Positions 1 to 64,000 of a DNA stretch of 64,000 nucleotides are shown in pieces. The position numbers and the translations under genes are program-made. Each line of letters starts with the position of its first letter. Within the stretch, counting starts at the first letter, position 1. This DNA is from Gluconacetobacter aggeris (GTDB lineage: Bacteria > Pseudomonadota > Alphaproteobacteria > Acetobacterales > Acetobacteraceae). The notes beneath the pieces were generated by a model. It had not been told where the DNA came from. It worked only from the letters and a program-made list of their open reading frames with translations, and searched no databases. The DNA lies in the NCBI RefSeq assembly GCF_014174395.1, contig NZ_JABEQD010000005.1:62001-126000 (forward strand). The letters are read 5' to 3'.

Positions 1-455
1 TCATCATCGGGGAATGCCGGGGGCAGGAAGCCTTTGACATGCTGCAAGCGATGAATACCGGTCATGACGGCAGCATGTCCACAGTACATGCCAATACCAC
101 CCGGGATGCGCTGACGCGTATCGAGAACATGGTACAGATGGGCAATATGGCTCTGCCTTTGCACGCGATCCGTACCCAGATCGTCGGTGCCATCGACTTG
201 ATCATTCAGGTGCAGCGCCAGCGCGATGGGGGCCGGCGCATTGTCCAGGTCACGGAAATCTGCGGCATGGATGGCGATGTCGTTACACTCAATGACATCT
301 TCCGCTTCGAGCTTCAGGGCGAGGGAGCGGACGGGCGCCTGATCGGGCGTTATGCGGTCAGTCGCATGCCGCCGGCTTTCCTGCGTCGTCTGGCCTGTTT
401 CGGCCTGGAACGCGAATGGCATGGCGCCCTTGAGCAGGCCGCTGGCGAATGCTGA
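1..455 (+). CDS. cpaF: CpaF/TadA-type secretion ATPase, C-terminal part (5' truncated by window edge)
   Basis: The window opens inside this gene, and the last 150 residues are visible in the frame starting at base 3. The fragment begins with IIGECRGQEAFDMLQAMN, the Walker-B region of the type II/IV secretion ATPase family. GSMSTVHANTTRDAL follows, the His-box typical of the CpaF/TadA branch. TadA is the cytoplasmic hexameric motor that powers Flp pilus assembly through the inner-membrane proteins TadB and TadC. The next two genes encode these proteins and overlap it head to tail by 7 and 4 nt, so this is one tad operon. The N-terminus and Walker A lie outside the window. Confidence 0.93.
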   Translation, partial: IIGECRGQEAFDMLQAMNTGHDGSMSTVHANTTRDALTRIENMVQMGNMALPLHAIRTQIVGAIDLIIQVQRQRDGGRRIVQVTEICGMDGDVVTLNDIFRFELQGEGADGRLIGRYAVSRMPPAFLRRLACFGLEREWHGALEQAAGEC

Positions 456-1417
456 CGGGCGAGGCTTCGGCGACGATGTTGCTGGTTCTGTCCGGCCTGT
501 GGCTGCTGGCCATGAGTGCCACCGGCCTGCTGACCGTGCGAATGCATAAGAGAAGCCGCCAGCGAGATGCACGGCTGGCGGCCGTGGCGCGCTCCCATCG
601 CCCGGCACCTCATGTCGAACTGTCGGCGTTCAGGCGGCAGCAACGTATACGGCGTCCGCTGGCCCTAAGTGCGATTGGGCTTCTGGGCGTCGATATGGCT
701 GGGGCGGATCTTTATCCCGTGCCGTGGTGGATGGTGCCGATGGGGGTATTCATTGTGGCGGGCGCTTTCATGATCATGACGAAAGAGGCTCTGGGCCTTC
801 TTGCGCTTCCGGTCATGATTGTCGGTGGGATCTGCCTGTGCCGCGCGACATTCGGCTGGATGATCGAAAGGCGGCAAGGACGGCAGCTTCGCCAGTTTCC
901 TGATGTGCTGTCGACGATCGTCCGATCGGTCAGTGTGGGCATTCCGGTAATGGAAGCGATGCGAGGGGTGGCTCGCGAGGCGCCGGAGCCGACGGGGTCG
1001 GAATTTTCCCGCATGCTGGAGCAGCTTTCCATCGGGGTTTCGATGGAAGATGGGCTGCGCGACCTGGCCGTCCGATCGGGCCTGCCGGAATATCGGTTTT
1101 TTGCCACTGCCCTGGCACTGCAAGCCCAGACCGGTGGCTCGCCTCGCGCCACACTGGATGGGCTGGCCGATGTCATCCGTAAGCGGCTGGCCTTGAAGGC
1201 CCGTGGCTATGCTCTGGCGTCCGAGGCGCGGGCCAGCGCGGTGGTGCTGGCCCTACTGCCCCTGGTGTTGGGCCTGATACTGTGGCTGACGAACCGGGCC
1301 TATATCCGCCTGCTATTCTCGGACCCGGCGGGGCATGCGATTCTGGCGCTTGCCGCCGGGTCGCTGACGATGGGCATTCTCACGATGCGTACGATCATCC
1401 GCCGGACCCTGAGATGA
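449..1417 (+). CDS. tadB: TadB-like Flp pilus inner-membrane platform protein (T2SSF domain)
   Basis: A 322-residue membrane protein whose ATG overlaps the end of cpaF by 7 nt. An N-terminal membrane segment (about residues 5-27) is followed by a basic stretch, then two hydrophobic segments (about 85-130). The type II secretion F-like domain follows (QFPDVLSTIVRSVSVGIPV through GSPRATLDGLADVIRKR), and the protein ends with two more membrane helices. This is the TadB architecture: with TadC it forms the platform that the TadA motor acts on. The next gene starts inside its stop codon (ATGA), which suggests translational coupling. Confidence 0.9.
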   Translation: MLTGEASATMLLVLSGLWLLAMSATGLLTVRMHKRSRQRDARLAAVARSHRPAPHVELSAFRRQQRIRRPLALSAIGLLGVDMAGADLYPVPWWMVPMGVFIVAGAFMIMTKEALGLLALPVMIVGGICLCRATFGWMIERRQGRQLRQFPDVLSTIVRSVSVGIPVMEAMRGVAREAPEPTGSEFSRMLEQLSIGVSMEDGLRDLAVRSGLPEYRFFATALALQAQTGGSPRATLDGLADVIRKRLALKARGYALASEARASAVVLALLPLVLGLILWLTNRAYIRLLFSDPAGHAILALAAGSLTMGILTMRTIIRRTLR

Positions 1418-2364
1418 CCGTCCTGATGCTCGTGCTGGGTGTGGCGACGGGTGCGACGCTGCTCGCGGCGGCGATGCTGGTACCGCTGACGGTAAGGCAG
1501 CGACGGATACAGCGACGATTGCACGACCTGCAAGCACAGGCGATGGCGCCTGCGGCATCGTTGGTAGGGGTTAGGGGATTGGGCACGTCCTCATTGCGCC
1601 TGGTTGCAGCCCTGGGCCAATGGATTGTCAGGCGGGGATTGTTGCCCACCGGCACGCTGGACGAACTCCGGGCATCCCTGGCCACGACGGGAGTGCGCGG
1701 TGCCAGTGCCGTCAGCCTGTTCATCGGAATCAAGATCCTGCTGGCGACGCTTTTGCCGCTGCTGGTGGTCGTCATCCTGTCCCGGCTGGGGAGTGACCTG
1801 CCACCCTTGCTTCACCGGGCTCTTGCAGCGGCGGCTGCGGTCGGGGGGCTGCTATTGCCGGATTTCATCCTGCGGGCACGGCGCAACCGCTATCTGAGAC
1901 AGGTCGAACGCGGCCTGCCCGATGCGCTGGATGTGATGGTGATCTGCACTCAGGCCGGGATCGGGCTAGGGCCGGCCATTGTCCAAGTCAGCGTCGAATT
2001 GCAGAAGATGTGTCCTGCGATTGCCGGCGAGTTCGCCCAGACGGCCAGCGAACTGAGCGTGATTGCCGATACAAGGCAGGCGCTGATCAATCTCGGCGCG
2101 CGCACCGGAGTCGAGGGACTGAGGCGGCTGACGACGACCCTGTTGCAAACGCAGCAATATGGAACGCCGATTACGGGCGCTCTGCGCGGATTGTCGGCAG
2201 AACTGCGGCAGGAAACCTTGATGCGCTACGAGGCCGGGGCTGCACGACTAGCAGTTCTGCTGACGCTGCCCACGCTGCTGTTCATCATGCCCTGCGTGTT
2301 CCTGATTGCCGGCGGTCCCGCCGGGATTCAGGTGATGCATGTTCTTCATCATCGTCATCCCTGA
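1414..2364 (+). CDS. tadC: TadC-like Flp pilus inner-membrane platform protein
   Basis: A 316-residue protein starting at the ATG of an ATGA overlap with tadB. A longer in-frame extension exists upstream but lies wholly inside tadB. The T2SSF domain occupies the middle to C-terminal part: RQVERGLPDALDVMVICTQA, then a segment on regular amphipathic helices ending YGTPITGALRGLSAELRQE. Hydrophobic helices flank it at the N-terminus (MTVLMLVLGVATGATLLAAA), near residue 110 and at the C-terminus. This is the second platform subunit and the usual partner of TadB. Confidence 0.88.
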   Translation: MTVLMLVLGVATGATLLAAAMLVPLTVRQRRIQRRLHDLQAQAMAPAASLVGVRGLGTSSLRLVAALGQWIVRRGLLPTGTLDELRASLATTGVRGASAVSLFIGIKILLATLLPLLVVVILSRLGSDLPPLLHRALAAAAAVGGLLLPDFILRARRNRYLRQVERGLPDALDVMVICTQAGIGLGPAIVQVSVELQKMCPAIAGEFAQTASELSVIADTRQALINLGARTGVEGLRRLTTTLLQTQQYGTPITGALRGLSAELRQETLMRYEAGAARLAVLLTLPTLLFIMPCVFLIAGGPAGIQVMHVLHHRHP

Positions 2365-2386
2365 TGTATTAGGTGGAATATCGTTT

Positions 2387-3184
2387 GTGAGATGGATCTT
2401 GAGTATGAGATGGGCCTTCGTCGGGCTGCTGGCAGGGGTTCTGTCCGCCTGTGCCGCCGGCGGTGGCAAGGATCATGATGAGAGCAGGAATCTAGAGGTC
2501 GCGCGGGCAGCGCTGCGGGGTGGTGCGCCGCAGATCGCTTTGCGCGCCACCACGGCTCGCCTGACTGATGATCCGACCGATGTGGAGGCCGCGTTGCTTC
2601 AGGGCGACGCGCTCACGGCGCTTGGGCGGCTGGAGCAGGCGGAATGGAGTTATCGCGCGGCCCTGCGTGGGCGTCCGGTCCTGGCCGCCGCCCATTTGGG
2701 GCTGGGACGATGCCTGCTGGCGACCCATCCGGCCGAGGCCGAGCGACAGTTCCAATTCTCGGTTGATCGGGAACCGGGCAATGCTGCCGCATGGAACGAT
2801 CTTGGTGTGGCGCGGGATCTGCTGCGCCGTCATGGCGATGCCCAGATGGCATATCGCCGCGCGCTGGCGGCGAACCCGCAGATGATCGGCGCTCAGGTCA
2901 ATCTGGCGCTGTCCCTGGCGATGAGCGGCGACGCAGGCGCGGCCGAGCGCATGGTTCGTCCCTTCGCCGAAGATGCCACGGCGAGCATTAAATTGCGTCA
3001 CGATCTGGCAGCGGTGCTGGCGATGGGCGGCCAGCGCGACGAGGCGACGCGCATCCTGTCGTCCGATCTGTCGCCACAGCAGGTCGCCGAGGCTCTGTCG
3101 GCCTATGTGGCGGCGCGTAACACGGGGGAGCCGTCGCAGAACGCAACATTTCGCAATGTGGCACCCCAGATGGCTCCGCCATAG
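2387..3184 (+). CDS. tadD: TadD-like TPR lipoprotein
   Basis: A tetratricopeptide protein of about 265 residues beginning 22 nt after tadC. I chose the GTG at 2387 because AGGTGG lies 10 nt upstream; an ATG at 2405 is the alternative. The N-terminus is a lipoprotein signal with lipobox LSAC (Cys about residue 22 from the GTG). About four TPR-like helical pairs follow, for example WNDLGVARDLLRRHGDAQMA and AQVNLALSLAMSGDAGAAE. TadD is the pilotin-like lipoprotein of tad loci, thought to help assemble the outer-membrane secretin. The C-terminal 30 residues are low complexity. Confidence 0.85.
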   Translation: MRWILSMRWAFVGLLAGVLSACAAGGGKDHDESRNLEVARAALRGGAPQIALRATTARLTDDPTDVEAALLQGDALTALGRLEQAEWSYRAALRGRPVLAAAHLGLGRCLLATHPAEAERQFQFSVDREPGNAAAWNDLGVARDLLRRHGDAQMAYRRALAANPQMIGAQVNLALSLAMSGDAGAAERMVRPFAEDATASIKLRHDLAAVLAMGGQRDEATRILSSDLSPQQVAEALSAYVAARNTGEPSQNATFRNVAPQMAPP

Positions 3185-3186
3185 AC

Positions 3187-4431
3187 ATGCCGGAGGCGGC
3201 GGGCAAGAGTAGATGGATACTGTCCGACCGGCATGGAGCGGTGGCACTGCTGGTTGCCTTGGCTCTGCCGGTACTGATGGGCGTGCTGGGTCTCGGGATC
3301 GATGTCAGCTATTGGGCGATGACGCGCCTGGAATTGCAGCGTATAGCCGACATCGCCGCAGTAGCGGGCGTTGCGCGCTACGGGGCCAGCGGTCAGGCTG
3401 CTGACGCGCTGGACACGGCGGCGGCCGTTGCCGAGTTGAACGGCCTGCCGGCCGGAACGCGTGGTGGGGACGGAGCGACAACCCTGACGGACAGTGCCGG
3501 CGCCTATGTGGCGACGATCGCATTCGTTCCGCCGGCTACCATTACTGTAACGATCGTCAAGGAAGCGCCGCGCTTGTTCAGTGCGTTGTTCCTGACTTCG
3601 GGCACCCAGCCGGTGTCCGCCCGCGCCGTGGCGCGGCTGATGCCGCGTGCCCACGGTGGAAACGCCTGTATCCTCGCCCTTTCGGGCATGGGCGAAACGG
3701 TTCTGGACGATGGCGCCAGCCTGAGCATGCCGGAATGCGACCTGCGCACCAACGGCGTGTTGACCCTGGGTAACGAAGCCGCAATCGACGTTGCGAACCT
3801 GATCGCGGGTGGAACGATTGGGGCGGATGGCAATAATGCCTGTTCGGCACTCACTTGTGTACAGCATGCGGCGCAGAAGGCCGATCCCTATGCGGATCTT
3901 TACGGTGCTCTGCTAGGTGTGCCATCGCGGAGCGTGAACCTGCCGCCGGGCCAGACAATGCTCACGCCCCCGCCAACGGGGGTGGCCTATGCGTGGCAGC
4001 CGGATGGTGGGGCGTATACGCTGGCACCAGGAGTCTATTACATCAATGGGGATTTCCGCGTGAACGCGGGTACGGCGTTGAGCGGGACGGGAGTAACGAT
4101 CATCGTCAACGGCAACATTGCTATCGACGGCACCGCCTCGCTCCATCTCGTGGCGCCGGCAACAGGGGCTACGGCCGGTCTGTTGTTTGCCTCGACCGGC
4201 GGACTATTCCAATTCACTGGCGGGGCTGCGACCACCTTGACCGGTGCGATTTATGCCCCGGGCGCCAACTTGGTCATTGATGGGGATAATGGGGCGGCGG
4301 GCGACTGTGTTTATGCCGTCGCCGCATTCGTGACCCTTAAGGGAGGCGCCCTGTTCGCGGATGGCGACTGTGCGGCAGCAGGGATGATGCCGATTCACGA
4401 CCTGTTGGGTGTCGCGAGCCTGGTGGAATGA
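3187..4431 (+). CDS. TadG-like pilus-assembly protein with a repetitive Gly/Ala-rich beta domain
   Basis: A 414-residue protein starting 2 nt after tadD. The N-terminus has the TadE/TadG signature: a short polar leader, DRHGAVALLVALALPVLMGV, then GIDVSYWAMTRLELQRIADI. This is a single membrane anchor with the ordered helix seen in TadG proteins. The rest is unlike the von Willebrand-type TadG. It contains two small Cys-bearing segments (ACILALSGMGETVLDDGASL and CSALTCVQ) and a Thr/Gly/Ala-rich stretch (about residues 280-400) with short repeating hydrophobic strands, resembling polymer-forming or beta-helix domains. It probably acts in the periplasm as a pseudopilin-like or surface component. 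Its exact role is not established. Confidence 0.75.
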   Translation: MPEAAGKSRWILSDRHGAVALLVALALPVLMGVLGLGIDVSYWAMTRLELQRIADIAAVAGVARYGASGQAADALDTAAAVAELNGLPAGTRGGDGATTLTDSAGAYVATIAFVPPATITVTIVKEAPRLFSALFLTSGTQPVSARAVARLMPRAHGGNACILALSGMGETVLDDGASLSMPECDLRTNGVLTLGNEAAIDVANLIAGGTIGADGNNACSALTCVQHAAQKADPYADLYGALLGVPSRSVNLPPGQTMLTPPPTGVAYAWQPDGGAYTLAPGVYYINGDFRVNAGTALSGTGVTIIVNGNIAIDGTASLHLVAPATGATAGLLFASTGGLFQFTGGAATTLTGAIYAPGANLVIDGDNGAAGDCVYAVAAFVTLKGGALFADGDCAAAGMMPIHDLLGVASLVE

Positions 4432-4910
4432 TGGGTGAGGGCCATTGCCGGCCGGGCAAAGCGGGCGTGGCCGCATTGGAATTCGCGCTGGTGACGCCTT
4501 TCCTGCTGGCAATTCTGGCGGGGTTGGCGGATTTCCCGTTGGCCTTCTGGTATCGGATGGTCGTGATTTCGGCGGTTGAAAGCGGAGCAAACTATGCTTT
4601 CGCTATCGAGCAGAATGCGTCGGGTACACACGGCTCGCTCTCGCCGGGCGATGTCAGGAACGCGGTGCTGGCTGCAGGTGGCCTGTCGGATATGAATGTT
4701 GCCGTTGGGTCTGCCAGCACGAACTGCATTCAGTCGGGACCCGTCAGCAGCCTGATCGCGGTGCCGGCGGATGGTGTCTGCGCAGACGGGACCATGCCGG
4801 GAACCTTCATGACCATCGCAGCATCCTACCGCTATGCTCCGCTCATGCCGTTCTATGCGATGGTGGCTCCAACGAGCCTGACCGATAAGGCCACGGTCAG
4901 GCTGCAATGA
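4428..4910 (+). CDS. tadE: TadE-like minor pilin (first copy)
   Basis: A 160-residue protein overlapping the TadG-like gene by 4 nt (ATGA). A short basic leader is followed by GVAALEFALVTPFLLAILAG, the TadE signature. It carries the Glu five residues into the hydrophobic helix that prepilin peptidase substrates conserve. The remaining 110 residues are a soluble domain with two Cys. Such pseudopilins are processed by the TadV/CpaA peptidase, which is not in this window. A second TadE-like gene follows, so the locus carries a tandem pair. Confidence 0.82.
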   Translation: MMGEGHCRPGKAGVAALEFALVTPFLLAILAGLADFPLAFWYRMVVISAVESGANYAFAIEQNASGTHGSLSPGDVRNAVLAAGGLSDMNVAVGSASTNCIQSGPVSSLIAVPADGVCADGTMPGTFMTIAASYRYAPLMPFYAMVAPTSLTDKATVRLQ

Positions 4911-5320
4911 GCCGTCGGTATGATCTGGCGCATGATACGCGAGCTGCTGCCGCAGTCGAATTCGCCATCGTGGCCGGCCTGCTTCTAGTGATGCTGGTGG
5001 GTGCGATTGAACTCGGGCTGCAATGGTGGACGCGTGACTGCCTGCAGATGACGGCCGACCTGACGGCCCGGTGCATCGCGTTGGGCGCGTGCGGCGACGA
5101 CCCGCTCGGTTTTGCGAAAGGGCAGGCTGCCGATTGGGCATTGCCTGGGGCAGTCGCTTCATTGTCGGTCGACGATAGTGCCACATCCTGTTACGGCATG
5201 GGCGTTCATGGCGGGCGGTTCGTCATCGTGCAGATCCGTTCGGATTTCTGGTCGGGTCTGCCGTTTCCGTTCTTTGCGCCGTCATTGTCGGTTTCGGCCT
5301 GCTATCCGCAGGTGTTGTGA
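4907..5320 (+). CDS. TadE-like minor pilin (second copy)
   Basis: A 137-residue protein starting in a 4-nt overlap with the preceding TadE-like gene. The processed-helix signature is AAAVEFAIVAGLLLVMLVGA, with the conserved Glu. The soluble part has four Cys (CLQMTADLTARC, GACGDD and two later), suggesting disulfides in the periplasm. It shares the leader and helix with its neighbour but little sequence beyond that, so a recent duplication is unlikely. It is the last gene of the tad operon, and a strong hairpin begins directly after its stop codon. Confidence 0.8.
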   Translation: MSRRYDLAHDTRAAAAVEFAIVAGLLLVMLVGAIELGLQWWTRDCLQMTADLTARCIALGACGDDPLGFAKGQAADWALPGAVASLSVDDSATSCYGMGVHGGRFVIVQIRSDFWSGLPFPFFAPSLSVSACYPQVL

Positions 5321-5357
5321 AGGGGCGTCACCTTCATGGAGAGGGTGACGCCCCTTT
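5321..5357. terminator. bidirectional hairpin terminator between tad and aco operons
   Basis: A perfect 12-bp inverted repeat (AGGGGCGTCACC, 5321-5332, pairs with 5344-5355) encloses an 11-nt loop. It sits exactly between two converging operons, with a short T run after the right arm. The position and stem strength fit a shared terminator. Confidence 0.8.
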
Positions 5358-5365
5358 GCTGAGCG

Positions 5366-6487
5366 TCAGTGGGACAGGAAGGCCCGGATCTTGGTGTTGA
5401 CTTCTTCCGACCGTTCCATCTGGGGCATATGGCCGGTGTCGGGCAGGATTTCGACCGTGATTGCGTCGGGCAGGTCCGCTGCGTGACTGGAAGGCAGGAT
5501 TTCGTCGTCCTTGCCCCAGATGATCAGGGTGGGCGGGGCCGTCTCCAGCACTGGCCGTAGATTGTCAGTCTGGCGGCCGTTGGTGAAGTTTGCTGCTGCC
5601 ACTTGACGCAGGGCATCGACGGCGCCGTCCAGCCGCTTGTAGCGCAGCACGTCGTCCGCCATCTTGCGGCCGATCAGGCCTTTGTCATGGACCAGATAGG
5701 ACAGGGCCGGGATCAGGGTTTTCTGGCGGTCGGCGGTGATGAAGCCGTCGATGAAGGCCATGTTGATGTCCGGCCCCAGACCGGCCGGCGCGAGCAGGGC
5801 CAGCGAGGCCACGCGGGATGGGGCATTCTTGACCGTGGTCAGCGCCACCGCACCACCGAGCGAATGGGCCACCAGATGGGCGCGTTCGATGCCCAGCGTG
5901 TCCAGCAGGTCGACGACGACCGAGGAGAAGAATTCCAGCGATCCGGGGCCGACATCCTTGGTCGAGCCGCCATGGCCGGGCAAGTCGAAGGCAATGACGC
6001 GCCGGCCTGCCGCGAGGGCGGCGTGATTGAACAGCCAGTTGCCGATATCGCCGCCGAAACCGTGGATCAGCACGATCGGGTCGCCCTCGCCATGTCCGAT
6101 GTCCAGGACCCGAAGCGCGCGGCCCTTGACGTCCATTACGCTTGGCTCGGGCGGGATATCATCGGCTTCCTCGGCCGCTCCGGCCGAAAATTCGGCGTTG
6201 AACTGTGTGATGAAGGCATCGATGTCGGCGTCGGACGTGTCTGCATCGGCCAGAACGCCGATCAGCGCGCCGACGGCCAGCGTTTCGCCTTCCTGCGCCA
6301 CCTGGCGGCGTAGCACGCCGGCGGCGGGACTTTCGTATGCGTTGGTGATCTTGCTGGTTTCGATATCCGCCAAATCGTCACCGGCGCGGACGGTCGCGCC
6401 GGGACGGACCATCCAGCCGGCCAGTTTGCCCTCGGTCATCGCCAGACCGAATTTGGGCATGGTGATGGGGGTGATGGAAGCGTTCAT
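5366..6487 (-). CDS. acoC: acetoin dehydrogenase complex E2, lipoyl domain plus alpha/beta-hydrolase acetyltransferase
   Basis: A 373-residue protein. Residues 1-80 form a biotinyl/lipoyl domain with the lipoyl-lysine motif DIETSKIT (Lys46). Residues 120-373 form an alpha/beta-hydrolase fold: oxyanion region LIHGFGGDIGNW, nucleophile elbow AHSLGG (Ser209), acidic residue in WGKDDEILP, and catalytic His in DTGHMPQME. This fusion is diagnostic of AcoC, the acetyltransferase that passes the acetyl group from acetoin cleavage to CoA. It is the distal gene of acoABC, 3 nt after acoB. No dihydrolipoamide dehydrogenase (E3) gene follows. Confidence 0.92.
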   Translation of the reverse strand: MNASITPITMPKFGLAMTEGKLAGWMVRPGATVRAGDDLADIETSKITNAYESPAAGVLRRQVAQEGETLAVGALIGVLADADTSDADIDAFITQFNAEFSAGAAEEADDIPPEPSVMDVKGRALRVLDIGHGEGDPIVLIHGFGGDIGNWLFNHAALAAGRRVIAFDLPGHGGSTKDVGPGSLEFFSSVVVDLLDTLGIERAHLVAHSLGGAVALTTVKNAPSRVASLALLAPAGLGPDINMAFIDGFITADRQKTLIPALSYLVHDKGLIGRKMADDVLRYKRLDGAVDALRQVAAANFTNGRQTDNLRPVLETAPPTLIIWGKDDEILPSSHAADLPDAITVEILPDTGHMPQMERSEEVNTKIRAFLSH

Positions 6488-6490
6488 GGT

Positions 6491-7519
6491 TCAGGCTGCC
6501 TCGGTGACTTTATGGTTCATGACGGCCTTGACTGCGGCCTCGATCTTCGCGGCGTCGGGCAGATAGAGGGCTTCCAGCACCGACGCGAAGGGCACCGGGG
6601 TATGGGGCGGGATCACCCGCCGGATCGGCGCCTTCAGGGCATCGAAGGCCTCTTCCGCCACCAGGGCCGAGATATCGGCGGCCATGTTGCAGCGCGGGCT
6701 GGACTCATCGACGATCACCAGCCGGCCGGTATCGGCCACGCAGTCCAGGATGGTGTCGCGATCCAGCGGCGAGGTGGTGCGTGGGTCGATCACGGTGCAA
6801 CTGATGCCCTGGCGCTCCAGCTTGTCGGCCGCCTCATTCGCCAACTTCACCATCCGGCCGAAAGCCACGATGGTCACGTCGTCGCCCTCGCGGGTCAGGT
6901 TCGCCTCGCCGAAGGGGATGGTGTAGGATTCGTCGGGAACATCCTCTTCGTCGTCATACATGACCTTGTGTTCCAGGAAGATCACCGGATCGTCGTCGCG
7001 GATCGCTTCGATCAGCAGGCCCTTGGCCTCGTAGGGCGAGGACGGGACGACGACCTTCAGGCCCGGAATGTGGGTGAACAGCGGATAGAGGGCCTGGCTG
7101 TGCTGGGCGGCGGCGTTGAAGCCGGCGCCGAACATGGCGCGGATGACCAGCGGGGTACGGGCCTTGCCACCGAACATGTAGCGGAACTTGGCGGCCTGGT
7201 TCATGATCTGGTCAAGGCAGCACCCGACGAAATCGACGAACATCAGCTCGGCCACCGGGCGCAGGCCCGTGGCGGCGGCACCGGCGGCGGCGCCGATATA
7301 GGAGGCCTCGGTTATCGGGGTGTCGAGGACGCGCTCGGGGCCGAATTCCGTATACAGGCCCTTGGTGACGCCCAGCACGCCGCCCCAGGCGTCGACGACG
7401 CCCGAGGAACCGCCCTGGCCGCCGGCTACGTCCTCGCCCATGATGATCACGCGCGGATCGCGGCGCATTTCCAGTCGCAGGGCCTCGTTGATGGCCTGCC
7501 GGTAGCTCTTCTTGCTCAT
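6491..7519 (-). CDS. acoB: acetoin dehydrogenase E1 beta subunit (TPP-dependent)
   Basis: A 342-residue protein of the pyruvate/branched-chain dehydrogenase E1-beta family. The N-terminus MSKKSYRQAINEALRLEMRR is followed by MGEDVAGGQGGSSGV, characteristic of AcoB. The TPP-binding Glu lies in DTPITEASYIG, and the transketolase C-terminal domain starts around residue 200 (VIDPRTTSPLDRDTILD). With AcoA it forms the alpha2beta2 E1 that oxidatively cleaves acetoin to acetaldehyde and an acetyl group. It lies 42 nt after acoA and 3 nt before acoC, in one transcript. Confidence 0.93.
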   Translation of the reverse strand: MSKKSYRQAINEALRLEMRRDPRVIIMGEDVAGGQGGSSGVVDAWGGVLGVTKGLYTEFGPERVLDTPITEASYIGAAAGAAATGLRPVAELMFVDFVGCCLDQIMNQAAKFRYMFGGKARTPLVIRAMFGAGFNAAAQHSQALYPLFTHIPGLKVVVPSSPYEAKGLLIEAIRDDDPVIFLEHKVMYDDEEDVPDESYTIPFGEANLTREGDDVTIVAFGRMVKLANEAADKLERQGISCTVIDPRTTSPLDRDTILDCVADTGRLVIVDESSPRCNMAADISALVAEEAFDALKAPIRRVIPPHTPVPFASVLEALYLPDAAKIEAAVKAVMNHKVTEAA

Positions 7520-7561
7520 GATGGTCTCTTTTCTGGCTCGCGGGATGAGACGGCGGGATGG

Positions 7562-8527
7562 TCAGTACCGGACATAGACGTCGGCCAGCAGGTCGGCCGG
7601 TTCGGGCAGTGGGGCTGCCTTGGCGGCGATGACCGAGCTTTCGATCTCATCGCGGACGGCTTCGTCGATCGCGTCCAGTTCCGAATGCTCCAGCAGGCCG
7701 GCTTCGGTTACCTTTTTACGGAACAGCTCCAGGCAATCATGGTCACGCTTGGCCTCGGCGACCTCGCCGCTGGCGCGATAGGTCATGGCGTCGCCTTCGA
7801 AATGGCCATACCAGCGGGCCAGATGCACGTGCAGCATGACCGGCCCCTTGCCGGCGCGAGCGTGGGCGATGGCTTCACCGGCCGTCTGGTAGACCGCGAA
7901 GAAGTCCGAGCCGTCGCATTCCATGTAGGGCATGCCGAACCCTTCGGCGCGTGCCTTCTGGGTGCCCGCGACGGCGAAGGATGAACCCGTGGCTTCGCCG
8001 TAGCCATTATCTTCCACCACGAAGACCACCGGCAGTTTCCACACCGTGGCGAGGTTGAGGCTTTCCAGCGTGCTGCCTTCGTTCGACGCGCCATCGCCAT
8101 AGAAGGCGACCGCGACGCCGTCGTCTTTCAGAAGCTTGTGCGACAGGGCCGCACCGCACATCAGTGGCGGGCCGCCGCCGACGATGCCGTTGGCGCCCAG
8201 CATGCCGCGCGAGAGATCGGCGATATGCATCGAGCCGCCCTTGCCGCGGCAGACGCCGGTGCTCTTGCCATAGATCTCGGCCATCATGCCCGAGACCTCG
8301 ACGCCCTTGGCGATGCAGTGGCCATGGCCGCGATGGGTGCTGGAAATGGTGTCGTTGTCCGTCAGGTTGGCGCAGACGCCGACCCCCGACGCTTCCTCGC
8401 CGCAATAGAGATGGACGAAGCCGGGGATCTCACCCGTGGCGAATTCGACATGCAGCCGCTCCTCGAAATCGCGGATCGTGCGCATGGCCCGATAGGAGCG
8501 AAGCAATGTTTCCCGTGCGATCTGCAT
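7562..8527 (-). CDS. acoA: acetoin dehydrogenase E1 alpha subunit (TPP-dependent)
   Basis: A 321-residue E1-alpha protein. The TPP and magnesium site is visible as GDGASNEGSTLESLNLATVW ending in N-N-G context (VEDNGYGEATG). The substrate-side segment HRGHGHCIAKGV is also typical. A good ribosome site (AGGGAAG) lies 8 nt before the ATG. It is the first gene of acoABC and is transcribed divergently from the AcoR-like regulator. The 198-bp spacer between them carries three inverted repeats. The closest alternative in the family is a pyruvate dehydrogenase E1 alpha, but the AcoC-type E2 fixes the assignment. Confidence 0.92.
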   Translation of the reverse strand: MQIARETLLRSYRAMRTIRDFEERLHVEFATGEIPGFVHLYCGEEASGVGVCANLTDNDTISSTHRGHGHCIAKGVEVSGMMAEIYGKSTGVCRGKGGSMHIADLSRGMLGANGIVGGGPPLMCGAALSHKLLKDDGVAVAFYGDGASNEGSTLESLNLATVWKLPVVFVVEDNGYGEATGSSFAVAGTQKARAEGFGMPYMECDGSDFFAVYQTAGEAIAHARAGKGPVMLHVHLARWYGHFEGDAMTYRASGEVAEAKRDHDCLELFRKKVTEAGLLEHSELDAIDEAVRDEIESSVIAAKAAPLPEPADLLADVYVRY

Positions 8528-8551
8528 TGGAAATCTTCCCTGTTATTCCGG

Positions 8552-8572
8552 GGATATCGAATCCCGATATCC
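8552..8572. promoter_or_regulatory. inverted repeat just upstream of acoA
   Basis: GGATATCG and CGATATCC form an 8-bp inverted repeat with a 5-nt spacer, 25 nt upstream of the acoA start. It could be an operator or a leader hairpin in the aco transcript. No function is shown by the sequence alone. Confidence 0.4.
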
Positions 8573-8617
8573 GTCACCGCAGGGGAACGCGGATTGACGC
8601 CGGCGACAAGAAAGACT

Positions 8618-8631
8618 GTTATTCGAATAAC
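8618..8631. promoter_or_regulatory. 14-bp perfect AT-rich palindrome in the aco divergent spacer
   Basis: GTTATTCGAATAAC is a perfect dyad about 90 nt upstream of acoA and 95 nt upstream of the regulator gene. It stands out against the GC-rich background and has the size of a dimeric regulator site. Confidence 0.4.
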
Positions 8632-8657
8632 GAATATGTGACGCTGTCTGTCCGGTC

Positions 8658-8675
8658 TGTCGCGTTCCTGCGACA
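8658..8675. promoter_or_regulatory. candidate operator TGTCGC-N6-GCGACA upstream of the AcoR-like gene
   Basis: A perfect 6-bp inverted repeat with a 6-nt spacer, 50 nt before the AcoR-like start and 130 nt upstream of acoA. The 12-nt centre-to-centre geometry fits a Fis-type helix-turn-helix dimer, which is the DNA-binding domain of the adjacent protein. Assignment as its binding site is an inference. Confidence 0.5.
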
Positions 8676-8725
8676 GGGCGGGCGAGTTAAGTAGGGCACA
8701 GACCATAACCGTTCGAAAGAGACGG

Positions 8726-9673
8726 ATGATGTTGCAGATACCATCACCATGGGGGGTAGGCCCTGTTCCGGCCGGCAATGCTGCCCGGATGCTGCTGGCG
8801 GCATCCTGGCAGCGCTGCGAGGGCGATTATGCCCTGGACCCGGCGCAATCGGGGCTGTCGGACCTGCTGTCATGCTTCGAACTGCGCCAGTCCTGTGACG
8901 AGGCCGGGCCGCTGTTGCGGTTTGCCGATGTCGAGCTGGACCGGCTGCATGCAATCGTGCGCGACATGGAATATGCGGTTCTGCTGGCTGACCGGACCGG
9001 CACCGTGCTGACCCGCCGGACCATGCGGGAGAGCGAGCGCGGCTGCCGACGCTGGCATTTATGGCCGGGCGCGCGGTGGAACGAGCGCGAGGAAGGCACC
9101 AACGGCATCGGGACCTGCCTGGCGGAGCAGCGGCCCGTCACCGTGCATATGAACCAGCACTGGCGGGTGAACCTGCGCTATCTGACCTGCACCGCGGTGC
9201 CGGTCTATGACGCGCTGGGGCGTCTGGCCGGGGCGCTGGATGCCAGTTCGTACCATCCCGATCCGGATGCGCGCGATGTCGCGCTGATCCGCAACACGAT
9301 CACCGAGGCGGCACGGCGGATCGAGGCGCGCTGTTTCAGTGACCTTTATCGCGGACAGATGATTGTGACGATGGGGGCGGATGACGGCAGTTCGGCGCCG
9401 CTGCTGGCGCTGGACGCCGACCGCCGCGTGGTGGGCGCGACCCATGCGGCGCGCCGGGAAATGGGGCTGAAGGACGGCGATGAGCTGCAATTCTGCCTGA
9501 TGGATGAACGAGGCCCCGGCAGGGACGGTTTCCGCGCCGCCGAGAAGGCGGTGGTCGAGGCCGCCCTGGCCTCGGCGCGGGGCAATGTCAGCGCGGCGGC
9601 GCGGCAACTGGGGATCAGCCGTTCGACCCTGCACCGGAAGATCAGGGCCCTGTCGATCGAGGCCGAAGCCTAG
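8726..9673 (+). CDS. AcoR-like transcriptional regulator lacking the AAA+ domain (GAF plus Fis-type HTH)
   Basis: A 315-residue protein preceded by a purine-rich ribosome site. The N-terminal two thirds match the sensory half of AcoR-type activators: AASWQRCEGDYALDPAQSG, then a GAF-like domain with REEGTNGIGTCLAEQRPVTV and NLRYLTCTAVPVYDALGRL. The C-terminus is a Fis-type helix-turn-helix, ARGNVSAAARQLGISRSTLH. The central AAA+ ATPase of sigma-54 activators is absent: there is no GESGTGKE-type Walker A and no GAFTGA loop. The length (315 against about 600-650) agrees. It is divergent from acoABC and likely controls it, but cannot act as a standard sigma-54 enhancer-binding protein. Confidence 0.85.
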   Translation: MMLQIPSPWGVGPVPAGNAARMLLAASWQRCEGDYALDPAQSGLSDLLSCFELRQSCDEAGPLLRFADVELDRLHAIVRDMEYAVLLADRTGTVLTRRTMRESERGCRRWHLWPGARWNEREEGTNGIGTCLAEQRPVTVHMNQHWRVNLRYLTCTAVPVYDALGRLAGALDASSYHPDPDARDVALIRNTITEAARRIEARCFSDLYRGQMIVTMGADDGSSAPLLALDADRRVVGATHAARREMGLKDGDELQFCLMDERGPGRDGFRAAEKAVVEAALASARGNVSAAARQLGISRSTLHRKIRALSIEAEA

Positions 9674-10833
9674 GCGGGTTTTCCCCTGTCTTCGGCCAGC
9701 GGACCCAGGGCGGCGTCGACGCCGAACTCCCCCGGTAGTGCGCCGGGGGGGAACAGCACGTTGACGTGACCCATCTTGCGGCCGGGCCGGGCCTCGGTCT
9801 TGCCGTAATGATGCGGCAGCAGGCCGGGCGTTGCCAGGATGGCCGGCCAGAGCGCCATGTCGTCGGGACCGACCAAGTTTTTCATGACCGCGTCGGAATG
9901 CCGGACAGCCGGTGGCAGGGGCAGACCGGCCACGGCGCGGACATGCATGGCGAACTGGTCGACCGGACAGGCGTCCATGGTCCAGTGGCCGGAATTGTGC
10001 GGGCGCGGCGCGATCTCGTTGACCAGGACCTGTCCGTTGCGATCGACGAACATTTCCACGCCTAGCAGTCCGACGAGGTCCAGCGCCGTGGCGATACGCA
10101 GGGCGATCGCGCGTGCGTCGTCTCGGACCGTCTCCGGCACGCGGGCGGGGGCAAGGCTGAGATCGAGGATGCCGTTCCGGTGACGGTTTTCCGTCACATC
10201 GAAGGTCACCGCCGTGCCGTCCAGGCCGCGGGCGACCATCACGCTGACTTCGCATGCGAAGTCGACCATCCCCTCTGCGACCAGCGGGTGGGGGGCCAGA
10301 CTGTCGAAGGCGGCCGGCATATCCGCGTCGCGATGGATGCGGCTCTGGCCCTTGCCGTCATAGCCCAGACGGGTGGTCTTGAGGATGAAGGGCAAGCCGA
10401 GTTCGGTCCGGGCGGACGAGAGGTCGTCCAGCGAGCGGATCTCGCGCCAGGGCGCGACCGGGATACCGGCTTCGGTCAGGAAGCGCTTTTCGGCCACGCG
10501 ATCCTGGCTGATGCGCAGGATATGGCCGGACGGGCGCACCGGCCGGAGGGCCGCCAGCAGTTCCAGCCCGTCGGCGCTGACATTCTCGAACTCGAAGGTG
10601 ACGACATCGACCGCCATCGCGAAGCGGCGCAGGGCGTCCGGGTCGTCATAGGCGCCGATGGTAACGGCGTGGGCGACCTGGGCTGCCGGGCCGTCCGGTT
10701 CGTCGGTCAGGATGTGGGCCCGATAACCCAGGCGGGCGGCCGCGACGGCCGACATCCGGCCGAGCTGGCCACCGCCCACGATGCCTAGGACCGCGCCGGG
10801 GGGCAGGGCGGCAGGGGAGACAGGCATGCTCAT
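9670..10833 (-). CDS. purK: N5-carboxyaminoimidazole ribonucleotide synthase
   Basis: A 387-residue ATP-grasp enzyme starting at the ATG of an ATGA overlap with purE. The N-terminus [20 protein letters not shown] is typical of PurK. ATP-grasp residues follow ([15 protein letters not shown]), as does the C-terminal [19 protein letters not shown]. It carboxylates AIR to N5-CAIR in purine synthesis, and PurE then rearranges the product. Its stop codon interlocks with that of the AcoR-like gene: both TAGs share one CTAG at 9670-9673. Confidence 0.96.
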
Positions 10834-11357
10834 CGGGACGGGCTGTCCGCGACCGCTTCCGTCTGGGCCTGACGCCAGGCTGACAGCCGGCCGGACAGGG
10901 CGGAATCGTTCAACGCCAGGATCGAGGCCGCCATCAGACCAGCGTTGGTCGCGCCTGCCTTGCCGATGGCCAGCGTGCCGACGGGCACGCCGCCGGGCAT
11001 CTGGACGATCGACAGCAGGCTGTCCATGCCTTTCAGGGCATGGGATTCCACCGGTACGCCCAGGACCGGCAGGATGGTCCAGGCGGCGCACATGCCGGGC
11101 AGGTGGGCGGCTCCGCCCGCGCCGGCGATGATGACCGAGAGCCCGCGTGCGGCGGCGGCGCGGGCATATTCGGCCAGGCGGTCGGGTGTGCGGTGGGCGG
11201 AGACGATCCGGACCTCATGCGCGATGTCCAGCGCCTCCAGCACCGATACGGCATGCCGCATGGTTTCCCAGTCGGACTGGCTGCCCATGATCAGCCCCAC
11301 CCGGGGAGGGGTCTGGGAGGCGGAATGGGGAGAAGGGGAGGGAGGCGTATCGGTCAC
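10830..11357 (-). CDS. purE: N5-carboxyaminoimidazole ribonucleotide mutase
   Basis: About 175 residues from a GTG start; an upstream in-frame GTG would run into the DUF465 gene. Class I PurE motifs are plain: [23 protein letters not shown] with the catalytic His, [12 protein letters not shown], and [18 protein letters not shown]. It converts N5-CAIR to CAIR. purE and purK overlap by 4 nt and form a two-gene operon. The ribosome site before the GTG is weak, so the exact start is the least certain point. Confidence 0.93.
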
Positions 11358-11389
11358 GCTGGTCGGCTTTCGAGGGCTGCGGAGGGGAT

Positions 11390-11590
11390 TTAGGCGATAT
11401 TGTCGGGGATCAGGCGGCTTTCCAGCCACGAGATCTCGTCTTTCAGCAGCAGCTTGCGCTTCTTCAGCCGCTGGAGCTGGAGCTGATCCATCGGATGCAG
11501 CGCCAGCCGGCTGATGACGGTGTCAAGGTCGCGGTGTTCGCTGCGCAGTTCGTGCAGCTTGCGGAGCACGGTATCCCGGTCAGTCAGCAT
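11390..11590 (-). CDS. DUF465 (YdcH-like) small protein
   Basis: A 66-residue helical protein, [20 protein letters not shown] at the N-terminus and [20 protein letters not shown] at the C-terminus. This matches the DUF465/YdcH family of short coiled-coil proteins of unknown function that is frequent in alphaproteobacteria. The ATG at 11590 is chosen over a longer start because the homology begins there. It lies upstream of purE on the same strand and is divergent from a second DUF465-like gene. Confidence 0.8.
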
Positions 11591-11765
11591 TGTACCCCGT
11601 CTGGCATGTGGTCGGCGGCCCATTCTATCGATTCCCGCAGCGATGGCGAGATCCCCGATAGCGCGCATGGCCGCCCCGACGAGTCCTGCAATTTTAGCAT
11701 GCGCTGCGTCGGCACCGCTGGCTTAGGCTGGCTGGTGTCGGAAACGCAAACTCGCTGGAGGCATC

Positions 11766-11933
11766 ATGTCCCACGAACCCAGGATTCGTAGCCTGCGCCT
11801 GCGCCATGCCCGTCTTGATGACAGGATCTTCGACGAAGACCATCGCCCATCGCCTGATCACAGCGTGCTTCGCCGGCTGAAGGTGGAGAAGCTGCGGATC
11901 AAGGAAGAGATCGAACGGCTGTCCCAGCCCTGA
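11766..11933 (+). CDS. short DUF465-like protein (55 residues)
   Basis: A 55-residue reading frame with a clear ribosome site (GGAGG, 5 nt before the ATG). Its sequence (MSHEPRIRSLRLRHARLDDR ... LKVEKLRIKEEIERLSQP) has the same layout as DUF465 proteins: a basic first helix, a short linker, and a second helix with the LKxxKLxxKEEI pattern. It is divergent from the 66-residue DUF465 gene 175 nt away. No function is known. Confidence 0.75.
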   Translation: MSHEPRIRSLRLRHARLDDRIFDEDHRPSPDHSVLRRLKVEKLRIKEEIERLSQP

Positions 11934-11979
11934 CGGGACGCGGGCTGGCCGGGGGCGGGCATGAGCCCGCCCGCGCGGA

Positions 11980-12558
11980 TCAGGTGGCGTCTTCGCCGAT
12001 TTCCAGCGGCACGGGGACGGCGTGGCCTTCGCGGGTCAGGCGGTCGTTCGCTGCCTGGACCATCGCGTTGAGGTCCGTCTGGCTGCACAGGCCGAGAATG
12101 ACCGGGTCGCGCGGCTTGATGTTGGCGCTGTTCCAGTGCTGGCGGTCGCGGACCTTGGCGATCGTGTCCTTGGTGGTGCCCAGCAGCTTGACGATCTGCG
12201 GTTCGGAAAGCTGCGGGAAATTGCGCAGGATGAAGGCGATTGCGTCCGGACGGTCGTTGCGCTTGGCGACGGGCGTGTAGCGCGCGCCCTTCGCGCGGCG
12301 GTGGATCGGGTTGGGCGTCGACAGGACCTTCAGCCGCAGGTCGGGATTGGCCTCGCAGCGGGTGATGTCTTCCTGGCGGACCTGATGGTTGGCGACCGGG
12401 TCGTAACCGACGATGCCCTGCGCGACCTCGCCATCGGCGATGGCCTGGACTTCCAGCGGATGCATGCCGCAGAATTCCGCGATCTGGGTGAAGGTCAGCG
12501 CCGTCTTTTCGATGAGCCACACGGCGGTGGCCTTCGGCATCAGGGGCAGTGCGTTCAT
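11980..12558 (-). CDS. trcR: TrcR-type cell cycle transcriptional regulator (DUF1013)
   Basis: A 192-residue protein recognised as DUF1013. It starts MPKATAVWLIEKTALTFTQI and continues AEFCGMHPLEVQAIADGEVA, which looks like an N-terminal helix-turn-helix. Further on is YDPVANHQVRQEDITRCEA, then FPQLSEPQIVKLLGTTKDTI, a second helix-turn-helix-like unit. The family is nearly universal in alphaproteobacteria and is annotated as the cell cycle regulator TrcR. The ATG has AGGAC 10 nt upstream. It is monocistronic here. Confidence 0.85.
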   Translation of the reverse strand: MNALPLMPKATAVWLIEKTALTFTQIAEFCGMHPLEVQAIADGEVAQGIVGYDPVANHQVRQEDITRCEANPDLRLKVLSTPNPIHRRAKGARYTPVAKRNDRPDAIAFILRNFPQLSEPQIVKLLGTTKDTIAKVRDRQHWNSANIKPRDPVILGLCSQTDLNAMVQAANDRLTREGHAVPVPLEIGEDAT

Positions 12559-12733
12559 GATAACGGGTCCTAACTGCGCAATGGGTGGCGCCGCGCAGGC
12601 ACCCGATCCATGTCAGCGTCCCGGAACCCGGTCCACCCCTGCGTGCCTGCAGACGCGCAATGACTTGATTACCGATATGGGGCCGTTCGGGGGGAGGGGT
12701 CAAGGGCAGGCGGGGCCTTGGGGCCACGAAAAA

Positions 12734-12757
12734 GGGGCCGGACTTGCGTCCGGCCCC
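12734..12757 (-). terminator. intrinsic terminator of hsp20
   Basis: A perfect 10-bp stem (GGGGCCGGAC, 12734-12743, with 12748-12757) and a 4-nt loop are followed on the minus strand by a run of five T. It lies 28 nt downstream of the hsp20 stop codon. Confidence 0.85.
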
Positions 12758-12784
12758 CTGTTTCCGAACGACCCGCGCCGGTCG

Positions 12785-13276
12785 TCAGGCCGCGTGTTCG
12801 GCCGTGGTCGCGGTAGTGCCGTCATTTGCCACTTCCGGCGCGGCCGGGATCGTGGACGCGCCGGTGCCGATCGGAATGCGGCGCGGCTTCAGGGCCTCCG
12901 GCACGAAATGCCTGACGGCGACGCGCAGGAGGCCGTTGGTCAGGTCCGCATTGTCGACCACGATATGGTCGGCGAGAACGAAGCGGCGTTCGAATGCCCG
13001 CGTGGCGATGCCGCGATGCAGGACCTCACCGGCCGGTGGGACATTGGCCAGACGGCCGGCCACGACCAGCGTGTTGTCCTGGACCGTCAGTTCGATATCC
13101 TCGGGCCCGAAGCCGGCGACCGCCATGGTCAGGACGTAGCTGTCCTCGCCAAGTTTTTCGATATTGTAGGGGGGATAGGAGGGGCCCGCCGGGTTCTGGG
13201 CGGCATTGTCCACGAGGCGCGCCAGACGGTCGAAGCCGATGGCGGTGCGGAACAGCGGTGCGAAATCATAGGTCAT
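12785..13276 (-). CDS. Hsp20 family small heat-shock protein (IbpA-like)
   Basis: A 163-residue alpha-crystallin domain protein. MTYDFAPLFRTAIGFDRLAR at the N-terminus matches the IbpA class. The core runs from PPYNIEKLGEDSYVLTMAVA to NGLLRVAVRHFVPEALKPRR, with the conserved A-x-x-x-G-L and PEA-KPR-I pattern. It is an ATP-independent holdase that binds unfolding proteins. The ATG at 13276 has a perfect AGGAGG 5 nt upstream, and that site is buried in a hairpin typical of ROSE thermometers. A strong terminator follows the gene. Confidence 0.92.
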   Translation of the reverse strand: MTYDFAPLFRTAIGFDRLARLVDNAAQNPAGPSYPPYNIEKLGEDSYVLTMAVAGFGPEDIELTVQDNTLVVAGRLANVPPAGEVLHRGIATRAFERRFVLADHIVVDNADLTNGLLRVAVRHFVPEALKPRRIPIGTGASTIPAAPEVANDGTTATTAEHAA

Positions 13277-13381
13277 GTCAACCTCCTCGACAGCAAGGTT
13301 CAATTCAGCAGGCGGAATGGTGACCCCTCATGGAGCGGATCGATACCTGGCTGGCGGAAACCCGGATGGCGTTTCCGTATC
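13277..13381 (-). promoter_or_regulatory. ROSE-like RNA thermometer in the hsp20 leader
   Basis: On the minus strand, AACCTTGCT and AGGAGGTT pair around a GTCG loop (13280-13300). The stem places the ribosome site AGGAGG opposite TTGCT with one bulged G, which is the defining feature of ROSE elements. Farther upstream, CGGAAAC/GTTTCCG (13355-13377) nested in GATAC/GTATC (13342-13381) forms a second hairpin. ROSE leaders of alphaproteobacterial hsp20 genes have this layout, so heat would melt the stem and free the ribosome site. Confidence 0.7.
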
Positions 13382-13393
13382 CCTGATGTGAGA

Positions 13394-13424
13394 AACCCCG
13401 CCCCCCGGTTCAAGGGGCAGGGTT
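13394..13424 (-). terminator. probable terminator of rpmE
   Basis: An imperfect 11-bp inverted repeat (AACCCCGCCCC with GGGGCAGGGTT, one mismatch) is followed by a short T run on the minus strand, about 50 nt past the rpmE stop. Confidence 0.55.
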
Positions 13425-13473
13425 CTGCGAACATGACAATGTGGCGGGCGGGGGGTGTTGCCCCCGCAGCCTT

Positions 13474-13704
13474 TTACGCCTTGGCGCGGCGGCCCAGACC
13501 ACCGAACTTCTTGTTGAACTTCGCCACCTGGCCCCCGGTGTCGAGCATGCGCTGCACGCCCGTCCATGCCGGATGCGACTTGGGGTCGATGTCCAGGCGC
13601 AGCGTCGCGCCGGCCTGCCCGTAGCAGGAACGGGTCTTGTATTCGGTGCCATCGGTCATGATGACAGTGATTTCGTGGTAGTCGGGGTGAATGCCGGATT
13701 TCAT
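13474..13704 (-). CDS. rpmE: 50S ribosomal protein L31
   Basis: A 76-residue protein, [20 protein letters not shown] at the start and [16 protein letters not shown] near the end, as in L31. The ATG at 13704 has GAAGG upstream; a TTG two codons earlier is less likely. It has one Cys (RSCYG) and lacks the paired CxxC motifs of zinc-binding L31, so it is the zinc-independent form. It is a structural protein of the large subunit at the intersubunit bridge. Confidence 0.95.
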
Positions 13705-13923
13705 CGTCAAACCTTCATGCTGGGCCCGCCGATGCCGACCGGGGGCGTTTGCATGGCCGTATAGATGAGGCTCGATGCGGGATCAACGCCTATCTGCCGG
13801 GCGGGTGAGGCCGTCGATCGGCGGCGGCACGGCCGCAACGGGCGTGGGCACTGCGTTTTCCTGTTCACGCGGTATCAACCGGGTTGCTATCAACTGTCTG
13901 TCGGCAATGCGCAAGGAGGCTTC

Positions 13924-14388
13924 ATGTCCGTCAAGGCCCCGTCCATCCACACTCCGGGATGGATTTTGGAATTCCGCACCTTTCTCATGCGTGGGAACGT
14001 CGTCGATCTGGCGGTCGGTGTCATCATCGGCGCGGCCTTCACCGCGATCGTCAACAGTCTGGTCAAGGATATCTTTACCCCGTTCATCGGGCTGCTGATC
14101 GGTGGCTTCGATTTCACCAACGTCTTCTTTACCCTGCGCGGACCGCATCTGCCGACCCTGGCAGACGCGCAGAAGGCCGGGGCGGTGACGATCAATGTCG
14201 GGCTGTTCCTGAATGCGCTGATCCAGTTCGTCATCATCGGCTTTGTGATCTTCTGGGTGGTCAAGGCCGTGAACAAGCTGACCGCGAAGCCCGAGGCGGC
14301 GCCGGCCGCCCCGCCGCCGCCGCCGCGCAGCGAAGTGCTGCTGGAAGACATCCGCGACCTGCTGGCTGCGAAGAAGACCGCGCCCTGA
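13924..14388 (+). CDS. mscL: large-conductance mechanosensitive channel
   Basis: A 154-residue MscL. The ATG follows AAGGAGG by 6 nt. The first helix is FRTFLMRGNVVDLAVGVIIG with the conserved N-V-V-D-L-A-V-G-V-I-I-G-A gate sequence. The periplasmic loop follows, then the second helix (LFLNALIQFVIIGFVIFWVV) and the C-terminal bundle helix (SEVLLEDIRDLLAAK). A stretch of six prolines precedes the bundle. It acts as an osmotic safety valve in the inner membrane. Convergent with the following SDR gene, with a strong hairpin between them. Confidence 0.96.
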   Translation: MSVKAPSIHTPGWILEFRTFLMRGNVVDLAVGVIIGAAFTAIVNSLVKDIFTPFIGLLIGGFDFTNVFFTLRGPHLPTLADAQKAGAVTINVGLFLNALIQFVIIGFVIFWVVKAVNKLTAKPEAAPAAPPPPPRSEVLLEDIRDLLAAKKTAP

Positions 14389-14394
14389 GCGCAC

Positions 14395-14421
14395 GCCGCC
14401 ATCCGCCTGGCGGATGGCGGC
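14395..14421. terminator. hairpin between convergent mscL and SDR genes
   Basis: A perfect 12-bp stem GCCGCCATCCGC/GCGGATGGCGGC with a 3-nt loop, starting 7 nt past mscL. It lacks a long T run, so it may act bidirectionally or with Rho. Confidence 0.6.
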
Positions 14422-14428
14422 CCTTGGA

Positions 14429-15160
14429 TCAGGCGGTCAGGCCGCCGTCGACGGCCAGGCTGGCGCCGGTGATGTAGCCGGAGCGGGGACTGGCCAGGAA
14501 TGACACCATCTCCGCGATATCGGAGACCTTGCCGTAGCTGTCGGTGGCGGTGACGCTGCGGATGGCGGCCGCCCCGGCGCCGTCCGCCGGGTTCAGGTCG
14601 GTGTCGATCGGGCCGGGTTCCACCACGTTGGCGGTGATGCCCTGCCTGCCCAGGTCGCGCGCCACGCCGCGCGCGAAGCCCCCCAGTGCTGCCTTGGTGG
14701 CGGAATAGAGCGAGATGCCGGGGAAAGGGGCGCGCTGGCCGAAAGCCGAGCCGATATAGATCAGCCGGCCGCCAGCGCCCATGTGCTTCACGGCTTCCAT
14801 GGTTTCGACCATCACCGCGCGCACGTTCAGGTGCAGCGTGCGGTCGATCTGTTCCACGCTCATCTCGCCGATCGGGCCGTAGGGGTACATGCCGGCATTG
14901 CACACCAGGACGTCCAGCCGGCCGAGCGCCGCCACGGTCCGGGTGATGGCGGTGACGTTGCCTTCGGTAGTGGCGCCGTCGGCCTGGATGGCCACGGCGC
15001 GGCGGCCGAGGGCCTGGACCCTGGTCACGACCTGGGTGGCAGCAGTGGCGTTGCTGGCATAGGTCACGGCGATGTCGAAACCGTCTTCAGCCAGTTTCGC
15101 GGCGATGGCGGCGCCGATTCCACGGCTTCCGCCGGTCACGAGGGCGACACGCTGGGTCAT
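14429..15160 (-). CDS. SDR family NAD(P)-dependent oxidoreductase
   Basis: A classical short-chain dehydrogenase of about 243 residues. Cofactor motif TGGSRGIGAAIA, NAG motif (VCNAGMYPYGP), catalytic Ser in IGSAFGQ and YSATK as the Tyr-x-x-x-Lys pair. The C-terminus ITGASLAVDGGLTA is typical of the FabG-like branch. I prefer the ATG at 15160, since AAGGA lies 8 nt before it; an in-frame ATG at 15169 directly abuts that site. The substrate cannot be deduced. Confidence 0.88.
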   Translation of the reverse strand: MTQRVALVTGGSRGIGAAIAAKLAEDGFDIAVTYASNATAATQVVTRVQALGRRAVAIQADGATTEGNVTAITRTVAALGRLDVLVCNAGMYPYGPIGEMSVEQIDRTLHLNVRAVMVETMEAVKHMGAGGRLIYIGSAFGQRAPFPGISLYSATKAALGGFARGVARDLGRQGITANVVEPGPIDTDLNPADGAGAAAIRSVTATDSYGKVSDIAEMVSFLASPRSGYITGASLAVDGGLTA

Positions 15161-15428
15161 GGATTTCATCCTTGGCTTCTGGTGGAGGCGGAGGTGCCGA
15201 CTGGCCTGGGGCCGCGGGACATGTCCGTTGCCGAGCCGGCAAGGCGCCTTCCTCCTCTATGCAGCGGGTTCCGCCGGGCCACAAGGAATTGGGCGGCAGG
15301 GATGGTGGGGACGCGGTATGCGCGGCCGCGAATAGGCAGGGATGCCGTCCATCGGCGCCGGTCGGCATGAGAGGTTTTGATCGGGGTCGATTCTGCTCTA
15401 GGCTTCGGCCATGACGGAGAGCTGGAAC

Positions 15429-15878
15429 ATGATCGGACGGCGGAAGCCCGTGGCCTTGCTGGTGGCAGGCTTTATCGGGCTGGCGGGATGCCATGCCGAA
15501 ATGCCGGCGGAGACGATCCGGCCGGTCAGTCAATTGCCATTGCCGTTGCAGGCGTATCTGAGCGTCGACGCTTATTTCATCGCCCAGGGGATGGTTCGGG
15601 GGCGGTTGTCGGATGGGCGGCTGATGCATGACCAGGCGCGGGACCTGGTGGCCAGCACGCTTTATGCCCGCCAGTTGACCGCGCAGAACATGCTGCACCC
15701 GACGGCAGATGGACAGCGGCGGGTGCAACTGGCCATCGAGATGATGCTGGCCTGCGTCCAGCAGGCAAACAGCGGGTCGACCGCTGCCTGCCTGGGGCCG
15801 TCGCCGGTCAGCGGGGAGGCCGGGCGTCCCGTCGCAGGCGCTTCTCGCCCAGCAACAGCAGAATCGGCGCCGCGATAA
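15429..15878 (+). CDS. putative lipoprotein of unknown function
   Basis: About 149 residues from the ATG at 15429, which has GGAG 9 nt upstream (an ATG at 15411 is also in frame). The N-terminus RRKPVALLVAGFIGLAGCHA is a lipoprotein signal with lipobox LAGC. The mature part is helical with paired Gln and Met residues (DAYFIAQGMVRGRL, LAIEMMLACVQQANSG) and two more Cys. Its last 71 nt overlap the end of secF on the opposite strand, which is unusual. I do not recognise the family. Confidence 0.6.
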   Translation: MIGRRKPVALLVAGFIGLAGCHAEMPAETIRPVSQLPLPLQAYLSVDAYFIAQGMVRGRLSDGRLMHDQARDLVASTLYARQLTAQNMLHPTADGQRRVQLAIEMMLACVQQANSGSTAACLGPSPVSGEAGRPVAGASRPATAESAPR

Positions 15879-16749
15879 AGATCGAGGACGAGGTTCCGAC
15901 CACGATCCCGAACAGCATCACCCATGCGAAGCTGGAGAGGCTGGCGCCGAACAGGGCCAGCGGCAGGGCGGCCAGGAACACGGTCATGGATGTGCCCAGC
16001 GTGCGGCTGAGGGTTTCGTTGATCGACAGGTCGATCAGTTCGGCCAGGGGCATGGTGCGGTATTTGCGCAGATTCTCGCGCACGCGGTCGTAGACCACCA
16101 CCTTGTCGTTGGTGGAGTAGCCCAGGATCGTGAGGATGGCCGCGACCATCACCAGGTCGAACTCGAAATGCGTCACGACCAGGAAGCCGACGGCCTTGGT
16201 CAGGTCGAGGATGAGGGTGATCACGGCGCTGACCGCGAACTCCCATTCGAAGCGGAACCAGATATAGCCCAGGATCATCAGCAGGCTGATGCCGAGCGCC
16301 AGCATGCCGTCGCGGAACAGCTCGGCCGAGACCGAGGCGCCGACCGCATCGGCGCGCAGCACCTGCGCGCCCGGCAGGGTGGCGACCGCGTGGCGGACCG
16401 AATCGACCAGCGCCTGGGTGCGGGCCTCGTGATCGGCGCTGGCAGCGGGGGGCGCATCCAGGCGGATCAGCACGTCATCGGGGGCGCCGAAGGACTGGAC
16501 GCCGGCGGCATCGACATGCTGGCCCGCCAGGGCCGCGCGGACCTGGCCGAAATCGGCTGGCCCCTGGGTGCGGACCTCGACAACGATGCCGCCGCGGAAA
16601 TCCAGCCCCAGCGTCAGGCCGGGGTGAAGGAACAGGATGATGGACGCGATCGACAGCACGGCGGACGTGGCCAGGCCGATGAACCGGCCGCGCATGAAGT
16701 TGATCCGGGTGCCGTTGGGCACGAAGCGCAGGAGGGGGCGAGAGAACAT
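15808..16749 (-). CDS. secF: protein translocase subunit SecF
   Basis: A 313-residue inner-membrane protein. The first helix is followed by the conserved LGLDFRGGIVVEVRTQG. The periplasmic P1-like domain comes next, then five helices including DLTKAVGFLVVTHFEFDLVM and LGYSTNDKVVVYDRVRENLR, the SecF signature. SecDF uses the proton gradient to pull preproteins through SecYEG from the periplasmic side. It lies 12 nt after secD on the same transcript. Its 3' end overlaps a convergent lipoprotein gene by 71 nt. Confidence 0.96.
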   Translation of the reverse strand: MFSRPLLRFVPNGTRINFMRGRFIGLATSAVLSIASIILFLHPGLTLGLDFRGGIVVEVRTQGPADFGQVRAALAGQHVDAAGVQSFGAPDDVLIRLDAPPAASADHEARTQALVDSVRHAVATLPGAQVLRADAVGASVSAELFRDGMLALGISLLMILGYIWFRFEWEFAVSAVITLILDLTKAVGFLVVTHFEFDLVMVAAILTILGYSTNDKVVVYDRVRENLRKYRTMPLAELIDLSINETLSRTLGTSMTVFLAALPLALFGASLSSFAWVMLFGIVVGTSSSIFIAAPILLLLGEKRLRRDARPPR

Positions 16750-16761
16750 GGGCAGGGCGCC

Positions 16762-18318
16762 TCAGACCGGCAGGACAGTGGGACGGGTGCGCGCGTACCA
16801 GCGCACCATCAGCATCCGCGACAGCAGCAGCGTGGTGAACAGCGTCGTGACGATGCCGATCATGATCGTCAGGGCGAAGTTCTGCACCGGGCCGGTACCG
16901 AAGGCGAACAGCATGATATGCGCCAGCAGGGCGGTCGCGTTGCTGTCCAGGATGGTGGAGGTCGCGCGCTCGAAGCCCGCCTGCATCGCGGCCAGGGGGG
17001 TGCGGTTGCGGGCGATTTCCTCGCGGATGCGCTCGTTGATCAGGATGTTGGCATCGACCGCCATGCCCAGGGTCAGCAGCATGCCGGCCATGCCGGGCAG
17101 GGTCAGCGTGGCCTGGAACAGCGACAGGATGGCGACCATCAGCACCAGGTTGGCCAGCAGGGCCACGTTCGCGTACCAGCCGAACCGGCCATAGAACAGG
17201 GCCATGAAGACGATCACCAGCCCGAAGCCGACGCCCAGGCTGATCATGCCGGCGCGGATCGAATCAGCGCCCAGCGACGGGCCGATGGTCCGTTGCTCGA
17301 TGACCGACAGCGGGGCGGGCAGGGCGCCGGCGCGTAGCAGCAGGGCGAGGTCGGTGGCCGATTGCGCGTCGAACCCGCCGCTGATCTGGCCGTTGCCGCC
17401 GGTGATGGCGCTGCGGATGACCGGAGCCTGTACCACCTTGTTGTCGAGTACGATGGCGAAGCGGCGGCCGACATTGGCGCGGGTCGTTGCGGCGAAGGCG
17501 CGCGCGCCCACGGAATCGAAGGTGAAATCGACGGCCCATTCGCCGGTCTGCTGGTCGATGGCGGCGGAAGCGTTGGTCAGGTCGGAGCCATCGACATCGA
17601 CATGGTCCGCGATCGGCAGTTTCTGGTCCGGCGCGTTCATCATCGGCAGCAGGGTGACGCCGGGACCCGGTATGGCGCCGAGCGCGCTGTCCTGCACCAT
17701 GTGGAAGGTCATCTTCGCCGTGGTGCCCAGCAGGTGCTTGACGCGTTCCGGGTCGCTGATGCCCGGCAGTTCGACCACGATGCGGTCGTCGCCCTGGCGG
17801 GTGATCTCGGGATCGACCGCGCCGGTCGCGTCGATGCGGCGGCGGACGATCTCGATCGACTGGGTGACGGCCTCGGTCGCGCGCAGGCGCATGGCCTCGG
17901 GCGAGAGCGTGATGGCGATGGCGCCGTCGGGCCGCTGGGCGACCGCGAACTCATTGGCCACCGCCATCGGCATGGCGCGCAGCGTCTTGAGGTCGGCCTC
18001 GGTTTCGGAGGGCGTGCGTGGCGTGAAGGTCACGGTGCCGGCATGCGTGTCGGTCGCGATGTCGCGATAGCCGAGGCCCGCGCCCAACAGCGCCTGGCGG
18101 GTGCCGTCGGCCAGCGTGCGCAGGCGGTCGGCGGTGACGCTGTTCATGTCCACCTGCATCAGCAGGTACGAGCCGCCCCGCAGGTCGAGCCCCAGATGGA
18201 TCTGCCGCCACGGCACCGTGGGCGCGGGCTGGCGCAGGGCATTGGGAAGGCAGAGCAGCACTCCCAGAAGGCAAACGGCGACGACCGAGGCCAATTTGAG
18301 CCGGCTGTAATACATCAT
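16762..18318 (-). CDS. secD: protein translocase subunit SecD
   Basis: A 518-residue SecD. The N-terminus MYYSRLKLASVVAVCLLGVL is the first helix, then LGLDLRGGSYLLMQVDMNSV. The periplasmic base and head domains follow, with IVVELPGISDPERVKHLLGT and FAIVLDNKVVQAPVIRSAI. The C-terminal membrane half contains GMLLTLGMAVDANILINERI, the family signature. Two adjacent ATGs are possible starts. yajC, often found before secD, is not present; the next gene upstream is a radical SAM protein. Confidence 0.96.
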   Translation of the reverse strand: MMYYSRLKLASVVAVCLLGVLLCLPNALRQPAPTVPWRQIHLGLDLRGGSYLLMQVDMNSVTADRLRTLADGTRQALLGAGLGYRDIATDTHAGTVTFTPRTPSETEADLKTLRAMPMAVANEFAVAQRPDGAIAITLSPEAMRLRATEAVTQSIEIVRRRIDATGAVDPEITRQGDDRIVVELPGISDPERVKHLLGTTAKMTFHMVQDSALGAIPGPGVTLLPMMNAPDQKLPIADHVDVDGSDLTNASAAIDQQTGEWAVDFTFDSVGARAFAATTRANVGRRFAIVLDNKVVQAPVIRSAITGGNGQISGGFDAQSATDLALLLRAGALPAPLSVIEQRTIGPSLGADSIRAGMISLGVGFGLVIVFMALFYGRFGWYANVALLANLVLMVAILSLFQATLTLPGMAGMLLTLGMAVDANILINERIREEIARNRTPLAAMQAGFERATSTILDSNATALLAHIMLFAFGTGPVQNFALTIMIGIVTTLFTTLLLSRMLMVRWYARTRPTVLPV

Positions 18319-18481
18319 GACTGAAAAGGGTGCTCCTTACGCCCGGCCCAGCCGGCTCCCTGTTCGCGTGTCGATGCCGCCGGACGGTGGGCGACGCGGG
18401 AACATGCCGGGCCGGCGCGCGGGATGCAACCGCTGGCGGGCGCTGGCGGTGCGGAATCCGTCCGTTTCGCACGCGTACTCG

Positions 18482-19630
18482 TCAGAACAGTGACAGTTGT
18501 GCCTCGGGAGGGGGCGGTGGCGGGGCGAAGCGCGTGCAGTCCAGGGGACGTCCGCGGGTCAGGCCCAGCGCCCGGCGGGCGCGGGTGAAACGCTGGGCCA
18601 GCAGGTCGGCATGCACCCCATGGCCGCGGCCGCGCCGGCCGAAGGCCGAATCGTTCAGCTTGCCGCCGCGCACCGCACGGATGCGCTGCAGGACGTGGTG
18701 CGCGCGATCGGGGTAATGGCGCGCCAGCCAGTCCTCGAACAGTGGCGCGACTTCCAGCGGCAGGCGCAGCAGGGCGTAGCCGGCATCGCACGCGCCGGCC
18801 CCGGCGGCGGCGGCGAGAATCGCTTCCAGTTCGTGATCGTTCAGGGCCGGAATCATCGGCGCGGCCAGGACGCTGGCGGGAATGCCGGCGGCGGCCAGGG
18901 CGGATATGGCCTCCAGCCGGCGGGCGGGGGTGGAGGCGCGCGGTTCCATCCTGCGGGCCAGGTCGGGATCGAGCGTCGTCACCGACAGGCTGACGCGCAC
19001 CAGGTTGCGCGCCGCCAGAGCCTTCAGCACGTCGAGGTCGCGCAGGATGCCGGCCGATTTGGTGACGATGGTGACCGGGTGAGAGAACCGGTCCAGCACC
19101 GTCAGGATGGCGCGGGTGAGGCCCATCCGGCGTTCCACGGGCTGGTAGGGGTCGGTATTGGTGCCCAGCGCGATCGGGCGCACCCGGTAGGCGGGGTGGC
19201 GCAATTCGCGCTCCAGAAGGCGGGCGGCGTCGGGCTTGCAGGTCAGGCGGGTTTCGAAATCCAGCCCCGGCGACAGGCCGATCCAGGCGTGGGTGGGGCG
19301 GGCGAAGCAATAGATGCAGCCATGTTCGCAGCCGCGATAGGCGTTGATCGACCGGTCGAAACCGAGATCCGGACTCTCGTTGCGGGTGATGATGGTGCGC
19401 GCGGGCTCGAATGTCAGTTCGGTGCGCGGAGCGGATTCGTCCTCGGCCAGGCTGTCCCAGCCGTCATCGACCGGGGAGGATTGGTGCCGGGCGAAGCGGT
19501 CGGGCGGCGAGAGGGTGGCGCCGCGCCCGTGGCGGATGCCGGCCAGGCTGGACGATTCGCCCGCCAGCGTGCGCGGGGCGGCGCGGGTCGGCTGTCCGGG
19601 GCCGATGCGGATGGGGGAAGAGTCGGACAT
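18482..19630 (-). CDS. PA0069 family radical SAM protein (SplB-like)
   Basis: About 382 residues from the ATG at 19630 (GGAG 6 nt upstream). The [4Fe-4S] cluster motif is GCEHGCIYCFARPTH, a C-x3-C-x2-C arrangement. It is preceded by the family-specific INAYRGCEHG and followed by LGTNTDPYQPVERRMGLTR, matching the PA0069/SplB-like family. The N-terminal 90 residues are a basic, flexible extension and the C-terminus is a run of prolines. The catalysed reaction is unknown for this family, so only the enzyme class can be stated. It lies 163 nt upstream of secD. Confidence 0.88.
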   Translation of the reverse strand: MSDSSPIRIGPGQPTRAAPRTLAGESSSLAGIRHGRGATLSPPDRFARHQSSPVDDGWDSLAEDESAPRTELTFEPARTIITRNESPDLGFDRSINAYRGCEHGCIYCFARPTHAWIGLSPGLDFETRLTCKPDAARLLERELRHPAYRVRPIALGTNTDPYQPVERRMGLTRAILTVLDRFSHPVTIVTKSAGILRDLDVLKALAARNLVRVSLSVTTLDPDLARRMEPRASTPARRLEAISALAAAGIPASVLAAPMIPALNDHELEAILAAAAGAGACDAGYALLRLPLEVAPLFEDWLARHYPDRAHHVLQRIRAVRGGKLNDSAFGRRGRGHGVHADLLAQRFTRARRALGLTRGRPLDCTRFAPPPPPPEAQLSLF

Positions 19631-19808
19631 GGCGGGCTCCGGCATGATGTGCCCGGTGGGGCGGGCGGCATGATGGCAGGCCGGCGTCGCGCCATCAAGA
19701 ACAAAAAGGGAACATGTGGCCTTGCGCCCGTTCTGTGCGGCTGGCGCCTCTGGCCCATCGGGCGCCGGTGCTCTAACCCTTCGTCATCCTGGATGCGGAG
19801 AGGATGCG

Positions 19809-20828
19809 ATGGCGGGGCTGTTCGGTGGCGGAGCGGGACGGGGTGAGGCGGCGCGGCAATTGCGCGTGGGCGTCATCGGTGCCGGGCATTTCGGACGGTT
19901 CCATGCGCTGAAGGTGGCGGCGTCGCCGCGCGAGTGCCTGGTGGGCATCCACGATCCGGACCAGGCGCGGGCGGCCGCTGTCGGGGCCGAGGCCGGCGGC
20001 GCGCCGGCGCTGGCGCTGGACGCGCTGCTGGAGTGCTGCGAGGCGGTGGTGGTCGCGGCCCCGGCCGAACATCATTTTGCCCTGGCCGACCGTGCGCTGC
20101 GGGCCGGCCGCCATGTGCTGGTGGAGAAGCCGATCGCCTCGACCCTGGAGCAGGCCGACCGGCTGGCGGCGCTGGCCGTGGAGACGGGGCTGGTGCTGCA
20201 GGTGGGGCATCTGCTGCGCTATTCGGCCGAGCACCATGCCATCGCGGCGCGGATCACGCGCCCGCTCTATATCGAGGCGACGCGCATCGCCCCCTTCAAG
20301 CCGCGCGGCACCGATGTGTCGGTGATCCTGGACCTGATGATCCATGATCTGGACCTGGTGCTGGCGATCGTGGAAAGCGAAATCGTGGATGTCGATGCGC
20401 TGGGGGCGGCGGTGAGTTCGCAGCATGAGGACATCGCCAATGCCCGTGTGCGTTTTGCGAACGGGTGCGTGGCCACCATCACCGCCAGCCGGATCTCGCT
20501 GAAGACGGAGCGGCGGATGCGCCTGTTTTCGGAAGAAGGGTATCTCTCAGCCGATTTCGTGAAGCGCGAGCTGACGATGATCGGCCGAAAGAAGGGGCTT
20601 CCGCTGCCCGGTACCGGGGGCTTCCGCCGCGAGGTCGTGAGCTGGGACGACCATGACACGCTGGCCGCCGAGCATGTGGCTTTCGCTGCCGCGTGCCTGG
20701 ATGGGGCGCCTGTGCTGGTGGATGCGCAGGCCGGCCGGCGCGCGCTGGCGGCGGCGCTGGCGGTGACGGACAGTATCGCCTCGGTGCGGGCCCTGTGGGA
20801 GAAGTCGGGGCTGGTCAGCCCCGGCTGA
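19809..20828 (+). CDS. Gfo/Idh/MocA family oxidoreductase
   Basis: A 339-residue NAD(P)-dependent oxidoreductase. The Rossmann motif is RVGVIGAGHFGRFHALKVAA, and the family lysine motif appears as VLVEKPIASTLEQADRLAAL. The C-terminal beta-sheet domain follows, with FKPRGTDVSVILDLMIHDLD, where the conserved Asp and His of the active site are expected. The ATG at 19809 follows GGAG. Substrates in this family are sugars, inositols or biliverdin-like compounds, and the sequence does not decide between them. It is followed by a composite hairpin repeat. Confidence 0.86.
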   Translation: MAGLFGGGAGRGEAARQLRVGVIGAGHFGRFHALKVAASPRECLVGIHDPDQARAAAVGAEAGGAPALALDALLECCEAVVVAAPAEHHFALADRALRAGRHVLVEKPIASTLEQADRLAALAVETGLVLQVGHLLRYSAEHHAIAARITRPLYIEATRIAPFKPRGTDVSVILDLMIHDLDLVLAIVESEIVDVDALGAAVSSQHEDIANARVRFANGCVATITASRISLKTERRMRLFSEEGYLSADFVKRELTMIGRKKGLPLPGTGGFRREVVSWDDHDTLAAEHVAFAAACLDGAPVLVDAQAGRRALAAALAVTDSIASVRALWEKSGLVSPG

Positions 20829-20835
20829 CGGGTGA

Positions 20836-20888
20836 CTAGAGCAGATCCTGTTTGAACGTGTGCGTTCGAACAGGTGGAAATGCTCTAG
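20836..20888. repeat. nested palindromic intergenic element (terminator-like)
   Basis: CTAGAGCA (20836-20843) pairs with TGCTCTAG (20881-20888). Inside it, CCTGTTTGAACG (20847-20858) pairs with CGTTCGAACAGG (20863-20874) with one G-T. It separates two convergent genes and resembles the short dispersed palindromes of alphaproteobacteria that often serve as terminators. The stop codon of the pterin dehydratase gene lies in the outer arm. Confidence 0.6.
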
Positions 20889-21232
20889 TGGGGCAGGGTC
20901 TCGATGCGGGCCGCCATGATGAAATCGTTGCGGTGCAGGCCGCCGATGCTGTGGGTTTGCAGCGTCAGGCGTACATAGCCCCAGCCGAAGGCGATATCCG
21001 GGTGGTGGTCGGCGGCCTCCGCCAGGGCCGCGATGCGTTCGACCAGCGCGTAGGCGTTGGCGAAATCGGGCAGGACGCAGGAGCGCATCAGCATCGTTCC
21101 GTCCGCCGACAGGGTCCAGTTGGGGATCTGGGCCAGCAGGGTTTCGGCCTCGGCGCGTGTCAGGGCCGGCGTGTTGCGGGGGCAGGGGGCGATGACCTCG
21201 CGCGCGAGGGTGGCGGCGGCGGATAGGGGCAT
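20885..21232 (-). CDS. phhB: 4a-hydroxytetrahydrobiopterin dehydratase
   Basis: A 115-residue pterin-4a-carbinolamine dehydratase. The family signature EAADHHPDIAFGWGYVRLTL contains the two catalytic His. LQTHSIGGLHRNDFIMAARI follows, with the conserved T-H-x-x-G-L-x-x-x-D. It recycles the pterin cofactor of aromatic amino acid hydroxylases, or serves in molybdopterin-related roles in bacteria without one. No phenylalanine hydroxylase gene is nearby. The TAG stop lies within the palindromic element at 20836-20888. Confidence 0.9.
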   Translation of the reverse strand: MPLSAAATLAREVIAPCPRNTPALTRAEAETLLAQIPNWTLSADGTMLMRSCVLPDFANAYALVERIAALAEAADHHPDIAFGWGYVRLTLQTHSIGGLHRNDFIMAARIETLPH

Positions 21233-21269
21233 GGGCTATTATCCTTCAGCCGGCCGCGCGCGGGCTGGG

Positions 21270-23081
21270 TCAGGATGAACCCAGCGACTCGCGCAGCATT
21301 TCCAGTTCCAGCCAACGTTCCTCGGCCGCCGTCAGTTCGGCCTCGGCGCGGTCCAGTTTTTCCGTCGTCGCGGTGAAGGAAGCCGGATCTCGGGCATAGA
21401 GGCCGCCATCCGACAGGACCGTCCGCAACTGGCCGATCTGCTCCTCCAGCGTCGCGATCTGGCCGGGCAGGCGGTCCAGCGCGTGCTGGTCCTTGTAGGA
21501 CAGTTTGCGCGTCGGGCTCTTTTCCGCCCGTTTCTGTGGTGCCGGAGGCGTGCCGGTTTCGGCGCGCCGGTCGCTCCGGCCTGCCGGGGCGATGCCGCCG
21601 CGCTGGGCCAGCATGTCGCTATAGCCGCCGGCATATTCAACCCATCGTCCGGCGCCTTCCGCCAGCAGCACCGACGTGGCCACCCGGTCGAGGAAATCGC
21701 GATCGTGGCTGACCAGCAGCACGGTGCCGGCATAGGCGTCCAGCATCTCCTGCAGCAGGTCGAGCGTTTCCAGGTCGAGATCGTTGGTCGGTTCGTCCAG
21801 CACCAGGAGGTTGGAGGGGCGGGCGAGGGCGCAGGCCAGCATCAGCCGCCCGCGTTCGCCGCCCGACAGGGCGCTGACCGGGGTGCGGGCCTGTTCCGGG
21901 CGGAAGAGGAAATCCTTCATGTAGCCGATGACGTGGCGCTTCTCGCTGCCGACCTGGACCATGTCGCCACCGCCGCCGGTCAGCGTATCGGCCAGCGTGC
22001 GGGTGGGATCGAGCGTGCGGCGCTGTTGGTCGAGGGTGACGACCGACAGGGCGGTGCCGATGCGGATTTCGCCCGAATCGGGCTGGTCCTGGCCCGTCAG
22101 CAGGCGGAGCAGGGTACTCTTGCCCGCGCCGTTGGCGCCGACGATGCCCAGCCGGTCGCCGCGCAGCACGCGCAAATCCAGCCCGTCGATGACCGTGCGG
22201 GGGCCGTAGGCCTTGCGCACATCCTCGGCCACGGCGACCAGCTTGCCGGACAATCCGTCCTCGTTGGCCTGCATCTTCACGCCGCCGGGGGCGCGCACGG
22301 CCTCGCGCCGTGCCTGGCGGAGGGCGGCGAGTTCGCCCACGCGGCGCACGTTGCGCTTGCGCCGGGCGGTGACGCCGTAGCGCATCCAGTCTTCTTCGCG
22401 CGCGATCTGGCGGTCCAGCTTGTGGGCGTCGCGTTCTTCCTGTTCCAGGATGTCTTCGCGCCAGGATTCGAAGCGGGCGAAGCCCTGGTCGAGGCGCCGC
22501 GTGAGGCCGCGATCCAGCCAGACGACGCTGCGGGACAGGGTTTCCAGCAGGCGGCGGTCATGGCTGATGATGACCATGGCCGAGGACAGGGACAGCAATT
22601 CGCGTTCCAGCCACTCGATGGTCGGCATGTCGAGATGGTTGGTGGGCTCGTCCAGCAGCAGCAGGTCGGGTTCGGGCGCCAGGGCCCAGGCGAGAGCGCA
22701 GCGGCGGGCCTCGCCCCCCGAAAGATTGGCCGGATTCTCTTCGCCCGTCAGGCCCAGTTCACCCAGCAGCAGGGCGGCGCGGTAATCGGGCCCGTCGGCG
22801 GGTATGCCGGAGCGGACGTAATCCAGCGTGGTGGCGAAGCCCGACAGGTCGGGTTCCTGCGGCAGGTAGCGCACGGTGGTGCCGGGCTGGAGGAATCGTG
22901 TGCCGTCATCGGCCGCCAGTTCGCCGGCCGCGATGCGCAACAGGGTGGATTTCCCGCTGCCATTGCGCCCGACGAGGCAGATCCGTTCGCCGGCCGAGAC
23001 GCCGAAACCGGCACCGTTGAGCAGCGGAGCGCCGCCGAGGGTGAGGGTGATGTCCTGAAGAAGAAGGAGAGGAGGCGACAT
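21270..23081 (-). CDS. uup: ABC-F family ATPase, Uup-like
   Basis: About 603 residues with two ABC ATPase domains and no membrane segments. Walker A is GRNGSGKSTLLRIA and GANGAGKSTLLRLL, signatures are LSGGEARRCALAW and LSGGERGRLMLACALA, and Walker B motifs are LLLLDEPTNHLD and LLVLDEPTNDLD. The C-terminal 80 residues are a charged coiled coil (KRAEKSPTRKLSYKDQHALD onward), which marks the Uup subclass of ribosome-associated ABC-F proteins. The start is uncertain: the ATG at 23081 fits the homology, and in-frame starts exist at 23099 and 23117. Confidence 0.9.
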   Translation of the reverse strand: MSPPLLLLQDITLTLGGAPLLNGAGFGVSAGERICLVGRNGSGKSTLLRIAAGELAADDGTRFLQPGTTVRYLPQEPDLSGFATTLDYVRSGIPADGPDYRAALLLGELGLTGEENPANLSGGEARRCALAWALAPEPDLLLLDEPTNHLDMPTIEWLERELLSLSSAMVIISHDRRLLETLSRSVVWLDRGLTRRLDQGFARFESWREDILEQEERDAHKLDRQIAREEDWMRYGVTARRKRNVRRVGELAALRQARREAVRAPGGVKMQANEDGLSGKLVAVAEDVRKAYGPRTVIDGLDLRVLRGDRLGIVGANGAGKSTLLRLLTGQDQPDSGEIRIGTALSVVTLDQQRRTLDPTRTLADTLTGGGGDMVQVGSEKRHVIGYMKDFLFRPEQARTPVSALSGGERGRLMLACALARPSNLLVLDEPTNDLDLETLDLLQEMLDAYAGTVLLVSHDRDFLDRVATSVLLAEGAGRWVEYAGGYSDMLAQRGGIAPAGRSDRRAETGTPPAPQKRAEKSPTRKLSYKDQHALDRLPGQIATLEEQIGQLRTVLSDGGLYARDPASFTATTEKLDRAEAELTAAEERWLELEMLRESLGSS

Positions 23082-23419
23082 GACCGGGTTCTGGACCATG
23101 GCAAGGGCGGCACGCAAGGGGAAAGGGCCAAATCCCCGTTAAGGAGAAAGCCTGCCTTGAGTGCCGGTCTGGCGAGCGGGAGCAGCCCAAGGGGTCGCGG
23201 CCGGTGTGTGTGTCCCGGGTATCGGGGCGGCATCGACCACGCCGGGTCAGAAGCGCGTGACGTGAGGGGGAAACCTGCCTTGAGGGCCGCTCTGGCGAGC
23301 GGGAGCGGCCCACAGGGCCGCGGCCGGCGTGCGTTCCCGAGCACCGGAGCGGAGCGGCCTTGATGGCCGTGAGCACCGGCGCGCAGGGAACGCGCGTCGG
23401 ACCGCCGCCAGAGTGGCTC
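23082..23419. other. 338-bp intergenic region between phyR and uup
   Basis: No credible gene. It holds a decayed half-copy (23148-23219) and almost all of one full copy (23271-23432) of the structured repeat. The short frames reading MLTAIKAAPLRCS are translations of the repeat core and recur at its second copy. Confidence 0.8.
23148..23219. repeat. decayed 5' half-copy of the structured repeat
   Basis: About 70 nt closely match the 5' half of the full element at 23271-23341, in the same orientation and 123 nt away (shared blocks CTGCCTTGAG, TCTGGCGAGCGGGAGC, CGCGGCCGG). The 3' half and outer stem partner are missing, and the internal hairpin is mispaired, as expected of a degenerating copy. 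Confidence 0.75.
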
Positions 23420-23432
23420 TCAAGGCAGGTTT
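23271..23432. repeat. structured palindromic repeat, copy 1
   Basis: A 162-nt element. The outer arms 23271-23296 and 23407-23432 form a 26-bp stem with 24 Watson-Crick and two G-T pairs. Inside are hairpin GCGGCCC-ACA-GGGCCGC and a second stem GCGTTCCC/GGGAACGC. That stem encloses a core of about 37 nt, starting GAGCACCGGAGCGGAGCGGC, which is identical in copy 2 (30810-30973). The right arm covers the last codons of phyR. Confidence 0.85.
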
Positions 23433-24157
23433 TGGGGGCCGCCGGTGACTGCCTGGTAGGTCGCGATGGCGAGGGTCATCGGTTCGAACGGTTTGGTGAC
23501 GACGAAGGCGGGTTCGATGGCCTCGCCCGTCAGCAGGCGTTCGGGATAGGCGGTGACGAAGATGACCGGTGCCATGTGATGGCGCAGGATGCTGGCCACG
23601 GCGTTTGCGCCGTCGCCGCCCGTACCCAGATTGATGTCCGCGAGGATCAGGCCCGGCTTGGTCTGGCGGGCCAGTTCGATGGCGTCGGCCTCGGTCGCGG
23701 CCACGCCGGCGACCTGATGGCCGCACCAGCGGACCAGGTCCTCGATATCCATCGCGATGATCGGCTCGTCCTCGATGATCAGGATGGAGGTCTGGGCGAC
23801 CTTGCGCAGGCCGGCATGGGCGCGGGCGAGGATTTCGGCGGCTTCTGCCTCGCCCAGGTCCAGGACCTGCGCGGCATCGGCGATCGTGAGTTCTTCCAGT
23901 GATGTCAGAAGCAGGAGCTTGCGCTCCAGAATGTTCAGGGCTTCGGCCTCAGAGGCCGGTGCGGGCCTGAACCGCCGCGAGATCCACTGGTACAGGCATT
24001 GCCGTGCCGGCAAGGGCCCGGCTTCCGCCATGGCCAGGCCCCGCAGGCTTTCGGCCACCAGGAGATCGCCGCGTGGCTGACTGCCGGTCAGGGCACGGGC
24101 ATATCGCCTGGCATAGGGAAGGGCCCGGATCAGATCCTGCCGCCGCGAGAGGGGCAT
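23420..24157 (-). CDS. phyR: general stress response anti-anti-sigma regulator PhyR
   Basis: A 245-residue PhyR. Residues 1-120 mimic an ECF sigma factor (RRQDLIRALPYARRYARALT, LLLLTSLEELTIADAAQVLD). Residues 122-240 are a receiver domain with acidic IIEDEP, phospho-acceptor Asp174 in LILADINLG and the conserved Lys in VVTKPFEP. Phosphorylated PhyR sequesters NepR and frees the sigma factor EcfG; both genes lie just across the divergent spacer. The last codons and the stop lie within the right arm of the repeat at 23271-23432, so the C-terminus may have been altered by that element. Confidence 0.95.
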   Translation of the reverse strand: MPLSRRQDLIRALPYARRYARALTGSQPRGDLLVAESLRGLAMAEAGPLPARQCLYQWISRRFRPAPASEAEALNILERKLLLLTSLEELTIADAAQVLDLGEAEAAEILARAHAGLRKVAQTSILIIEDEPIIAMDIEDLVRWCGHQVAGVAATEADAIELARQTKPGLILADINLGTGGDGANAVASILRHHMAPVIFVTAYPERLLTGEAIEPAFVVTKPFEPMTLAIATYQAVTGGPQNLP

Positions 24158-24518
24158 TGGACGGTCAACTCCGCAAGGAACACGTTACGTTAACAAGAAA
24201 CACGTTACACTGTTGATCATGACAGCGTTAAAATTGTCCGCAAGAGGAAGCAGGGAGTAGCGCGCCCTTCGCTGGGCGATCGTGTCGCTGTCGCGACATC
24301 CGGACGGCGGAGGGAACGCTTCGCCCGCCCATGGGTGGCGATCGGCAGGAATGTGCATAAACGGTGGCAGATGCCGGTTTCAAAGTATCGGATTGGGGTC
24401 GCGACGGGATTTTCACGCTAGATTTGGGGTTTCTAAACGCTCTTCACGCTTTCGTCATGATAAAAATACAAACCTGCCATTACACTGATGCAAGTTTCGG
24501 CAAGCGAGGAACAGAACA
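24158..24518. other. 361-bp divergent regulatory spacer between phyR and ecfG
   Basis: No gene. It must contain the phyR and ecfG promoters. Next to phyR are two 14-nt direct repeats (24175-24208). The ecfG-proximal 100 nt are AT-rich, with a TACACT block near 24481 that could be a -10 element. I could not find a clean GGAAC-N18-CGTT EcfG promoter on either strand. Confidence 0.6.
24175..24208. promoter_or_regulatory. 20-nt-period direct repeat upstream of phyR
   Basis: AAGGAACACGTTAC (24175-24188) and AAGAAACACGTTAC (24195-24208) differ at one base. They are spaced exactly 20 nt, two helical turns, ending 18-51 nt upstream of the phyR start. This is the geometry of tandem regulator or alternative-sigma recognition sites. 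The protein that binds is not known. Confidence 0.5.
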
Positions 24519-25094
24519 ATGGCAAATAATTTCCATGACCAGGTCATCGCGATCCTCCCGCGGCTGCGCGTTCAGGCACTTGCCCTGACACGGAACCGAA
24601 CGATGGCTGAGGACCTGGTGCAGGATGCCGTGTGCAATGCGCTGGCCGCCCAGGACAGTTTCATCCCCGGGACCAATTTTTCTGCCTGGATGCACCGCAT
24701 CCTCCGTAACCGCTTCATTTCCGACCTGCGCAAGCGGCGGGAGACCACCGATATCGAGGATATTCCCGCGTCGGTGCTGGCGACCACGGCCCCGCATGAG
24801 GACCGGCTGGCGCTGAAGGACCTGGCGATGGCACTGGACCGCCTGCCCGAAGACCAGCGCGAGGCCCTGATCATGGTGGTGCTGCACGGCATGAGCTACG
24901 AGCATCTGGCCGAGGCGACTGGCTGCGCGGTCGGCACGGCCAAGAGCCGGGTCTTCCGTGCCCGCCGCCAACTGGAAAGCTGGATGATCGGAGAGGACCA
25001 GGAATCGCCGCAGATCAAGGCGCGGATGGCCCGCATGCGTGGCCTGCTGGGCGCGCGGATGGGGACGCGCGAGGCTGAAGCGACACGTCCCTGA
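24519..25094 (+). CDS. ecfG: ECF sigma factor, EcfG-type general stress response sigma
   Basis: A 191-residue ECF sigma factor. Region 2 runs VIAILPRLRVQALALTRNRT through GTNFSAWMHRILRNRFISDL, and region 4 runs LDRLPEDQREALIMVVLHGM through CAVGTAKSRVFRARRQLESW. The position opposite phyR and before nepR identifies it as the EcfG (ECF15) class. It transcribes general stress genes once NepR is removed by phosphorylated PhyR. GAGGAAC lies just before the ATG. The C-terminal 30 residues are a basic tail. Confidence 0.92.
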   Translation: MANNFHDQVIAILPRLRVQALALTRNRTMAEDLVQDAVCNALAAQDSFIPGTNFSAWMHRILRNRFISDLRKRRETTDIEDIPASVLATTAPHEDRLALKDLAMALDRLPEDQREALIMVVLHGMSYEHLAEATGCAVGTAKSRVFRARRQLESWMIGEDQESPQIKARMARMRGLLGARMGTREAEATRP

Positions 25095-25254
25095 TTCACG
25101 CCCCCCGCAACCCTTCGCTTGCCTGGTGGTTAAATCCTGAGTCGGACGGCTGGACGGTAGGTCGCGGGCTGTTTTACTGTCCGCCAACATCGACATGATC
25201 GGGATGCGGGTTTCAGAGGGTTGGCGGGGTATTAGTGGATCTCAGGGATCACCG

Positions 25255-25440
25255 ATGACGTCCCGCAAGGATTCCCGTCCGACGCGGCCGTCGAAAGCCA
25301 GCAAGACCACCCAGCGAGACGATCCGTTCGAGCTATGGCTCAAGCGCGGGCTGCATGAGCTTTTCGACGAAGTCGCTTCCGAGCCTCTTCCCGAGGAGCT
25401 GTTGCGCCTGATCGAGGAAGACCGCAAGACCAGGGGCTAG
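25255..25440 (+). CDS. nepR: NepR family anti-sigma factor
   Basis: A 61-residue protein from the ATG at 25255 (AGGGA upstream). The N-terminal 28 residues are basic and disordered-looking. The C-terminal part, LWLKRGLHELFDEVASEPLP then EELLRLIEED, matches the two-helix NepR core with the conserved EP-P. NepR binds EcfG in unstressed cells and is titrated by phospho-PhyR. It starts 160 nt after ecfG, and its stop abuts the start codon of the kinase gene. Confidence 0.88.
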   Translation: MTSRKDSRPTRPSKASKTTQRDDPFELWLKRGLHELFDEVASEPLPEELLRLIEEDRKTRG

Positions 25441-27243
25441 ATGGACAAGGGTGGCGAGCGGAGGCAGCCGAGGTGGGGCGTGCCCTATAGCGGATGGTTT
25501 CTGCAGTTGTTCGGGACGGTGAGCGCGCGGATGATCGCGATCATCTTCTGCGCGGCCGGCCCGATGGCGATTATCGCCAGCTTTCAGGCATGGAACAGCT
25601 ATCGTCATACGCTTCAGGCGCCGGCTTTCCGGGCGGACATGGCTATCAGCCGGATCGATCTGGAAGTGCGCCACGATGTCGACCACATTGGCGCCCTGCT
25701 GTCTTCCGTCAGTCGCATGTCGCTGGATGAGAATGGGTTTGTGCGGACCCTGCAGATGGCCCGCTCGCTGACCGGGGAATTCTATCGGCTGGCGCTGCTG
25801 GATGATGAGGGGCGCGTGCTGCTGGCGGTCAATGGCGACACGCCGCTACCTCTGCCCGACCAGGTGCCTTATGAGGACCTGCCGCGCTTCAGCGGGGATG
25901 TGCGGGTGGTGCAACTGGATATCCCCTCGCAAGATACGGTCCGGCATTCCTATATCCGGGTCACGCTTTCCACGCCGATCGCCGATTCATTGGGGACGGT
26001 GCGATCCGGCTTCCTGACCGCCGTCATGCCTGTGGTCTGGAGCCGGCATCATTTGCAGATCGGCGATCCGCGGCTGGATTTCATGCAGAAGAACGGAACG
26101 ATCGATGCGTGGATCATCGGTCGCGACCGCACGCTTTCCCCCCTGTGCGACGATTGCGCATCGCCGGGGCCGCCGCCGCCGGATGCCGTGCGCTGGCTTG
26201 GCAGCATGACGTCCGTACAGCGCGAGACCCGGCAGACCCTGAGTCTCGGGGATGCCGCATTCGCGTATGGCCCGATCGAAGGTGGGGTCGCGGCCCTGAC
26301 GATGACCCGCCGCAACCTGGCCGAAACCCGGGCGCTGGTCATGTTCGTGATCTGGCTGTTCATCATCGTCAGCCTGCTGGGATTCTGCCTGATCATGGTG
26401 ACGCAGAGCGCCAATGCGCTGCTGATCGCGCCCTTGCGCCGGCTGACCGCTTCGGTCGAGCGGTGGCAGGCGGGCGACGGCGTGTTCAATGCGCGTTCCA
26501 ACTGGGTGGTGCCGGTCGAGATCCGCCAACTGGCGCGGGCCTTCACGCAGGCGACCCGCAGCCTGGTCCGCGACGAACGGCGCCTGGCGCGTGCGGCGGT
26601 GCGGCAGGAACTGCTGCTGAAGGAGATGCATCACAGGGTCAAGAACAACCTGCAGATCGTCGCCTCGCTTCTGAACCTGCAGGCCAATCGCATCCGCCAG
26701 ACCGAGGCGCGCGAGGAATTCGCCCAGGCCCGCGACCGGGTGCGGGCGCTGGCGACCCTGCATCGTTACCTGTACGCCGAAGGCGAACTGTTCAGCATGA
26801 ACATGGAGCATTTCGTCACCGAGCTGTGCAGCCAGATCATGCAGGCGGCGGGGCATGCGGGCGGCGGGCGCCTCGACCTTTCGGTCCATGCTGCGACCCT
26901 GGAGCTTGAGCCCGACCAGGCGGTGCCGCTGGCGCTGATCATCACCGAGATTGTCAGCAATGCCATCAAGCATGCCTTTGCCGACGGGCGGCGCGGCACC
27001 ATTTCCGTCAGGTTGGAGCGGGTGGAGCCCAGCCAGGCGCGGCTGGACATTGCCGATGACGGGATCGGACTGGCCGGCGGATACCGGCTGTCGGGCGAGG
27101 AGCGAAGTGGGATCGGCATGCAACTGATCCGCGGTTTCGCGCGGCAATTGGGTGGAAGCCTGAAGATCATCGAGGAGAACGGGACGCGCTATATCCTCCT
27201 GTTCCCTCTGAAAGCGGATGAGGCGGGCGGTCTCGTCCGCTGA
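25441..27243 (+). CDS. membrane sensor histidine kinase (HisKA_2/HWE-like), likely PhyR-cognate
   Basis: A 600-residue kinase whose ATG immediately follows the nepR TAG. A first membrane helix (about residues 33-53, MIAIIFCAAGPMAIIASFQA) is followed by a periplasmic sensor of about 240 residues. A second helix (ALVMFVIWLFIIVSLLGFCL) and a HAMP-like linker come next. The phospho-acceptor box is EMHHRVKNNLQIVASLLNLQ (His near 397), and the ATPase has ITEIVSNAIKHAF and IADDGIGL. This HisKA_2/HWE type is the class of known PhyR kinases (PhyK/PhyT), and location in the same locus supports that partner. The sensed signal is unknown. Confidence 0.9.
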   Translation: MDKGGERRQPRWGVPYSGWFLQLFGTVSARMIAIIFCAAGPMAIIASFQAWNSYRHTLQAPAFRADMAISRIDLEVRHDVDHIGALLSSVSRMSLDENGFVRTLQMARSLTGEFYRLALLDDEGRVLLAVNGDTPLPLPDQVPYEDLPRFSGDVRVVQLDIPSQDTVRHSYIRVTLSTPIADSLGTVRSGFLTAVMPVVWSRHHLQIGDPRLDFMQKNGTIDAWIIGRDRTLSPLCDDCASPGPPPPDAVRWLGSMTSVQRETRQTLSLGDAAFAYGPIEGGVAALTMTRRNLAETRALVMFVIWLFIIVSLLGFCLIMVTQSANALLIAPLRRLTASVERWQAGDGVFNARSNWVVPVEIRQLARAFTQATRSLVRDERRLARAAVRQELLLKEMHHRVKNNLQIVASLLNLQANRIRQTEAREEFAQARDRVRALATLHRYLYAEGELFSMNMEHFVTELCSQIMQAAGHAGGGRLDLSVHAATLELEPDQAVPLALIITEIVSNAIKHAFADGRRGTISVRLERVEPSQARLDIADDGIGLAGGYRLSGEERSGIGMQLIRGFARQLGGSLKIIEENGTRYILLFPLKADEAGGLVR

Positions 27244-27332
27244 ATCCGCATGGCGGGTGGCCGGATGGCGGGGGCGATTCACGATCTGGAATGGGTGTCC
27301 CTGGCCGGACGCTTCGATTATAGGTCGCGGTC

Positions 27333-29087
27333 ATGAGCGGTGACAAAATGGTGATGCGTGCCTGGACACGGGCGCAGTCGCGCCTGGGACGAAGGCAGGC
27401 GATGCCCGTGATGGCCTGCGGCATGCTGGCAGGGCTGGTGGCCGTCGGCCAGGCATGGTGTGTGGCATCCATCCTCGCGCGGGGGCTGGTCGGGCCCGGT
27501 ACGGCCGCATGGCCCGGTGCCGGCCAGTTGCTGGCCGCCCTGGCGGGGCTGGCCCTGCTGCGCGCCCTGCTGCTGGCCCAGGGCGACGTTTCGGCGGCCC
27601 GGGCCGGGCGTGGTGCCCGCGCGCGGCTGCGCGACGAGGTACTGGGGGCCATCCTGCGGGGCGGGCCGGCGCTGTTGCGGCGTCGGCACAGCGCGGAACT
27701 GACGGCGCTGGCCGTCGACCGGATCGAGGCGCTGGACGGGTTCTTCGCGCGCTGGATTCCGGCCTCGGTCCTGTGGATCGCGGTTCCGGGGCTGATCGCG
27801 GCGCTGGCCGCGCTGGTGCAGCCGGGGGCGGGGCTGATCATGATCGTGTGTGGCCTAGCCGTGCCGGTGGGGCAGGCCGTCTTCGGCATCGGCGCCGCCG
27901 TGGCGTCGCGCAACCAGTTTCTGGCCATGACCCGGTTGCAGGCCCGGTTCCTCGATCGGGTGCGCGGCATTGCCACCATCGTCCTGCTGAACCGGGCCGA
28001 TGACGAGGCAAGGCGGCTGGCCGATGCCGCCGACGAACTGCGCCGGCGGACCATGAAGGTGCTGCGGGTGGCGTTTCTGTCCTCGGCATCGATCGATTGC
28101 GCGATGGTGGTGGCGCTGGTGCTGATCGTGGTGCGTGACGGCGGGATGGTGCAGGTTCTGCGCCATGGCGGCGCGTCGGCCGCGCTGGCCGATGCGGTGG
28201 CGCGCAGCCTGTTCGTGCTGCTGCTGGTGCCGGAATTCTTCGCCCCCCTGCGCGCGCTGGCCCTGGCCTATCAGGATCGCGCCCATGCGTCCGGCGCCGC
28301 GTCGGCGATGGGGGACCTGCCGGAGGGGACGGTCTCGGCCGTTACGGCACGGGACGCGGTGCCCGTTCTCTCGGGGAATGGGGTATCGGTGGCTTTCGAG
28401 AACGTCACCTTCGCGTGGGATGCCGCGCGTGGGCCGGTCTTCGAAAAGCTGAGCTTCACCGTCCCGGCGGGGGAGATCCTGACGCTGGTGGGGCCTTCCG
28501 GCGCCGGCAAATCGACGATCATCGAGATGCTGCTGGGCTTTATCGTGCCGGATAGCGGCCGTGTGCTGGTTGGCGGCGTGGACCTGGCTACCATGGCGCC
28601 GGCGGCCCAATCGGGGCTGATATCGTGGATCGGGCAGAAACCGGTGCTGTTTGCCGGCACGCTGCGCGAGAATATTCTGTTCGCCCGGCCCGATGCCGAC
28701 GAGGATGCGTTGCGCGCGGCCCTGCGCGCGGCGGCGGTCGACCGCTTTGCCGCGGATCTGCCCGAGGGGCTGGATACGCCGATCGGCGAAGGCGGATTCG
28801 GCCTGTCGGGTGGGCAGGCGCAGCGGGTGGCGATTGCGCGGGCTTATCTGAAGGATGCGCCGCTGCTGCTGCTGGATGAGCCGACGGCGCATCTGGACCC
28901 GGAGACCGAAAGCGAGATCTTCGCCAGCCTGCGCATTCTGGCACGGGGGCGGACGGTGATCCTGTCCAGCCATGCGGCGGGGGTGCGGGCATTTGCCGGT
29001 CCATGCCTCGACCTGGGAAAAATACGCTGTTCGCAGCCGGGCGCCGGCCTGATGGCGCCTGTCGAGGAGGGGCATGCCCATGTCTGA
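27333..29087 (+). CDS. cydD: thiol reductant ABC exporter subunit CydD
   Basis: A 584-residue half-transporter. The N-terminal membrane domain has about six helices (from ACGMLAGLVAVGQAWCVASI to about residue 310), with the CydD-typical ILLNRADDEARRLADAADEL coupling segment. The ATPase has GPSGAGKSTIIEMLL, signature LSGGQAQRVAIARAYL and Walker B LLLLDEPTAHLD. CydDC exports cysteine and glutathione to the periplasm and is needed for cytochrome bd and c assembly. cydD and cydC overlap by 14 nt. No cydAB oxidase genes are in the window. Confidence 0.92.
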   Translation: MSGDKMVMRAWTRAQSRLGRRQAMPVMACGMLAGLVAVGQAWCVASILARGLVGPGTAAWPGAGQLLAALAGLALLRALLLAQGDVSAARAGRGARARLRDEVLGAILRGGPALLRRRHSAELTALAVDRIEALDGFFARWIPASVLWIAVPGLIAALAALVQPGAGLIMIVCGLAVPVGQAVFGIGAAVASRNQFLAMTRLQARFLDRVRGIATIVLLNRADDEARRLADAADELRRRTMKVLRVAFLSSASIDCAMVVALVLIVVRDGGMVQVLRHGGASAALADAVARSLFVLLLVPEFFAPLRALALAYQDRAHASGAASAMGDLPEGTVSAVTARDAVPVLSGNGVSVAFENVTFAWDAARGPVFEKLSFTVPAGEILTLVGPSGAGKSTIIEMLLGFIVPDSGRVLVGGVDLATMAPAAQSGLISWIGQKPVLFAGTLRENILFARPDADEDALRAALRAAAVDRFAADLPEGLDTPIGEGGFGLSGGQAQRVAIARAYLKDAPLLLLDEPTAHLDPETESEIFASLRILARGRTVILSSHAAGVRAFAGPCLDLGKIRCSQPGAGLMAPVEEGHAHV

Positions 29088-30771
29088 CAGATCCCTGTCC
29101 GGCCGGGCGGCCGAGGATCGTGACGGCCTGGCGCCGGTCCTGCGTATCGTGGGGTTGTGGAAGCGCCGCGCGCCGCGACTGGCGGCGGGTGGCCTGTTGT
29201 CGCTGCTGGCGCTGCTGGCGGGGCTGGTGCTGATGCGTGGGGCCGGCGCGCGCCTGGCCGGGCTTGCCTTTGGCGGCGCGGTGGCGGGGTTGGTACTGCT
29301 GCGTGTATCGGGTGTGGCGCGTGTGGTGCTGCGTTATGTCGAGCGCCTGGTCACGCATGATGCGATGTTCCGGGCGCTGGCCGATATCCGCGTCTGGTTC
29401 TTTCGCCGCCTCGCGGGCGGGGCGGCGGCCGGGCTGGGATTCCGCCGCGCGGGCGACCTGCTGTCGCGCCTGGTGTCGGATGTCGAGGCGCTGGACGGGC
29501 TTTATCTGCGGATTATGGTTCCGCTGGCCGGCGCGTGCCTGGTCCTGCCTTTCCTGGTGCTGGCGATCGGGCCTGTCGATCCGGTGCTGGCGGTGCTCGT
29601 CGGCGGGCTGTTCGTGGTCGGCGCCTTTGTGCTGCCGCTGGCGGCGGCACTGATGGGGCGGCGCGAGGCCGCGATCCTGACGCATCGTCTGGCCGACCTG
29701 CGGATCGGGGTGTTGGATCTGGTCACCGGGCTGCGTGAGATCCGGGCCTTTGGGGCTGAAGGACGCATGTTGTCGCACGCGCGGGCGCGCGATGCCGCGC
29801 TGCTGCAAGGGCAGGCGCGGCAGGCGCGGTTGCTGGCGGTGATGGGCGGGGCATCCTATCTGTGCGGTCAGGCGGCGGTGCTGGCGGTGCTGGCCGCGAT
29901 CCTGGGTGCCGGGCTGGGGCCGATCCCGGCGGTGCGTGGGGTGGGGCTGCTGTTTCTTGTGATCGCGGGTTTCGAGAGTGCCGGTGGCCTGACGCGGGCC
30001 GGGGCGCTGGCCGGGGGGATCAGCCGTGCGGCGGCGCGGGTGGTTGCCGTTGGCGAGAGCGACGGGCCGGCGGTCAGCGTGGGGACGCGGCCGGCCCCGG
30101 CGGATACCGATATCCGCTTCGAGCAGGTCTCGTTCCGCTGGCAGGCGGATCGGGCAGCCGTATTCGACGGGCTGAATCTGGAGATCCGGCAGGGAGCGCG
30201 GGTGGCGATCCTGGGGCCGTCGGGGATCGGCAAATCCTCGCTTGCGGCGCTGCTGCTGAAGGTGGCGTCGCCGTCATCGGGGCGGATCATGCTGGGGGGC
30301 GAGGATCTGGCGACGCTGGAGAGTGGTTCGCTGCGCCAGCGGATGGCGTGGCTGTCTCAGGCCACGCATCTGTTTGCCGATACGATCCGGGCCAATCTGC
30401 TGTTGGGACGGCCCGATGCGACCGAGGCCGATCTGTGGACGGCGCTGGATCGTGCCCAGGTGGGCGATGTGGTCCGCGCGCTGCCCGAGGGGCTGGATGC
30501 CTGGCTGGGCGAGGGCGGCGCGTTGCTCTCGGGTGGCCAGGGGCGGCGGATCGCGCTGGCCCGGACCCTACTCTCCGACGCGCCGATCCTGATCCTGGAC
30601 GAGCCGGCGACCGGGCTGGATGCCGAGACCGAGCGCGAATTCCTGACCACGCTCTATGACGTGACGGCCGGCCGCACGGTGATCCTGATCGCGCATCGGC
30701 TGGTCGGAGTGGAAAAACTGGACCGCGTCTGGCGCCTGTCGGACGGAAAGGCCGTCGCCGCCGCTGTTTAA
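29074..30771 (+). CDS. cydC: thiol reductant ABC exporter subunit CydC
   Basis: A 565-residue half-transporter, the partner of CydD. The membrane domain contains the CydC-typical RVVLRYVERLVTHDAMFRAL and RRAGDLLSRLVSDVEALDGL. The ATPase shows GPSGIGKSSLAALLL, LSGGQGRRIALARTLL and ILILDEPATGLD. Two in-frame ATGs (29074 and 29080) follow the same GGAGG site. The operon ends here; the structured repeat copy 2 begins 38 nt downstream. Confidence 0.92.
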   Translation: MPMSDRSLSGRAAEDRDGLAPVLRIVGLWKRRAPRLAAGGLLSLLALLAGLVLMRGAGARLAGLAFGGAVAGLVLLRVSGVARVVLRYVERLVTHDAMFRALADIRVWFFRRLAGGAAAGLGFRRAGDLLSRLVSDVEALDGLYLRIMVPLAGACLVLPFLVLAIGPVDPVLAVLVGGLFVVGAFVLPLAAALMGRREAAILTHRLADLRIGVLDLVTGLREIRAFGAEGRMLSHARARDAALLQGQARQARLLAVMGGASYLCGQAAVLAVLAAILGAGLGPIPAVRGVGLLFLVIAGFESAGGLTRAGALAGGISRAAARVVAVGESDGPAVSVGTRPAPADTDIRFEQVSFRWQADRAAVFDGLNLEIRQGARVAILGPSGIGKSSLAALLLKVASPSSGRIMLGGEDLATLESGSLRQRMAWLSQATHLFADTIRANLLLGRPDATEADLWTALDRAQVGDVVRALPEGLDAWLGEGGALLSGGQGRRIALARTLLSDAPILILDEPATGLDAETEREFLTTLYDVTAGRTVILIAHRLVGVEKLDRVWRLSDGKAVAAAV

Positions 30772-31088
30772 AGCCGGCGGCTCGCAAATGTCTTCCAAGG
30801 GGCACGCGGGTTTCTGCCCGGAAACGGGGTTCTGGTGAGCGAGAGTGCCGCGCAGCGGCACGGCCGTCGTGTGTTTCCGAGCACCGGAGCGGAGCGGCCT
30901 TGATGGCCGTGAGCATCGAAGCACAGGAAACGCGCGTCGGATCGCCACCAGAACCCCGTTTCCGGGCAGAAACTGTTGACGTGGGGGTGGGGAGGGGGCA
31001 CCAAGGTCCCCTGTCCATATGTCGCTGACTTTCCCGCATTGTTAGCGGCGGATTCATCCGTAAGCCGTTCAAGCAAGGGGATCTGCCG
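30772..31088. other. 317-bp intergenic region after cydC
   Basis: No credible gene. Half of it is copy 2 of the structured repeat (30810-30973). The remaining 115 nt contain the leader of the OmpA-like lipoprotein gene (AAGGGGATC before its ATG). Confidence 0.75.
30810..30973. repeat. structured palindromic repeat, copy 2
   Basis: A 164-nt element with a perfect 28-bp terminal inverted repeat (30810-30837 with 30946-30973). Its sequence differs from the stem of copy 1. Internal hairpin TGCCGC-GCA-GCGGCA replaces GCGGCCC-ACA-GGGCCGC of copy 1 at the same place. The second stem GTTTCC/GGAAAC replaces GTTCCC/GGGAAC. The core of about 37 nt is identical to copy 1. Compensatory changes at all three stems point to selection for, or copying through, secondary structure. 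Confidence 0.88.
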
Positions 31089-31463
31089 ATGCGTCGCCTC
31101 TCTCTGGTCCTGGGGTTGTGCCTGCTGGCGGGGTGCGCCGATGGTCCGTCGCGGAAATATGTCGTGTTCTTCACGCGTGATTCCACGGCGCTGGAAGAAC
31201 CGGCCCTGTGGGTGGTGCAGCATGCGGCGGAGCAGGCCGGGAAGTATCCGCTCTCGGTCGTGACGGTCGAGGGATATGCCTCGGCGCATGGCGACCTGTC
31301 GGCCGACGCGCTGCTGGCCATCGATCGGGTGAAGAAGGTCTCGGGGCAATTGGTGGCTGACGGGGTGCGGGCCGACCGTATCCGGCAGCGGCCGCGTGCG
31401 CCCGCGAACGAGGACGGCGCTGTTGGATCGCGCCGGGTCGAGATTGAGATTGCAGCACCCTGA
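31089..31463 (+). CDS. OmpA-family lipoprotein
   Basis: A 124-residue protein. Signal peptide MRRLSLVLGLCLLAGCADGP has lipobox LAGC. The mature part is a short OmpA-like domain: YVVFFTRDSTALEEPALWVV, then VEGYASAHGDLSADALLAID and the C-terminal GSRRVEIEIAAP. The usual peptidoglycan-binding NxxL/R pattern is only partly kept, so peptidoglycan binding is probable rather than certain. It precedes recQ by 19 nt on the same strand. Confidence 0.8.
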   Translation: MRRLSLVLGLCLLAGCADGPSRKYVVFFTRDSTALEEPALWVVQHAAEQAGKYPLSVVTVEGYASAHGDLSADALLAIDRVKKVSGQLVADGVRADRIRQRPRAPANEDGAVGSRRVEIEIAAP

Positions 31464-31482
31464 CGCCCCGGTTGCGGACCGT

Positions 31483-33336
31483 ATGATGGGATCGCCCCTT
31501 GCCGGCATGACGGGTATCGAAGCGGAGGATACGCCCAGGGCGATCCTGTCGCGCGTGTTCGGGTTCCCGGATTTCCGCGGCCTGCAGGAGCAGGCGGTGG
31601 ATGCGGTGATGGCCGGGCGCGATTGCCTGGTGCTGATGCCGACCGGCGGCGGCAAGAGTATCTGCTACCAGGTGCCGGCCCTGGCGCGTCCGGGCACCGG
31701 GCTGGTGATTTCGCCGCTGATCGCGCTGATGGACGATCAGGTGGCGGCGCTGCGGCAGGTGGGCGTGAATGCCGGGGCGCTGCATTCGGAACTGGAGCCC
31801 GATGACGCGGCGCGGGTGCGGTCGGACCTGGCCGCCGGCCGGCTGGATATCCTGTATGTCTCGCCCGAGCGGCTGCTGTCGCCCGGTACGCTGGATCGGC
31901 TGTCGCGGCTGGCGATCTCGGTGATCGCGATCGACGAGGCGCATTGCATTTCGGCCTGGGGGCATGAATTCCGGCCCGAATATCGGGCGCTGGCCAGCTT
32001 GCCCGAGCATTTTCCCGGTGTGCCGCGCATTGCGCTGACGGCCACGGCCGATCCGCGCACCCAGACCGACATCCTTGGCGCGCTGGCCATGCCAGAGACG
32101 CAGGTCCTGCGTGCCAGCTTCCATCGGCCGAACCTCGATATCGCCGTGCGGGCGAAGACGTCGGAGCTGCGGCAGGTGCTCGAAGTGCTGGGGCGGCATG
32201 CGGGCGAGGCCGCGATCGTCTATTGCGGCAGCCGCAACAAGACCGAGCGGGTGGCGAAGTCGCTGGCCGAGCGCGACTGGCCGGCGCTGCCGTTCCATGC
32301 CGGATTGTCGCCGATCGAGAAGCGTGCGGCCCTGGCCCGTTTCCGCTCCGGCGAGCCGGTGGTGATCGTCGCGACCGTGGCGTTCGGGATGGGGATCGAC
32401 CGCCCCGATGTGCGGACGGTGGTGCATCTGGACATGCCCTCGTCGCCCGAAGCCTATTATCAGCAGATCGGCCGCGCCGGCCGCGATGGCGAGAAATCGG
32501 AGACCGTCCTGCTGTATGGCGGTGACGATATCGCGCGGGCGCGGCACTGGCTGGAGCAATCGGCAGCACCCGAGGCGCAGAAGCGGATCATGAGCGCCCG
32601 GCTGGAGGCGATGATCACCCTGACCGAAACCACGGGGTGTCGCACGCAGGCGCTGCTGGGTTGTTTCGGCGAGACGCTGGCCACGCCGTGCGGGCATTGC
32701 GACAATTGCCGCAATCCGGTCGCCTCGTTCGACGGCACCGTCGAGGCGCAGAAGGTGCTGTCGACGATCTATCGCATCGGCCAGAAATTCGGTGCGGTGC
32801 ATGTGGCGGCGGTGCTGCGCGGCAAGGTGAACGAGATGGCGGCGCGCTACAGCCATGACCGGCTGAGCGTGTTCGGGATCGGCAAGGACAGGCCGGAGCA
32901 GTTCTGGCGCGGGGTGATCCGGCAATTGATCGCGCGCGGGGCCATCCGGGTGACCGGCGATTACAATGCGCTGGCGCTGAACGAGCCGCTGGCCCGTCCG
33001 ATCCTGCGGGGCGAGGAAAAGGTGCTGCTGCGCGACGATCCGGTCGAGGAACTGAAGACGGCGCGCGGTGCGAAACCCGCCGGCACCGCCCGGCCGGCCA
33101 TTGTCCTGCCGCCGGAGGCCGAGGGCCCGTTTGCCGCGTTGCGTGCCTGGCGGCTGGGGGAGGCGCGGGAACAGGAAATTCCGCCCTACGTCATCTTCCA
33201 TGACGCGGTGTTGCATGACATCGCGATCGAACGTCCGGCGACGCTGGACGAGCTGGGGCGGATCAAGGGTGTGGGGGCCTCGAAGCTGGACCGCTACGGC
33301 GAGGCCGTGCTGCAGGTCCTGGCCGAGGCGGGCTGA
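31483..33336 (+). CDS. recQ: ATP-dependent DNA helicase RecQ
   Basis: About 617 residues. Motif I is LMPTGGGKSICYQVPAL, motif II DEAHCISAWGHEFRPEYR with the RecQ aromatic loop, and motif VI QQIGRAGRDG. The zinc-binding Cys set is CRTQALLGCF ... CGHCDNC. The winged helix follows, and an HRDC domain closes the protein (PATLDELGRIKGVGASKLDR). RecQ unwinds recombination intermediates and stalled forks. ATGs at 31483, 31486 and 31507 are all possible starts, and no ribosome site decides between them. glpR starts 4 nt after the stop. Confidence 0.94.
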   Translation: MMGSPLAGMTGIEAEDTPRAILSRVFGFPDFRGLQEQAVDAVMAGRDCLVLMPTGGGKSICYQVPALARPGTGLVISPLIALMDDQVAALRQVGVNAGALHSELEPDDAARVRSDLAAGRLDILYVSPERLLSPGTLDRLSRLAISVIAIDEAHCISAWGHEFRPEYRALASLPEHFPGVPRIALTATADPRTQTDILGALAMPETQVLRASFHRPNLDIAVRAKTSELRQVLEVLGRHAGEAAIVYCGSRNKTERVAKSLAERDWPALPFHAGLSPIEKRAALARFRSGEPVVIVATVAFGMGIDRPDVRTVVHLDMPSSPEAYYQQIGRAGRDGEKSETVLLYGGDDIARARHWLEQSAAPEAQKRIMSARLEAMITLTETTGCRTQALLGCFGETLATPCGHCDNCRNPVASFDGTVEAQKVLSTIYRIGQKFGAVHVAAVLRGKVNEMAARYSHDRLSVFGIGKDRPEQFWRGVIRQLIARGAIRVTGDYNALALNEPLARPILRGEEKVLLRDDPVEELKTARGAKPAGTARPAIVLPPEAEGPFAALRAWRLGEAREQEIPPYVIFHDAVLHDIAIERPATLDELGRIKGVGASKLDRYGEAVLQVLAEAG

Positions 33337-33340
33337 CTCC

Positions 33341-34120
33341 ATGGCCGGGGTGCCGACCGAGGAACGCTATCGCGAGATCCTGTCGCTGGTGCGCGCGCGT
33401 GGCTATGTGGCGAACGAGGAACTGGCGCAGCGCCTGCGCGTGGCGGTGCAGACGATCCGTCGCGACGTGAACCATCTGGCCGGCATCGGGCAGTTGGCCC
33501 GGCATCATGGCGGGGCGGGGCTGGTCTCTTCCATCGAGAACATTGCCTATGCCGAGCGGCAGATCCTCAACCGGCGGGAGAAGGAGGCGATCGGCCAGAT
33601 CGCGGCCCGGGAAATTCCGGATCATTCGTCGCTGTTCATCAATATCGGCACGACGACCGAAGCCTTCGCCCGTAACCTGCGGCATCATCAGGGGCTGCGG
33701 GTCATTACCAACAACCTGCATGTGGCCTCGACCCTGGCGCCGGAATCCAGCTTTCGCGTCGTGGTGGCGGGGGGGACGGTGCGTTCGCATGACGGGGGTA
33801 TCACGGGCCCGACCGCGACCGCGATGATCGACCAGTATCGGGCCGATTTCGGGGTGATCGGGATCAGCGGTATCGAGGAAGACGGTACGCTGCTGGATTT
33901 CGACCTCGATGAGATCGATCTGGCGCGGGCCATCATGCGCAATGCGCGCACCGTGTTCCTGCTGGCCGATCATACCAAGTTCGGGCGGCGGCCGATGGGG
34001 CGGGTGGGGCATCTGTCCGAGGTGCAGGCGCTGTTCACCGATCGGCCGCCGCCGCCATCGGTACGTGCGGTGCTGGAGCAGCATCAGGTCGCCCTGCATA
34101 TCGCGGGTGTCGGCGCGTAA
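33341..34120 (+). CDS. glpR: DeoR-family repressor GlpR
   Basis: A 259-residue regulator. The N-terminal winged helix-turn-helix (ERYREILSLVRARGYVANEE, LRVAVQTIRRDVNHLAGIGQ) is of DeoR type. The sensor domain has FINIGTTTEAFARNL and GITGPTATAMIDQYRADFGV. Its place directly upstream of glpD-glpF-glpK, and the E. coli-like GlpR operators at 34130 and 34395, identify it as the glycerol-3-phosphate-responsive repressor. It is translated 4 nt after recQ, so its expression may be coupled to that gene. Confidence 0.93.
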   Translation: MAGVPTEERYREILSLVRARGYVANEELAQRLRVAVQTIRRDVNHLAGIGQLARHHGGAGLVSSIENIAYAERQILNRREKEAIGQIAAREIPDHSSLFINIGTTTEAFARNLRHHQGLRVITNNLHVASTLAPESSFRVVVAGGTVRSHDGGITGPTATAMIDQYRADFGVIGISGIEEDGTLLDFDLDEIDLARAIMRNARTVFLLADHTKFGRRPMGRVGHLSEVQALFTDRPPPPSVRAVLEQHQVALHIAGVGA

Positions 34121-34129
34121 ATGTCCGCT

Positions 34130-34147
34130 ATGTTCTAAAACGAACAT
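34130..34147. promoter_or_regulatory. GlpR operator-like palindrome downstream of glpR
   Basis: ATGTTCTAAAACGAACAT is an imperfect dyad close to the E. coli GlpR consensus (ATGTTCG-N4-CGAACAT). It starts 10 nt after the glpR stop and 265 nt upstream of the second site, a distance that would allow repression looping. Confidence 0.6.
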
Positions 34148-34379
34148 GGCGGCCGGGTCTTATTATCGACGCGCCTTGAGAATGACGCATAAGGCGGGCC
34201 ATTCCGGCTGAAGAAGCCTCGGCCAATTCCGGCTGCGACCCGGCAGAGCCTGAAGCTCCGCGCTCCAATCATTTGGTACCGAATGGGTTTCCAAAGGCGA
34301 CCGCTCTTTGGTGGGTCAAGGGCAACGCGCCTGCCGGGCATCAAGAGTTCGTAACCGCGCTTCGATGCTTCGTTTTGCG

Positions 34380-34409
34380 TTGATTCTTCCTTTTATGTTC
34401 GTTTACGAA
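34380..34409 (+). promoter_or_regulatory. predicted glpD promoter
   Basis: TTGATT (34380-34385) and TACGAA (34404-34409) are 18 nt apart, in an AT-richer patch 23-52 nt before the glpD start. The -10 hexamer lies inside the GlpR operator, which would let GlpR block RNA polymerase. This is a sequence-based prediction. Confidence 0.45.
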
Positions 34410-34412
34410 CAT
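34395..34412. promoter_or_regulatory. GlpR operator of glpD
   Basis: ATGTTCGTTTACGAACAT is a perfect 7-bp dyad with a 4-nt spacer, almost identical to the known GlpR consensus. It sits 20 nt upstream of the glpD start codon and overlaps the predicted promoter. Confidence 0.8.
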
Positions 34413-34431
34413 CGTTCAGGAGGAACGAGTC

Positions 34432-35994
34432 ATGCTGTCCGATCCATCGCGCGGGGCGAACGCCGCGCGGGAACCCTATGACCTGCTGATTGTCGGTGGC
34501 GGTATCAACGGCGTCGGCATTGCGCGGGATGCCGCCGGGCGCGGGGCGTCGGTGCTGCTGGTGGAGCAGCATGACCTGGCGTCCCATACCTCGTCCGCCA
34601 GTACCAAGCTGATCCATGGCGGATTGCGGTATCTGGAATATTACGAATTCCGCCTGGTGCGCGAGGCGCTGATCGAGCGCGAGCGGCTGCTGGCGATCGC
34701 GCCGCATATCATCTGGCCGCTCTCGTTCGTGCTGCCGCATTCCAGGCTGGTACGGCCGGCCTGGATGCTGCGGATGGGGTTGTTCCTGTACGATCATCTG
34801 GGCGGGCGGATGACGCTGCCGCGCTCGCGCGGGGTGCGGCTGGACCGGGACCCGGTCGGCAAGCCGCTGCGGCCGGACTATCGGCGGGGCTTCATCTATT
34901 CCGACGGGCGGGTGCTGGACAGCCGGCTGGTGGTGCTGAACGCCATGGATGCGCGGGCGAAGGGGGCCGATATCCGGACCCGCACCGCCTTGATCGGGGC
35001 CCGTCGGGTCGATGGTGTGTGGGAAGCGACGATCGAGGATGCGGCCGGGCAGCGGGTTGTGCGGGCGCGCGGACTGGTGAATGCCGCCGGGCCGTGGGTC
35101 GCGCGGGTGCTGCGCGACACGCTGGCGATCAAGACTTCCAAGCAGGTTCGGCTGGTCAAGGGCAGCCATATCGTGGTGCCCCGGCAGTTCGAAGGCGAAC
35201 AGGCCTATATTTTCCAGAATCCCGATAAGAGGATCGTGTTCGCGATCCCGTACGAGCGGGATTTCACGCTGATCGGTACCACCGACATTCCGTGGGCCGC
35301 CGATCCGGGCGAGGTCCGGATTACCGATGACGAGGTGCGTTACCTGTGCGAGAGCGTGAACCGGTATTTCCGCAATCCGGTCACGCCCGAGGATGTCGTG
35401 TGGTCCTATGCCGGGGTGCGGCCACTTTATGACGATGCGGCGCAGAATGCCTCGGCGGTGACGCGCGATTATGTGCTGGATGTCGACGCGCCGCCGGGCG
35501 AGGGGGTGCTGCTGTCGATCTTCGGCGGCAAGATCACGACCTATCGCCGTCTTGCGGAGCATGCGCTGGAAAAGCTGGCGCCCAGCCTGCCGGTGCTGGG
35601 CGGGCCGGGATGGACCGCCAGCCGGCCATTGCCGGGCGGCGATCTGGGGGCGGGCGGGTTCGATACGGCCGTGGCGCGGCTGCGTGCCGATATGTCCTTT
35701 CTCTCGGCCGAGGAGGCGTGGCGGCTGGTCCGCAATTACGGGACGCTGGCGTGGGAAATCCTGGGGAAGGCGCAGCGACGGTCCGATCTGGGCGAGGATT
35801 TCGGCGGCGGCCTGAGTGCGCGCGAGGTCGAGTATCTGATCGCGCGGGAATGGGCCCTGACCGCCGACGATATCCTGTGGCGCCGCTCGCGCCTTGGGCT
35901 GCATATCGACCAGGCGGGCCGGGAGCGGCTGGAACGCTATCTGGAGGCCCGGCGCGAGAATGTGCCCGACATCCGGCCCGCCATGGCGGGCTAG
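34432..35994 (+). CDS. glpD: aerobic glycerol-3-phosphate dehydrogenase
   Basis: A 520-residue FAD enzyme. The dinucleotide motif is LLIVGGGINGVGIARDAAGR, followed by the GlpD signature TSSASTKLIHGGLRYLEYYE. A second FAD contact is VNAAGPWVARVL, and the substrate region includes GTTDIPWAADPGEVRITDDE. It oxidises glycerol-3-phosphate to dihydroxyacetone phosphate at the inner membrane and passes electrons to the quinone pool. AGGAGGA lies 8 nt before the ATG. It is the first gene of the glpDFK operon, under an operator-promoter at 34380-34412. Confidence 0.97.
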   Translation: MLSDPSRGANAAREPYDLLIVGGGINGVGIARDAAGRGASVLLVEQHDLASHTSSASTKLIHGGLRYLEYYEFRLVREALIERERLLAIAPHIIWPLSFVLPHSRLVRPAWMLRMGLFLYDHLGGRMTLPRSRGVRLDRDPVGKPLRPDYRRGFIYSDGRVLDSRLVVLNAMDARAKGADIRTRTALIGARRVDGVWEATIEDAAGQRVVRARGLVNAAGPWVARVLRDTLAIKTSKQVRLVKGSHIVVPRQFEGEQAYIFQNPDKRIVFAIPYERDFTLIGTTDIPWAADPGEVRITDDEVRYLCESVNRYFRNPVTPEDVVWSYAGVRPLYDDAAQNASAVTRDYVLDVDAPPGEGVLLSIFGGKITTYRRLAEHALEKLAPSLPVLGGPGWTASRPLPGGDLGAGGFDTAVARLRADMSFLSAEEAWRLVRNYGTLAWEILGKAQRRSDLGEDFGGGLSAREVEYLIAREWALTADDILWRRSRLGLHIDQAGRERLERYLEARRENVPDIRPAMAG

Positions 35995-36080
35995 GACCGG
36001 CTGCCCGGTAGGGCAAGGCGGCGGGTTCAGGGACCGCAAGAGCAATAACCCGAAAATCAATAACGAGAAGAAACGGGACC

Positions 36081-36944
36081 ATGTTCAGGAACAAGCAGTT
36101 TGTCGGAGAACTGATCTCCGAATTCATCGCGGTCTTCATCATCATCCTGTTCGGTGATTCGGTGGCCGCGATGTATTCGCTGTACGATCCCAGCCCCTAT
36201 CGCAACGCCTATTGGGGCGTATGTATCGTCTGGGGGCTGAGCGTCACCATTGCGATCTATGTCACGGGCGCGGTGTCGGGCACCCATGCCAATCCTGCCG
36301 TCACGCTGGCGCTGGCGGTGTTTCGCGGCTTTTCGTGGCGCAAGGTCGTGCCCTATGCCGCCGTGCAGGTGCTGGGTGGCCTGGCCGGGGCGGCGATCGT
36401 CTATGCGCTGTATGCGCCGGTGATCGATCATTTCAATCTGGCGCATCATCTGGACCGGCTGCATGACGGTGGGGCGGCCGGGGTGTTCTTTACCCATCCC
36501 GGCGATTTCGTGACGCCGATCCATGCGCTGATGGATGAGACCATCCTGACGGCGATGCTGCTGTTCGGGATCTTCGCCGTGACGTGCGAGTACAATACCC
36601 AGGCGCCGCAGGCCAATGGGGGCGCGTTGATCATCGGGTTGCTGGTGGCGGCGATCGGCGGATGCGCGGGTTATCTGGAAGCGTGGGCGATCAACCCGGC
36701 GCGCGATTTCGGGCCGCGCCTGTTCTGTTATTTCGCGGGCTGGGGGCCGTCCGCGCTGCCGTCGCCGGGCCATTACTGGTGGGTGCCCATCGTAGGCCCG
36801 CTGGCAGGCGGCGTGATCGGTGCCGGTGCCTATGAATGCCTGGTGCGCCCCTATATGCCGCGTCTGCGCGACCGGGTGCCGTCGGAGGCCGGTCCCCTGG
36901 CGGATGGACAGACGACCGATGGCCGTGTTGCCGGCCAGCCCTGA
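36081..36944 (+). CDS. glpF: glycerol uptake facilitator (MIP/aquaporin family)
   Basis: A 287-residue channel with six membrane helices and two half-helices. The two NPA boxes are [12 protein letters not shown] and [15 protein letters not shown]. The Asp after the second NPA (NPARD) marks the glycerol-permeable GlpF subfamily. The C-terminal 35 residues are a hydrophilic tail. It lies 86 nt after glpD and 29 nt before glpK, so it belongs to the glycerol operon and brings glycerol in by facilitated diffusion. Confidence 0.95.
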
Positions 36945-36973
36945 TATCGAGCGGAGACTCGGGAGGAACGACC

Positions 36974-38470
36974 ATGAGCAAGAAGAACACCATCCTGGCC
37001 ATCGACCAGGGCACCACCTCGACCCGCAGCATCGTCTTCGACCATGACGCGCGGCCGCTGGCGACGGCGCGTGCAGAATTCGCGCAGCATTATCCCGACC
37101 ATGGCTGGGTCGAGCATGACGCGGAGGAGATCTGGCGTGACGTGGTGTCGACCGCGCGCGATGCGCTGGAGCAGAGCGGCGCCGGGGACAGCGTGGCGGC
37201 GATCGGCATTACCAACCAGCGCGAGACGATCGTGGTGTGGAACCGCGAGACCGGCAAGCCGGTCCACCGGGCCATCGTCTGGCAGGATCGCCGTACCGCC
37301 CCGCTTTGCGCCCGCATGCGGCAGGAGGGATATGAGGCGCTGGTGCGCGAGCGCACGGGGCTGCTGCTGGACCCGTATTTCTCGGCCAGCAAGCTGGCCT
37401 GGATCCTGGACAATGTGGCCGGTGCCCGGCGGGATGCCGAGGCGGGGCGGCTGGCCTTCGGCACCATCGACAGTTTCCTGCTGTGGCGCCTGACGGGTGG
37501 ACGGGTGCATGCCACCGATGTGACCAATGCCTCGCGCACGCTGCTGTTCGATATCCATCGCCAGTGCTGGGATGACGACCTGCTGCGCCTGTTCAATATC
37601 CCCCGCAGCCTGCTGCCCGAGGTGCGGGGCAATAGCGAGATCTATGGCGAGACCGATCCCGCGCTTCTGGGCCGCGCGATTCCGGTGGCGGGCATGGCGG
37701 GCGACCAGCAGGCGGCCCTGGTCGGGCAGGCCTGTTTTACGCCCGGCATGGCCAAGGCGACCTATGGCACCGGCTGCTTCGTGCTGCTGAATACCGGCGA
37801 GGCGCCGGTGACTTCGGCGAACCGGATGCTGACCACGATCGGCTATCGGATCGGCGGCAGGACGGTTTATGCGCTTGAAGGGGCGATCTTCGTCGCCGGG
37901 GCCGCGATCAAATGGCTGCGCGACGGGTTGCACCTGATCACCCATGCGTCGCAGACCGACGACATGGCGACGCGCATTCCGCACAGCCATGGCGTGTATA
38001 TGGTGCCTGGCTTCGTGGGGCTGGGCGCGCCGCACTGGGACCCGGAGGCGCGCGGCCTGATCTGCGGCCTGACGCTGGATGCCACGGCGGCGCACATTGC
38101 CCGTGCCGCCCTGGAATCCGTGGCCTACCAGACCTATGACCTGATGGAGGCGATGGCGCAGGATGGGGGCGGACTGGTCACCACCCTGCGCGTGGATGGC
38201 GGGATGGCGGCCAATGACTGGTTCTGCCAGTTCCTGGCGGACATCCTGCAGGCGGGCGTGGAACGGCCGGCGCATCTGGAAACCACGGCGACGGGCGCCG
38301 CCTTCCTGGCCGGGCTGGCCTGTGGTGTCTGGACCGACCTGGATGATGTGGCCGCGCGGTGGTCGCGCGGGCAGGTGTTCGAGGCCAGCATGGACGGTGC
38401 GCAGCGCCAGACGATGCTGGACGGCTGGCGTCAGGCGGTGCGTCGGACCCTGACGCCGAAGGCGGCCTGA
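36974..38470 (+). CDS. glpK: glycerol kinase
   Basis: A 498-residue FGGY kinase starting at the ATG after GGAGGAACGACC. The N-terminus [20 protein letters not shown] holds the phosphate-binding loop. WQDRRT is the glycerol contact, [16 protein letters not shown] the FGGY signature region, and [12 protein letters not shown] the second phosphate loop. The C-terminal [20 protein letters not shown] is also typical. It phosphorylates internalised glycerol, trapping it and generating the GlpR inducer. It is the last gene of the operon. Confidence 0.97.
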
Positions 38471-38486
38471 GTGCGCTCCGGGGAGG

Positions 38487-38984
38487 CTACGGCGTGGTTT
38501 CCTCGGTATTCGCCGCGGGGTGGACGGCGAAGGGGACGCTGCGGGTTGCGCCGCCCAGGAAGTGGAATGTGATGGTGATCTGCTGGCCGGGGCGCACGCT
38601 GTCGTCATAGCCGGCGCAGATGAGGTGATAGCCGCCCGGCGGGAAGACGAGGGTGGTCTCGGGCGGCAGGGCCAGATGCGTGAACAGGCTAGCGGTTTCG
38701 CCCGTGCTTTCCTGTTCCGTATGGTGGGCGACGAGATTGCGGCAGGCGGGCGACGAGACGCCGGCCAGCAGGTGGACGGCGCTGCCCCGGTTCTCGATCG
38801 TGAAATATCCGGCCGCGATCCGGCGTTCGGGGCGGAGGATCTGGATCGACGTATCGCGGATGTCGATATCCTGCCCGGCGGCGGCCTGGTCGTCGTCGGG
38901 CGTGAGCGGAGCGGCCCGGGCGGCCGAGAGGGCGGCCTGACTCATGAGGACCAGTAATCCGATCAGCAGCGCGTGTCGCGTCAT
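38487..38984 (-). CDS. PCu(A)C-like periplasmic protein with altered copper motif
   Basis: A 165-residue protein with an N-terminal signal peptide ([20 protein letters not shown]). The fold matches the PCuAC copper chaperone family: [20 protein letters not shown], then [20 protein letters not shown]. The canonical ligands H-x-M ... H-x-M are not kept. The first site reads VAHHTEQES and the second GYHLIC, so the Met residues are missing while the His remain and Cys appear nearby. It may bind copper differently or not at all. It is convergent with glpK. Confidence 0.78.
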
Positions 38985-39131
38985 GGGCTCCTCGGCTTCG
39001 GCATTTCGGAGAGGTTATCAGCATGCGGGGTGGGGACAAAGCGCATCCGGCATGTCCACATGGGCTTGCGTCCGGTTGATTTCGTGCGCATTTCCCGTGC
39101 CAGGAATACGCCGCGCAGGACTGAAGCCCAC

Positions 39132-39668
39132 ATGAGATGCCCTTTTTGTGGTCATGACGATACCCAGGTCAAGGACAGCCGCCCGCATGAGGATGGGGCG
39201 GCGATCCGGCGCCGGCGGATCTGTGCGTCATGCGGCCAGCGCTTCACGACCATCGAGCGGGTGCAGCTTCGGGACCTGTATGTGGTCAAGGCCGATGGAC
39301 GGCGTGTGCCGTTCGAGCGGGACAAGCTGGCGCGGTCGGTGCGTGTCGCGCTGCGCAAGCGCCCGGTGGACGACGAGCGGATCGAGCGAATCGTCAACGG
39401 CCTGGTCCGCAAGCTGGAAGCGTCGGGGGAAACCGACATTCCGTCGGTCGATATCGGCAAGCTGGTGATGGACACGCTGCGCGAGGTCGATATCGTGGCC
39501 TATATTCGTTTCGCCAGCGTACATTGGGATTTTCGTGAAACCAAGGATTTCGCGGCGATCCTGGAGTCGATCCCCGGAGCGGCCGAGGCCCGGGCGGCGG
39601 CCGGGGGACGGAAGAACGACGCGCCCGAGGAAGGTGGCTATGGACCTGGCGACGTAAAGAGGCGATGA
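39132..39668 (+). CDS. nrdR: transcriptional repressor NrdR
   Basis: A 178-residue NrdR. The zinc ribbon is [20 protein letters not shown] ... [17 protein letters not shown], followed by the ATP-cone ([20 protein letters not shown] onward). NrdR senses dATP/ATP and represses ribonucleotide reductase genes at NrdR boxes. The ATG at 39132 is fixed by the zinc ribbon. It heads nrdR-nusB-thiL, with a 40-nt gap to nusB. The C-terminal 30 residues are a nonconserved Gly/Ala tail. Confidence 0.95.
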
Positions 39669-39708
39669 AGCCGCCTCTCGCGGAATCGTGGCAGCAGGAG
39701 ACAGGCGC

Positions 39709-40290
39709 ATGAACGGATCGCAGGACGAAGACAGGACCCATGCGCGCACCCGCTCGCGGACCGCATCGCGCGTGGCGGTGGTGCAGGCCCTTTTCCAGAT
39801 CGAACAGGCCGGCGACACGCCCGAGGCGGTGATCCAGCAATTCCTGCGTCATCGGCTGGGCGTGGTGCCGGCCGCGGACCATGGTGCCGAGTATGAGGAC
39901 GGGCGTGTGCCCGAGGCGGATATCCGCCTGTTCGAGCAGGTGGTGCGCTCGGCGATGGCGCGGCGCGAGCAGATCGATGCCCTGATTGTCGACGTGCTGC
40001 CGGCCTCCTGGCCGGTGGGGCGGCTTGACCCGGTGCTGCGTGCCCTGCTGCGTGCCGGCGGCGGGGAACTGGCGGTGGTTGGCGGGGTGCCGACGCGGGT
40101 GGTCATCAACGAATATCTCGACATCGCCCACGGTTTCTTCTCCGGGGACGAGCCGAAGATGGTCAATGGCGTGCTCGACACGCTGGCGCGCCGGCTGCGT
40201 GCAGCCGAAGACGCGCCGGCGAGCGAGGCCGAAGCCGGGAGCGTGGCCGATGAGACGCCCGAGGACGCCCATGGGGTCGAAGGCGCCTGA
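39709..40290 (+). CDS. nusB: transcription antitermination protein NusB
   Basis: A 193-residue all-helical RNA-binding protein. ASRVAVVQALFQIEQAGDTP is the NusB N-terminus, and GGVPTRVVINEYLDIAHGFF ending PKMVNGVLDTLARRL is the conserved C-terminal half. NusB with NusE binds boxA RNA and prevents Rho termination of rRNA transcripts. GGAG lies 9 nt before the ATG. The last 35 residues are acidic and overlap the start of thiL by 20 nt. Confidence 0.94.
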   Translation: MNGSQDEDRTHARTRSRTASRVAVVQALFQIEQAGDTPEAVIQQFLRHRLGVVPAADHGAEYEDGRVPEADIRLFEQVVRSAMARREQIDALIVDVLPASWPVGRLDPVLRALLRAGGGELAVVGGVPTRVVINEYLDIAHGFFSGDEPKMVNGVLDTLARRLRAAEDAPASEAEAGSVADETPEDAHGVEGA

Positions 40291-41257
40291 TCCGGCGGGG
40301 CGCGTGGCGCCCCTGCCGTCGGAATTCCGGTTCATCCGGCGGCATTTCCGCGCGCTTGCGGGCGAGGGGGCGCTTGGCCTGACGGACGACGCCGCGCTGG
40401 TGCATCCGCCGGAAGGCCGCGAACTGGTGATCGCGGTCGATACGATGGTCGAATCGGTGCATTTCCTGCCGGACGATCCGCCCGACACGGTGGGCCGCAA
40501 GCTGCTGCGCTGCAACCTGTCGGACCTGGCGGCGATGGACGCGACGCCGCTGGGCTATCTGCTGGCGCTCACCCGGCCGCATTCGCGCGACGAGGAATGG
40601 TTCGGCGCGTTCGCGGCGGGACTGGGGGATGACCAGGCCCGCTACGGCCTGACCCTGCTGGGCGGCGATACCACGGCGACATCGGGGCCGCTGGTCCTGT
40701 CCCTGACCATTCTGGGCCATGTCCGACCGGGGGGTGCCCTGCGGCGCAGCGGGGCGCGCGACGGCGACGGTGTCTGGGTGACCGGCACGATTGGCGACGG
40801 CGCGCTGGGATTGCGGGTGCTGCGGGGCGAATTGGCGGATGCCTCGGGTTTCCTGGCCCGTCGCTATCGCCTGCCGGAACCAAGGCTGGGGCTGGGGCTG
40901 GGGGGGATTGCCTCGGCGGCGATGGATGTGTCGGACGGGCTGGTGCAGGATCTGGGCCATCTGGCGCGGGAAAGCGGGCTGGGCGCGTGGCTCGATGCGT
41001 CATGCGTGCCGCTGTCGGACGCCGCGCGGCGGGCGGGGCCGGACTGGCTGGCGACCTGCCTGACCGGCGGTGACGATTATGAGCTGTTGCTGGCGGTTCC
41101 GCCGGAACGGGAAGCTGCCTTGCGCGAAGCCGCCGCACAGGGCGGCGTGCCGGTGACCCGGATCGGTCGCTTTGATCGTGCGCTGCAAGGGGTCGAAGTG
41201 CGCGATGGGGCAGGTGGCACGCTGGCACTGGATCGCACCGGCTGGAGCCATCTGTAG
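40271..41257 (+). CDS. thiL: thiamine-monophosphate kinase
   Basis: A 328-residue ThiL. It begins inside nusB at 40271. SEFRFIRRHF is followed by the metal and nucleotide residues LTDDAALVHPP and AVDTMVESVHFLPDDPPDTV. Further motifs are LSDLAAMDATP, LLGGDTTATSGPL, AMDVSDGLVQDLGHL and CLTGGDDYELLLAVP. It phosphorylates thiamine monophosphate to thiamine diphosphate, the cofactor that AcoAB in this window requires. The nrdR-nusB-thiL order is common in alphaproteobacteria. Confidence 0.95.
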   Translation: MGSKAPDPAGRVAPLPSEFRFIRRHFRALAGEGALGLTDDAALVHPPEGRELVIAVDTMVESVHFLPDDPPDTVGRKLLRCNLSDLAAMDATPLGYLLALTRPHSRDEEWFGAFAAGLGDDQARYGLTLLGGDTTATSGPLVLSLTILGHVRPGGALRRSGARDGDGVWVTGTIGDGALGLRVLRGELADASGFLARRYRLPEPRLGLGLGGIASAAMDVSDGLVQDLGHLARESGLGAWLDASCVPLSDAARRAGPDWLATCLTGGDDYELLLAVPPEREAALREAAAQGGVPVTRIGRFDRALQGVEVRDGAGGTLALDRTGWSHL

Positions 41258-41266
41258 CCCCGGGTT

Positions 41267-42430
41267 TCAGTTCGCCGTCAGCGAACGGTCGTACACGCGG
41301 TACCGCTTGCAGGGGGCGGGGGCGAGGCGTTCGATCAGCCGCCGCATGGGCATGTTGTTCTCGACGATCCAGCCCATTTCGACCATGCGGTAGGGCAGGG
41401 AATGGCCGCGCCGCATCAGTTCGGTAATGGCCAGGGCGGGCAGGATGGCGCCCAGGGCCGTTCCTTCCATCCTGGAACTGACGCCCAGCAGGATGACGCG
41501 GGCGGTATGGAACTGGTGGCGCAGCAGGCGCGCCGCCAGCCTGACCCAGCCCAGCGGCGAGGGCGCGCCGCCGAGATCGCCCGCGATGTCGTAGAGGTTC
41601 GGCACCACCAGGGCGACGGCCACGGGCTCGCCTTTCTGCTCGATCAGCACGAAATGCTCGGGCTTCAGGATCGGCTTCATCTGCGCGACCATCGCCGTCA
41701 TCTCGTCCTGGGTCAGCGGCAGGGAGCCCCAATTGTTGCGCCAGGCATCGTTGTAGAGGCCGCGCAGGATCTCGCCGTCTTCCGCCATCCTGTCCTTGCG
41801 CATGGTGCGCGTCGTCACGCTGCCCAGTCGCCCTTCGCCCAGTCGCAGGCTGGAGGGAACCAGGTGCTTCGCCTCGGCCTGCGGTCCGATTTCCATCTGG
41901 TAGGCGAGGAAATCCATCGCCTTGGCGAAGCCGGCGGCCTCGATCAGCGGCGGCAGCCAGCGCGGGTGCCAGGGCATCGCGATCATCGGCGGGGCGTCAT
42001 GGCCCTCGATCATCACGCCCAGTTCGCCGTTGGAATTGAGCGTGAAGGGGCCGCGGGCGGTGATCATGCCCCGCTCGCGCAGCCAGTCGCATGCGGCGTG
42101 CAGCAGGGCCGAGACGACGGACGCGTCGTCGATCGCGTCCAGCGCCCCGAAAAAGCCAATATTTTCGCCGAGTCTGTCAATGGCCAGATCGTCGATCTGC
42201 GCGGAAATCCGGCCGACGGGCCGCCCGCCGCGCATGGCCATGAAATATTGCGCCCGCCCGTGACCGAAGAAGGGGCTCTTGCGCGGGTGGAGCAGATCCT
42301 TCTGCTCCATGTCCAGCGGCGGCACATAGCCGGGCAGTCCGGCATAGAGCCGGCGGGGAAGGCGGATGAACTGCGAGAGCTGACGAAGGCCGGATACGGG
42401 AGTGATGACAAGTTGATCCGCTTCGTTCAT
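41267..42430 (-). CDS. GNAT-fold acyltransferase-like protein (YghO / bacterial ceramide synthase-like)
   Basis: A 387-residue soluble protein from the ATG at 42430. Its pattern is that of a large GNAT-like family: QFIRLPRRLYAGLPGYVPPL, then KSPFFGHGRAQYFMAMRGGR, PVGRISAQIDDLAID, GFFGALDAIDD and ARGPFTLNSNGELGVMIEGH. The C-terminal half repeats a GNAT-like unit (EHFVLIEQKGEPVAVALVVP). E. coli YghO and the bacterial ceramide synthase bCerS belong to this kind of protein, as far as I can judge. It is divergent from an SDR gene. The acyl acceptor cannot be deduced here. Confidence 0.7.
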   Translation of the reverse strand: MNEADQLVITPVSGLRQLSQFIRLPRRLYAGLPGYVPPLDMEQKDLLHPRKSPFFGHGRAQYFMAMRGGRPVGRISAQIDDLAIDRLGENIGFFGALDAIDDASVVSALLHAACDWLRERGMITARGPFTLNSNGELGVMIEGHDAPPMIAMPWHPRWLPPLIEAAGFAKAMDFLAYQMEIGPQAEAKHLVPSSLRLGEGRLGSVTTRTMRKDRMAEDGEILRGLYNDAWRNNWGSLPLTQDEMTAMVAQMKPILKPEHFVLIEQKGEPVAVALVVPNLYDIAGDLGGAPSPLGWVRLAARLLRHQFHTARVILLGVSSRMEGTALGAILPALAITELMRRGHSLPYRMVEMGWIVENNMPMRRLIERLAPAPCKRYRVYDRSLTAN

Positions 42431-42540
42431 GACCGGTCCGTTTTCTGGCTGCGGTGAGGCAGGCAAGTGGCTGAATGGATTGGCCGAGAAGACCAGCCTG
42501 TGCTGATGACATGGAATTGGTAGTCAAAGAAAGGGGCCCG

Positions 42541-43356
42541 ATGGCCAAGACACATCAGGGTGGCGAAATCCGTTTTGATCCGGCGACCGTCCTGATTACC
42601 GGGGCTTCCAGCGGCATCGGGGCGGAACTGGCCCGCTTCTATGCCCGGTCCGGCCGCCGGCTGGTGCTGTGGGGGCGTGATCCGGCCCGGCTGGAACAGG
42701 TGGCGCGCGACTGCCGGACCATGGGGGCCACGGTGGCGACACGCACGTTGAACCTGGCCGACGGGGCCGCCGCGATCGCGGCCTTTCGCGAGGACGACGA
42801 TGCGCATCCGGTCGATCTGCTGATCCTTGCCGCAGGCCTGGGGGACATGCGCCAGCAGACGGCGCTGACCGAGCGGGCAGAGACGGTGCTGGAACTGGGG
42901 CTGGTGAATTTTGCGACGCCGGCCGCGCTGGCGACCGCCGGGGCAGAGCGGATGGTGGCGCGGCGGCGGGGGCATATCGTGCTGCTGGGCTCGGTCGCGG
43001 CCTTCCATGCGTTGCCTTTCGCGGCTGGTTATTCGGGATCGAAAGCCGGGCTGGCGCGTTTCTCCGAGGCGCTGCGCAATGGGCTGCTGGAGCATGGTGT
43101 GGGCGTGACGCTGGTGTCGCCGGGATTTGTCGATACGCCGATGAGTCGTCGGGTCAGCAGTGCCAAGCCGTTCCTGCAAAGTGCGCCCCAGGCCGCGCGC
43201 CTGATCGCGCGGGCAGTGGAGGAGGAACGGCCGCATCTGATCTTCCCCCGGATCTTCGCGGGGCTGCGCCTGCTGGACATCGTGCTGCCGCGTCCGATAC
43301 GGGATTTCGTGCTGAGGCGCCTGAAGGCTGAACAGGCGCCGCGACCGACGACATGA
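42541..43356 (+). CDS. SDR family oxidoreductase, possible ketosphinganine-type reductase
   Basis: A 271-residue short-chain dehydrogenase. Cofactor motif TGASSGIGAELARFYARSGR, then ILAAGLGD in place of NAG, Ser in LGSVAAFHAL, and YSGSKAGLARFSEAL as the catalytic Tyr/Lys. The C-terminus ends in a hydrophobic, basic stretch (LRLLDIVLPRPIRDFVLRRL) that could associate with membrane, as in lipid-linked ketoreductases. The ATG at 42541 has AAAGG upstream; an in-frame ATG at 42511 is possible. Divergent from the GNAT-like gene and upstream of glk. Confidence 0.85.
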   Translation: MAKTHQGGEIRFDPATVLITGASSGIGAELARFYARSGRRLVLWGRDPARLEQVARDCRTMGATVATRTLNLADGAAAIAAFREDDDAHPVDLLILAAGLGDMRQQTALTERAETVLELGLVNFATPAALATAGAERMVARRRGHIVLLGSVAAFHALPFAAGYSGSKAGLARFSEALRNGLLEHGVGVTLVSPGFVDTPMSRRVSSAKPFLQSAPQAARLIARAVEEERPHLIFPRIFAGLRLLDIVLPRPIRDFVLRRLKAEQAPRPTT

Positions 43357-43409
43357 ATCCCGGCGACGATGTGCGTCGGCATAGTATCCGCAGGGAGCCT
43401 GGCCTGGAC

Positions 43410-44378
43410 ATGAAAGAAATCGTCGCCGTGGATATCGGCGGAACCCATGCCCGATTTGCGATTGCCACGGTGGACGCCGGGCGCGTGACCGCGCTGGGGG
43501 ATGCGCTGACCCTGAAATGCGCCGAGCATGCCAGCCTGCAACTGGCGTGGGAGGCCTTCGGCCGGCAGGTCGGGCGCGCGCTGCCGCGTGCCGCCGGCAT
43601 TGCCGTCGCCTGTCCGGTTCAGGGCGATATCCTGAAGCTGACGAACAATCCCTGGATGATTCGGCCCGCCCAGCTTGGGGCGCAGCTTGGGGTGGACGAG
43701 CATGTCCTGGTCAATGATTTCGGCGCCATCGGCTATGCGGTGGCCCAGGTCGACGCGACGCATCTGCGGCACCTGTGCGGGCCCGACCGCGACCTGCCGG
43801 CCAATGGGGTGACGACGATCGTCGGTCCCGGCACGGGGCTTGGCTCGGCCTATGTCGTGCGGCGCGACGGGCGCTGCCTGGTATGCGAGACCGAGGGCGG
43901 GCATGTGGATTTCGCGCCGCTGGACAGTGTCGACGACCGGATTCTGCAGCGGCTGCGGCAGCGTTACCGCCGGGTTTCGGCCGAGCGGATCGTCTCCGGG
44001 CCGGGCCTGGTGAACCTGTACGAGACGATTGCCGAGCTTGAAGGCCAGCCGACCCGAATCCACGACGACAAGGAACTGTGGACCCTGGGGCTGGAGGGGC
44101 GCGACCCAATGGCGTCGGCGGCGGTGGAGCGGTTCTGCCTCGCGCTGGGTGGGGTTGCGGGCGATCTGGCCCTGGCGCAGGGCGCCAATGGCGTGGTGAT
44201 CGCGGGTGGGGTGGGGCTGCGGCTGGCGGACCATCTGCCGCGATCCGGATTCGCCGAGCGATTCGTGGCCAAGGGGCGATTCGAATCGATGATGGCGGGG
44301 TTGCCGGTGAAGCTGATCACGCATCCGCAGCCCGGCCTGCTGGGGGCGGCGGCGGCCTTTGCGGAACGGTTCCATTAA
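43410..44378 (+). CDS. glk: glucokinase
   Basis: About 322 residues, the usual length, from the ATG at 43410 with GGGAG 12 nt upstream. An ATG at 43353 in an ATGA overlap with the SDR gene would add 19 residues. The phosphate loop is AVDIGGTHARFAIA, the sugar contact LTNNPWMIR and VNDFGAIGYAV. The adenosine motif follows as GPGTGLGSAYVV and the zinc-less glucokinase segment ETEGGHVDFAPLD. It phosphorylates glucose in the cytoplasm. Confidence 0.93.
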   Translation: MKEIVAVDIGGTHARFAIATVDAGRVTALGDALTLKCAEHASLQLAWEAFGRQVGRALPRAAGIAVACPVQGDILKLTNNPWMIRPAQLGAQLGVDEHVLVNDFGAIGYAVAQVDATHLRHLCGPDRDLPANGVTTIVGPGTGLGSAYVVRRDGRCLVCETEGGHVDFAPLDSVDDRILQRLRQRYRRVSAERIVSGPGLVNLYETIAELEGQPTRIHDDKELWTLGLEGRDPMASAAVERFCLALGGVAGDLALAQGANGVVIAGGVGLRLADHLPRSGFAERFVAKGRFESMMAGLPVKLITHPQPGLLGAAAAFAERFH

Positions 44379-44452
44379 CGGGCCGGCCTCCCTTGCATCA
44401 TATCGGAAGCGGTAGGACAGTCGCCTCATCTTGTTGAGGGAAGAGGCTGGCA

Positions 44453-45817
44453 GTGACGCATGACGGCGCCGGGGCAACCGGCTGGATTGACCGTTTTTTC
44501 CATGTGACGCGCCGAGGTTCGACCCTGTCGCGGGAATTGATCGCCGGGCTGACCACGTTCGGGGCCATGGCCTATATCATGATCGTCAATCCGGCGATCC
44601 TGGCCCTGGCGGGGCTGGACCGGCACGACATGATCATGACGACCATCGCGGCCTCGGTCTTCGGATCGCTGCTGATGGCGCTGCTGGCCAACCTGCCCAT
44701 CGCCCTGGCCCCGGCCATGAGCAGCAACCTCATCTTCGCGCAGGTCGTGGTCGTGCAGATGGGGATCGCGCCGCCGGTGGCCTTTACCATGGTCTTCATC
44801 GGGGGGCTGGCCTTCGTCGCGCTGTCGCTGACGCACTGGCGGCAGAAGATCGTGATGGGCTTTCCCGTGTCGGTCCGCACCGGCATTCACTGCGCGATCG
44901 GTGCCTTCATCGCCCATATCGGCATGGTCAGCGGCGGGCTGGCGGTGAAGAGCGCGGACGGTTTCGCCTTCGGCTCGCTGCGCGATCCGGCGGTGCTGCT
45001 GGCGGTGGGCGGGCTGTTCCTGGCCGGGGTGCTGCGGATGATGCGCGTGCCGGCGGGAATGCTGCTGAGCATCATTGCCGTCACCGTCGCGGGATGTTTC
45101 GTCCACAATCCCGGCGGGCAGCCGGTCACGGCCCGGCCGTCGGCGTGGCTGGAATGGCCGCATTATCCGGTCCACATGCTGTTTCCCTTCGATTTCCATG
45201 GGTTCGTCACGCATTTCGGCCTGGTGCTGCCGGTGACGCTGTATTTCTTCCTTGGCGATTTCTTCGATGCGACGGGCACCATGATGGCGGTGACGCGCAA
45301 GGCCGGCCTGTCGGTCGAGGACGGGCAGCCGGTGCTGGGCCGGGCTGCCTTCGTCGCCGACGGTACCGCCAGCGTGGTGGGATCGATACTCGGGACGTCG
45401 ACCGTGTCGGCCTATCTGGAATCGCTGGTCGGTGCCGAGGCCGGGGGACGGACGGGGCTGGTGGGGATTACGGTGGCCGCGCTGTTCGCGCTGTCGTCGG
45501 TCCTGTGGCCGGTCATTACCGCCGTGCCGGCGGTGGCGACCGCGCCGGTACTGATCCTGGTGGGGTTGGGCATGCTGGCCGATATGGGGCGGGCGGAGCA
45601 GGACGATGCCGGGGGAATCCTGACGCCGCTGCTGATGGTGCTGGTGACGGTCATGACGGGCAATTTCATGGTCAGCCTGGCGCTGGGCCTGCTGCTCTAT
45701 ACCGTTCTGGCGGTCGTGGGGCGGCGCTGGAGCGAGATCACGCCGATCCTGCTGCTGCTGGATGGGGTGTTCGTTTTCTATCTGGTGCTGGCCAGCGGTA
45801 TCGGGGGCGGTGCATGA
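44453..45817 (+). CDS. NCS2 family purine permease (AzgA/PbuG-like)
   Basis: A 454-residue transporter with a GTG start preceded by GAAGAGG. The AzgA-type signature begins RGSTLSRELIAGLTTFGAMA, with YIMIVNPAILALAG, then the LAPAMSSNLIFAQ and GFPVSVRTGIHCAIGAFI segments. FFLGDFFDATGTMMAVTRKA is the conserved segment of hypoxanthine/guanine permeases. There are about 12-14 membrane segments. Substrate choice between adenine, guanine and hypoxanthine cannot be decided from this. It overlaps the next gene by 4 nt. Confidence 0.88.
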   Translation: MTHDGAGATGWIDRFFHVTRRGSTLSRELIAGLTTFGAMAYIMIVNPAILALAGLDRHDMIMTTIAASVFGSLLMALLANLPIALAPAMSSNLIFAQVVVVQMGIAPPVAFTMVFIGGLAFVALSLTHWRQKIVMGFPVSVRTGIHCAIGAFIAHIGMVSGGLAVKSADGFAFGSLRDPAVLLAVGGLFLAGVLRMMRVPAGMLLSIIAVTVAGCFVHNPGGQPVTARPSAWLEWPHYPVHMLFPFDFHGFVTHFGLVLPVTLYFFLGDFFDATGTMMAVTRKAGLSVEDGQPVLGRAAFVADGTASVVGSILGTSTVSAYLESLVGAEAGGRTGLVGITVAALFALSSVLWPVITAVPAVATAPVLILVGLGMLADMGRAEQDDAGGILTPLLMVLVTVMTGNFMVSLALGLLLYTVLAVVGRRWSEITPILLLLDGVFVFYLVLASGIGGGA

Positions 45818-46500
45818 AGACGCTGCACGCATTCATGCTGCTGGCCGGCCTGTCCTGCGCGGTGCCCGCCGCTGCGGCGGAAGGAGGGACGATGTGGCCC
45901 GACACGCCGCGTGCGCGCCTGGAGCTGGAAACCCTGATTGCGACGCTGGATGCGCGTCTGCTTTCCCACCCCAGCGCGACCCTGACGCTGGAAGGGTGGT
46001 GCCGCGACCATGATCTGGCGCCGGTGGCCCATGTGGTGGCGCGGCGCGTAGCGGGCGTGGTGCGGGTGCCCAGTGCGGAACAGCGGCGGGAACTGGCCGT
46101 GGGGCCGGACGAGGCGATCGCCTATCGCCGGGTGGAGCTAGCATGCGGGGGGCGCGTGCTGTCGGTGGCGGATAATTGGTATGTGCCGTCGCGCCTGACC
46201 CCGGCGATGAATGACCTGCTGGCGCGGACCGACACCGCGTTCGGCCATGTGGTGGCGGACCTGCATTTCACCCGCCGGACGCTGGACAGCGCCCGCCTGT
46301 TCACGCCGCTGCCCGACGATTGGGAGCGGCGGGGCCTGCCGCCGGCCGGCGCGGGCAGGATTGCGATTCCGGCGGAAATCCTGCGCCATCGTGCACTGTT
46401 ATATCGTCAGGACGGATTGCCGTTCAGCGAGGTGGTGGAGACCTATACCGGTGCCATGCTGGATTTTCCGCCGCCGCCCGCTGACGGCCCGTCGAAGTGA
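45814..46500 (+). CDS. exported protein with a UbiC/UTRA-like (chorismate lyase-type) fold
   Basis: A 228-residue protein starting in the ATGA overlap with the permease gene. A clear Sec signal peptide (MKTLHAFMLLAGLSCAVPAA) is followed by a domain resembling chorismate lyase or UTRA: ELAVGPDEAIAYRRVELACG, LSVADNWYVPSRLTPAMNDL and LRHRALLYRQDGLPFSEVVE. Such folds bind small carboxylates or sugars, but export is atypical, since UbiC is cytosolic. The coupled purine permease suggests a link to small-molecule uptake. The function is unknown. Confidence 0.7.
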   Translation: MKTLHAFMLLAGLSCAVPAAAAEGGTMWPDTPRARLELETLIATLDARLLSHPSATLTLEGWCRDHDLAPVAHVVARRVAGVVRVPSAEQRRELAVGPDEAIAYRRVELACGGRVLSVADNWYVPSRLTPAMNDLLARTDTAFGHVVADLHFTRRTLDSARLFTPLPDDWERRGLPPAGAGRIAIPAEILRHRALLYRQDGLPFSEVVETYTGAMLDFPPPPADGPSK

Positions 46501-46509
46501 GGAGGCGCC

Positions 46510-46974
46510 ATGACCCGGCCTGCGATCGATCTGCGTAATCCCGACCTGCCGGCCGATGCCGTGCGCGAGGCGCTGGCCCTGTCGGCGCACCCGGAGGGCG
46601 GGTGGTATCGCGAATTGTGGCGCGACACCCCGCCGGAAGGCGGGCGGGGGACGGCTACGACCATCCAGTTCCTGCTCGCGCGGGGCGAGCGGTCGCACTG
46701 GCACCGGGTGGATGCGGCTGAAATCTGGTGCTGGCAGGGTGGTGCGCCGCTGCGGCTGCGCATGGCGCGGGACGGGGTGGAAGAGATCGTGATCCTGGGG
46801 CCGTGCCCGGGCGAAGGGCATCTTCAGCAGGCGGTGGTGCCGGTGATGGGCTGGCAGGCGGCCGAATCGCTGGGGGCGTGGAGCGTGGTGGGCTGCATCG
46901 TCGCCCCGGCCTTCCAGTTCTCGGGCTTCGAACTCGCCCCGCCGGGTTGGGCGCCGGAAGGAGCGTCGGCGTGA
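46510..46974 (+). CDS. DUF985 cupin family protein
   Basis: A 154-residue cupin. The DUF985 pattern is HPEGGWYRELWRDTP, TTIQFLLARGERSHWHRVDA, then EIWCWQGGAPLRLRMA and AAESLGAWSVVGCIVAPAFQ, ending FSGFELAPPGW. The His and Glu of a metal centre are visible. Members are of uncertain activity (sugar or epimerase-like). GGAGG lies 7 nt before the ATG. Its stop overlaps the GTG start of the NUDIX gene. Confidence 0.9.
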   Translation: MTRPAIDLRNPDLPADAVREALALSAHPEGGWYRELWRDTPPEGGRGTATTIQFLLARGERSHWHRVDAAEIWCWQGGAPLRLRMARDGVEEIVILGPCPGEGHLQQAVVPVMGWQAAESLGAWSVVGCIVAPAFQFSGFELAPPGWAPEGASA

Positions 46975-47603
46975 GTGGCAAGCCGGAGTGGCTGACCTGG
47001 GGGCGGGAGATCCAGGCCATTGCCCAGACCGGCCTGACCTTTACCCAGGACCCGTTCGACCGCGAGCGGTACGTGATGCTGCGGACGATCGCCGCGCGCA
47101 TGATGGCGGTGGGCACCGGCGCGCCCGTGGCGTGGATCGAGAGCCTGTTTGCCGGGCAGGAGGGCTATGCGACGCCCAAGGTCGAAGTGCGCGCCGCCGT
47201 GTTCGACGCGGCGGGTCGTATCCTGATGGTGCGCGAAGTGCTGGACGGCGGGCGGTGGACGCTGCCCGGCGGGTGGGCGGATGTGAACCTGACCCCGGCC
47301 GAGAACGCTGTGAAGGAAGTGCAGGAGGAAAGCGGCTATATCGTGACGGTGCGCAGGCTGGCGGCGGTGTGGGATCGCGACCGGCAGGGGCATGAGCACA
47401 AGGCGTTTTCCTGCGCCAAGTTCTTCTTTCTGTGCGATCTGGCGGGTGGGAAAGCGGCCACCAGTATCGAGACTTCGGAGATTGGCTGGTTCGGCCCGGA
47501 GGAGATTCCGGCCGACCTGTCGCTGGGCCGGGTGCTGCCGGGGCAGATACGGCGCATGTTCGACCATTACCGGGAGCCTGGCCTGCCGGCCGATTTCGAG
47601 TGA
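46971..47603 (+). CDS. NUDIX hydrolase with N-terminal NUDIX_N_2 domain
   Basis: A 210-residue protein from a GTG (GGAAGGAG upstream) in a GTGA overlap with the cupin gene. The N-terminal 65 residues (WGREIQAIAQTGLTFTQDPF) are the small helical domain often fused to ADP-ribose or CDP-choline NUDIX enzymes. The NUDIX box is GGWADVNLTPAENAVKEVQE followed by ESG, the G-x5-E-x7-REUxEExGU pattern with Lys and Gln in place of Arg and Glu. Substrate is probably a nucleoside diphosphate derivative. Confidence 0.9.
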   Translation: MSGKPEWLTWGREIQAIAQTGLTFTQDPFDRERYVMLRTIAARMMAVGTGAPVAWIESLFAGQEGYATPKVEVRAAVFDAAGRILMVREVLDGGRWTLPGGWADVNLTPAENAVKEVQEESGYIVTVRRLAAVWDRDRQGHEHKAFSCAKFFFLCDLAGGKAATSIETSEIGWFGPEEIPADLSLGRVLPGQIRRMFDHYREPGLPADFE

Positions 47604-47697
47604 TGGAAGATGGATGGGTCGCAGGGCGTTGAAATCATGATGTTCGTGACCCATATGCTGCCACTGGATGATTTTACGTAACAGAGAGATTTCCGAC

Positions 47698-49551
47698 ATG
47701 GTCGATCAGGCGACGGGTGGCGAGGAACATGCTTTCAGCGCGGAGGTCGGGCGGCTGCTCGACCTGGTGGTGCATGCGCTCTATTCCGAGCGCGAGATTT
47801 TCCTGCGTGAACTGGTGGCCAATGCCGCCGACGCCACCGACCGGCGGCGCTTCGAGGCCCTGACCGATGCCGCCCAGGCGCTGCCCGAGGGCGCGAAGGT
47901 GCGTATCGAGCCCGACAAGGATGCGCGGCGCCTGACCATCAGCGACGATGGCGCGGGCATGAGCAAGGACGAGCTGGCGCGCAACCTGGGCACCATTGCG
48001 CGCTCGGGCACCCGTGCGTTCGGCGAGGAGCTGGCCAAGCACAAGCCGGAGGAACGGTCCGGCCTGATAGGCCAGTTCGGCGTCGGCTTCTATGCGGCCT
48101 TCATGGTGGCGGAGCATGTCGATGTGGTGTCGCGCCGTGCTGGTACGGACGAGGCGTGGCGCTGGTCGTCGGACGGCAAGGGCAGCTTCACCCTCAGCCC
48201 CGCGACGCGCGAGCAGCCGGGCACCGACATCATCCTCTACATGAAGGAGGATGCCGACGAGTTTCTGGACGCGTGGCGGCTGGAAGCGATCGTGCGCAAA
48301 TGGGCCGATCACATCGCCTGGCCGATCACGATCCACAGCGATGGCGAGGACAAGCCGGCCAATGCGGGCACCGCCCTGTGGCGCAAGCCGCGCAGTGAGG
48401 TCACGGAAGAGCAGCTGACCGAGTTCTATCGGCATGTCAGCCATAATTTCGATACGCCCTGGGCGACGCTGCACTGGCATGCCGAAGGGACCATCGATTT
48501 CACGGCGCTGCTGTTCATCCCCGGCAGCCGTCCGTTCGAGTTCGGCGAACAGGTGCGCGAGAGCCGGGTGCGGCTGCATGTCCGCCGCATGTTCATCACC
48601 GACGATGCGGCGCTGCTGCCGCCCTGGCTGCGTTTCGTACAGGGCGTGGTGGATACCGAGGATCTGCCGCTGAACGTCTCGCGCGAGATGCTGCAGGCGA
48701 CGCCGGTGTTGCAGCGTATCCGCAAGGCCGTGACCAACCGGGTGCTGAACGAGCTGCGCACCCGCGCCAAGGACGTCGAATCCTATGCCGGCTTCTGGGA
48801 CAATTTCGGCTCGGTGGTGAAGGAAGGGATCTGGGACGACGCGGAATACCGCACCGACCTGGCGGGTCTGGCCCGTTTCCGTTCCAGCACCGAGGAGGGC
48901 TGGACGACGCTGGCCGATTACGTGTCGCGGATGAAGGACGGGCAGGAGGCGATCTATTACCTGACCGGCGACAATCCGGACACGCTGCCGGCCTCGGCGC
49001 AACTGGAAGGGTTCAGGGCACGCGGGATCGAAGTGCTGCTGCTGACCGACCCGGTCGATTCCTTCTGGCCCGATCGTCTGGGCACGTTCGAGAGCAAGCC
49101 GCTGCGCAGCGTCAGCCAGAGCCATGCCGACCTGGAGAAGTTCGAGGCTCCGCTGCCGGAAGGCGAGAAGGCGGAGCTGGACACGCTGCTGCCGGCGCTG
49201 AAGGACGCGCTGGGCGATGCGGTGTCGGAGGTGCGCGGCAGCACGCGGCTGGTGAGCAGCGCGGTGGTGCTGGCGGCGGCCGGCCAGGGGCCGGACCTGC
49301 AATTGCAGCGCCTGCTGCGCCGCAGCGGGCAGGCGGTGCCGGACCTGGCGCCGGCGCTGGAGGTCAATCCGGCGCATCCGCTGATCCGCGACCTGGCGGC
49401 GCGGGTGGCGCGCGGTGAATCGGTGACCGATACGGCGCTGATCCTGCTGGATATCGCGCGTATCCAGGAGGGCGAGAGCCTGAAGGACCCGACCGCCTTT
49501 GCCAGCCGGCTGACGGCGACGCTGACCCATATCCAGGGCGGCGCGGCCTGA
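47698..49551 (+). CDS. htpG: molecular chaperone HtpG (Hsp90)
   Basis: A 617-residue Hsp90. The N-terminal ATPase shows [20 protein letters not shown] with the catalytic Glu and Asn, [20 protein letters not shown] for the ADP-binding loop, and [20 protein letters not shown]. The middle domain has FRRHVSHN-like [20 protein letters not shown] and the Arg/Asn contacts [14 protein letters not shown]-terminal dimerisation domain follows. The ATG at 47698 has GAGAGA upstream. A hairpin terminator follows the stop. Confidence 0.96.
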
Positions 49552-49563
49552 CGCCTGCCATGA

Positions 49564-49594
49564 CAGGTTCACGCGCATCTGCCGTGTGAACCTG
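49564..49594 (+). terminator. hairpin after htpG
   Basis: A 9-bp stem CAGGTTCAC/GTGAACCTG with a 13-nt loop, 13 nt past the htpG stop. It lacks a strong T run, so efficiency is uncertain. Confidence 0.5.
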
Positions 49595-49700
49595 ATATTC
49601 TGTCGCGTGGAGCCCGCTGCCGGATGGTTGCGGGCTTGATGTCGCGGGGCTTGGGTGCTTCCCTGCGCGGCCTTTTTCCCAGCCATTGGAAACATGCGAC

Positions 49701-50804
49701 ATGAAGATCGGTAACGTCCCTTATCGCAGCGTATGGGTGGACCAGGATGATGGCTGGTCGGTCCATATCTTCGACCAGACCCGCCTGCCCTGGGTGCTGG
49801 ATATCCTGCGCCTGACCGAGCGGGACCAGGTGGCACAGGCGATCCGCAGCATGCAGGTGCGCGGCGCGCCGCTGATCGGCGCGGTGGCGGCCTATGGGCT
49901 GGCGCTGGCGTTGCGCGTCGATGCCTCCGACGCCGCGATGGAGCGCGATGCGGCCATGCTGGCGGACACGCGGCCGACCGCGATCAACCTGCGCTGGGCG
50001 ATCGAGCGCATGCTGGCGCGGCTGCGTCCGCTGCCGGCCGAGGCGCGGATTGCCGCCGCCTATGACGAGGCCGGGCGGATCTGCGACGAGGATGCGGCGC
50101 AGAACGAGGCGATCGGCCGGCACGGGCTGAGCCTGATCCAGGAGATCGCGGCGCGGCGGGGCGAGGGGGCGACGGTCAATATCCTGACCCATTGCAATGC
50201 CGGATGGATTGCCACGGTCGACTGGGGCACCGCGCTGGCGCCGATCTACATGGCCCATGACGGCGGGCTGAAGGTCCATGTCTGGGTGGATGAAACCCGG
50301 CCGCGCAACCAGGGCGCCGCGCTGACGGCGTGGGAGCTGGGCAGCCATGGCGTGCCGCATACGGTGGTGGCCGACAATGCCGGCGGGCACCTGATGCAGC
50401 ACGGATCGGTGGATCTGGTGATCGTGGGCACGGACCGCGTGACGCGCGGCGGGGATGTGGCCAACAAGATCGGCACTTACCTGAAGGCGCTGGCGGCGCA
50501 TGACAACGGCGTGCCGTTCTGGGTTGCGCTGCCGTCGACCACCATCGACTGGCGCGTGACCGACGGGCTGACCGAAATCCCGATCGAGGAGCGCGCGGGC
50601 GCCGAGGTGACGAGCGTGACCGGCCAGACCGAGGACGGGCGGGTCGAGACCGTGCGGGTGACGCCGCCGGGCAGCCGGGCGGCCAATCCGGCGTTCGACG
50701 TGACACCCGCGCGGCTGGTGACGGGGCTGATCACCGAGCGCGGGCTGTGCGCGGCCTCGCAACTGGGGCTGGCCGGGCTGTTTCCGGAACACGCCGAGGC
50801 GTAA
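49701..50804 (+). CDS. mtnA: S-methyl-5-thioribose-1-phosphate isomerase
   Basis: A 367-residue MtnA of the eIF2B-related family. [20 protein letters not shown] matches the N-terminal signature. The catalytic Cys lies in [20 protein letters not shown], and the catalytic Asp in [40 protein letters not shown] is also typical. It converts methylthioribose-1-phosphate to the ribulose form in methionine salvage. No other salvage genes adjoin. The leader between htpG and mtnA carries a 7-bp hairpin (49611-49636). Confidence 0.95.
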
Positions 50805-50881
50805 TGGCGGGGCGGCGGCTGGCAGGCGCAGGCAACCCTTGACAGGGGCGGCCCGGCCCGGCTTCCTCCGCCTTCGACCGA

Positions 50882-50914
50882 ACGGGGCGCGTCGCGCCCC
50901 GTCCCTTGTTTTTT
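50882..50914 (+). terminator. intrinsic terminator of mtnA
   Basis: A 9-bp stem ACGGGGCGC/GCGCCCCGT with a GTC loop, followed by a T-rich run including seven T. It lies in the spacer 20 nt before aspS. Confidence 0.88.
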
Positions 50915-50933
50915 GGTGACACAGGACCGGACC

Positions 50934-52745
50934 ATGCATCCCTACCGTACCCATAGCTGTGCCGCGCTTCGGGCCAGCGACGCCGGGCAGACCGCCCGCC
51001 TCTCCGGCTGGGTGCACAGCAAGCGCGATCATGGCGGTCTGCTGTTCATCGACCTGCGCGATCATTTCGGCATCACCCAGATTGTGATTCCCGCCGGCTC
51101 GCCGGTGCTGGAGGCGGTCGAGCGCGTGCGCGTGGAAAGCGTGCTGACGGTGACGGGCGAGGTCGTGCTGCGCGACGACGCGACGCGCAACCCGAACCTG
51201 CCGACCGGCGATATCGAGCTGCGCGCGCAGGCGGTGGACGTGCAGTCGGCGGCCGAGGTGCTGCCGTTCCAGGTTGCGGGGCACGAGAACTATCCCGAGG
51301 ATCTGCGCCTGACCTACCGCTATATCGACCTGCGGCGGGACAAGGTGCATCGGAACATCCTGCTGCGCTCGCAGGTGATCGCCAGCCTGCGGCGGCGCAT
51401 GACGGAGCAGGGGTTCATCGAGTTCCAGACGCCGATCCTGACGGCCTCCTCGCCCGAGGGCGCGCGCGACTTCCTGGTGCCGGCGCGGATGCATCCGGGC
51501 AAGTTCTATGCCCTGCCGCAGGCCCCGCAGCAGTTCAAGCAGTTGGCGATGGTCGCCGGGTTCGACCGGTATTTCCAGATCGCGCCCTGTTTCCGCGACG
51601 AGGCGGCGCGTGCCGACCGGTCGCCGGGCGAGTTCTACCAGCTCGATTTCGAGATGGCCTTCGCCACCCAGGAAGACGTATTCGCGACCCTGGAGCCGGT
51701 GATGGAGGGCGTGTTCCGCGAGTTCGGCGGCGGGCGCACGGTCAGCGCGGCGCCGTTCGAGCGGATTCCCTATGCCACGGCGATGAAGCTGTATGGCAGC
51801 GACAAGCCCGACCTGCGCAACCCGCTGCTGATCAGCGACGTGACCGAATCGTTTGCCGATTCGGGATTCGGGCTGTTTGCCCGCATCGTCGCCGCGGGCG
51901 GCGAGGTGCGCGCGATTCCCGCGCCGGGGGCGGGCGACCGTCCGCGGGCCTTCTATGACAAGCTGAACGCCTGGGCGCGCGAAGCCGGGGCCGGCGGGCT
52001 GGGCTACATCATCTTCGACGAGGAAGGTGGCAAGGGGCCGATCGCCAAGAACCTGGAGCCCGAGCGCGTGGAGGCGATCCGCGCCACGACCGGGCTGAAG
52101 GCGGGCGATGCGGTGTTCTTCGCGGCCGGCAAGGGCGACGAGGTGGTGAAATTCTCCGGCCAGGTGCGCACGCGGGTGGCGACCGAGCTGGAGCTGATCG
52201 AGCAGAATGCCTTCCGCTTCTGCTGGATCACCGACTTCCCGATGTATGAGCGCAACGAGGAAACGGGACAGATCGATTTCTCGCACAACCCGTTCTCGAT
52301 GCCGCAGGGCGGGCTGGAGGCGCTGAACAGCCAGGACCCGCTGACGATCACGGCCTATCAGTACGACATCGTCTGCAACGGTATCGAACTGTCGTCGGGT
52401 GCGATCCGCAACCATCGTCCGGATGTGATGATCCGGGCGTTCGAACTGGCCGGCTATCCGGCCAGCGAGGTCGAGGCGCGGTTCGGCGGCATGCTGAACG
52501 CCTTCCGCTATGGCGCGCCGCCGCATGGCGGCTCGGCGCCGGGCGTGGACCGCATGGTCATGCTGCTGGCCGACGAGCCGAATATCCGCGAGGTGATCCT
52601 GTTCCCGCTGAACCAGCAGGGCGAGGACCTGATGATGGGGGCCCCGGCGCCGGTGCCGCCCGAGCGGCTGAAGGAGCTGTCGCTGGCGCTCGACCTGCCG
52701 CGGCCCAAACCTTCGGCCAGCAAGGACGCCAAGCCGGCGGAATAG
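50934..52745 (+). CDS. aspS: aspartyl-tRNA synthetase (bacterial type)
   Basis: A 603-residue class II synthetase. The N-terminal OB fold runs [20 protein letters not shown]. Motif 2 is [20 protein letters not shown], and motif 3 is [20 protein letters not shown]. The bacterial GAD insertion domain lies between (residues about 290-430). The ATG at 50934 follows CAGGACC. Whether it also charges tRNA-Asn cannot be read from this sequence alone. It follows a strong terminator, so it has its own promoter. Confidence 0.96.
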
Positions 52746-52794
52746 GCCGGAGATGGTGCCTTGCCAGCGGAGCATCATTGCGCGGAAGGGCGCG

Positions 52795-53646
52795 ATGGGC
52801 TCTGCTGCGGTCATGAAACCAAGCATCCGATGCGCCGCCATGGCGCGGCCGGGCAGGGCGCTGCTGGCGGCGGTCCTCCTGGCTCTGCCGGGGGTGGAAA
52901 GCCCTGCCCGGGCGGAGACGCCTGTCGTACTGGCACCCCACCGCGCGGTGTATGACCTGACGCTGGTGGCCGTGACCGGGGGCGATACGATTTCCGCCAG
53001 CGGAACCATGACCTATACGGTCGGCGATGCGTGTTCGGCGTGGTCGACCCAGCAGCAACTGAAGCTGCAGACGGTGTCGCGCTCGGGCGCGGTGACCGAG
53101 ATGGTGTCGGATTACGCGACGCTGGAAGCCAAGGACGGGCATAACCTGGTGTTCCAGACCGTCCAGACCGCGAATGGCCGTCCGGCCAGTCGGGTGATGG
53201 GCGAGGCGACGATGACGCCGACCGGCGGCGAGATCCGCTATACCCAGCCGACCGCGCATACGATCGGCCTTCCGGCCGGGGTGCTGTTCCCGATGGCCCA
53301 TACCAGGGCGATCATCCGTGCCGGTGAACAGGGAAAGGCCTCTCTGGCGCCGGTGCTGTTCGACGGAACCGGCGAGGACGGGGCGCAGGATACGTATATC
53401 ATGATCCTGGGGTGGAACCATCCGCCCTCGGCCAGCCCGTTTCCGGCGCTGGCCCGCCTGCCGTCCGGCCGGGTGCATGTGGCGTTCTATACGGCCTCGT
53501 CGCACGACATGCGTCCCGATTACGAGATCGGGATGCGGTATTTCGCCAACGGGGTATCCGACGATCTGGACATGGATTTCGGAGATTTCCGCATGCACGG
53601 CACGCTGCGCAGTTTCACCCCAGCCCCGGAAGGTCACCGATGCTGA
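52795..53646 (+). CDS. EipB family envelope integrity protein (DUF1849)
   Basis: About 283 residues from the ATG at 52795, preceded by GGAAGGG; ATGs at 52813 and 52840 are alternatives. A signal peptide (RALLAAVLLALPGVESPARA) precedes LAPHRAVYDLTLVAVTGGDT, the start of the DUF1849/EipB beta-spiral domain. The two Cys of the Brucella EipB disulfide are matched by GDACSAW and the C-terminal Cys in EGHRC. EipB is periplasmic and contributes to envelope integrity. It overlaps the following permease by 7 nt. Confidence 0.88.
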   Translation: MGSAAVMKPSIRCAAMARPGRALLAAVLLALPGVESPARAETPVVLAPHRAVYDLTLVAVTGGDTISASGTMTYTVGDACSAWSTQQQLKLQTVSRSGAVTEMVSDYATLEAKDGHNLVFQTVQTANGRPASRVMGEATMTPTGGEIRYTQPTAHTIGLPAGVLFPMAHTRAIIRAGEQGKASLAPVLFDGTGEDGAQDTYIMILGWNHPPSASPFPALARLPSGRVHVAFYTASSHDMRPDYEIGMRYFANGVSDDLDMDFGDFRMHGTLRSFTPAPEGHRC

Positions 53647-55043
53647 ACCCTACGCCGATCGATGACAGCCAGCCGGATGCGGCGCCCGCCAACGGGGGCG
53701 GCTTGGCCCATTCGTTGCGGACCCGCCACGTTTCGATGATTGCCATCGGCGGGATGGTCGGGGCCGGGCTGTTCGTGAACACGTCGGTCATGATCCAGGG
53801 GGCGGGGCCGCTGGTGCTGCTGTCCTATCTGATGGCCGGGATGATCGTCTTCCTGGTCATGCGGATGCTGGGGGAGATGGCGATCGAGTGCCCGGAGGCG
53901 GGGTCGTTCGTCGGGCATGTGCGGCGGGGGCTGGGGCATCGGGCCGCCTTCGTCACCGGCTGGTCGTACTGGCTGTTCTGGGTGGTGGTGGCTTCGGTCG
54001 AGGCCAAGGCGGCGGCGCTGATCGTGGCGCCGATGCTGGGCGTTGCCCAGTTGCCGGTGGCGCTGGCGCTGATCGGGCTGATGACGGCCGTGAACATGGG
54101 GTCGGTCCGGGGGTATGGCGAGTTCGAATTCTGGTTCTCGCTGATGAAGATCACGGCGATCGGCGTGTTCACGGTCATTGCCGCGCTGGCGCTGTTCGGG
54201 GTGATCGGGTCTTCGCTGCATGGCGGGATCGCGCATCTGTGGGACCAGGGCGGGTTCATGCCGCACGGGTTCGGGGCCTCGCTCTCGTTGCTGCCGGCGA
54301 TCCTGTTCACGTTCGCGGGTGCCGAGATTGCGACCGTCGCGGCGGCGGAGACTGATAATCCGGGCTATAATACCATGCAGGCTATCCGTACCGTCGTGGT
54401 GCGGGTCATGCTGTTCTACATGGGCTCGCTGGGTGTGATCCTGTGCCTGATCCCGTGGAACCAGATCCGCTCCGGCCATTCGCCGTTCCTGGACGTGCTG
54501 CACCGGATCGGCATTCCGGGCGCCGAGGCCGCGATGACGGTGGTGGTGCTGGTGGCGATCGCGTCGTGCCTGAATTCCACGCTGTATGTGACCTCGCGCA
54601 TCCTGTTCGAAATGGCGGCGCATGGCGATGCGCCGGCGGTGCTGGTGCGTACTGGCTCCAGCGGGGCGCCGCGCCGCGCAATCGCGATCGGCAGCCTGGT
54701 GGCCGTGGTGCTGACGGTGATTGCGGCGACCTTCCCGGGCGAGGTCTTCGGCTTCCTGCTCAACGCTTCGGGAGCGATCATCCTGTTCGATTACCTGATG
54801 GTGGTCTTCGCCCAGATCGCGCTGCGGCGGAGGATGCATGGCGAGGGGCGGCAGCCGGCCTTTCCGATGCTGCTGTTTCCGTACCTGTCCTGGCTGACGG
54901 TGGGGGCTATCCTGCTGGTGATGGTGACGATGCTGCTGACGCCCGATACGCGGGTGCAGATCGAATTGGGCAGCCTGACATTGATCCTGATCGTGGCGCT
55001 GGGCGCGGTCGCGCCGCGCCGGGGCGGCCGTGCGCCGTCGTGA
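53640..55043 (+). CDS. APC family amino acid permease
   Basis: A 467-residue transporter overlapping eipB by 7 nt. The family signature begins SLRTRHVSMIAIGGMVGAGL, with G-G-x-x-G-x-G-L-F, then VLLSYLMAGMIVFLVMRMLG and EMAIECPEAGSFVGHVRRGL. About 12 membrane helices are visible. It resembles the GABA/aromatic amino acid permease branch (GabP, AnsP, AroP); the substrate is not decided. Confidence 0.88.
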   Translation: MLNPTPIDDSQPDAAPANGGGLAHSLRTRHVSMIAIGGMVGAGLFVNTSVMIQGAGPLVLLSYLMAGMIVFLVMRMLGEMAIECPEAGSFVGHVRRGLGHRAAFVTGWSYWLFWVVVASVEAKAAALIVAPMLGVAQLPVALALIGLMTAVNMGSVRGYGEFEFWFSLMKITAIGVFTVIAALALFGVIGSSLHGGIAHLWDQGGFMPHGFGASLSLLPAILFTFAGAEIATVAAAETDNPGYNTMQAIRTVVVRVMLFYMGSLGVILCLIPWNQIRSGHSPFLDVLHRIGIPGAEAAMTVVVLVAIASCLNSTLYVTSRILFEMAAHGDAPAVLVRTGSSGAPRRAIAIGSLVAVVLTVIAATFPGEVFGFLLNASGAIILFDYLMVVFAQIALRRRMHGEGRQPAFPMLLFPYLSWLTVGAILLVMVTMLLTPDTRVQIELGSLTLILIVALGAVAPRRGGRAPS

Positions 55044-55106
55044 TGGCTGGCTGTTTCATACGGTCCTTTGGTTGTCAGTCATCGTGCGGTGCCTTCTTTC
55101 GGTTGA

Positions 55107-55520
55107 TTACACCGTCCAGTCTTCGGTCTTCAAATGGGTGATCTTGCAAAAGCCGGCATCATTGGTGACTAGCGTGGCATTCAGGTCCAAGGCATGAGCG
55201 GCGATCAGGAGATCGAGGGCGCCGACCACCTTTCCGGATGCCTCCAGCGCGGCGCGGATTCTGCCATATGTATCGGCGGTCGATGACTCCCAGGGCTCGA
55301 CAGTGACGCGTTGAAGAAACTCGCCCACAATCCGCTGGAGGCGTGTTGCCTGCGGACGCTTGGCGATGCCGAAACGCAGCTCGCCCTCCGTAATGACGGA
55401 GATGCACACGTTCGCCATCGGTGCCCGCGATAGGTTCTCCAGCGCGCGCGGGTTCCCCTTGAGAATGTGGCTCACGGTGTTGGTGTCGAGCATCCACGGC
55501 GTTGCCGGTCCGACGCTCAT
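55107..55520 (-). CDS. vapC: VapC-type PIN-domain toxin
   Basis: A 137-residue PIN domain protein. The acidic residues for Mg2+ binding are in [11 protein letters not shown] (Asp), [11 protein letters not shown] (Glu), [13 protein letters not shown] (Asp) and VTNDAGF (Asp). VapC toxins cleave RNA, often initiator tRNA or rRNA. Its ATG overlaps the end of vapB by 4 nt, so translation is coupled to the antitoxin. Confidence 0.92.
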
Positions 55521-55777
55521 TTCGGTCCATCGGCGAACGGATCCCGATCGTCTTGGTCCTGGGCGCGATCAGCAGGGCCGAGGAAGTCATCCGGCACGCC
55601 GCCCGCTCTGATGGCCGCAAGCAGGCCGTCCCAGTTCTCCGGCCGGCGCGACAGGATGACATCTCCAGTCGCTTCGTCCCGACGAATGAAGACTTCCGTG
55701 CCTTCGAAGCGGAAGGCGGCCGGCAGGCGAACCGCCTGGCTACGGCCATTATTGAAGATTTTTGCGACCTGGGTCAT
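55517..55777 (-). CDS. vapB: VapB-type antitoxin (AbrB/SpoVT-like)
   Basis: An 86-residue protein from the ATG at 55777 (GAGGG upstream). The N-terminus [20 protein letters not shown] is the swapped-hairpin DNA-binding fold of VapB/AbrB antitoxins, and the C-terminal acidic tail binds the toxin. The operator region is the repeated CATGGTATATATCA just upstream (55799-55839). VapB neutralises VapC and represses the operon. Confidence 0.92.
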
Positions 55778-55798
55778 CACGCCCTCTGCGATAGGTGA

Positions 55799-55839
55799 CA
55801 TGGTATATATCACCATGGAATACGGCATGGTATATATCA
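55799..55839. promoter_or_regulatory. vapBC autoregulatory operator, tandem repeat
   Basis: CATGGTATATATCA occurs twice (55799-55812 and 55826-55839), 27 nt apart and quasi-palindromic, 21-62 nt upstream of vapB. This is the only strongly AT-rich block nearby and likely also contains the -10 region. Confidence 0.7.
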
Positions 55840-56188
55840 AGCGTTACGTTGGTCGGTCGTCTGCTTCTCAGGCATTCGCACTCCCGATGGCCGTCATCAT
55901 CGCTTCGCAGGCGACGCGGATCTCGAGGCGGTTATTCGATGTCGAGAGAGGCGCTGATCCGGGCGGTCTGGCTTTATGGAAAACGGGAAATCGTCGCCCG
56001 ATCGGGTTCGATCGTCAGCGAGGTGGAGGTGAGTAAATCGTCACGACCGACGGTTGTCGTGGTGTTACTCTTCGTGCGGTTCGGTCAAGCCATCGGTCTT
56101 ATTTCGCCATTCCAGCGCCATGATGATCGGACCATACTGGGACTGACGGGACGCGAAGATCCCGTATGCAGACAGGAGTTGGTTCGCA
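55840..56188. other. 349-bp region between vapB operator and the YxWxxG gene
   Basis: No gene I can support. A reading frame crosses it, but it has no ribosome site, no recognisable domain and no codon pattern like its neighbours. A short dyad CACGAC/GTCGTG lies at 56042-56061. The 3' end carries the leader of the following gene (CAGGAG before its ATG). Confidence 0.5.
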
Positions 56189-56527
56189 ATGAACAGGCAG
56201 ATTGTCAGGGGTGCCCTTCTGGCGCTGGGCGTCGTTGCCGGGGGCGCGCTGGTGGTGGATGCCGCCCCGGCCCAGGCGCAGGCCTATCGCTATGGTCCGG
56301 TGACGCCGGGCTGGGCGCCTCCGCCCATGCCGCCGCCGCGTTTTGAAAGAATGCCCCCGCCGCGTCCCGGCTGGGTGTGGGTCGGTGGCGGCTGGGACTG
56401 GGTCAATGGCGGATATGCATGGGTTCCCGGGCGCTATGTGCGCCGTGGCCGGCATGGCGGCTGGGGACCGGGACGCTGGATGCAGCGCGGCCCGCGCTGG
56501 GTCTGGGTACGGCCCGGCTGGCGCTGA
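56189..56527 (+). CDS. small exported Pro/Trp/Gly-rich protein with YxWxxG-type repeats
   Basis: A 112-residue protein with a Sec signal peptide (MNRQIVRGALLALGVVAGGA to VDAAPAQAQA). The mature part is rich in Pro, Gly, Trp and Arg with short repeats: PGWAPP, GWVWVGGGWDWVNGGYAWVP, GRYVRRGRHGGWGPGRW and PRWVWVRPGW. This resembles the YXWXXGXW-type family of small envelope or secreted proteins found in alphaproteobacteria. The function is unknown. CAGGAG lies 12 nt before the ATG. Confidence 0.75.
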   Translation: MNRQIVRGALLALGVVAGGALVVDAAPAQAQAYRYGPVTPGWAPPPMPPPRFERMPPPRPGWVWVGGGWDWVNGGYAWVPGRYVRRGRHGGWGPGRWMQRGPRWVWVRPGWR

Positions 56528-56581
56528 CCGGACGATGCAACGGGCTCCCCGCCAGCGTGACCGCTGGCGGGGACCTCAGTT

Positions 56582-57364
56582 TCAGGGGCGTGCGTCTTCC
56601 AGGGTGACGACCAGCGGCACATGGTCCGAGGGTTGGTTGCGGCCGCGCTCGTCACGGTCGGGGCGGGCGTCGCGCAGGCGTTCCGCCAGGCGCGGGGACA
56701 GCAGGGCGTGGTCGATCCGCAGGCCGCAGTCGCGGGGCCAGGCGCCGGCCTGATAATCCCAGAACGTGTAGTATCTTCCGTGCGGATGCAGCGCCCGCAC
56801 GGCGTCGGTCAGGCCCAGCCAGATCAGGCGGCGGAAGGCCGCGCGCGTTTCCGGGCGCACCAGCGCATCGGTGGGGGGCAGGGCGCCGGGGGCGCAATCC
56901 TCGTCGGTGGGGCAGACATTGTAATCGCCCGTCAGGACGAAATCCCGCCCCGCATCCAGCAGCGCGCGCGCATGCAGGGCCAGGGCCTCCATGAAGGCCA
57001 GCTTGGCCTCGTATCCCGCCTCGCCGCCGGAATTGCCGTTGGGCAGGTAGAGATTGCCGAAGACCAGGCCGTTCGCCTCGATTTCGAGGTAGCGTGCCTG
57101 GGGGGCGTCGTCGTTCAGGAACGGCAGGCATCGGGCCGTGACGGAGAAGGGCAGGCGCGACAGGATGGCGACGCCGTTATAGCTCTTCTGTCCGACCACG
57201 ACCGATTCGTAACCGGCGGCGCGGAAGGCATCGGCGGGAAAGATGCCTTCCTCGCACTTGATTTCCTGAAGACCGACCAGGTCGGGTTTTTCGCGCTCCA
57301 GCCAGTCCAGCACATGGGTCTGGCGCTGGCGGATGGAATTGACGTTCCAGCTTGCGATTTTCAT
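56582..57364 (-). CDS. xthA: exodeoxyribonuclease III
   Basis: A 260-residue member of the endonuclease/exonuclease/phosphatase superfamily. MKIASWNVNSIRQRQ is the N-terminal signature, LQEIKCEE contains the metal-binding Glu, and LTGDYNVCPTDEDC and LRIDHALLSPRLAER hold active-site Asn and Asp. SDHVPLVV gives the C-terminal catalytic His. It acts in base excision repair as an AP endonuclease and 3'-5' exonuclease. It lies 18 nt after erpA on the same strand. Confidence 0.95.
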   Translation of the reverse strand: MKIASWNVNSIRQRQTHVLDWLEREKPDLVGLQEIKCEEGIFPADAFRAAGYESVVVGQKSYNGVAILSRLPFSVTARCLPFLNDDAPQARYLEIEANGLVFGNLYLPNGNSGGEAGYEAKLAFMEALALHARALLDAGRDFVLTGDYNVCPTDEDCAPGALPPTDALVRPETRAAFRRLIWLGLTDAVRALHPHGRYYTFWDYQAGAWPRDCGLRIDHALLSPRLAERLRDARPDRDERGRNQPSDHVPLVVTLEDARP

Positions 57365-57382
57365 CTTGGTAGGGCGGTCTGC

Positions 57383-57757
57383 TCAGTCGATCGAGAAGCT
57401 GGTGCCGCACCCGCAGGACGAGGTGGCGTTGGGATTGCGCACGGTGAAGTGCGCGCCCATCAGCGAATCGTTGAAATGCAGTTCCGCGCCCGACAGCAGG
57501 TCCAGGCTCGCCGGGTCGACCAGCACGCGGGCACTGCCGGCGGGCACGACGATGTCGTCGGGGCGGGCCTCGCCATCCAGGGCGAAACTGTACTGAAAGC
57601 CGTTGCAGCCACCGGCCAGGACGCTGACGCGCAGCCCGGTGGAGGCGGTATCGACGCCGGGTTGGGCGGCGATGATCTCCTGCAGGCGGGTGGCGGCCTG
57701 GGGCGAGACGCGGAAAGCCGTTTCGGGCGAGGAGGAAGAAGGGGGCGGCATGTCCAT
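57383..57757 (-). CDS. erpA: iron-sulfur cluster insertion protein (ErpA/IscA type)
   Basis: A 124-residue A-type carrier. The conserved Cys are in LAGGCNGFQYSFALDG and the C-terminal SSCGCGTSFSID, as in ErpA/IscA. It transfers [4Fe-4S] or [2Fe-2S] clusters to apoproteins. The N-terminus has a Pro/Ser-rich extension of about 12 residues; ATGs at 57757 and 57751 are both possible. It is transcribed divergently from the dgt-like gene. Confidence 0.92.
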   Translation of the reverse strand: MDMPPPSSSSPETAFRVSPQAATRLQEIIAAQPGVDTASTGLRVSVLAGGCNGFQYSFALDGEARPDDIVVPAGSARVLVDPASLDLLSGAELHFNDSLMGAHFTVRNPNATSSCGCGTSFSID

Positions 57758-57900
57758 CGGGGATCACCATCGTCGCGCGGCCCGGGTCGGCATGCTGGGC
57801 CAGCATGCTGGCCTTGCGGCGCCGGGCGGGTTATCGACAGGGGGCGGTCCGGCTCGTCTGACGCCGGGCGGCCGCCACCCATCCGGGATTGGGGTTATAT

Positions 57901-59082
57901 ATGAGCGTCGCACCCTATGCTGTCCAGACCGCCACCGCCCGGGGGCGCCTGTATGTCGAGCCGGAATCCCCCAGCCGTTCGCCGTGGCAGCGCGACCGGG
58001 ACCGGGTGCTGCATTCCGCCGGTTTCCGCACGCTGCAATACAAGACGCAGGTCTTCGTCAACCATCAGGGCGATTTTTTTCGCACCCGGCTGACCCATTC
58101 GCTGGAAGTGGCGCAGATCGCGCGATCGATCGCGCGCAGCCTGTCGGTGGACGAGGACCTGACCGAGACCCTGTCGCTGGCCCACGACCTGGGCCACACG
58201 CCGTTCGGCCATGCGGGCGAGGATGCGCTGGCCGCCGCCATGAAGGATTGGGGCGGCTTCGACCACAATACCCAGACCCTGCGGCAGGTGACGAAGCTGG
58301 AGCGCCGCTATTTCGGCTTCGACGGGCTGAACCTGACCTGGGAGACGCTGGAGGGGCTGATCAAGCATAATGGCCCGGTGGACCGTCCGACCGGCTATGT
58401 CGCCCGCTATGCGGAAGGGCTGGGGCTGGATCTTGGAACCTATGCCTCGGTCGAGGCCCAGATCGCCGCCATGGCCGACGATATCGCCTATCACGCCCAC
58501 GACCTGGATGACGGGATGCGCGCCGGCCTGCTGGACCTGGCGGATCTGGCGGACCTGCCGGTGGTGGGCGGAGCGCTGGCGCAGGTTCGGGACGTGGCGG
58601 GAGGGATTGCCATGTCGGGCGATGCCGCCGAGGAGGCGCATGTGCAGGACCGGATGCGCCATGAGACCATCCGCCGGGTCATCAACGCCCTGGCGGTGGA
58701 CCTGACGGAGCAGACGAGACGCAACCTCGCTGACCTGGCGCCGCAATCGGCCGACGATGTGCGCCGCGCCGCCAGGCCGGTCGTGGCCTACAGCCCGGCC
58801 ATGGCGCGCGATAACGGGGAGATCCGTACTTTCCTGTATGCGCGGATGTATCGGCACTGGCGGGTGAACCGCATGACGCGCAAGGCGCGGATCGCGGTCG
58901 AATCGATCTTCTCGATTCTGGCCAACGATATCTCGCTGCTGCCGGACGGCTGGCGGCAGGAGGCGCGTGCCACCGATGCGATGGGTGCGCGGCGGATCGT
59001 GGCCGATTATATAGCCGGGATGACGGATCGATTCGCGATGGAAGAACATCGACGGTTGACGGATCTGTCCGTGCCGGGCTGA
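57901..59082 (+). CDS. deoxyguanosinetriphosphate triphosphohydrolase-like protein
   Basis: A 393-residue HD-domain enzyme. The metal-binding motifs are FRTRLTHSLEVAQIARSIAR (H), LAHDLGHTPFGHAGEDAL (HD) and DDIAYHAHDLDDGMRAGL (D). The family-specific SRSPWQRDRDRVLHSAGFRT and LQYKTQVFVNHQGDFFRTRL match the dGTPase-like subfamily. It degrades dNTPs to deoxynucleosides and triphosphate. Exact dNTP preference is unknown. Confidence 0.92.
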   Translation: MSVAPYAVQTATARGRLYVEPESPSRSPWQRDRDRVLHSAGFRTLQYKTQVFVNHQGDFFRTRLTHSLEVAQIARSIARSLSVDEDLTETLSLAHDLGHTPFGHAGEDALAAAMKDWGGFDHNTQTLRQVTKLERRYFGFDGLNLTWETLEGLIKHNGPVDRPTGYVARYAEGLGLDLGTYASVEAQIAAMADDIAYHAHDLDDGMRAGLLDLADLADLPVVGGALAQVRDVAGGIAMSGDAAEEAHVQDRMRHETIRRVINALAVDLTEQTRRNLADLAPQSADDVRRAARPVVAYSPAMARDNGEIRTFLYARMYRHWRVNRMTRKARIAVESIFSILANDISLLPDGWRQEARATDAMGARRIVADYIAGMTDRFAMEEHRRLTDLSVPG

Positions 59083-59162
59083 AACGCCCGACCAGATCAT
59101 CATTCTGACGCGCCGGGCGGGGCATCCGCCCGCGCCGGTATTTCAGTGGGAAGCCGCATCGC

Positions 59163-60956
59163 ATGTCCGACAGCCTGTACGTCCGCTATCTCTCGCATGT
59201 GCGCGATGCCCTGCGACGGATCGTTCCGGACTTGCCGGAGGAGGTGGCGGCGCGCGTGGAACTGACCCCGACGCGCGACCCGGCCCATGGCGACATGGCC
59301 ACCAACGCCGCCCTGCTGGCGGCCAAGCCGGCGCGGCGGCGCCCGGCCGAGATCGCGGCCGAGCTGGCGGCGGCGCTGGTCGAGGTGCCGGGCATTGCGA
59401 AGGCGGAGCCCGCCGGGCCCGGTTTCGTCAACCTGACACTGGACGAATCGGTGCTGCGCGGGGTGGTGGGCGATGTGCTGCGCGCCGGCGAATCCTACGG
59501 CGATGCCACTCTGGGCGCGGGCGTGCGGGTGAATGTCGAATATGTTTCGGCCAACCCGACGGGGCCGATGCATGTCGGGCATTGCCGGGGCGCGGTCGTG
59601 GGTGACGCGCTGGCCAACCTGCTGGCCAAGGCCGGCTATGCGGTCACCAAGGAATATTACATCAACGATGCCGGGGCGCAGGTCATCGCCCTGGCCTGGG
59701 CGGCCTATTGGCGGTACCTGGAGGCCATCGGCACGACGATGGACCGGGAGGCTTTCGCGGCCCTGGTGCCCGGCGGCATCCAGTATGGCGGCGACTATCT
59801 GGTCCCGGTGGGACAGGCGCTGGCCGAGCAGCATGGTACCGGGCTGGCGGAGCCGGACGGGCTGCCGGCGGCGCCCGAGCACTGGATGGGCACGGTCAAG
59901 CCCTTCGTGGTGGCGGCGATGATGGCGATGATCCGCGAGGATCTGGACGCGCTGGGCGTGCGGCATGACGTCTTTACCAGCGAGGCGCAGATCCTGGCCG
60001 ATGGCGTGACCGACCAGGCCATCGCGCGGCTGGATGCGCAGGGCCTGCTGTATGAAGGCGTGCTGGAGCCGCCGAAGGGCAAGCTGCCCGACGATTGGGA
60101 GGCCCGACCCCAGACCCTGTTCCGCTCCACCGCCTTCGGCGACGACGTGGACCGGCCGCTGCGCAAGTCGGACGGGTCGAACACCTATTTCGCCAACGAT
60201 ATCGGGTATCATGACGACAAGGTGCGTCGCGGCGCGGACCTGCTGATCGATGTCTGGGGTGCCGACCATGGCGGCTATGTCACCCGGATGAAGGCGGCGG
60301 TGCAGGCGCTGGCCGTGGGGGGGGCGAACGTCGGCTTCGACGTGCTGCTGTGCCAGATCGTGCGGATCGTGCGCGATGGGGAGCCGGTGCGCATGTCCAA
60401 GCGCGCGGGGACCTTCGTCACGCTGCGCGACCTGATCGACGAGGTGGGGCGCGATGCGGTGCGCTTTACCATGCTGACGCGCAAGGCCGACGCGCAGATG
60501 GAATTCGACCTGGACCAGGTGGTGGCGCAGACGCGCGACAATCCGGTCTTTTACGTGCAGTACGCCCATGCGCGCTGCCGCTCCGTGCTGCGGGCGGCGC
60601 AGGAGATGCTGGGCGAGGCGGCGATCGCGCCCGTGGCGCTGGCCGAGGCCGGGCTTGACGGAATCGGGTCGGATGCCGAACTGGCGCTGCTGCGGCGGAT
60701 CGCCCAGTGGCCGCGTACGGTGGAAGGTGCTGCCCAGGCGCATGAACCGCACCGGGTTGCCTTCTACCTGGGTGAACTGGCGGGGGATTTCCATACGCTG
60801 TGGAATCGCGGCCGCGATGATGCGACATTGCGGTTCCTGCAGGAAGACGACCCGGCTGCCACCCGTGCGAAGCTGGCGCTGGTCGAGGCGACGGCGACCG
60901 TCATCCGTTCCGGTCTGGCGGTGCTGGGTGTCGAGCCGGTTGAGGAAATGCGATGA
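59163..60956 (+). CDS. argS: arginyl-tRNA synthetase
   Basis: A 597-residue class I enzyme. The HIGH-like motif is SANPTGPMHVGHCRGAVVGD, the KMSKS-like motif VRMSKRAGTFVTLRD. DALRP-like TRDPAHGDMATNAALL lies in the N-terminal Add-1 domain, and the C-terminal helix bundle starts YVQYAHARCRSVLRAAQEML. It overlaps the SPOR gene by 4 nt. Confidence 0.97.
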   Translation: MSDSLYVRYLSHVRDALRRIVPDLPEEVAARVELTPTRDPAHGDMATNAALLAAKPARRRPAEIAAELAAALVEVPGIAKAEPAGPGFVNLTLDESVLRGVVGDVLRAGESYGDATLGAGVRVNVEYVSANPTGPMHVGHCRGAVVGDALANLLAKAGYAVTKEYYINDAGAQVIALAWAAYWRYLEAIGTTMDREAFAALVPGGIQYGGDYLVPVGQALAEQHGTGLAEPDGLPAAPEHWMGTVKPFVVAAMMAMIREDLDALGVRHDVFTSEAQILADGVTDQAIARLDAQGLLYEGVLEPPKGKLPDDWEARPQTLFRSTAFGDDVDRPLRKSDGSNTYFANDIGYHDDKVRRGADLLIDVWGADHGGYVTRMKAAVQALAVGGANVGFDVLLCQIVRIVRDGEPVRMSKRAGTFVTLRDLIDEVGRDAVRFTMLTRKADAQMEFDLDQVVAQTRDNPVFYVQYAHARCRSVLRAAQEMLGEAAIAPVALAEAGLDGIGSDAELALLRRIAQWPRTVEGAAQAHEPHRVAFYLGELAGDFHTLWNRGRDDATLRFLQEDDPAATRAKLALVEATATVIRSGLAVLGVEPVEEMR

Positions 60957-61924
60957 GCGATACCGATCCGTCCGGCCGCGACCCGTATGAGGATCGCCTG
61001 AACCGCGTGCGCGAGCGCATGAGCGCGGATTATGGCGATGACGATCTGCCGCCGCCGCGTTCGCGCCCGGCCCGCCGGGCGGGCGGCATTCTGGACGGAT
61101 TGCTGGGTGCCGACCCCACCACGCGGCGCCTGGCCTATGGCGCGGCCGGGCTGGGTGGCCTGCTGGTGATCGCCATCGGCGGCTGGGCGCTGCTGGGGCA
61201 CCAGCAGGCGGGTATTCCCGTTATCGGGCCGCCGCCCGGCCCGGTGCGGGTGCGGCCGGCCGATCCGGGTGGCATGCAGGTTCTGGGGGCCGAAGCGCCG
61301 AGCGGCGATGACGGCGCGGTTGCCCGCCTGGCACCGGGGCCGGAGCAGCCGCGCCCCGATCGTCTGGCCCAGAAATATGGTCAGCCGCCGGAAGCGCCGG
61401 CCACCGACGCCCCGGCATCCGGAGCATCGGCGGTCCCTGCGGCGCCGCCGGCACCCGCCAGCCCGCCTGTGGCCAAGGCTCCGGCGCCCGCTGCCAGCCC
61501 CGTGCCGGCAGGGCCGACTGCTGCCGCACCGGCGCCGGTGGCCGGGGCACCTTCCGCGCCCGTGACAACGCTGCCTGCCGAATCGGCCACGCCTGTGCCG
61601 CCGTCCGCGAGCGCCGCGCCAGCGGCGGCGCCGGCTGCGGTGGCGGGGGGGCGCTACGGCGTGCAGCTTGCGGCGCTGGATTCGCAGCAGGCCGCCGAGA
61701 AGGAATGGGCGCGCCTGACGCAGCATTATCCGGACCTGTTCGGGAGCCACACGCCGATCATCGAGCGGACCGAGCGCAATGGGGCGGTCTTCTTCCGGCT
61801 GCGCACGCGCGGGTTTGCCAGCATCGCTCAGGCCACATCGTTCTGCGAGCATGTGCGGCTGAACGGGCTGGCCTGCACCCTGGCCGGGTTCCAGGACCGG
61901 GCCGTTGGTGACGGAGCCCGTTGA
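60953..61924 (+). CDS. SPOR domain protein (single-pass membrane)
   Basis: A 323-residue protein starting in an ATGA overlap with argS. A charged cytoplasmic N-terminus precedes a membrane helix (TRRLAYGAAGLGGLLVIAIG). A long Pro/Ala linker (about residues 140-225) follows. The C-terminal 75 residues are a SPOR domain (GRYGVQLAALDSQQAAEKEW ... RTRGFASIAQATSFCEHV), which binds denuded peptidoglycan at the septum. Similar proteins sit beside argS and scpAB in alphaproteobacteria. Confidence 0.88.
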   Translation: MSDTDPSGRDPYEDRLNRVRERMSADYGDDDLPPPRSRPARRAGGILDGLLGADPTTRRLAYGAAGLGGLLVIAIGGWALLGHQQAGIPVIGPPPGPVRVRPADPGGMQVLGAEAPSGDDGAVARLAPGPEQPRPDRLAQKYGQPPEAPATDAPASGASAVPAAPPAPASPPVAKAPAPAASPVPAGPTAAAPAPVAGAPSAPVTTLPAESATPVPPSASAAPAAAPAAVAGGRYGVQLAALDSQQAAEKEWARLTQHYPDLFGSHTPIIERTERNGAVFFRLRTRGFASIAQATSFCEHVRLNGLACTLAGFQDRAVGDGAR

Positions 61925-61928
61925 TCGC

Positions 61929-62786
61929 ATGCCGGGGGAAGGGCAGGAGGGTGGCCTGCCCGATGGGCTGACCGCACCCATGCTGCATCTGGACGGGTTC
62001 GAGGGGCCGCTGGACCTGCTGCTGGAGCTAGCCCGGGCGCAGAAGGTCGATCTGGCACGGATTTCGATCCTGCAACTGGTCGAGCAATATCTGGCGATCG
62101 TCGAATCCGCCCGCCGCATCCGCCTGGAACTGGCGGCCGACTGGCTGGTGATGGCCGCGTGGCTGGCCTGGCTGAAGTCGCGCCTGCTGCTGCCGGCCGA
62201 GGACGGCGAGGATGTGGACGCCGAGGAGGCGGCCGAACTGCTCCAGGCGCGGCTGGTCGAACTGGCGCGGATCGGGCAGGCGGCGGCGTGGCTGGGCGCA
62301 CGCCCGCAACTGGGCCGCGACGTGTTCGCCCGTGGCGAGCGCGAGGACCTGACGGAAATCGATCGCTCGGGACTGGCGCTGGATCTGTCGCAATTGATGG
62401 GCGCCTATATGGCGGCCATGCGGCGGGGGGGGCGCAAGCGCGTCTACCAGCCCCGGCGGATGCATTTCTGGACGGTGCAGGATGCGCTGGCCCGCCTGCA
62501 CCGGCTGCTGGGGGCGGACAGCATTCCCGGCGGAGGGGAGTGGTGCGAGCTTGGTGCCTTCCTGCCCGAGGGCGGGCCGGCCATGGAGGGCGAGGATGCG
62601 GAAGAGCGCATCCAGCAGCGCCGGGCGGCCATGGCCGGCACGCTGATCGCCGGGTTGGAGCTGGCGCGCAACGGGACGATCGAACTGCGTCAGGACGAAC
62701 AATTCGGCCGGATCATGCTGCGCCCCCATGTGGGGGGCGAAGCAGCCAACGATCCGGACATGGACAGGATGGACGCGGCGGAATGA
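61929..62786 (+). CDS. scpA: segregation and condensation protein ScpA
   Basis: About 285 residues. HLDGFEGPLDLLLELARAQK is the ScpA signature, and KVDLARISILQLVEQYLAIV completes the N-terminal domain that binds the Smc neck. The C-terminal winged helix binds the Smc head. The start is uncertain: the ATG at 61929 has GGAG upstream, while TTG/GTG codons at 61905-61908 are alternatives. It overlaps scpB by 4 nt. Confidence 0.92.
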   Translation: MPGEGQEGGLPDGLTAPMLHLDGFEGPLDLLLELARAQKVDLARISILQLVEQYLAIVESARRIRLELAADWLVMAAWLAWLKSRLLLPAEDGEDVDAEEAAELLQARLVELARIGQAAAWLGARPQLGRDVFARGEREDLTEIDRSGLALDLSQLMGAYMAAMRRGGRKRVYQPRRMHFWTVQDALARLHRLLGADSIPGGGEWCELGAFLPEGGPAMEGEDAEERIQQRRAAMAGTLIAGLELARNGTIELRQDEQFGRIMLRPHVGGEAANDPDMDRMDAAE

Positions 62787-63517
62787 CCGACGACAGCCAG
62801 CAGATTCCGGTTCCGGCCGAGCCGGGTTCCGGTGACGAATCGCATGCCGCGATTGCGGGAACGCATGAGGAGGCGGGCGCGGGGGGCGTGGAACTGGCGG
62901 TCCGGCTGGTGGAGGCGATGATCTTCGCCAGCCCCGACCCGGTATCGGAACGCGCGATCGCCGACCTGCTGGAGGCGCAGGGGCTGGTGCCGTCCGAGGC
63001 GGAGGATCTGGCCGCCTATGTGCGCGGGGTGATCGACGGGGTGGTGACGCGATATGCCGGGCGGGGGGTGGCGCCCGTCCTGGTGGCGGGCGGATGGCAG
63101 TTCAGGACGGCGGCCGATCTGGCGCCGCGCCTGACCCGGGTGTTGCAGCGGCCCCGGCGGCTGCCCCGGGCCACGCTGGAGAGCCTGGCGATCATTGCCT
63201 ATCACCAGCCCTGCACCCGTGCGGAAATCGAGGAAATTCGCGGCGTGTCGCTGAGCCAGCAGGTGCTGGACAATTTGCTGGAGGCGTCGCTGATCGTGCC
63301 GCGTGGCCGCAAGGAGGTTCCGGGGCGGCCGATCCTGTGGGGCACGTCGGCCGATTTCCTGCGCCATTTCGGCCTGCGCGACCTGCGCGACCTGCCGCGC
63401 CGCGAGGAGCTGCTGGTGGATGTGCCGGACAATCCGGCGCTGCGGGCCGCCGCGCCGGATGAGGCCAAGACGGATGGGGCGAAGGCGGAAGCGGTTTCCG
63501 GCCCGCCGGGGGCGTGA
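62783..63517 (+). CDS. scpB: segregation and condensation protein ScpB
   Basis: A 244-residue ScpB starting in an ATGA overlap with scpA. RLVEAMIFASPDPVSERAIA is the N-terminal winged-helix region and RATLESLAIIAYHQPCTRAE the conserved centre, followed by EIRGVSLSQQVLDNLLEASL. It dimerises and binds ScpA in the Smc condensin complex. The first 35 residues and last 20 are unconserved and acidic. Confidence 0.93.
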   Translation: MTDDSQQIPVPAEPGSGDESHAAIAGTHEEAGAGGVELAVRLVEAMIFASPDPVSERAIADLLEAQGLVPSEAEDLAAYVRGVIDGVVTRYAGRGVAPVLVAGGWQFRTAADLAPRLTRVLQRPRRLPRATLESLAIIAYHQPCTRAEIEEIRGVSLSQQVLDNLLEASLIVPRGRKEVPGRPILWGTSADFLRHFGLRDLRDLPRREELLVDVPDNPALRAAAPDEAKTDGAKAEAVSGPPGA

Positions 63518-63621
63518 TAGGTGTCCATCCTTTCCACCTATGTCGGCGTGTGCCGGCGTACGGTTCGCGTCATGCCACGTCTGGGTCCGTTTAATGTCCA
63601 AGTCTGAGCCAGGAATCGGTC

Positions 63622-64000
63622 ATGTTTGATTTCGCATGGTCCGAGATGGCGCTGATCGGTGTCGTCGCCCTGCTGCTGATCGGCCCCAAGGACATGCCGG
63701 TGGCGATCCGCACCATCACCGGCCTGATCAAGAAGGCCCGCAAGATGGCCTCGGAATTCCAGACCCATGTCGACGAGATGGTGCGCGAGGCGGACCTGAC
63801 CGAGGCGCGGGACGCGCTGGGTGGCATAAGGCGCTTCAATGTCCGCAACCAGATCATGCGGGCGATCGACGATGACGGCGTGCTTCAGCGCACCTTCAAC
63901 GAATCGCCGCTGGATGCGCGGCCTTCCGCGCCGCTGGTCCAGCCCCCGGCCGCGACGCCCGGTTTCGATCCGGACGGGCAGCATCGCTATGGCTACGTGC
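63622..64000 (+). CDS. tatB: Sec-independent translocase protein TatB, 5' part (truncated by window edge)
   Basis: The frame is open from the ATG at 63622 to the window end, 126 residues. The N-terminus MFDFAWSEMALIGVVALLLI is the TatB helix with the conserved Glu8, and IGPKDMPVAIRTITGLIKKA the hinge and amphipathic helix. A long polar region follows, as in TatB. TatB recruits twin-arginine precursors with TatC. It follows scpB by 104 nt with a small hairpin (ATAGGTG/CACCTAT, 63517-63541). No tatA lies in between. Confidence 0.9.
   Translation, partial: MFDFAWSEMALIGVVALLLIGPKDMPVAIRTITGLIKKARKMASEFQTHVDEMVREADLTEARDALGGIRRFNVRNQIMRAIDDDGVLQRTFNESPLDARPSAPLVQPPAATPGFDPDGQHRYGYV

Follow-up and report, generated by a model that had tools for sequence, protein, structure and literature searches.

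A candidate MITE-like element family of Gluconacetobacter and other Alphaproteobacteria with a fold kept on one strand and an apparent polarity towards stop codons

MITEs are commonly regarded as decayed IS ends with arbitrary filling. The bacterial MITEs of the IS5 family (IS1031 type) resemble the element described here in being short, probably non-coding and multi-copy, in occupying polymorphic sites, and in possessing terminal inverted repeats and a TNA target like those of the full IS of the genus; unlike these MITEs, the element has a core common to a whole class of bacteria despite very different arms, a fold on one strand and, as the compared sites suggest, a fixed polarity to the stop codon of the upstream gene. 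Insertion just behind a stop codon in a single orientation is also characteristic of Tn7, a large transposon that uses one site, at glmS, and a targeting protein; unlike Tn7, the element adjoins many unrelated genes. According to the part of the source available (PMC5896051), QMITE1 and QMITE2 of Coxiella burnetii form long, stable, palindromic predicted RNA structures, QMITE1 has variable ends on a conserved core, and QMITE2 has relatives in Alphaproteobacteria. As far as the description goes, the present element has these traits in common with them, whereas a polarity towards stop codons is not described for the QMITEs in that part of PMC5896051. The GTAG and CGTC REPs, in the available part of PMC3733652, are units of 20-40 bp with stems of 5-13 bp and tags, and the CGTC repeats are missing in Acetobacteraceae; like the element, these REPs are palindromic repeats of Alphaproteobacteria but, unlike them, the element resides in a genome with no RAYT match. 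Neither the core nor the stop polarity is described in the literature covered, mostly outside subscription journals and including the available parts of PMC3733652, PMC2680597, PMC3794950 and PMC5896051; a search of the text of papers with six core strings gave, among the matches listed, only papers that look unrelated by title.

The window, i.e., the whole 64,000-nt stretch of Gluconacetobacter aggeris DNA that was analysed, contains two full-length copies of the element (Table 1). The sequence-only reading had described copy 1 as bounded by a perfect 28-bp terminal inverted repeat, and folding bears this out, with 28 uninterrupted terminal pairs, an MFE of -121.8 kcal/mol (z -14.0) and none of 200 shuffles as stable. 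Copy 2 lies and folds as had been proposed, but its stem, given as 26 bp, comprises 27 terminal pairs when read from the fold, two of them G.U (MFE -138.3, z -12.4, 0/200 shuffles as stable). The side-arm hairpins and the inner stem, GTTTCC/GGAAAC in copy 1 and GTTCCC/GGGAAC in copy 2, are present as described; the identical core is present too, but it measures 39 nt and not about 37 nt. The notion of a two-copy element did not hold, since at least 47 places in the same genome carry it and a truncated tandem unit in the window had also been overlooked. Overall, the earlier observation is confirmed but was understated, and its interpretation is partly supported.

Table 1. Coordinates of the element copies, their parts and the adjoining genes (positions in the window)
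Feature	Position	Strand	Basis
Copy 1, full length	30810..30973	+ (strand of the conserved fold)	fold; 175.1 bits, model R1
Copy 1, left terminal arm	30810..30837	+	28 pairs with 30946-30973
Copy 1, side-arm hairpin	30845..30861	+	sequence, fold
Copy 1, core, 39 nt, the same in copies 1 and 2	30877..30915	+	contains GAGCACCGGAGCG...GTGAGCA
Copy 1, right terminal arm	30946..30973	+	fold
Copy 2, full length	23271..23432	+	fold; 169.7 bits, model R1
Copy 2, side-arm hairpin	23305..23321	+	sequence, fold
Copy 2, core	23337..23375	+	sequence, fold
Truncated tandem unit upstream of copy 2 (left arm, side arm, part of inner stem)	23148..23230	+	
PhyR-family response regulator gene, 3' end overlapping the right end of copy 2	23420..24157	-	
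CydC-like gene, stopping 38 nt before the left end of copy 1	29074..30771	+	

Copy 2 alters the 3' end of the PhyR-family gene, whose stop codon falls within the element and has its last base 13 nt from the element edge; relatives without the full element appear to use a stop codon of their own. A sigma-factor gene (24519-25094) lies near this PhyR-family gene. At the same site, the relative G001 has three truncated units (by reading). Copy 1 is an exception to the rule of right-end stops set out below; tandem copies occupy the orthologous sites of G. tumulicola and G. asukensis (L032 and L033), and the differences between the arms of L033 and those of copy 1 fall at paired positions. ORFs of at least 100 aa overlap both copies in a program-made list; the changing arms argue against a protein encoded by the element.

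Element copies are about 120-170 nt long. The core, with the consensus CGAG(A/C)A(C)CGGAGCG(G/C)AGCG-hairpin-GTGAGCACCGG(A)AGCGCAG, is conserved in distant copies; the inner stem pairs two near-identical motifs, so that short GC helices are repeatedly separated by A.A and G.A mismatches. Forms of ~163 nt have the side arm, which many forms of ~143 nt lack, and the terminal arms are almost wholly different between lineages, yet remain paired. Tandem units occur at several sites, with arrays at L009, L028, L031, L032 and L065 in addition to the truncated units at 23148-23230 and L123 (one in the window, three in G001). In the 30 loci read (of 64 matches, three genomes), the GTGTGTTGAGATTCAGGT arm occurs singly, in shorter arm-only hairpins or as paired element arms, and an IS that could be its autonomous partner was not identified. 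Arm-only hairpins lacking the core, with arms about 30-60 nt apart, were also seen in one other genus (L409, L421, L426, L429 and L431; genomes G581, G585 and G788).

That paired changes in the stems indicate a conserved structure, as had been argued from the two copies, is upheld by the wider family. An RNAalifold structure of 72 aligned copies contains 62 pairs, 44 of which change on both sides; 97.4% of cells pair, versus 84.2% in shuffles, and these 72 copies (alignment A1) come from 84 chosen for having at least 20 terminal pairs, so percentages for the terminal helix are conditional on that choice. Compensatory changes are thus present in the other copies, and, on each of five measures, none of 500 shuffles reaches the observed covariation. 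Shifting the structure by 1-3 columns leaves 34.7-42.0% of cells paired, a comparison that favours the reference structure, as it was derived from the same alignment. In a class-wide alignment (A2; 82 rows at 73 distinct places, nine rows overlapping another row), 59 of the 62 pairs change on both sides, though this alignment, like A4, was fitted to the model.

The fold is not symmetric between strands. The plus-strand fold is stabler than its complement in all 72 copies with RNA parameters (mean -119.6 vs -100.6), in 72/72 with DNA parameters too, and in 69 of 70 distant copies, the last being a weaker test as these copies were selected by a model of the same strand. Cells with G.U outnumber those with A.C by 339 to 39, and by 105 to 38 once the columns in which G.U is the rule are set aside; wobble pairs are kept at set columns (67-134, 69-132 and 92-108). 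The G.U excess and the stabler plus strand together suggest that the plus-strand fold, as RNA or single-stranded DNA, is kept, beyond a mere DNA palindrome; conserved structure as such is strongly supported. A left/right asymmetry of G.A in the arms (12 vs 2 at one column in A1) was inconsistent in A2 and was dropped. Perfect arms might alternatively arise by template-switch repair of quasi-palindromes and not by selection, a process for which the wholesale replacement of arms that are still complementary and the tandem amplifications could be cited; however, such repair gives no reason for a preference for G.U over A.C on one strand and leaves the wobble pairs at set columns unaccounted for, and this origin is considered very unlikely. 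A known Rfam RNA was rejected as an explanation, as no family reaches its gathering score in the window; the sole sub-threshold match over copy 1 is Metazoa_SRP, with 15.6 bits against a cut-off of 70. The element may yet be a non-coding RNA family, as the sequence-only reading had also proposed.

Searches of the same genome, the genus, the family and beyond recover a dispersed family. In the genome of origin, 51 matches, 47 of them not arm-only, represent at least 47 places, a lower bound since 40 of 146 candidates were scored, and four further places (C1:443947, C6:206345, C2:243824 and C8:11088) lie beyond these 51. All 14 genomes of the genus, that of origin included, contain matches (6 to 48 per genome, totals that count element plus flank, as the query included flanking sequence). 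At E 1e-4, a covariance model of the whole element matches 29 of 150 sampled genomes of the family and 13 of 385 sampled Alphaproteobacteria, both including the genome of origin, and a 64-nt core model matches 55 of 398 genomes of the phylum at E 1e-5 (surveys of more than 40 genomes used stricter search filters, with which weak matches are lost). The 55 comprise 21 genomes within the class, including that of origin, and 34 outside, where the best scores are about 37-45 bits; the latter matches are uncertain, and unrelated repeats may be among them. Several of the out-of-class matches printed have the core and layout of the element. Several at L332-L339 combine GCGTAC..GTACGTGAGCA-like cores with a CTGGCAAGGC/GCCGCCAG-like stem and could represent either a remote branch of the family or another repeat altogether. 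The core also occurs in 50 stretches of viral contigs, which may be prophage regions; a phage search gave no match. A plasmid search gave no match at 1e-5 with copy 1 as the query and 36 records with a rhizobial-type copy. As judged from these matches, the element appears to be a dispersed family with dozens of copies per acetic-acid bacterial genome and relatives across Alphaproteobacteria.

Occupancy is polymorphic between species, which, with the small size, is characteristic of MITEs. The copy-2 site is filled in the genome of origin, G001 and G010, altered in G009, and without a full element in ten genomes (G002-G008 and G011-G013, by reading); G005 and G007 retain right-arm-like sequence, so loss is possible there. 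A 20-kb comparison revealed more sites filled in some species and empty in others, and among five further sites compared, S1, S2, S4 and S5 show both a filled and an empty allele and S3 is messy. At S5, four relatives have a stop codon followed by a terminator-like hairpin, and the genome of origin has the element between the two. S1 is empty in the genome of origin and filled in G001 and G010, with three extra junction bases and another difference a few bases on; at S4, the stop codon is conserved in two empty relatives, and at S2 the flanks of the filled and empty alleles have diverged. One copy (L364:1928-2089, genome G007) is inserted in an IS5-type transposase gene and flanked by TAA left and right. 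This locus and L113 are the two scanned IS loci that contain the element, and the L364 copy interrupts the gene and is not part of the IS; no autonomous IS carrying the core was identified among the IS loci scanned.

Full IS of the genus, which we take to be of the IS1031 group of the IS5 family on account of their ends and PF13340 domain, start with GAGCCCGATCCGAAAG or GAGCCTGTTTGGAAAGTC, the GAGCCCGATCCGAAAG group mostly with TNA duplications. The start of ISb, GAGCCTGTTTGGAAAGTC, resembles that of the element copies L053 and L077, GAGCCTGTTTGGAAAT; the match of terminal repeats to the full genus IS is good for this one end type, and other end types, which presumably fit particular transposases, are unmatched. 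Many element copies start with GAGCCTG, the left flank often being TCA and the right flank often TCAG. The ends were compared with 13 IS5-type loci of the genome of origin, which match the element poorly, and with 23 of 28 loci of relatives (five were too short), from which the closer match came. An exact 3-nt duplication accompanies 15 of 17 ISa insertions, 14 of the duplications being TNA (ISb, with boundaries one to three bases off, was excluded from scoring). Among the 76 distinct full-length Gluconacetobacter sites left once copies sharing flanks were removed, 17 have an exact duplication, 15 of them TNA, and the TNA target is frequently found within a CTNAG context. Exact duplications occur at 10 of 43 stop-adjacent sites and at 7 of 22 sites where the nearest stop is more than 20 nt from the right end; the left flank is TCA in 11 of the 43. 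A flank-permutation test on the 72 copies gave 9 duplications versus 5.8 expected (p 0.07), a weak test because many right flanks are TCA. Seven of the 43 stop-adjacent copies have CGNA and not TNA on the left, which the model of an IS5-type MITE does not explain.

The sequence-only reading had considered a REP/MITE-like palindrome mobilised by a transposase encoded elsewhere. The ends, the TNA target, the polymorphic occupancy and the copy inserted in an IS5-type transposase gene speak for the MITE half of this proposal, but not for the REP half. Palindromes of the REP/BIME type moved by a RAYT would likewise be dispersed and mostly located at gene ends; however, a search for the RAYT domain Y1_Tnp (PF01797) found no match in the genome of origin at E 0.001, the control search matching in 5 of 14 genomes, and the length and end structure of the element are unlike those of the REPs in the available part of PMC3733652. 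For this genome, the REP/RAYT reading is contradicted by the absent match, and it is judged extremely improbable altogether.

Genes adjoining the element point to a pronounced polarity. A gene was found to the right of 71 of the 72 aligned copies and lies on the minus strand in 62 of the 71; in 51 of these 62 the gene end falls in the range from 30 nt within the element to 10 nt beyond its edge, and the left-side counterpart is one such ending among 27 plus-strand genes. When exact junctions are considered, coding sequence runs into the right end in 60 of 72 copies, with 29 of the 60 stopping exactly at the edge, and the stop codons within 6 nt of the edge in the 72 copies are TGA in 36 cases, TAA in 6 and TAG in 5. 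At the 76 distinct sites, coding sequence runs into the right end in 56 and into the left end in 12; stops no more than 6 nt from the element end number 43 on the right and 2 on the left, with L023 counted on both sides, so that one-sided stops are right-only versus left-only by 42 to 1 (p 1e-11). The picture recurs at 107 distinct sites from other sources, a few of which could belong to Gluconacetobacter, with coding sequence into the right end in 81 and into the left in 33, stops within 6 nt in 59 and 6, respectively (three sites with both), and one-sided stops 56 to 3 (p 1e-13). Stops were placed by a simple gene caller based on codon usage, with the window as its training set; the calls are cruder for distant and low-GC genomes, where the stop codon often includes the first bases of the element. 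A check independent of the gene caller used NCBI-annotated rhizobial and sphingomonad plasmids (16 of the 36 matches, picked to avoid near-duplicates; 15 annotated), with element ends projected without gaps from partial matches: 9 of the 15 have a stop codon no more than about 15 nt from the right end, 3 have one at the left end (two of these at the right end as well), and 5 have neither. From these gene predictions and annotations, copies tend to adjoin a stop codon directly, nearly always in one orientation, with a polarity that seems nearly invariant.

Part of the adjacency has a simpler origin. Stop codons constitute 65 of 189 (34%) non-coding CTNAG sites in the sequence examined, a baseline counted mostly on loci fetched for holding the element, and target choice therefore explains a good part of the adjacency; the 44 stop-adjacent elements among 76 nevertheless exceed this baseline (p 2e-5). 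Full IS insertions used as a control are stop-adjacent in 5 of 31 distinct cases (3 on one side, 2 on the other), versus 44 of 76 for the element (Fisher p 9e-5). This control is weak: all IS copies are from two genomes, many of them from regions crowded with IS, and coding sequence reaching either end was recognised in only 8 of the 31 cases, including the 5 stop-adjacent ones. Target preference explains part of the stop adjacency and not the polarity. The target triplet does not explain the polarity either, as TGA, TCA and TAA duplications are seen at copies distant from right-end stops. Among copies with exact duplications, 10 have a right-end stop and 1 a left-end stop. Given the orientation, host mRNA of the upstream gene carries the less-folding minus strand, and the kept fold is therefore not the one that the mRNA would form.

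The family is probably, at a probability of roughly 0.6, a miniature, non-coding IS5-type MITE with a conserved strand-specific core that has a putative role. The mobility would be supplied in trans by IS5-family transposases, and different lineages may carry arms fitted to different transposases; the disproportionate share of non-coding CTNAG sites offered by stop codons would account for some of the adjacency. The polarity might then reflect counter-selection of copies facing the other way, which would place the tighter-folding plus strand in host mRNA, and the plus strand itself, as RNA or single-stranded DNA, may serve the element; this combination of selection and an element-serving strand is considered the likeliest. 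Several points count against it. Selection of this kind leaves unsaid why plus-sense RNA should harm, copies with exact duplications are already polar, and, for the MITE reading as such, exact duplications flank just 17 of 76 sites.

A service to the host at gene 3' ends would turn the argument round, the plus strand acting as an antisense terminator, an RNA-processing site or an insulator that protects the upstream gene. The recurrence of right-end stops and polarity across genera with unrelated arms would fit such a service, as would a conserved fold on the strand antisense to the gene and the position of the S5 copy between a stop codon and a terminator-like hairpin (by reading). It is nevertheless unlikely, considering that occupancy is patchy among close species, the annotated host genes are unrelated, no U-run is found in the right flanks printed for the aligned copies and only 29 of 150 sampled family genomes match. 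A strand-specific mobile element that moves as folded single-stranded DNA or via RNA, with transcription or translation orienting its insertion at stop codons, would account for the fold on one strand, for the one-sided stops in both sets of sites (42 to 1 and 56 to 3) and for a polarity that the target triplet, with its TGA, TCA and TAA duplications away from right-end stops, leaves unexplained; yet no Y1 transposase match is found in the genome of origin, and ends, target and duplications resemble the product of a DDE transposase, which makes this route quite improbable.

A bolder reading may be offered tentatively, with the odds against it: the core folding on one strand would be the persisting unit, its terminal repeats swapped to suit whichever transposase is available, and insertion would be oriented by transcription or translation of the host gene, the stop codon serving as a landing pad, throughout the class and possibly the phylum. 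In the element, the filling and the one-strand fold outlast the ends across a class, and behind stop codons the copies share one direction. With this family, two possibilities can be tested directly: that a mobile element of bacteria is able to read the 3' ends of genes, or that one strand of the element does harm within host mRNA. Annotators would gain a model for a repeat that appears as overlapping ORFs and altered protein C-termini. The copy L210:5325-5492 represents a subfamily with GAGGCTGTTGCAAAAG ends, of which the listed copies elsewhere are 92-96% identical; this subfamily has possibly been active recently.
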